The notes: generated from the sequence alone by a model not told the origin. 19,811 bases of DNA from an uncultured bacterium (GCA_938045315.1 CALINM010000187.1:1-19811); one strand, 5' to 3'; positions 1-19,811 are shown, counted from the first letter of the stretch. A program made the numbers and translations.

Positions 1-958
1 CATCTTTAGGTTCTAATGCGAATATCTTCTCTTTAACAGAATCATAATGTTTATATAAATTTCTTTCATATTCCTTAACATTAATTATAAGTTCTTCAGG
101 ATTTATAACAATTAAATTGACATTTTCAAGATAGTCTAAAATGCCTCTACAATCATTGTAAAAAAGTTTAATATAAAAACTTTCACCTGGAAAGTTATTA
201 TGGTCCATCAGCTTTTCATAAAAAGAATCCTTTATTTTTTTTTGAATCCCCCTTTCATCTGCATATCTTTTTAGTTTTTCATGTAAATCATCGGGTTCAT
301 TATCTAACAAAATACTTCTTAGGGGTATAATAAAAGCTTCGTCAAGCATTTTGATCGACCTTTGAGTAACGGGATCAAATATTCTTATTGATTCTATCAC
401 ATCCCCAAAAAACTCAATTCTAATTGGCTTTTCATGATAGGGAGAAAAAACGTCTATGATACCACCTTTAACATTATAATCACCTATAAGTTCTACATGT
501 TCCGCCCTTTCGTATCCCAATTTAGACAAATTTATCTTTAATTCTTCATAGTCGAAAACTTCACCAGAAATTAAATATAAATAGTTCTTCTTTAGTACCT
601 CTTTTGGAGTAACTGGTTCGATAAGAGATTTTCCTGATATTAGATAAATACCATGCTCATTATTATATAGCCTAAACAAACCAGCATTTCTTTCTCCCAC
701 ATTTTCTTTATTATGGAAAAGTTCACTATATGGAAGTATATCAAATGAAGGTATCCTATAAACCTCTTTCTCAAAAAATTTTAGTTCTTCATAAAACTCT
801 TCAATAATTTTGTCATTTGGAACAATTACAAGGTATTTATCCTTGAAACTTTTATAAATTTTCGATATAAGATACGCTGAATTTAATTTTTTATTGGATA
901 CAAATATCTTTTCTTTCTGAGTTTTAAAAAGATTTAGAAAATGTTTCAAAGATATCAT
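1..958 (-). CDS. mfd: Transcription-repair coupling factor Mfd, N-terminal part (cut by window edge)
   Basis: Reading leftward from an ATG at 958 gives about 319 residues without a stop up to the window edge. Near residues 150-200 it carries the UvrB-homology block of Mfd: a GGIIDVFSP motif, then RIEFFGD, IESIRIFD and TQRS. A Walker A P-loop, which UvrB would have near residue 40, is absent, and the TQRS ending is Mfd-like, so this is the degenerate UvrB-like D1/D2 region of Mfd. Mfd removes RNA polymerase stalled at DNA lesions and recruits UvrA; its RNAP-binding, translocase and UvrA-release domains lie beyond the window. An in-frame TAA sits seven codons upstream of the ATG, fixing the longest possible start. 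No good Shine-Dalgarno is visible. The gene follows the ferritin-like gene across a terminator-like hairpin. Family call is confident. Confidence 0.9.
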   Translation of the reverse strand, partial: MISLKHFLNLFKTQKEKIFVSNKKLNSAYLISKIYKSFKDKYLVIVPNDKIIEEFYEELKFFEKEVYRIPSFDILPYSELFHNKENVGERNAGLFRLYNNEHGIYLISGKSLIEPVTPKEVLKKNYLYLISGEVFDYEELKINLSKLGYERAEHVELIGDYNVKGGIIDVFSPYHEKPIRIEFFGDVIESIRIFDPVTQRSIKMLDEAFIIPLRSILLDNEPDDLHEKLKRYADERGIQKKIKDSFYEKLMDHNNFPGESFYIKLFYNDCRGILDYLENVNLIVINPEELIINVKEYERNLYKHYDSVKEKIFALEPKD

Positions 959-972
959 TATGTGGAATTTTT

Positions 973-1003
973 AGAAGAGAATGCAGGGGATCATCCCCCG
1001 CAT
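973..1003 (-). terminator. Hairpin terminator after the ferritin-like gene
   Basis: On the minus strand a 10-bp stem runs from 1003 to 981, with one G-U pair, a G/C-rich core and a 3-nt loop. It is followed by the T-rich tail TCTCTTCT at 980-973. It begins 5 bp after the stop codon of the ferritin-like gene and ends about 15 bp before the mfd start, as expected for a rho-independent terminator. The tail is interrupted by C, so termination may be partial and allow read-through into mfd. Confidence 0.7.
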
Positions 1004-1007
1004 GAAT

Positions 1008-1442
1008 TTATTCACTCAGAAAACTTTCAAAAGTTGCTGCATGTTCTTCTTCATCCGCGAGTATTTCAATAAAAAGCTTAGCTGTAGTAAAATCACCTAC
1101 ACACTGTGCAGCATTAATAATCTCCTTATACATTGAAATTGCTTCATCTTCAGCTTTTTTATCAATTTTTAGCATTTCATCAATATTATTTCCCACAGTA
1201 ATCGGGGTTGGTTTGGTAGTGGGGGTACCGCCTAGCATAACTAATCTTTCAGCAATAGCTTCCGCATGCTTCATTTCTGTAATAGCAATTTTTTTGAAGG
1301 CACCCTTTACTACTTCTCCTTTTAACCCCACACTTTGGACATGTTGCCACATGTACTGAATAGAAACCTGAATTTCCCTTGCAATTGCATCATTTAGCAT
1401 CTCTTTTAAATCTTTATTGTTCTTTTTTTTCCCACAAGCCAT
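1008..1442 (-). CDS. Bacterioferritin-like iron-binding protein
   Basis: A 144-residue four-helix protein of the ferritin/bacterioferritin superfamily, which oxidises Fe(II) at a di-iron centre and stores or detoxifies it in a cage. All six ferroxidase ligands of bacterioferritin can be placed: Glu23 (AREIQ), Glu56 and His59 (EMKHAE), Glu98, Glu131 and His134 (DEEEH). Met57 occupies the position of the haem-ligating Met of E. coli bacterioferritin, so haem binding at a subunit interface is possible but not proven. The chain is a little shorter than typical bacterioferritin (about 158) and begins with a short Cys/Lys-rich stretch. The ATG at 1442 is preceded by AAGGAGG at a good distance. A sigma70-type promoter lies directly upstream and a hairpin terminator directly downstream, so it is probably a single-gene unit. 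A Dps-like or encapsulated-ferritin role is less likely. Confidence 0.85.
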   Translation of the reverse strand: MACGKKKNNKDLKEMLNDAIAREIQVSIQYMWQHVQSVGLKGEVVKGAFKKIAITEMKHAEAIAERLVMLGGTPTTKPTPITVGNNIDEMLKIDKKAEDEAISMYKEIINAAQCVGDFTTAKLFIEILADEEEHAATFESFLSE

Positions 1443-1462
1443 GATTGCCTCCTTTTATGATG

Positions 1463-1491
1463 ATTTTAGTCTATAATTTAAGGAAAGTCAA
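1463..1491 (-). promoter_or_regulatory. Sigma70-type promoter for the ferritin-like gene
   Basis: The minus strand shows TTGACT (1491-1486), a 17-bp spacer, and TAAAAT (1468-1463). Transcription would start near 1456, giving a leader of only about 14 nt that opens almost directly at the Shine-Dalgarno AAGGAGG (1454-1448). The -35 box contains the TGA stop codon of the upstream DUF2520 gene. No Fur-box-like palindrome was recognised by eye. Confidence 0.7.
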
Positions 1492-2363
1492 ATATCTTCA
1501 AGGATTTCTAATATTTTTTTTGCATTATTATCAGATAGACTACCTTTTTCAATTGCTACATTAACAGTCATATTACCTAATATTTTATAAAATTCAAGAA
1601 GTTCTGGCATATACTTTTTCATTGCCTCTATATGACCTTCTATAGTATTTGTGTCTCCTCTTGCTATTGGACCTGTTAGTGCTTGTTTTGGTCCTATCTT
1701 TTCAATATTGTTTATTGTACCTCTTACTAATTTAAGAAGACCTATAAGTCCTTTTTCACTATCTATATTTACTTTTTCAAACAATTTTATACTTGTATTT
1801 ATTAAAGTCACAAAATAATTACAAGCTATAACGGCTGCTAAATGATAAAGGGGCTTTTTATCGCTATCAATAAAAAAGGGCTGTCCATCCAAAGCATTTA
1901 CAATCTCAAGAGCAACATCATATGCTTTAATATTACCTTCTATAGCAAATAAACTCCCCATAATATTCTTAATACCCTCTGAAGGAGATGCAATAGTTTG
2001 AAGGGGATGAATCGAAATACCTATTGCCCCTTTTTTTTCTAATGGTTCAAATACTTTTGCTGGTAAGCTTCCACTTGTATGAACAAATACTTGTCCTTCA
2101 TTTATTTCACACTTGTCAAATATATCTTTTACTACAAAAGGGATAGCATCATCATTTGTTGTAATAAAAACAATATCTGCTTCTTCAATTAATAAAAAAA
2201 TATCATTTGTTGCTGTTATATTTCCTCCAACAAAAGAAGCAGAGGCTTCAGCAGATTTTAAATTTCTACTTGCAATCCCAATTATTTCATATCCCTTTTT
2301 ATTTAAGAGATATGCTAATGAAGTGCCAACTTTACCTGCACCAATAAAATATATTTTTTTCAC
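1488..2363 (-). CDS. Rossmann-fold / DUF2520 domain protein (dehydrogenase-like)
   Basis: A 291-residue protein. Residues 1-30 form a dinucleotide-binding start with GAGKVG at 8-13, followed by a Rossmann domain to about residue 150 that contains the nucleotide-fold features AS(R)N and TTNDD, and an HPLQT segment. The C-terminal half is mostly helical, matching the DUF2520 domain that follows Rossmann-like domains in this family and resembles the C-terminal halves of 6-phosphogluconate dehydrogenase-type and pyrroline-5-carboxylate reductase-type enzymes. An NAD(P)-dependent reductase or dehydrogenase activity is therefore inferred; the substrate is unknown. The start is GTG at 2363 with a modest AAAGGG upstream. 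It is transcribed divergently from the small plus-strand gene, and the two promoter regions overlap. The next gene downstream, the ferritin-like gene, has its own promoter. Confidence 0.82.
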   Translation of the reverse strand: MKKIYFIGAGKVGTSLAYLLNKKGYEIIGIASRNLKSAEASASFVGGNITATNDIFLLIEEADIVFITTNDDAIPFVVKDIFDKCEINEGQVFVHTSGSLPAKVFEPLEKKGAIGISIHPLQTIASPSEGIKNIMGSLFAIEGNIKAYDVALEIVNALDGQPFFIDSDKKPLYHLAAVIACNYFVTLINTSIKLFEKVNIDSEKGLIGLLKLVRGTINNIEKIGPKQALTGPIARGDTNTIEGHIEAMKKYMPELLEFYKILGNMTVNVAIEKGSLSDNNAKKILEILEDI

Positions 2364-2377
2364 CCTATCAGGAGCCC

Positions 2378-2406
2378 TTTACTTTTTTTCAAATTCATGA
2401 TACTAA
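2378..2406 (+). promoter_or_regulatory. Possible promoter for the small plus-strand gene
   Basis: TTTACT (2378-2383), a 17-bp spacer and TACTAA (2401-2406) form a weak sigma70-like match, with TG one base upstream of the -10. Transcription would begin about at the ATG at 2415, consistent with the lack of a Shine-Dalgarno there. The match is weak and rests on position as much as on sequence. Confidence 0.3.
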
Positions 2407-2434
2407 TTTTAATCATGGCTAATAATGAAATCAA
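2406..2434 (-). promoter_or_regulatory. Promoter for the DUF2520 gene
   Basis: The minus strand has TTGATT (2434-2429), exactly 17 bp, then TAAAAT (2411-2406). The predicted start near 2399 leaves a leader of about 36 nt before the GTG at 2363. The -35 box lies inside the first codons of the divergent plus-strand gene. Confidence 0.55.
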
Positions 2435-2966
2435 GCAAGATCTTGATGAACTGGAAAGAAAAATCGATAAACTAAAACACGAATATGAAAAATTCTTCCT
2501 TGGAATTATTAATATTGAGCCTATTCAACTAAAAAATGAAGTAGTGAAACTTATTAGAAAATATGCTACAAAGAACATAAATAATGTTATGCTTAATTTT
2601 AAATACAAAAACTTGACATCCAGGTTTCTTATTTATCAAGAATATTGGAATAGAAATTTAAGACTTATTGAAGAAGGAAAGAATCCAAAAGAAATTAAAA
2701 GATATTTACCACAATCAATTTATACTAAAAAAGAGGAGCCACAGCAAAAAGAAAATTTAGACATTAAAAAACTTTATGAAGCCTATAAAGAACTTTTATT
2801 AAAAAAAGGTAAAAGTTTACCATCAGAAGAAGCTTTTATTAAAAAAATTGAGGATTTAAAGAACAAAGTAAAATCTAAGTATGGTGATTCAGCTGAAACA
2901 GATTTTAAGTTTGAAGAGACCGAAACAGGCTTAAAAATAAAGACCATAGTAAAAAAAAGAAGTTAA
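2415..2966 (+). CDS. Small coiled-coil protein, MXAN_5187-like C-terminal domain
   Basis: A 183-residue soluble, charged protein with no signal peptide or membrane segment. Residues 5-30 are a heptad-like coiled coil rich in Glu, Leu and Lys. A middle block (about 45-85) has the pattern LNFKYKNLTSRF...YWNR, then a charged Lys/Glu linker, then a C-terminal domain (about 113-180) with LYEAYKELL and SEEAFIKKI and a final short beta-like stretch. The pattern recalls the C-terminal domain of Myxococcus MXAN_5187-type proteins, of unknown function; this is recalled similarity and not certain. The ATG at 2415 is preferred because residues before it (from an ATG at 2397) are hydrophobic and family-atypical; neither start has a clear Shine-Dalgarno. 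The gene ends just before a strong bidirectional terminator and stands alone between a divergent and a convergent neighbour. Confidence 0.65.
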   Translation: MANNEIKQDLDELERKIDKLKHEYEKFFLGIINIEPIQLKNEVVKLIRKYATKNINNVMLNFKYKNLTSRFLIYQEYWNRNLRLIEEGKNPKEIKRYLPQSIYTKKEEPQQKENLDIKKLYEAYKELLLKKGKSLPSEEAFIKKIEDLKNKVKSKYGDSAETDFKFEETETGLKIKTIVKKRS

Positions 2967-2968
2967 TA

Positions 2969-3000
2969 AAAAAGCCTTTGCTCTTAAGCAAAGGCTTTTT
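2969..3000. terminator. Bidirectional rho-independent terminator
   Basis: A perfect 14-bp inverted repeat, arms 2969-2982 and 2987-3000, with a 4-nt loop. The core GCCTTTGCT is flanked by an A run on the left and a T run on the right, so it works in both directions. It lies between the convergent ends of the small plus-strand gene (stop at 2966) and atpC (stop at 3019) and should end both transcripts. Confidence 0.93.
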
Positions 3001-3018
3001 ACTTAGATCTAAATTTTT

Positions 3019-3438
3019 TTATTGTTGACCCTTTATTTTTTTAGCCACTTCTATACGAACAAGTGCCTTTTCATAGGAAGTCTTTGCAGTAAAATAGTCC
3101 GCATCATCTTCTGTTAAAGATTTAAGCCTTTCTTCTGCCCTTTTAATAGCTGCTTCGGCTCGTGTTAAATCAATATCTATTGCCCTCTCAGCTGTTTCAA
3201 CAAGCACTGTAACTTTATCAAATGTAACCTCTGCAAACCCCCAACTAACTGCTAAATACTCTGTTTTACCTTTATATTTATAACTCATCTCACCTACAGT
3301 AAGAGCAGTAAGAAGTGGATGATGCCCTGGCAAAATAGTTATTTGCCCCATAATACCCGGTGCTGTTAGCTCTTCCGCCTCTCCACTCATCACAAGCCCA
3401 TAGGGTGTTATTATTTCTAACTTAAAAGTGTCTGCCAT
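3019..3438 (-). CDS. atpC: ATP synthase F1 subunit epsilon
   Basis: A 139-residue epsilon subunit, the rotor-stalk foot that couples gamma to the c ring and can inhibit ATP hydrolysis. The N-terminal beta sandwich is recognisable: FKLEIITPYG, then APGIMGQITILPGHHPLLTA, typical of the family. The C-terminal 45 residues form two charged helices (AEAAIKRAEERL and the following segment). The ATG at 3438 lies 9 bp after the atpD stop and is preceded by AGGGAT. It is the last gene of the atp block and is followed by the bidirectional terminator. Confidence 0.96.
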   Translation of the reverse strand: MADTFKLEIITPYGLVMSGEAEELTAPGIMGQITILPGHHPLLTALTVGEMSYKYKGKTEYLAVSWGFAEVTFDKVTVLVETAERAIDIDLTRAEAAIKRAEERLKSLTEDDADYFTAKTSYEKALVRIEVAKKIKGQQ

Positions 3439-3447
3439 TTTTTATCC

Positions 3448-4872
<1,425 letters not shown>

Positions 4873-5745
4873 TTATTTTTTAATAGCTTCGGCTCCGCCT
4901 ATTATTTCCATCAACTCTTTTGTTATCGCTGCCTGCCTGGTTTTATTAAAAAGCAGCGTAAGCCTGTCAACCATCTCTATAGCATTGTTAGTAGCATTAT
5001 CCATAGCTGTCATTCTTGCTCCCAGCTCACTTGCGATGGATTCTAAAATTGCTCTATGTATCTGCGTATAAACGTTTCGAGGTAAAAGCTCATTCAAAAG
5101 CGTTTGTTTATCAGGTTCATAGATATAATCAGTTAAAGGTAGATCAGGATTTTCTATAATTGGTTCTAAGGGGAGCAATTTAGAGAAAGTGGGAACCTGA
5201 GATATTGCTGATCTAAATTTATTATAAACGACAACTACTTCATCACAATTATGATTTGTAAAGCTATCAATTATTTTCTCACCAATTGTTCTTGCTGTTT
5301 CATATTGTTCTCTCTGATAAATGTTTGTCCAGCTTTCAACAACATTATAATTTCTCTTTTTAAGATATTCTACACCCTTTCTACCCACAACCATCAAGCA
5401 GATTTCTTCCCCATAAGTATCCCTTTTTTCAGCTACATAGGCTTCAACTTGTTTTAACAAAGCAGAATTAAAGGTACCACATAGCCCTCTATCAGAAGTA
5501 AAGACAAGCATCAATAACTTGTTTTTTTCTTCTCTATCTTCTAATAATGGATGGGTTTTTGTTTCAATACGGGCAGCAATAGATGAAATAACGGCTTGTA
5601 ATCTTTCGGCATAGGCTCGGGCCATTAATATATTATCCTGTGCTCTCTTTAGCCTTGCTGCAGCAACCATTTTCATAGCTTTGGTAATTTTTTGAGTACT
5701 TTTAACGCTATTAATTCTCTTTCTTATATCCCTTAAGCTAGCCAT
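4873..5745 (-). CDS. atpG: ATP synthase F1 subunit gamma
   Basis: A 290-residue gamma subunit, the central rotating shaft of F1. The N-terminal helix has the hallmark pattern RIKSVKSTQKITKAMKMVAA, here beginning MASLRDIRKRINSV, and the C-terminal helix shows the conserved ATNNAIEM...LTLLFNKTRQAAIT segment. A central alpha/beta domain includes FTSDRGLCGTFN. The ATG at 5745 follows the atpA stop by 13 bp, with AAGGATGG upstream. The order A-G-D-C is standard. Confidence 0.97.
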   Translation of the reverse strand: MASLRDIRKRINSVKSTQKITKAMKMVAAARLKRAQDNILMARAYAERLQAVISSIAARIETKTHPLLEDREEKNKLLMLVFTSDRGLCGTFNSALLKQVEAYVAEKRDTYGEEICLMVVGRKGVEYLKKRNYNVVESWTNIYQREQYETARTIGEKIIDSFTNHNCDEVVVVYNKFRSAISQVPTFSKLLPLEPIIENPDLPLTDYIYEPDKQTLLNELLPRNVYTQIHRAILESIASELGARMTAMDNATNNAIEMVDRLTLLFNKTRQAAITKELMEIIGGAEAIKK

Positions 5746-5758
5746 TTAAATACCATCC

Positions 5759-7267
5759 TTATGGTTTAAAGACTTCTTTTAATTCATTCAGCATGGTCTC
5801 GATACGTGCACGTAAATCATCATCTATCTGTTTCTTTTCTTCTATACCCTTTTCTATATCTGGATATTTTGAATCCATAAGTTGATATAATTCTCTTTCA
5901 TACTTCCCTATGGCTTCAACGGGATAGGGATCTAAGTAACCCTTTGTTCCTGCATAGATAGCTACAATCTGCTTGCCCACTGAAAGAGGACTATATTGGG
6001 GTTGCTTCAAGAGCTCCACAAGCCTCGCACCCCTTGCTAACTGCTGCTGAGTAGCCTTATCTAAATCACTACCAAACTGAGCAAATGCAGCAAGTTCACG
6101 ATACTGTGCTAAATCAAGCCTCAATGATCCTGCCACTTGTTTCATCGCTTTAATCTGGGCATTACCTCCAACCCTTGATACTGATAAACCCACATTAACT
6201 GCTGGTCTTACACCAGAATAAAACAAGTCTGTCTCCAGATATATCTGCCCATCAGTAATAGAAATGACATTGGTTGGAATATACGCTGAAACGTCACCAG
6301 CCTGGGTTTCAATTACAGGTAATGCTGTTAGCGATCCTCCACCCAAAGCATCATTCATTTTTGCAGCTCTTTCAAGTAAGCGAGAATGCAAATAAAATAC
6401 ATCACCTGGGTAAGCCTCACGTCCAGGTGGCCTTCTAAGTAGAAGTGATAGCTGTCTATAAGCAACCGCATGCTTTGATAAGTCATCATATATAGCAACA
6501 GCATGTTTAGCATTATCTCTAAAATATTCACCCATTGTGCAACCAGAATAGGGTGCTAAAAACTGAAGCGGAGCTGGATCATTAGCTGTAGCAGAAACTA
6601 CTATTGTATAATCCATAGCACCAAAACTCCTTAACTTTTCCACAACTTGAGCAACAGTAGATTGCTTCTGCCCTATAGCAACATAGATACATATCATTCC
6701 CTTACCTTTCTGGTTTATTATTGTATCTATGGCAATGGCTGTTTTACCTGTCTGTCTATCACCAATTATTAACTCACGCTGCCCCCTACCAATGGGTATC
6801 ATTGAATCTATAGCTTTTAAACCTGTCTGCAAAGGTTCTTTAACTGGCTGTCTTGCAACTATGCCCGGTGCTTTAACTTCAACCCTTCTATATTCTTTAG
6901 CGTCTATTGGCCCCCTACCATCTATGGGCTGACCTAAAGGATTCACAACCCTTCCTAATAGAGCCTCTCCCACAGGAACTTCCACAATCCTACCTGTACG
7001 TTTAACCATATCCCCTTCTTTAATGTACTTATCCTCACCAAATATAGCGCAACCTACGTTATCCTCTTCCAAATTTAAAGCCATTCCATAAATATTATGG
7101 GGAAACTCTATAAGCTCACCTGCCATCGCCTTTTCAAGGCCATACACCCTGGCTATACCATCCCCTACATTGAGGACAACGCCTGTTTCTGCAACATCAA
7201 TTTTCTTTTCAAAACCACCAATACGCTCTTTAATAATTCGGCTTATTTCATCTGCTTTGATTTCCAT
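5759..7267 (-). CDS. atpA: ATP synthase F1 subunit alpha
   Basis: The alpha subunit, non-catalytic nucleotide-binding partner of beta in the F1 hexamer. With the ATG at 7267 it is 502 residues, the usual family length, starting [12 protein letters not shown] as many orthologues do. The P-loop GDRQTGKT is at 169-176, and the conserved [14 protein letters not shown] and [10 protein letters not shown] (arginine finger) segments follow. A GTG at 7276 also starts in frame and overlaps the atpH stop as GTGA, giving 505 residues. The ATG is preferred because AAGGGG lies 8 nt before it, too close to the GTG to serve that start. It is coupled to atpH upstream and atpG downstream. Confidence 0.97.
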
Positions 7268-7272
7268 TCTTG

Positions 7273-7815
7273 TCACCCCTTAATTAAATTCTCTTTTAAT
7301 ATTTCTAGTTGTCTACGAATCGTTCCATCGTAAATCAAATCTCCTACTTTAACCCAGATACCACCAATCAAGGATGGATCTAAATCCGAAGAAACAATAA
7401 CTTTTTTATTTAGTTTTTCTTCCAGTTTTTTTCTAATCATTTCAAGCTCTTCTTCACTAATTTTCATAGGAACTTTAACCAGAGCTCTGACTCTTCCTAA
7501 ATAAAAATCTTCCAACTCCTGATACAATTTACAAATGTAGGGCAATAATTTTGCTTTTCCTGAATCAATAAGAAGTAAAACAAGATTTGTTATCAAATTA
7601 TTAATATTATGCTTATTAAGTATTTCTTTTGTGGTCTCCTTCCTAACATCAAGATCAATTGTGGGTGAAATAATAAAGGGCAAAAACTCAGGAACGTTAT
7701 CTATTATCCCTTTTAAAGTACTAATATCTGTTGAAAACTTTTCCATTTGTCCTGTTTCTTGGGCAACTTCTATAAGTGTTTTTGCATATCTTCTTGCTGA
7801 TGATAGTTTAATCAA
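7273..7815 (-). CDS. atpH: ATP synthase F1 subunit delta (OSCP)
   Basis: A 180-residue delta subunit that joins the top of F1 to the b/b' peripheral stalk. It has the N-terminal helical domain start [12 protein letters not shown] and the family-typical C-terminal region with [11 protein letters not shown] and [14 protein letters not shown], followed by a short basic tail. The start is TTG at 7815, embedded in TTGA with the TGA stop of atpF, so translation is coupled to atpF. GGAGAGAG lies at a suitable distance upstream. Length and order are normal. Confidence 0.95.
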
Positions 7816-8378
7816 TTTACTCTCTCCATCATTGTAATATATTCTCTAACTAGCCTGCTCTGATCTGCAGGAGTAAAATTCTTTCTTACCATTTCTTCTG
7901 CAACTTCAAATGCCCTATTCCCTAACTCCATTAATAACTCTTCTCTAATTTTTAGCTTCTCTTGGTCGAGGGACTTAATCATTCTTTCCTTAAACCTCTC
8001 AATCTGTTCCTGATAATCTCTTGCTATTCTCTCTTTTTCCTCTTCAGTTTCTTTTTTAAACTGTTCTTTAAGTGCATCTATCTCAAATTGTAAATTTCTC
8101 AATTTTTCTTCATAGTAGCGTGCTTTGGCTTCTGCATCTTCTTTTGCTTTCTTTGCTTCTAAAATCGCCTCTTTAACATTTTTACTTCTTTCTTTAAGGT
8201 AATTTTTCAAAGGTTTTGAAATAGCATACCCAATACCACCAAAGAGAATAACAAAATTAATCACCCTGAATAGAAAATCCAGACTGAACATAGATGGAGC
8301 ATGAGAACTACCATGCCCTTCCGATGCATATACAATAGTCACCACCATCAAATTGAATAAAAATGATATTATCCTCAC
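7812..8378 (-). CDS. atpF: ATP synthase F0 subunit b
   Basis: A 188-residue peripheral-stalk b subunit. The first 18 or so residues are hydrophobic and end at YASEG, like a signal peptide, followed by a His/Ser-rich linker and then a true membrane helix at about 32-52 (LDFLFRVINFVILFGGIGY). The rest is a long charged coiled coil (about 60-150) and a C-terminal helix that should meet delta. Such an N-terminal extension is known in delta- and epsilon-type b subunits. The start is GTG at 8378, overlapping the atpF' TGA as GTGA, with GGGAGGGAA upstream. It pairs with the shorter b' gene just before it. Confidence 0.92.
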   Translation of the reverse strand: MRIISFLFNLMVVTIVYASEGHGSSHAPSMFSLDFLFRVINFVILFGGIGYAISKPLKNYLKERSKNVKEAILEAKKAKEDAEAKARYYEEKLRNLQFEIDALKEQFKKETEEEKERIARDYQEQIERFKERMIKSLDQEKLKIREELLMELGNRAFEVAEEMVRKNFTPADQSRLVREYITMMERVN

Positions 8379-8803
8379 TGTAGTTCCCTCCCGATAACCT
8401 TTTTAGCCATCATTTTTCCCAGGTCATCGGCTATCTTTGGCATTTCCTTCTTCACTGACTCCATTTCTCCAAGTAAAATATTTTTTTGTTTTAAAAACTC
8501 TTCTTCCAGCTCTCTTTGTTTTAGCTCTATAACTGCCTTCTGATCCTTAATGATTTGCTCCCTTATTGCCTTTTTATATTCCATTCCTTCTTCTTTTGCT
8601 TTTTTTATTTCCTCATTATAATATTTTTCTTTATCAACAATATCAGCCAGAATTTTTTCTGCTTCTTCTTTACGACCAATTATAAGACTTTTTCTATAGT
8701 CTAAATATTTCAACAGGGGATTAAAAAAAAGCGTATTCAATAAGATTATTACTAACCAAAAAAGCCCTAATTGAAACAGAAAACTAACATTGATATCTAT
8801 CAT
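8375..8803 (-). CDS. atpF': ATP synthase F0 subunit b'
   Basis: A 142-residue b-type stalk subunit with one N-terminal membrane helix (about 7-28, FLFQLGLFWLVIILLNTLFF) followed by FNPLLKYLDYR and a continuous charged coiled coil. It lacks the signal-like extension of the neighbouring b subunit. A tandem b'-b pair implies a heterodimeric stator, as in photosynthetic bacteria and several anaerobic lineages. The ATG at 8803 is directly preceded by a GGGGAGAGG purine block. It is the first gene of the atp block; no atpI, atpB (a) or atpE (c) gene is next to it. Confidence 0.92.
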   Translation of the reverse strand: MIDINVSFLFQLGLFWLVIILLNTLFFNPLLKYLDYRKSLIIGRKEEAEKILADIVDKEKYYNEEIKKAKEEGMEYKKAIREQIIKDQKAVIELKQRELEEEFLKQKNILLGEMESVKKEMPKIADDLGKMMAKKVIGRELQ

Positions 8804-8840
8804 CCTCTCCCCACCTAAAAGAAAAATTTAAACGACAAAT

Positions 8841-8869
8841 AACTAACATAAAACAAAATAAAATGTCAA
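8841..8869 (-). promoter_or_regulatory. Candidate promoter of the atp operon
   Basis: The minus strand has a perfect -35 box TTGACA (8869-8864), a 17-bp spacer and the weak -10 TTAGTT (8846-8841), giving a leader of about 30 nt before atpF'. As with the ferritin promoter, the -35 contains the TGA stop of the upstream gene. No terminator is visible between the M56 gene and this site, so some read-through is possible. Confidence 0.45.
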
Positions 8870-9705
8870 GAATAAATTAACTTATTTTTAACATTTTTTT
8901 TATTCATTAAATCTGGATTGACTACACAGGCATTCGTTGCACTAAATAAATTAGTTATTAGAAGTATCCATGGTAAAATTAGACAGATAAACCCTTTTAT
9001 TAAATCGCTATGAGAGAATTTTAGGTCACCTTTAGAAAAAAGGCTTTCTACCCTTTCTTTTAATCCAAAATATGAAACATGGGGATTAACATTTAAACTC
9101 TTAACTTTTACAATTGCCATGCTCAAGAGAGAGCGAGAAATCCCTCTTTTCAAAACATATCTATCAGCTTCTATCTCCATATTTTCAATAACAATGCAAT
9201 AAAATTTTTTGAAAAAATTGAAAAATATGAAGGGAGCCAAAAACAGGGAATAAAGCAATTTTTTTAAGTTGTGTTTATAAACAATGTGTCCTTTTTCATG
9301 AAGCAAAACAATCTTTATTTCTTCTTCATTCAAAGATTTTAAAAGACCTTCTGTCAACACAATCTTTTCTTTAAAGTAACCAAATGTGAAAGCAAAAGGT
9401 TTCTCTAAATTTAACAGATAACAATACTCTCCATAAAGAAAAGTTAATTTAGAATTTTGAAATATATAATCTTTTAATTTTCTGTTTAAAAGATATATGG
9501 AGAAAAATTTATAAAAAATAAAAATTAACCCTCCTACTGATAAAACTGCATAGACAATAAATCCATATCTTGTGAGCAAAAAAACTATATTGCCAAAAAA
9601 ATGACAATTATGAATCTCTGAATAGTAGGGATTGGGCAAAGAAAACAAAAATAATGGTGATAAATAAGATATGAAAATTAGAACCAGAAAACTTTTTTTC
9701 CCCAT
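8866..9705 (-). CDS. M56 family (BlaR1-like) membrane metalloprotease
   Basis: A 279-residue membrane protein with hydrophobic segments near 5-22, 46-74, 150-166 and 236-255. The zinc site is HEKGH at 136-140 with the downstream Glu/Asp motif at 177-181 (ExxxD). The preceding stretch, FTFGYFKEKIVLTEGLL, matches the region before HExxH in M56 antirepressor proteases such as BlaR1/MecR1. These typically sense a signal and cleave a partner repressor (BlaI/MecI/CopY type) inside the membrane. No such repressor is visible nearby, and the protein has no large C-terminal sensor domain, only a short tail. The ATG at 9705 is the first possible in-frame start after a TAG four codons upstream; no good Shine-Dalgarno is visible. 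It ends 62 bp before atpF'. An M48-type assignment is the alternative. Confidence 0.75.
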   Translation of the reverse strand: MGKKSFLVLIFISYLSPLFLFSLPNPYYSEIHNCHFFGNIVFLLTRYGFIVYAVLSVGGLIFIFYKFFSIYLLNRKLKDYIFQNSKLTFLYGEYCYLLNLEKPFAFTFGYFKEKIVLTEGLLKSLNEEEIKIVLLHEKGHIVYKHNLKKLLYSLFLAPFIFFNFFKKFYCIVIENMEIEADRYVLKRGISRSLLSMAIVKVKSLNVNPHVSYFGLKERVESLFSKGDLKFSHSDLIKGFICLILPWILLITNLFSATNACVVNPDLMNKKNVKNKLIYS

Positions 9706-9768
9706 TTTTATATTCTAATACTTTTTCCTAAAAAAATTAAAAGTTTTTCTTATAAGCTTTTTATGAAA

Positions 9769-9774
9769 TAATAT
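9769..9774 (+). promoter_or_regulatory. Candidate -10 box just before rarA
   Basis: TAATAT lies 5 bp before the rarA ATG, and no Shine-Dalgarno precedes that ATG. This would fit transcription beginning at or next to the start codon. No clear -35 is seen 17 bp upstream. The 74-bp divergent gap 9706-9779 is almost pure A/T with runs of T and A; the M56 promoter should also lie here but cannot be pinned down. Confidence 0.25.
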
Positions 9775-9779
9775 TAGAT

Positions 9780-11042
9780 ATGGAACCTTTATCTTTTCGC
9801 ATGAGGCCAAAAGACTTTAAAGATTTTGTAGGGCAGGAACATATAATAAAAGCTGCATGGTTTATTAATGCCATTGAAAAAAGACAATTACCTTCCATAA
9901 TCTTTTTTGGTCCACCAGGTATTGGAAAAACCACTCTTGCACTACTCATTGCTGAAAAAAGTGGCATAGTCTATAAAACATTTTCTGCTGTTACAGCTAC
10001 GATTAAAGAAGTTAGAGATTTCATAGAAAAAGTTTATGAAACATATAAAAAAAGTGGAGAAAAAACTATTGTTTTCATCGATGAAATACATAGATTCAAC
10101 AAAGCGCAGCAAGATGCATTTCTACCCTGGATTGAAAAGGGGGTGATAATATTATTGGGGACAACTACTGAAAACCCATCCTTTTATATTAACCCACCCC
10201 TTCTTTCAAGAGTAAAAGTAATAAACTTACAACCTTTAACAGACACTGATATTGAAAAAATTCTTAACCTTGCTATAAAAAAAGACCCCGCTTTACAAAA
10301 TTCAGGAGTTGAGAAAAGAGAAGATATTTTGAAAGAGATAGTAGTATTTTCAAAAGGTGATGCAAGAGTAGCATTAAACCTTTTAGAGTTAATAAGTGAA
10401 AACTTTTATCCCGAGATTAGTTTAGAGGAATTTAAAAAAATATCCTCAAACTATTGCTTACCTTACGATAAAAAAGGTGATGCCCATTATAATATCATAT
10501 CTGCATTCATTAAAAGTATGCGTGGTTCGGACCCAGATGCAGCAGTTTATTATTTAGCAAGAATGCTTGAATCTGGAGAGGATCCATATTTTATTTTAAG
10601 AAGGATGATCATTTTTGCTTCCGAAGATATTGGTAACGCCGATCCCCACGCAATAATGGTAGCCACATCTGCACACTATGCCTTTACAGTAATTGGTATG
10701 CCAGAAGGTTTTATTCCTCTATCTCAAGCCGTTACATATCTATCACTGGCACCTAAAAGTAATGCTTCTTACAAAGCTTATTTAGAAGCACAGGAAGACG
10801 TTAAAAAATATGGGGCACTTACTCCACCTTATTCTATCTTAAACCCAGCTACAAAAATTATGAAAGAAATTGGTTATGGAAAAGGTTATAAATATCCCCA
10901 TGATTTTGAAAATGGCATAGTAAGAGATTTTCAGTTTTTACCCGATGCAATAAAACATAAAAGATATTATATTCCCAAACAAATAGGTTATGAAAAAATA
11001 CTTTTTGAAAGATTACAAAAAATCAAGGATAAAAATGAATAG
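9780..11042 (+). CDS. rarA: Replication-associated recombination protein RarA (MgsA)
   Basis: A 420-residue AAA+ ATPase of the RarA/MgsA/WRNIP1 family, which acts at stalled forks and single-strand gaps. It opens with the typical PLSFRMRPKDFKDFVGQEHI. Walker A GPPGIGKT is at 44-51, Walker B IVFIDEIHRF at 97-106 (Asp101, Glu102), sensor 1 near GTTTENPSF and an arginine finger at LLSR (about 141-144). The C-terminal half has the family patterns YDKKGDAHYN, SAFIKSMRGSDPDAA, ASEDIGNADP and YPHDFENG for the tetramerisation domain. It is full length. It overlaps the following hydrolase-like gene by 8 bp, so the two are co-transcribed. Confidence 0.96.
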   Translation: MEPLSFRMRPKDFKDFVGQEHIIKAAWFINAIEKRQLPSIIFFGPPGIGKTTLALLIAEKSGIVYKTFSAVTATIKEVRDFIEKVYETYKKSGEKTIVFIDEIHRFNKAQQDAFLPWIEKGVIILLGTTTENPSFYINPPLLSRVKVINLQPLTDTDIEKILNLAIKKDPALQNSGVEKREDILKEIVVFSKGDARVALNLLELISENFYPEISLEEFKKISSNYCLPYDKKGDAHYNIISAFIKSMRGSDPDAAVYYLARMLESGEDPYFILRRMIIFASEDIGNADPHAIMVATSAHYAFTVIGMPEGFIPLSQAVTYLSLAPKSNASYKAYLEAQEDVKKYGALTPPYSILNPATKIMKEIGYGKGYKYPHDFENGIVRDFQFLPDAIKHKRYYIPKQIGYEKILFERLQKIKDKNE

Positions 11043-12261
11043 AAAGGTTATTAAATTAATATTATTTGTCTCATTACTGCAAATAATTTATGTTAGTCAC
11101 TTATTTGGCTTAGAATTAGAACAGGTTCTTGAAGAAATAAAAAATTTGCCCATAGAAAAGATAAAATTTAAACAATTTGAAACTGATAAACTTAAAGCAA
11201 TTCAGATTTTTGTTCTTCCAAAAACTCAAAAGGAATTGGAAGAACAAATGATTATTTGGAAAAATTGCGGAATTAATACGCTAATACTACGTGTATTTCA
11301 CAACGAAGGTGATAGATACCATTTTTTTATTGATAGCCCTTTAAAAAAGGGGGTATATTTCAAAACAAAACATGCACCCCTTATATCAGATACATTAGGA
11401 TTCTTTATACCCATTGCAAAAGAATATGGTTTTAAGGTATATGCCTGGATGACTACCAGATATGCAGATTTTAATGGTGATTTAGAAAAGGTAGTTGCCT
11501 ATTCACCCACTAAAAAAAATTATTATTATGCAAGGGGCATAAACATTCTTTCAGAAAATGTAAAGCACTATTTAAATGCCTTATATACAGATTTAGCTGA
11601 ATATCCAATAGATGGAATACTATTACAGGACGATCTTTTCCTGAGATACAATGAAGGTCTAGATAAAGATACTTTTGGCAAATTTAAATATGAAACTGGT
11701 TTAAATATATCACCACAAAATTTATTTTTGACAAATGGTGATGAAAAACATGTTAAATATTCTGAAGAATTCTGGATCTGGAGAGAATGGAAAAGCAAAA
11801 AAATAGCCGAATTTATTGGAGATTTGAGAAAAAATTTAAAAAAAATAAATCCTTCATTGAAAATTGTTGTTAATCTTACATATGAAGCAATATCCCATCC
11901 TAAAGGAGCTCTTGCATGGTTAGCACATGATATAGAAGAGCTAAAAAATGTATCTGATTATTTTTCCCTCATGGCTTATCACAGGCAAATAATGGAAGAG
12001 TTAAATATAAACAAAGAGTTTTCTTTCTTATATCTCGCCGATATGATAGAAAAATGTATTCAAAAATTTCCCGAAGATCCACAAAGAATTCTTTTTAAGT
12101 TACAGATAAAGGACTGGAAAACCAACGAAGCAATCTCAGATAGAGAGCTATTGGAGTTAATGAGATATGCAAAAAATATTGACAAATTAAGTTTGGCATT
12201 AGTCCCATATCCACCACAACCTTCTTATGAAATTTTAAAATCTTTTTTTTCGGGAAGGTGA
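11035..12261 (+). CDS. Secreted GHL13 / PgaB C-terminal-like glycoside hydrolase-like protein
   Basis: Starting at the ATG at 11035 (AAGGAT just upstream, inside the rarA end) the protein has 408 residues, with a signal peptide or membrane anchor at 1-26 (basic start MNRKVIK, hydrophobic core, LFGLE). Residues about 55-330 resemble the C-terminal TIM-barrel domain of PgaB (GHL13 family): KAIQIFVL, NTLILRVF, YGFKVYAWMT near 131-140, an ILLQDDLF segment with Asp199-Asp200, and YFSLMAYHRQIM near 309-320, a counterpart of the VAVMAMPYME-like strand. PgaB enzymes have an N-terminal deacetylase domain and a C-terminal hydrolase acting on poly-beta-1,6-GlcNAc; here only the hydrolase-like half is present and no pga genes are nearby. 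The true substrate is unknown. An upstream in-frame ATG at 10990 would put 15 charged residues before the signal peptide and is rejected. Confidence 0.7.
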   Translation: MNRKVIKLILFVSLLQIIYVSHLFGLELEQVLEEIKNLPIEKIKFKQFETDKLKAIQIFVLPKTQKELEEQMIIWKNCGINTLILRVFHNEGDRYHFFIDSPLKKGVYFKTKHAPLISDTLGFFIPIAKEYGFKVYAWMTTRYADFNGDLEKVVAYSPTKKNYYYARGINILSENVKHYLNALYTDLAEYPIDGILLQDDLFLRYNEGLDKDTFGKFKYETGLNISPQNLFLTNGDEKHVKYSEEFWIWREWKSKKIAEFIGDLRKNLKKINPSLKIVVNLTYEAISHPKGALAWLAHDIEELKNVSDYFSLMAYHRQIMEELNINKEFSFLYLADMIEKCIQKFPEDPQRILFKLQIKDWKTNEAISDRELLELMRYAKNIDKLSLALVPYPPQPSYEILKSFFSGR

Positions 12262-12286
12262 TAATGAAAAAGTATGTATAAATTTT

Positions 12287-12729
12287 ATGATGAACAATAT
12301 AAAAAAACAAAATTTATGTAAAATTAGCAAGAAAGAGCCCACTATATTTTTTATCACCCCTTCAGATTCAAGAAAAGAAACATTTTTATTATTTCTATGT
12401 ATAAGCCCTTACGTGGTAAATAGAAATACGTATTATCCTAACCTGCTTGTGACAATTTAACAATTTTCCAAAAGTTAAGTTTTTATGAGGAAAAAAGCTA
12501 TTTAAAAACTTTCAAGATCTGTGGGGTAGATTCTTTTCATACGCATATTTAGAATCTTTTGCAGGAAGATGTATACCAAAAAATTATCGTTTTAAATATG
12601 CATAATGATCCTCACAGAAAAAAGATTCTATACAAATTAAAAATTGAAAGTTTTGTTGAAATAACAGATGCAAAAGGCTACAGTGAGATTTAAGATTTAA
12701 TTAATGGCAATGGGGAATTTCTTTCTTAA
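12287..12729 (+). pseudogene. Probable decayed gene remnant in the 471-bp gap
   Basis: The gap 12262-12732 has no intact long gene. On the plus strand, an ATG at 12287 opens a 57-codon frame (start MMNNIKKQ, later FITPSDSRKETFLLF) to a TAA at 12458. Near there a different frame takes over, open from 12442, and runs to 12727 with only two stops, a TAG at 12550 and a TAA at 12691. The runs between stops are about 36 and 46 codons, long for chance in such A/T-rich DNA, and the translation looks protein-like (for example KIIVLNMHNDPHRKK and ESFVEITDAKGYSEI). One frameshift plus two stops would explain it as a dead gene. I do not recognise the family. It could instead be one or two small genes, or chance. 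Confidence 0.45.
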
Positions 12730-12732
12730 AAA

Positions 12733-13830
12733 TTATTCACACATTTTTGCAAAAAGATGTTCTATATTATTCAGTATTTTTTTGTGGGAAAATTGTCCTT
12801 TTATAAAGCCAACAGTTACTACACCGCCTGCACCTACACCTTCTTTAACCAGCCCTTTCTCATAACCTTTTAATCCTTCCAATACACTATTAGAAAAATT
12901 CAAGTCACAAGCAAAAACAAATTTTAGCTTTTTAATAGAATTTGCAAGCCCTATAAAATCTGCTCTCTCATCATAAGCAACCCATCTTGTTGTAGCAATA
13001 GCAATATTATCCCAATTTGCTTTAACATTTAAAAAATCCTCTAAAACTTCTATAAATGCTGCCACAGCAATCATTTGAGTCCCACCTGCAAGAATCACAG
13101 GATTTTTTTTACTAATAAAAATTGCTAGCACAGCGTTTACAAGCTGCATACTGTCACCAATGCTTTCCACAATTTTCACTGGGTTTTTTTTGATTAATTC
13201 TTTAGAAAGCTTTGCATTTTTATGGGCTAACTTAACAACTTCTTCTTTTAAGTCATGGGCGTTATCGCTCATGCTGCTGCTAACCTTACCAAAAGAATCT
13301 ATTCCTAAAAAAGATAATAAAGAAAGAGCAGTAGTGGTTCCACCTGGCACACTCTCACCAAGAATTATAAACCTATCCAACTTAAGGAGTTCATCTGCTA
13401 AAACCTTTGATTTTTCAACAAGTTCATTCCCCCCATCTTTAAATGCTTCTCCTGTAGTTATACATTTTAGCCCCCTTCCCCTCAAGACAATTGAAGGGAC
13501 AAATGGTTTAGTCTCACATCCAGCATTAATTATAAACACTGGCAATTTCATTAAATCAATAGCAGCCTTAGTTATAATAACAGGAGATGGTGGACCTAAA
13601 GGATTCTTTGGAATTTCTTTAATTGTAAAGGTTTTGCCATAAAAAAGATATTCCACATCAGCTTGAGCTGTATATTTTCTTAGCTCAGGGGTCGCTCCGG
13701 CAGCTGATATGCCAGGTATTTGAGCTGTTTTTGTCGTTGCAATAGTACAAACAAAAATTCCATCTTTTTCTCTAATTTTTTCAAAAAATAACTCACATTT
13801 TTTCTCTTTTAAAATAAATACATTTTTCAT
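12733..13830 (-). CDS. CobT-like nicotinate-nucleotide phosphoribosyltransferase, UPF0284 / TIGR00303 type
   Basis: A 365-residue protein of the archaeal/cyanobacterial CobT-like family, a distant relative of CobT. It shows the family start IPGISAAGATPELRKYTA (38-55), then GESVPGGTTTA at 158-168, which aligns with the nucleotide-binding GxMGIGNTT of classic CobT, KVSSSMSDN at 182-190, an ILAGGTQM segment near 246-253, and KEGVGAGG at 329-336, whose Glu330 matches the catalytic Glu of the LGEGTGA motif. It should transfer phosphoribose from a nicotinate nucleotide to a lower-ligand base. Its exact base and its role beside a normal CobT are open. The ATG at 13830 overlaps the cobC stop (ATGA). 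It is the last gene of the cob operon; no clear terminator follows. Confidence 0.85.
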   Translation of the reverse strand: MKNVFILKEKKCELFFEKIREKDGIFVCTIATTKTAQIPGISAAGATPELRKYTAQADVEYLFYGKTFTIKEIPKNPLGPPSPVIITKAAIDLMKLPVFIINAGCETKPFVPSIVLRGRGLKCITTGEAFKDGGNELVEKSKVLADELLKLDRFIILGESVPGGTTTALSLLSFLGIDSFGKVSSSMSDNAHDLKEEVVKLAHKNAKLSKELIKKNPVKIVESIGDSMQLVNAVLAIFISKKNPVILAGGTQMIAVAAFIEVLEDFLNVKANWDNIAIATTRWVAYDERADFIGLANSIKKLKFVFACDLNFSNSVLEGLKGYEKGLVKEGVGAGGVVTVGFIKGQFSHKKILNNIEHLFAKMCE

Positions 13831-14444
13831 ATTCTCATGCCTGTTGTTAAATTGTGTGCTTTGAGTGTCACATTGCCATCATAAAAAAATCTCAAAACTG
13901 TAAGTGACCCATGATCTATTTCAATCTTAAAAAAGTTTTTTAGTGGTATACCAAGATACGTTAATATTAACACCCTTATTACACCACCATGACCAACATA
14001 TAGAATTTTTCTAAAATTATTACTCTTTAAAAAGCTATCAATGCATCTTTTTACCCTTTTTTGAAGTTGTAAAAGATTTTCACCTTCAGGGAAGGGAACT
14101 TTTACAGGATTTTGAGTCCTTTTAAAAAATTCTTCTTTTTCTTTTTCTATAAGTTCTGAAACTTTTTTTAATTCCCATCTCCCTGCGCTAATTTCCCTGA
14201 GTTCCTTGAAACTCATATGAGGACATTTAAAAATACGAGAATATTTCGAAGCAGGCAAAAATGTCCTTTTTAAATCTGACGATAATACTAAATCTATTTG
14301 CTCATTTTTAAGTATCTTTTTCCACATTATTGTTTCTTTAAACCCTTCCTTAGAAAGGGGGGTATCACTCTGACCATTTAAAATCCCTTCATTACTATTT
14401 ACTAAATGTCCATGTCTTATCATATAAAGAATTTTTTCACTCAT
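13827..14444 (-). CDS. cobC: Alpha-ribazole phosphatase (histidine phosphatase)
   Basis: From the ATG at 14444 it is 205 residues, MSEKILYMIRHGH. The RHG motif has the nucleophile His11, with Arg60 (SSDLKRT), an acid Glu near 84 (LREISAGRWE) and His152 in YVGHGGVIR, the full histidine-phosphatase set. In this operon it should dephosphorylate adenosylcobalamin 5'-phosphate or alpha-ribazole phosphate, completing the nucleotide loop. The frame is open to an ATG at 14465, which would add seven residues inside cobS. The ATG at 14444 is chosen because it forms a standard ATGA overlap with the cobS stop and gives the common family start. It overlaps the next gene by ATGA too. Confidence 0.9.
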   Translation of the reverse strand: MSEKILYMIRHGHLVNSNEGILNGQSDTPLSKEGFKETIMWKKILKNEQIDLVLSSDLKRTFLPASKYSRIFKCPHMSFKELREISAGRWELKKVSELIEKEKEEFFKRTQNPVKVPFPEGENLLQLQKRVKRCIDSFLKSNNFRKILYVGHGGVIRVLILTYLGIPLKNFFKIEIDHGSLTVLRFFYDGNVTLKAHNLTTGMRI

Positions 14445-15163
14445 GATAAAAAAGATCTCCAGCATAAAACATAAATAATTTCAGTAAAAATACAACCCGC
14501 TCCCATTATATCACCTGATATACCACCTAAATATTTATGGGAAAAAACTCTAAATAGGTATGACCAAAAAACTATTAAAAACAAAAGAAATACAAAAATT
14601 TTTCCCAAAAATAAAACCAGTATAAGGGAGGTAACAAAAGAGATAAAAAATTCCTGAATAGTTAAATTTTTAATAAAATAACTTCCCAATCCTTCCTCAA
14701 ACAGTGGTTTTGATAGAAATGTTATTATAACTATAGAAAGCCTACCATACATCCCTAATGCTACAAAATATTGAAAATCAAGTTTAATGTTCAATAAAGC
14801 AAAAAACATGATAGAAAAGTAAAAAATTAGACCGAATACACCCATTACTCCAACTCGGCTGTCTTTTAGAATTTCTTTGAATCTCTCCCTATTTTTTTTA
14901 GAGCCAAAGTAGGCATCAAAAAGATCAGCAAAACCATCTAAATGTAGTCCACCATTTATCATATGATAAATAAAAATTGAAATTACTATAGACACATTAT
15001 GGGGCAAAAAAAGAGTTAGGAAGTGGTAAATTAAATACGTAATTGCTCCAATTATAGCACCAACCAAAGGGAAAAACCTGAATGATTTATAAAAATCATC
15101 AACACCCCTCTGAAAAATTGGTAGGATTGTAAGAAAAGAAAGGGCATTAAAAAAATCTTTCAT
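14441..15163 (-). CDS. cobS: Adenosylcobinamide-GDP ribazoletransferase (cobalamin synthase)
   Basis: A 240-residue polytopic membrane protein that joins adenosylcobinamide-GDP to alpha-ribazole or its phosphate. It carries the family signature GGLHLDGFADLFDA near residues 71-84 (Asp-rich, metal-binding) and, close after, the KDSRVGVMG segment. Hydrophobic segments recur along the chain (about 30-52, 56-70, 104-128, 132-150, 175-205), as expected. The N-terminus ALSFLTILP is typical. The ATG at 15163 overlaps the cobT stop as ATGA, and its own stop overlaps cobC. Confidence 0.95.
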   Translation of the reverse strand: MKDFFNALSFLTILPIFQRGVDDFYKSFRFFPLVGAIIGAITYLIYHFLTLFLPHNVSIVISIFIYHMINGGLHLDGFADLFDAYFGSKKNRERFKEILKDSRVGVMGVFGLIFYFSIMFFALLNIKLDFQYFVALGMYGRLSIVIITFLSKPLFEEGLGSYFIKNLTIQEFFISFVTSLILVLFLGKIFVFLLFLIVFWSYLFRVFSHKYLGGISGDIMGAGCIFTEIIYVLCWRSFLS

Positions 15164-16224
15164 TTTATCTCACGAGAAACACTTGCTTCATCAAAAGTTG
15201 CCATTTCATTAAACATTTTAAGGGAAGCTTCAATAATATTTGAGGCCAGAGCTGCACCTGTACCTTCTCCAAGCCTCATTTTCAAATCTAAAATAGGTTT
15301 TTCCTTCAAAAAATCCAGTATCTTTTTATGACCCGGTTCCACTGATTGATGTGAGAAAAATACATAATCTTTCACAAAGGGGTTTAAAAGATAAGCAAGA
15401 ATAAACCCTGCTGTACATATAAATCCATCTATTAGGACCGGTACTTTATTGACTGCACCACCTAATATAAAGCCACAAATAGCGCCAATTTCTAATCCAC
15501 CAATTTTTTCAAGCATATCCAGAGAATTTTTATTATCAGGATTATTTACTTCTATAGCCTTTTCAACAACTTTTATCTTTTTTTTATAAATTTCATCACT
15601 TATACCCGTACCTCTTCCCACAACTTTGTCTGCATTCTCCTCAGTGAAGACCTTTATTATTGCACTGCTTGCAGTAGTATTTCCTATGCCCATGTCTCCG
15701 GGGATTAATAAATTGTAACCCCTCTTAATAGCTTCTTCTGCACAGTCAATGCCAGCAAAAATTGAATCGATAGCATTATCAAAAGTCATTGCAGGTCCTT
15801 CTGTAAAATCACTTGTCCCTTTCCTAATCTTTTTATTTATTATTTTCTCTCCTTCTGGAAAATCATAATCTACCCCCACATCTACAACAAAGACATCTGC
15901 ATTAACAAGTCTTGCAAAAACACAAATCGCAGCACCACCCTTTAAAAAATTATATACCATTTGATAAGTTACATCCTTTGGATAAGCACTCACACCTTGA
16001 TTTGTTACACCATGATCAGCTGCAAAAACATAAACTGCTTTTTTTAATTTTTCTGGCATCTTACCATCGTAAATGCAAAACAATTTTGCTGAGAATTCTT
16101 CCAATCTACCAAGACTACCAACTGGTTTAGTAAGATTATCAATTCTTTTGAAGGCTTTTTCTTCTAATTTTCCATCAATAGGTGATATTCTTTTTATATA
16201 ATCCAGCAACCTGAGCATTTTCAT
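15160..16224 (-). CDS. cobT: Nicotinate-nucleotide:dimethylbenzimidazole phosphoribosyltransferase
   Basis: A 354-residue classic CobT, which makes alpha-ribazole phosphate from nicotinate mononucleotide and the lower-ligand base. Visible motifs are DNLTKPVGSLGRLE at 29-42, FAADHGV at 67-73, PGDMGIGNTT at 175-184, FSHQSVEPGH at 290-299 and LGEGTGAA at 318-325 with the catalytic Glu320. At 177 it has Asp where the family usually has Glu (GEMGIGNTT). The ATG at 16224 overlaps the cobU stop as ATGA. An ATG two codons later (M3) is an alternative. Confidence 0.95.
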   Translation of the reverse strand: MKMLRLLDYIKRISPIDGKLEEKAFKRIDNLTKPVGSLGRLEEFSAKLFCIYDGKMPEKLKKAVYVFAADHGVTNQGVSAYPKDVTYQMVYNFLKGGAAICVFARLVNADVFVVDVGVDYDFPEGEKIINKKIRKGTSDFTEGPAMTFDNAIDSIFAGIDCAEEAIKRGYNLLIPGDMGIGNTTASSAIIKVFTEENADKVVGRGTGISDEIYKKKIKVVEKAIEVNNPDNKNSLDMLEKIGGLEIGAICGFILGGAVNKVPVLIDGFICTAGFILAYLLNPFVKDYVFFSHQSVEPGHKKILDFLKEKPILDLKMRLGEGTGAALASNIIEASLKMFNEMATFDEASVSREIK

Positions 16225-16727
16225 TTCAATCTAACCTCCAAACCAGAAACAACAAGATAAACTTCCTTAGAAACTTCCTGTATTTTTTGATTAGCCATAC
16301 CTGAAAAATCAATAAATTGCCTTGCTAAAGGATTCTCAGGTATAACACTGAAACCCACTTCATTTGTAACAAGTATAGTATCCTTCTTAAAACTCTTCAA
16401 AGCATCTATAAAAGAGTTTAATTCCCGCTCTCTTTTTTCCACATCATCATAATAGAAGAAAAGGTTATTATACCAGAATGTAAGACAGTCTATCATCACT
16501 ACATCATATTCATTTTTTAAAGCATAAACCAGTTTAAGTGGTTCTTCTAAAGTTTCAAAAAGATCTTTTCTTCTCTCTCTGTGTTTTTTTATTCTCTCTT
16601 CCATTTCCTTATCTGTAATCTGAGCAGTCGCTATATATAGCCTCTTCCCCTCGTATTTTAAAGCCCTTTCTTCCGCTTTTTTACTTTTACCTGACTTTAT
16701 ACCACCTATATATAAAATAACCGACAT
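16221..16727 (-). CDS. cobU: Adenosylcobinamide kinase / adenosylcobinamide-phosphate guanylyltransferase
   Basis: A 168-residue CobU/CobP enzyme that phosphorylates adenosylcobinamide and then transfers GMP to it. The P-loop GGIKSGKS is at 8-15 (Lys where many have Arg), followed by EM..RIKKHRERR with His49, the expected guanylylated histidine, MIDCLTFW and VTNEVGFSVIPENPLAR, and a final NQ-containing helix. Length is normal. Its start (ATG at 16727) overlaps the cobO stop by one base (TAATG). Confidence 0.95.
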   Translation of the reverse strand: MSVILYIGGIKSGKSKKAEERALKYEGKRLYIATAQITDKEMEERIKKHRERRKDLFETLEEPLKLVYALKNEYDVVMIDCLTFWYNNLFFYYDDVEKRERELNSFIDALKSFKKDTILVTNEVGFSVIPENPLARQFIDFSGMANQKIQEVSKEVYLVVSGLEVRLK

Positions 16728-17260
16728 TAGAATTCGATACCCTTTCTTGCTTTAATGCCTCTATTAAATGGATGTTTTATCATTTTCATTTCTGTAACAT
16801 AGTCAGCTATTTCAATAATTTCATCTACTGCATCCCTTCCAGTTATTACAACTTCTAAATTTTCAGGTTTGTTTTTCAAAAAATCCAGAACTTTTTTTGT
16901 ATCAATATAACCATATCTCATACATATATTTAACTCATCAAAAACGGCTAATTCCACATCCTTTTCCTTAATAATTTCTAGAGCTTTATTAAAAGATTCA
17001 TCAACAGACTTTTTTAAATCTTCCATGCTCACGCTTTTATTAAAAAGGGGGGAAGCATTTTCAAATCTAATGTAAATTAATTCTGGGAACAACCTCGCAA
17101 AGGCTTCCATTTCCCCATACTTCGTCTTACTATCCTTCAAAAAAGAAAATATTGCCACACGTTTATTATGCCCTAAAGCCCTTATAACAAGTCCAAAAGC
17201 AGCTGTAGATTTTCCTTTCCCTTCACCGGTATACACATGTATCAATCCACTTGTGCTCAT
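16727..17260 (-). CDS. cobO: Corrinoid adenosyltransferase (CobA/CobO/BtuR type)
   Basis: A 177-residue ATP:cob(I)alamin adenosyltransferase of the CobA/CobO family, which adds the adenosyl group to the cobalt. The P-loop TGEGKGKST is at 11-19. Typical segments follow: AFGLVIRALG, FLKDSKTKYGE, VFDELNICMRYGYI with the Walker B-like Asp/Glu pair, and VVITGRDAVDEIIEIADYVTEMK. The ATG at 17260 overlaps the M16 peptidase stop as ATGA, with GGAG at 8 nt upstream. It heads the cobalamin part of the operon. Confidence 0.95.
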   Translation of the reverse strand: MSTSGLIHVYTGEGKGKSTAAFGLVIRALGHNKRVAIFSFLKDSKTKYGEMEAFARLFPELIYIRFENASPLFNKSVSMEDLKKSVDESFNKALEIIKEKDVELAVFDELNICMRYGYIDTKKVLDFLKNKPENLEVVITGRDAVDEIIEIADYVTEMKMIKHPFNRGIKARKGIEF

Positions 17261-19811
17261 TTTATATCTCCTTTACTTTTACCATGAATAATTACCTTAA
17301 CAATTTTATCTACCTTTATATATTTTTTTGCCAAATCAATCAGATCTTTTTTTTCAACCTGCTTTAAGAATTCCTCATAAACTTTGTGATACATTATATC
17401 ATTGTGTATTAAAGCATTTTGTGATAGCAAAAAAGCATAATCAATATTTGACTGACTTGATTCAATCGAATCTATAATAAGCTTTCTTTTAGCTTTTTCT
17501 AATTCTTCATCGGTAAAACCATATGTTATTATATTTCTCAACTCTTCAATCATTGCATTAACTGCTTTTTCAGTATTTTCTGGGGAAGTGGCTATATAAA
17601 GCGTAAAAAGAGAAGTCTCTGGAAAATTGTATAAAAAAGCACCCAAAGCATAAGCAAGACCCTGATTATCTCTGAGGTTTACAAATAATCTACCACTTTG
17701 ATTTGATAAAATTGTGGATATTAATTGAAAATAAATATTTTCTTTCGAAACCATGCCTGGAACTGGAATACCCATCATTATATGGGTTTGATTAAAATCG
17801 TATGCCTGTGATATATATTTCTGTTGAGGATCAGGTTTTGCAATAATACAATATTTATTGTCTTCTCCTTCTAAATCATCAAATTGCTTAGTTATATAAG
17901 ACATGGCATCAGCCGGGATATTACCTGACAAAACAATAATTGTATTAAAGGGAGAGAATATTCTTCTAAAATGTTTAATTACATCTTCTCTACTAAATTT
18001 TCTAACATTCTCTTCAAGCCCTTCTGTAGGGAGACCCAGTGGTAAATCACCAAACATTGCTTTAAAGTAAAGATCTCTTAATAATCTATTCGGATTTTCT
18101 ATTTTCTTTTTAATATCTAAGAGGATCAATTTTTTTGTCTTTTCTATCTCTTCAAAAGGTGGTTCAAAATTATTGATAATTTCGCCTATTAATGATATTG
18201 CTTCATAAAAATCTTTTGAAAGAAATCTTCCTTTAATACCCGATAAATTTTTCGTAGAAAATCCTGAAAGTGAACCACCCATATTCTCAATTTTTTCAAT
18301 AATCTCTGTATACTTATAATTCTTTGTCCCCCTCAATAAATTAGCCATTGTAAAATTTGAAATTCCTGAAGTATCATTTGTTTCCAACCTTGTTCCCGCT
18401 AAACTGGTAATAGATACACCAAATGTGGGCACATTTGATCTGCGATGTATATAAATTTGAAGACCATTTTTTAGCTTTAAACTCTCTATTTCATTATTTT
18501 TCTGTCCAAAATTTCTTATCAACTCAGAAATTTGTTCCATGTTTGCTTTTTGACTATCTGGAATAACAAAAGAAGCTACTATTTTCTGGGGATTAAAAAA
18601 AAGTGTTCTAACATTACTAATATCATTTACTGTAACTTTGTTGATTTTATCAATATACTTTCTTGAATAATCTGGGTCTTTATAATAGTGAAATGAAATA
18701 CCCATATCAGAAGCCTGCTCATTAATCTTTTCTTTAGAAAAATAATAATTGCTCTCATAATTTCTTATAACTTTTTTTAGTTTGGTCTCATTTATATTCA
18801 ATTCTTCCTTGAACAATAAATTTAGTATCTCATAGGTAGCATCCTTCATATTCTCACAAGATAAATTAGCCTGAACAATGAAAAAACCAAAATCTTTTGT
18901 ATTCATCTGATAGGAATACACATAGCTTACAAGTTGTTTTTCTTCCTTCAGTTTTAAGGTGAGTATTGAATTTGAAGACTCGCCCATTATATATGAAAGA
19001 ACATCAACAGGTGCAACAAACTCACTATAAACATCCACTGTTGGTAAACCCATCATTAAATAACATGAGTTAACTGGCATAGTTTTATATGAAATTTTTG
19101 GCGTGTTATAATTTTCTTGATCTACCTTATAACCTTTTAGTTCACTTATATTTGTGATTTTTTTAGAGAAAATTTCTTTTATCTTTGTTTTTAACTTATT
19201 TTCATCAAAATCACCAACAATCACCAGAAAACTACTATCTGGGTTGTAATACCTTTTGTAAAAGTCTCTTACTTGTTCTATTTTTGCATTTTTAATTGTA
19301 TTTTCATAACCAATAACTGGTCTCCTTGCTGGATGCTTTTCAAAGGCTGTTCCAAAAAAGTTTTGATAAAGCATCCTCTGAGGATTATCATAGCCCCTTT
19401 TCATCTCCTCTAAAATCACTTTTTTTTCCTCTTCAAAACTCTTTTCATCGAGGTTCGTCTCAGCAAAAATGTCGTATAAAACATGAAGTCCAACCTCATA
19501 ATGTTCCATCGGTAAGGTTAAATAATAAACTGTCCTATCGAGAGATGTATATGCGTTAATATCTCCACCTAAATTTTCTATTCTTTTTGCAATATCCTTA
19601 CTCCTGAAGGTTAAATGTTCAAGAAAATGAGCAAACCCCGCCTCCTCATCCAACTCATCAATACTCCCATGCTTAATCCAAAGCTGCATGACAACCAGGG
19701 GGACTAAAGTGTCTTTTTTTAAAATGTATCTAAATCCGTTATCTAATTGGTAAACTTCACTGTGTGCTATATTTAATTTCAGGCAAATTATTGATAGAAA
19801 TAACAAAAAAT
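17257..19811 (-). CDS. M16 family zinc peptidase (insulinase/pitrilysin type), 5' end beyond window
   Basis: About 850 residues are visible, a single-chain protein with two M16 halves. The first half has the inverted zinc motif HFLEH (residues 60-64 counting from a TTG at 19806) and the distal Glu in EEEKKVILEEMKRG near 125-137, so it should be the active protease half. The second half (from about 430, starting LKLKNGLQIYIHRR) has GISNFTMANLLRGT in place of the zinc motif and ends with the SGRLFVNLRDNQGLAYALG segment that closes the active cleft. The N-terminal stretch is the hydrophobic core of a signal peptide ending near AHSE, but lacks a basic start, and the frame is open to the window edge, so the real ATG lies outside. 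The protein is probably exported. Its stop overlaps cobO (ATGA), tying it to the cobalamin operon. Confidence 0.9.
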   Translation of the reverse strand, partial: FLLFLSIICLKLNIAHSEVYQLDNGFRYILKKDTLVPLVVMQLWIKHGSIDELDEEAGFAHFLEHLTFRSKDIAKRIENLGGDINAYTSLDRTVYYLTLPMEHYEVGLHVLYDIFAETNLDEKSFEEEKKVILEEMKRGYDNPQRMLYQNFFGTAFEKHPARRPVIGYENTIKNAKIEQVRDFYKRYYNPDSSFLVIVGDFDENKLKTKIKEIFSKKITNISELKGYKVDQENYNTPKISYKTMPVNSCYLMMGLPTVDVYSEFVAPVDVLSYIMGESSNSILTLKLKEEKQLVSYVYSYQMNTKDFGFFIVQANLSCENMKDATYEILNLLFKEELNINETKLKKVIRNYESNYYFSKEKINEQASDMGISFHYYKDPDYSRKYIDKINKVTVNDISNVRTLFFNPQKIVASFVIPDSQKANMEQISELIRNFGQKNNEIESLKLKNGLQIYIHRRSNVPTFGVSITSLAGTRLETNDTSGISNFTMANLLRGTKNYKYTEIIEKIENMGGSLSGFSTKNLSGIKGRFLSKDFYEAISLIGEIINNFEPPFEEIEKTKKLILLDIKKKIENPNRLLRDLYFKAMFGDLPLGLPTEGLEENVRKFSREDVIKHFRRIFSPFNTIIVLSGNIPADAMSYITKQFDDLEGEDNKYCIIAKPDPQQKYISQAYDFNQTHIMMGIPVPGMVSKENIYFQLISTILSNQSGRLFVNLRDNQGLAYALGAFLYNFPETSLFTLYIATSPENTEKAVNAMIEELRNIITYGFTDEELEKAKRKLIIDSIESSQSNIDYAFLLSQNALIHNDIMYHKVYEEFLKQVEKKDLIDLAKKYIKVDKIVKVIIHGKSKGDIK

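Follow-up and report, generated by a model that had tools for sequence, protein, structure and literature searches.

A cobamide operon of an uncultured bacterium encodes CobT-type proteins of two different classes

Two classes of CobT have been described. The class found in archaea and cyanobacteria was defined, as cited in PMC9561151, by earlier work (reference 11 therein). The characterised enzyme of this class, Methanocaldococcus jannaschii CobT (MjCobT, MJ1598), activates adenine and 5-OH-benzimidazole and has been crystallised with DMB ribotide (PMC9561151). In this protein the position equivalent to E317 of SeCobT is occupied by Val317, and Asp52 is the proposed general base, with further roles assigned to E150, T156 and Q241 (PMC9561151). 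Residues 40-48, 68-77 and 311-313 surround its base pocket, residues 173-181 helping to form the far end, and CobTs of both classes are reported to be broad in substrate (PMC9561151). The cobamide that cyanobacteria are believed to produce is pseudocobalamin, which carries adenine, and classic CobT is missing in all but two of 123 of their genomes (PMC4850488).

The window analysed here, a stretch of 19,811 nucleotides from an uncultured bacterium, encodes a member of each class:

12733..13830, minus strand, archaeal/cyanobacterial-type CobT (TIGR00303/UPF0284), 365 aa
13827..14465, minus strand, cobC-like histidine phosphatase (best NCBIfam match TIGR03162, under its cut-off)
14441..15163, minus strand, cobS, adenosylcobinamide-GDP ribazoletransferase (TIGR00317, 127.8 bits against a cut-off of 110)
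15160..16224, minus strand, classic CobT (TIGR03160), 354 aa
16221..16727, minus strand, cobU, AdoCbi kinase/guanylyltransferase
16727..17260, minus strand, cobA/cobO, ATP:corrinoid adenosyltransferase
17257..19806, minus strand, large ORF 5' of cobA, M16-type peptidase by eye only, reaching the contig end

Read along the minus strand, the order is cobA/O, cobU, classic cobT, cobS, cobC-like gene, UPF0284-type cobT. A sequence-only reading had proposed both CobT types and had placed the second three genes on from the first. Both open reading frames were confirmed on the minus strand, and cobS and the cobC-like gene indeed lie between them. The start and stop codons of neighbouring genes overlap or abut, including a 4-base overlap between the UPF0284 gene and the phosphatase gene, which points to a single transcript. 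No cobalamin riboswitch was detected within the window at the gathering threshold. The large ORF overlaps the start of cobA and is found in the same order in the related genome G001, and it is missing in G002; it is probably a transcription neighbour outside cobamide function. The window's phylum was sampled by three genomes (the window genome, G001 and G002), and all three carry both cobT genes in the same order. The operon of G001 is preceded, at a distance of a few genes, by a gene for a B12-dependent ribonucleotide reductase. The lineage presumably comes from hot springs, judging from the isolate series of its MAG relatives SKW176 and SKW305.

The protein encoded at 12733-13830 matched TIGR00303 with 342.4 bits (cut-off 240; E 2.8e-102) over profile positions 2-334 of 334, as the sequence-only reading had anticipated, and a Pfam search with it gave no match. 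Its closest solved sequences are those of P. horikoshii (3u4g) and M. jannaschii (MJ1598). An AlphaFold2 model built from a 33-sequence alignment (mean pLDDT 93, pTM 0.94) superposed on M. jannaschii CobT with alpha-AMP (6pt8) with a Z score of 53.4 at 1.6 A over 348 residues, as compared to Z scores of about 24-28 for classic CobTs and ArsA. The profile score and the fold match together settle the membership of this protein in the archaeal/cyanobacterial CobT class. The protein encoded at 15160-16224 matched TIGR03160 with 448 bits (cut-off 319.3; E 2e-134) and Pfam DBI_PRT with 437 bits, and Thermus CobT is its closest solved sequence. As compared to G001, dN/dS for the two window cobT genes is about 0.10 and 0.06, with synonymous sites nearly saturated; both genes are under purifying selection.

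To judge from a scan of 84,980 species genomes, which returned 278 relatives of the UPF0284 protein, the best 80 of the 278 come from cyanobacteria (many of which carry the type), archaea and some non-cyanobacterial bacteria; the viral contigs searched held no relatives. An even sample of 297 genomes was then drawn from the phylum of G028, a MAG titled Deltaproteobacteria. TIGR00303 was found in 23 of these genomes (21 over the cut-off and two fragments) and TIGR03160 in 202, such that 12 carried both types, 11 only the UPF0284 type, 190 only the classic type and 84 neither. The UPF0284 type had been said to occur mostly as the sole CobT candidate. With 12 of 23 carriers in this one phylum sample also having a classic CobT, that belief is too simple; the frequency of classic CobT among carriers does not differ significantly from that in the remaining genomes (12/23 against 190/274, Fisher p 0.10). 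Among 244 genomes from the Motiliproteus order, a single one has the UPF0284 type, together with a classic CobT.

Three gene arrangements were seen. In clade A, the order is cobU-cobS-cobC-rlpA-UPF0284-APH; cobamide genes were found at the UPF0284 locus in 12 of 14 genomes, the contigs of the remaining two being short, and no classic CobT match was found in 13 of the 14 (the exception is G083). Clade B has UPF0284-cobD-cbiB(-birA), and all 11 of its genomes carry both CobT types, with the classic gene distant or on a different contig and, at the loci inspected, part of a cobU-T-S-C set. The window's phylum (clade C) is the only group, among the genomes examined, with both types in one operon. 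The presence of classic CobT is associated with gene arrangement (1/14 in clade A against 11/11 in clade B, p 3e-6) in a comparison of two clades only; as clades A, B and C each lie on one side of a well supported branch, the association is strong and reflects few independent events. The clade A neighbours of UPF0284 include an RlpA-like lipoprotein with DPBB and SPOR domains and an APH-type kinase. In clade B they are a protein of 220-270 aa, which matched no family in the members scanned, a methyltransferase, cobD, cbiB and birA. Both neighbour sets are missing from the window operon, and a conserved extra partner gene beside UPF0284 was rejected as a candidate.

In a tree of 93 rows, the window protein falls together with those of its phylum mates (100/100); clades A and B are the next to join (94/85), and the cyanobacterial and archaeal proteins lie elsewhere. 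Acquisition from archaea or cyanobacteria was raised by the sequence-only reading; a recent one is not supported by this separate bacterial clade. The placement of the window clade as sister to clade B is weak (89/25), with long branches flagged. UPF0284 protein identity between the window genome and G002 is 59%, and the CobT pair dates back at least to the ancestor of the three phylum genomes.

Residues of MJ1598 were mapped onto the window UPF0284 protein, giving D52 = D58, E150 = E159, T156 = T165, T240/Q241 = T251/Q252 and V317 = V332. The 33-sequence alignment shows no variation at D58, E159, T165 and Q252, their MJ1598 counterparts D52, E150, T156 and Q241 being kept in every aligned homologue, and the V332 position is invariant or almost so; S38, which contacts phosphate in MJ1598, is replaced by Ala in every other group aligned. 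By equivalence to MJ1598, E159 is predicted to bind ribose, T165 phosphate and Q252 nicotinate. As the NaMN-contact residues are largely kept, a different donor step for the second enzyme, as once proposed, is not supported. The earlier claim that both proteins keep a catalytic Glu held for one of them. The LGEGTGA motif of the classic CobT contains the Glu equivalent to SeCobT E317, whereas the UPF0284 type keeps the Asp at the general-base position (D58) and has a non-Glu residue, V332, at the E317 position; the Glu of its KEGVGAGG motif is conserved, yet is not the E317 equivalent. With these residues intact, and Asp as against Glu for the base, both enzymes look catalytically intact with different chemistry.

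In the base pocket, the UPF0284 proteins differ from one another. The position of MJ1598 S312 is Leu in the window's phylum and clade B, where both enzymes occur, and in Motiliproteus, and Tyr or Phe in clade A, cyanobacteria and most archaea. Leu is also found at 312 in Methanomassiliicoccales, in whose genomes PF02277 gave weak matches only, falling on the UPF0284 gene itself. Position 45 is Arg in the window, clade B and cyanobacteria, mostly Ile in clade A, and Thr in archaea. These differences would fit an altered base choice rather than prove one, and the Leu312 common to clades B and C may perhaps reflect shared ancestry.

The classic CobT of the window has Asp at the SeCobT E174 position, together with Y80, M88 and M175. 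A phenol-type reading of these last three residues was rejected: every bacterial classic CobT taken from the loci has Y or F80, M88 and M175, as does Thermus CobT, so these residues are not a marker of phenol use. By its sequence, the protein is an ordinary TIGR03160 member with nothing unusual.

The genome is a MAG with a completeness of about 92%, and its gene content was examined one family at a time. Cobyric acid synthase (cbiP) is present, as is a cbiB-cbiA-(cbiX-like)-cbiC cluster in which cbiA encodes cobyrinate diamide synthase and the cbiX-like ORF is short, making de novo corrin synthesis likely; a CbiM-like ORF was also found. For BluB, the best score in the genome was 55 bits against a cut-off of 150. 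There was no Bza match, and the single ThiC homologue, which adjoins a thiE-like ORF, scores as ThiC and falls under the BzaB cut-off; no ThiC homologue was found in G002. CbiZ gave no match in any of the three phylum genomes, so that the remodelling role proposed earlier is not supported, though remodelling independent of CbiZ may occur. Since the genomes are MAGs, the absences of BluB, Bza and CbiZ are provisional and fall short of proof. As no known benzimidazole route was found, the lower ligand is likely adenine or another purine, a salvaged benzimidazole or an unknown base.

On balance, we favour a reading in which the operon encodes two functional base-activating CobTs with overlapping but unequal base ranges that feed one CobS. 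The operon corresponds to the nucleotide-loop assembly arm of cobamide synthesis, with CobA for adenosylation, CobU for the activation of cobinamide, CobS for joining and CobC for dephosphorylation. Each CobT would convert NaMN and a base to an alpha-ribotide for the same CobS, the classic enzyme with a Glu general base and, as in S. enterica CobT, a base pocket formed from both subunits, and the UPF0284-type enzyme with an Asp general base and, as in M. jannaschii CobT, a pocket inside one chain. The clade A UPF0284 gene sits in a cobU-cobS-cobC operon and 13 of 14 genomes appear to be without a classic CobT, indicating that the protein can probably serve as the only CobT; working bacterial UPF0284 CobTs are thereby made likely, and two working enzymes with one CobS become the simplest account of the window. 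Having both types in one operon suggests, rather than proves, that each prepares a different base, and it is plausible that the two differ in base range. CobT activity, a split of bases and a physiological benefit are all what we infer for the pair.

The UPF0284 enzyme would most probably act on adenine or another purine made by the cell, and the classic CobT on benzimidazoles imported from outside, so that the lower ligand would follow availability. A stronger version, which we offer only tentatively, is that the operon is a one-transcript switch by which the lower ligand would be either a purine of the cell's own making or a benzimidazole obtained by salvage; the UPF0284 pockets in clades B and C would then have changed to suit a base that is a poor substrate for classic CobT.

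The rival that survives best is redundancy, in which both proteins would make the same alpha-ribotide and the pair would mark a transition in which one CobT class gives way to the other. Clade A suggests that such replacement happens, its member G083 also has a classic CobT, and the breadth of substrate in both classes (PMC9561151) means that the base overlap could be complete. However, the pair in the window's phylum is at least as old as the ancestor that the three genomes share, its two genes are similarly constrained, and it is present throughout clade B (11/11). That both genes were kept in this way points away from decay and towards different base ranges, and we regard redundancy, which may even be complete, as rather unlikely. 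We consider it improbable that, in genomes with two CobTs, the UPF0284 protein has come to catalyse some other reaction, such as one with a different acceptor tied to the aminopropanol arm. The clade B gene does adjoin cobD-cbiB rather than cobU-S-C, and position 312 differs in clades B and C, but the Asp for catalysis is conserved, as are the Glu, Thr and Gln that bind ribose, phosphate and nicotinate, cobD and cbiB belong to the usual cobamide gene set, and the window UPF0284 gene comes after cobC. A single hetero-oligomeric enzyme made of the two CobT-like proteins, in the manner of ArsA/ArsB for phenolic bases, is highly improbable: it would suit one operon with overlapping gene ends and a classic CobT with the residues of the SeCobT S80Y/Q88M/L175M p-cresol structures (4kqj), but those residues are general among the sampled classic CobTs, both ArsA and ArsB are classic-type proteins, the MjCobT and SeCobT dimer interfaces lie on roughly opposite sides (PMC9561151), and the two cobT genes are unlinked in clade B.

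Genomes with both CobTs provide a natural test of whether CobT class sets the lower ligand, and in the window's phylum the two genes can be expressed and compared directly, as they share one operon. Cobamide structure is predictable for only 58% of cobamide-producing species (PMC6461909), and clade A, non-cyanobacterial bacteria in which the UPF0284 type is apparently the sole CobT, represents a gap in reconstructions that seek only classic CobT. Both CobT types were already known, and the window proteins are ordinary members of their families. A partial literature search found no account of a UPF0284 role in non-cyanobacterial bacteria, of the three arrangements, of both classes in one operon or of biochemical work on a clade A, B or C protein, and no claim to a first report is made.

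The closest described relatives of the UPF0284 protein, M. jannaschii CobT (MJ1598; 6pt8, 6pu6, 6ptf) and P. horikoshii CobT (3u4g), share its TIGR00303 family, fold and catalytic residues at about 38-40% identity, and differ in the base-loop residues, which are K75, L78, P80, R51 and L327 in the window. Unlike archaeal CobT genes, the window gene shares a bacterial cobU-T-S-C operon with a classic CobT; in the archaeal genomes searched, PF02277 matches were weak or none. The classic protein shares the LGEGTGA Glu with the Salmonella/Thermus type, and with Thermus CobT also the Asp at the SeCobT E174 position and Y80/M88/M175. Sporomusa ovata ArsAB, a tandem pair of CobT paralogues that serve phenolic bases, resembles the window in having two CobT homologues per locus. 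ArsA and ArsB are adjacent and both classic, whereas the window pair belongs to different classes with two genes between them, no second classic-type CobT gene having been found. The BluB/CobT2 fusion of Propionibacterium freudenreichii ties a CobT to a particular lower ligand, as far as PMC4657239 describes it; its fusion partner is the DMB synthase BluB, which was not found in the window genome. The bacterial UPF0284 proteins of clades A and B, likewise linked to cobamide genes, are about 38-46% identical to the window protein, and the three are set apart by where the classic CobT lies: absent from 13 of 14 clade A genomes, at a separate locus in clade B, and in one operon with the UPF0284 gene in the window.

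Beside the UPF0284-type cobT of the window lie the decayed remnants of a gene for a PhnD-like periplasmic binding protein (12332-12723, plus strand), which persist as three pieces (∼57% identity, E 1e-11) that differ in frame and contain stop codons. The carbonic anhydrase-like gene that precedes the PhnD-like gene has perhaps also left a decayed remnant in this interval, with a match of 14 residues (E 0.12). Both genes are intact at the corresponding place in G001, another genome of the same phylum with the same two-cobT operon (locus L010, 4699-6230). Upstream of G001's cob operon, at a distance of a few genes and sharing its orientation, is the following gene:

L010 14996-17359, minus strand, B12-dependent ribonucleotide reductase (NrdJ)

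A user of the cofactor therefore lies close to its makers in this genome.

In most loci of clade A, a bacterial UPF0284 group, cobC and the UPF0284-type cobT are separated by an RlpA-like lipoprotein gene, and an APH-type kinase gene comes after this cobT (e.g., L014 1204-4247); neither gene has an evident connection to cobamides. Several genomes of clade B, a second such group, encode a protein directly upstream of the UPF0284-type cobT:

L049 3013-3726; L051 3896-4705; L053 3062-3736; L133, protein of 220-270 aa

A Pfam scan of two members gave no match. The UPF0284 protein of L036, on a contig titled Candidatus Gracilibacteria, nests among Hydrococcus sequences, and the most likely origin of this contig is contamination of the MAG by cyanobacterial DNA.

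Genome G022 carries the following reading frame after UPF0284:

L034 11039-13045, ORF of 668 aa

Since its CbiB domain is confined to the second half, and a cobD match precedes cbiB at the related locus L134 (tblastn), this ORF may represent either a fusion of CobD with CbiB or an artefact of the reading frame.
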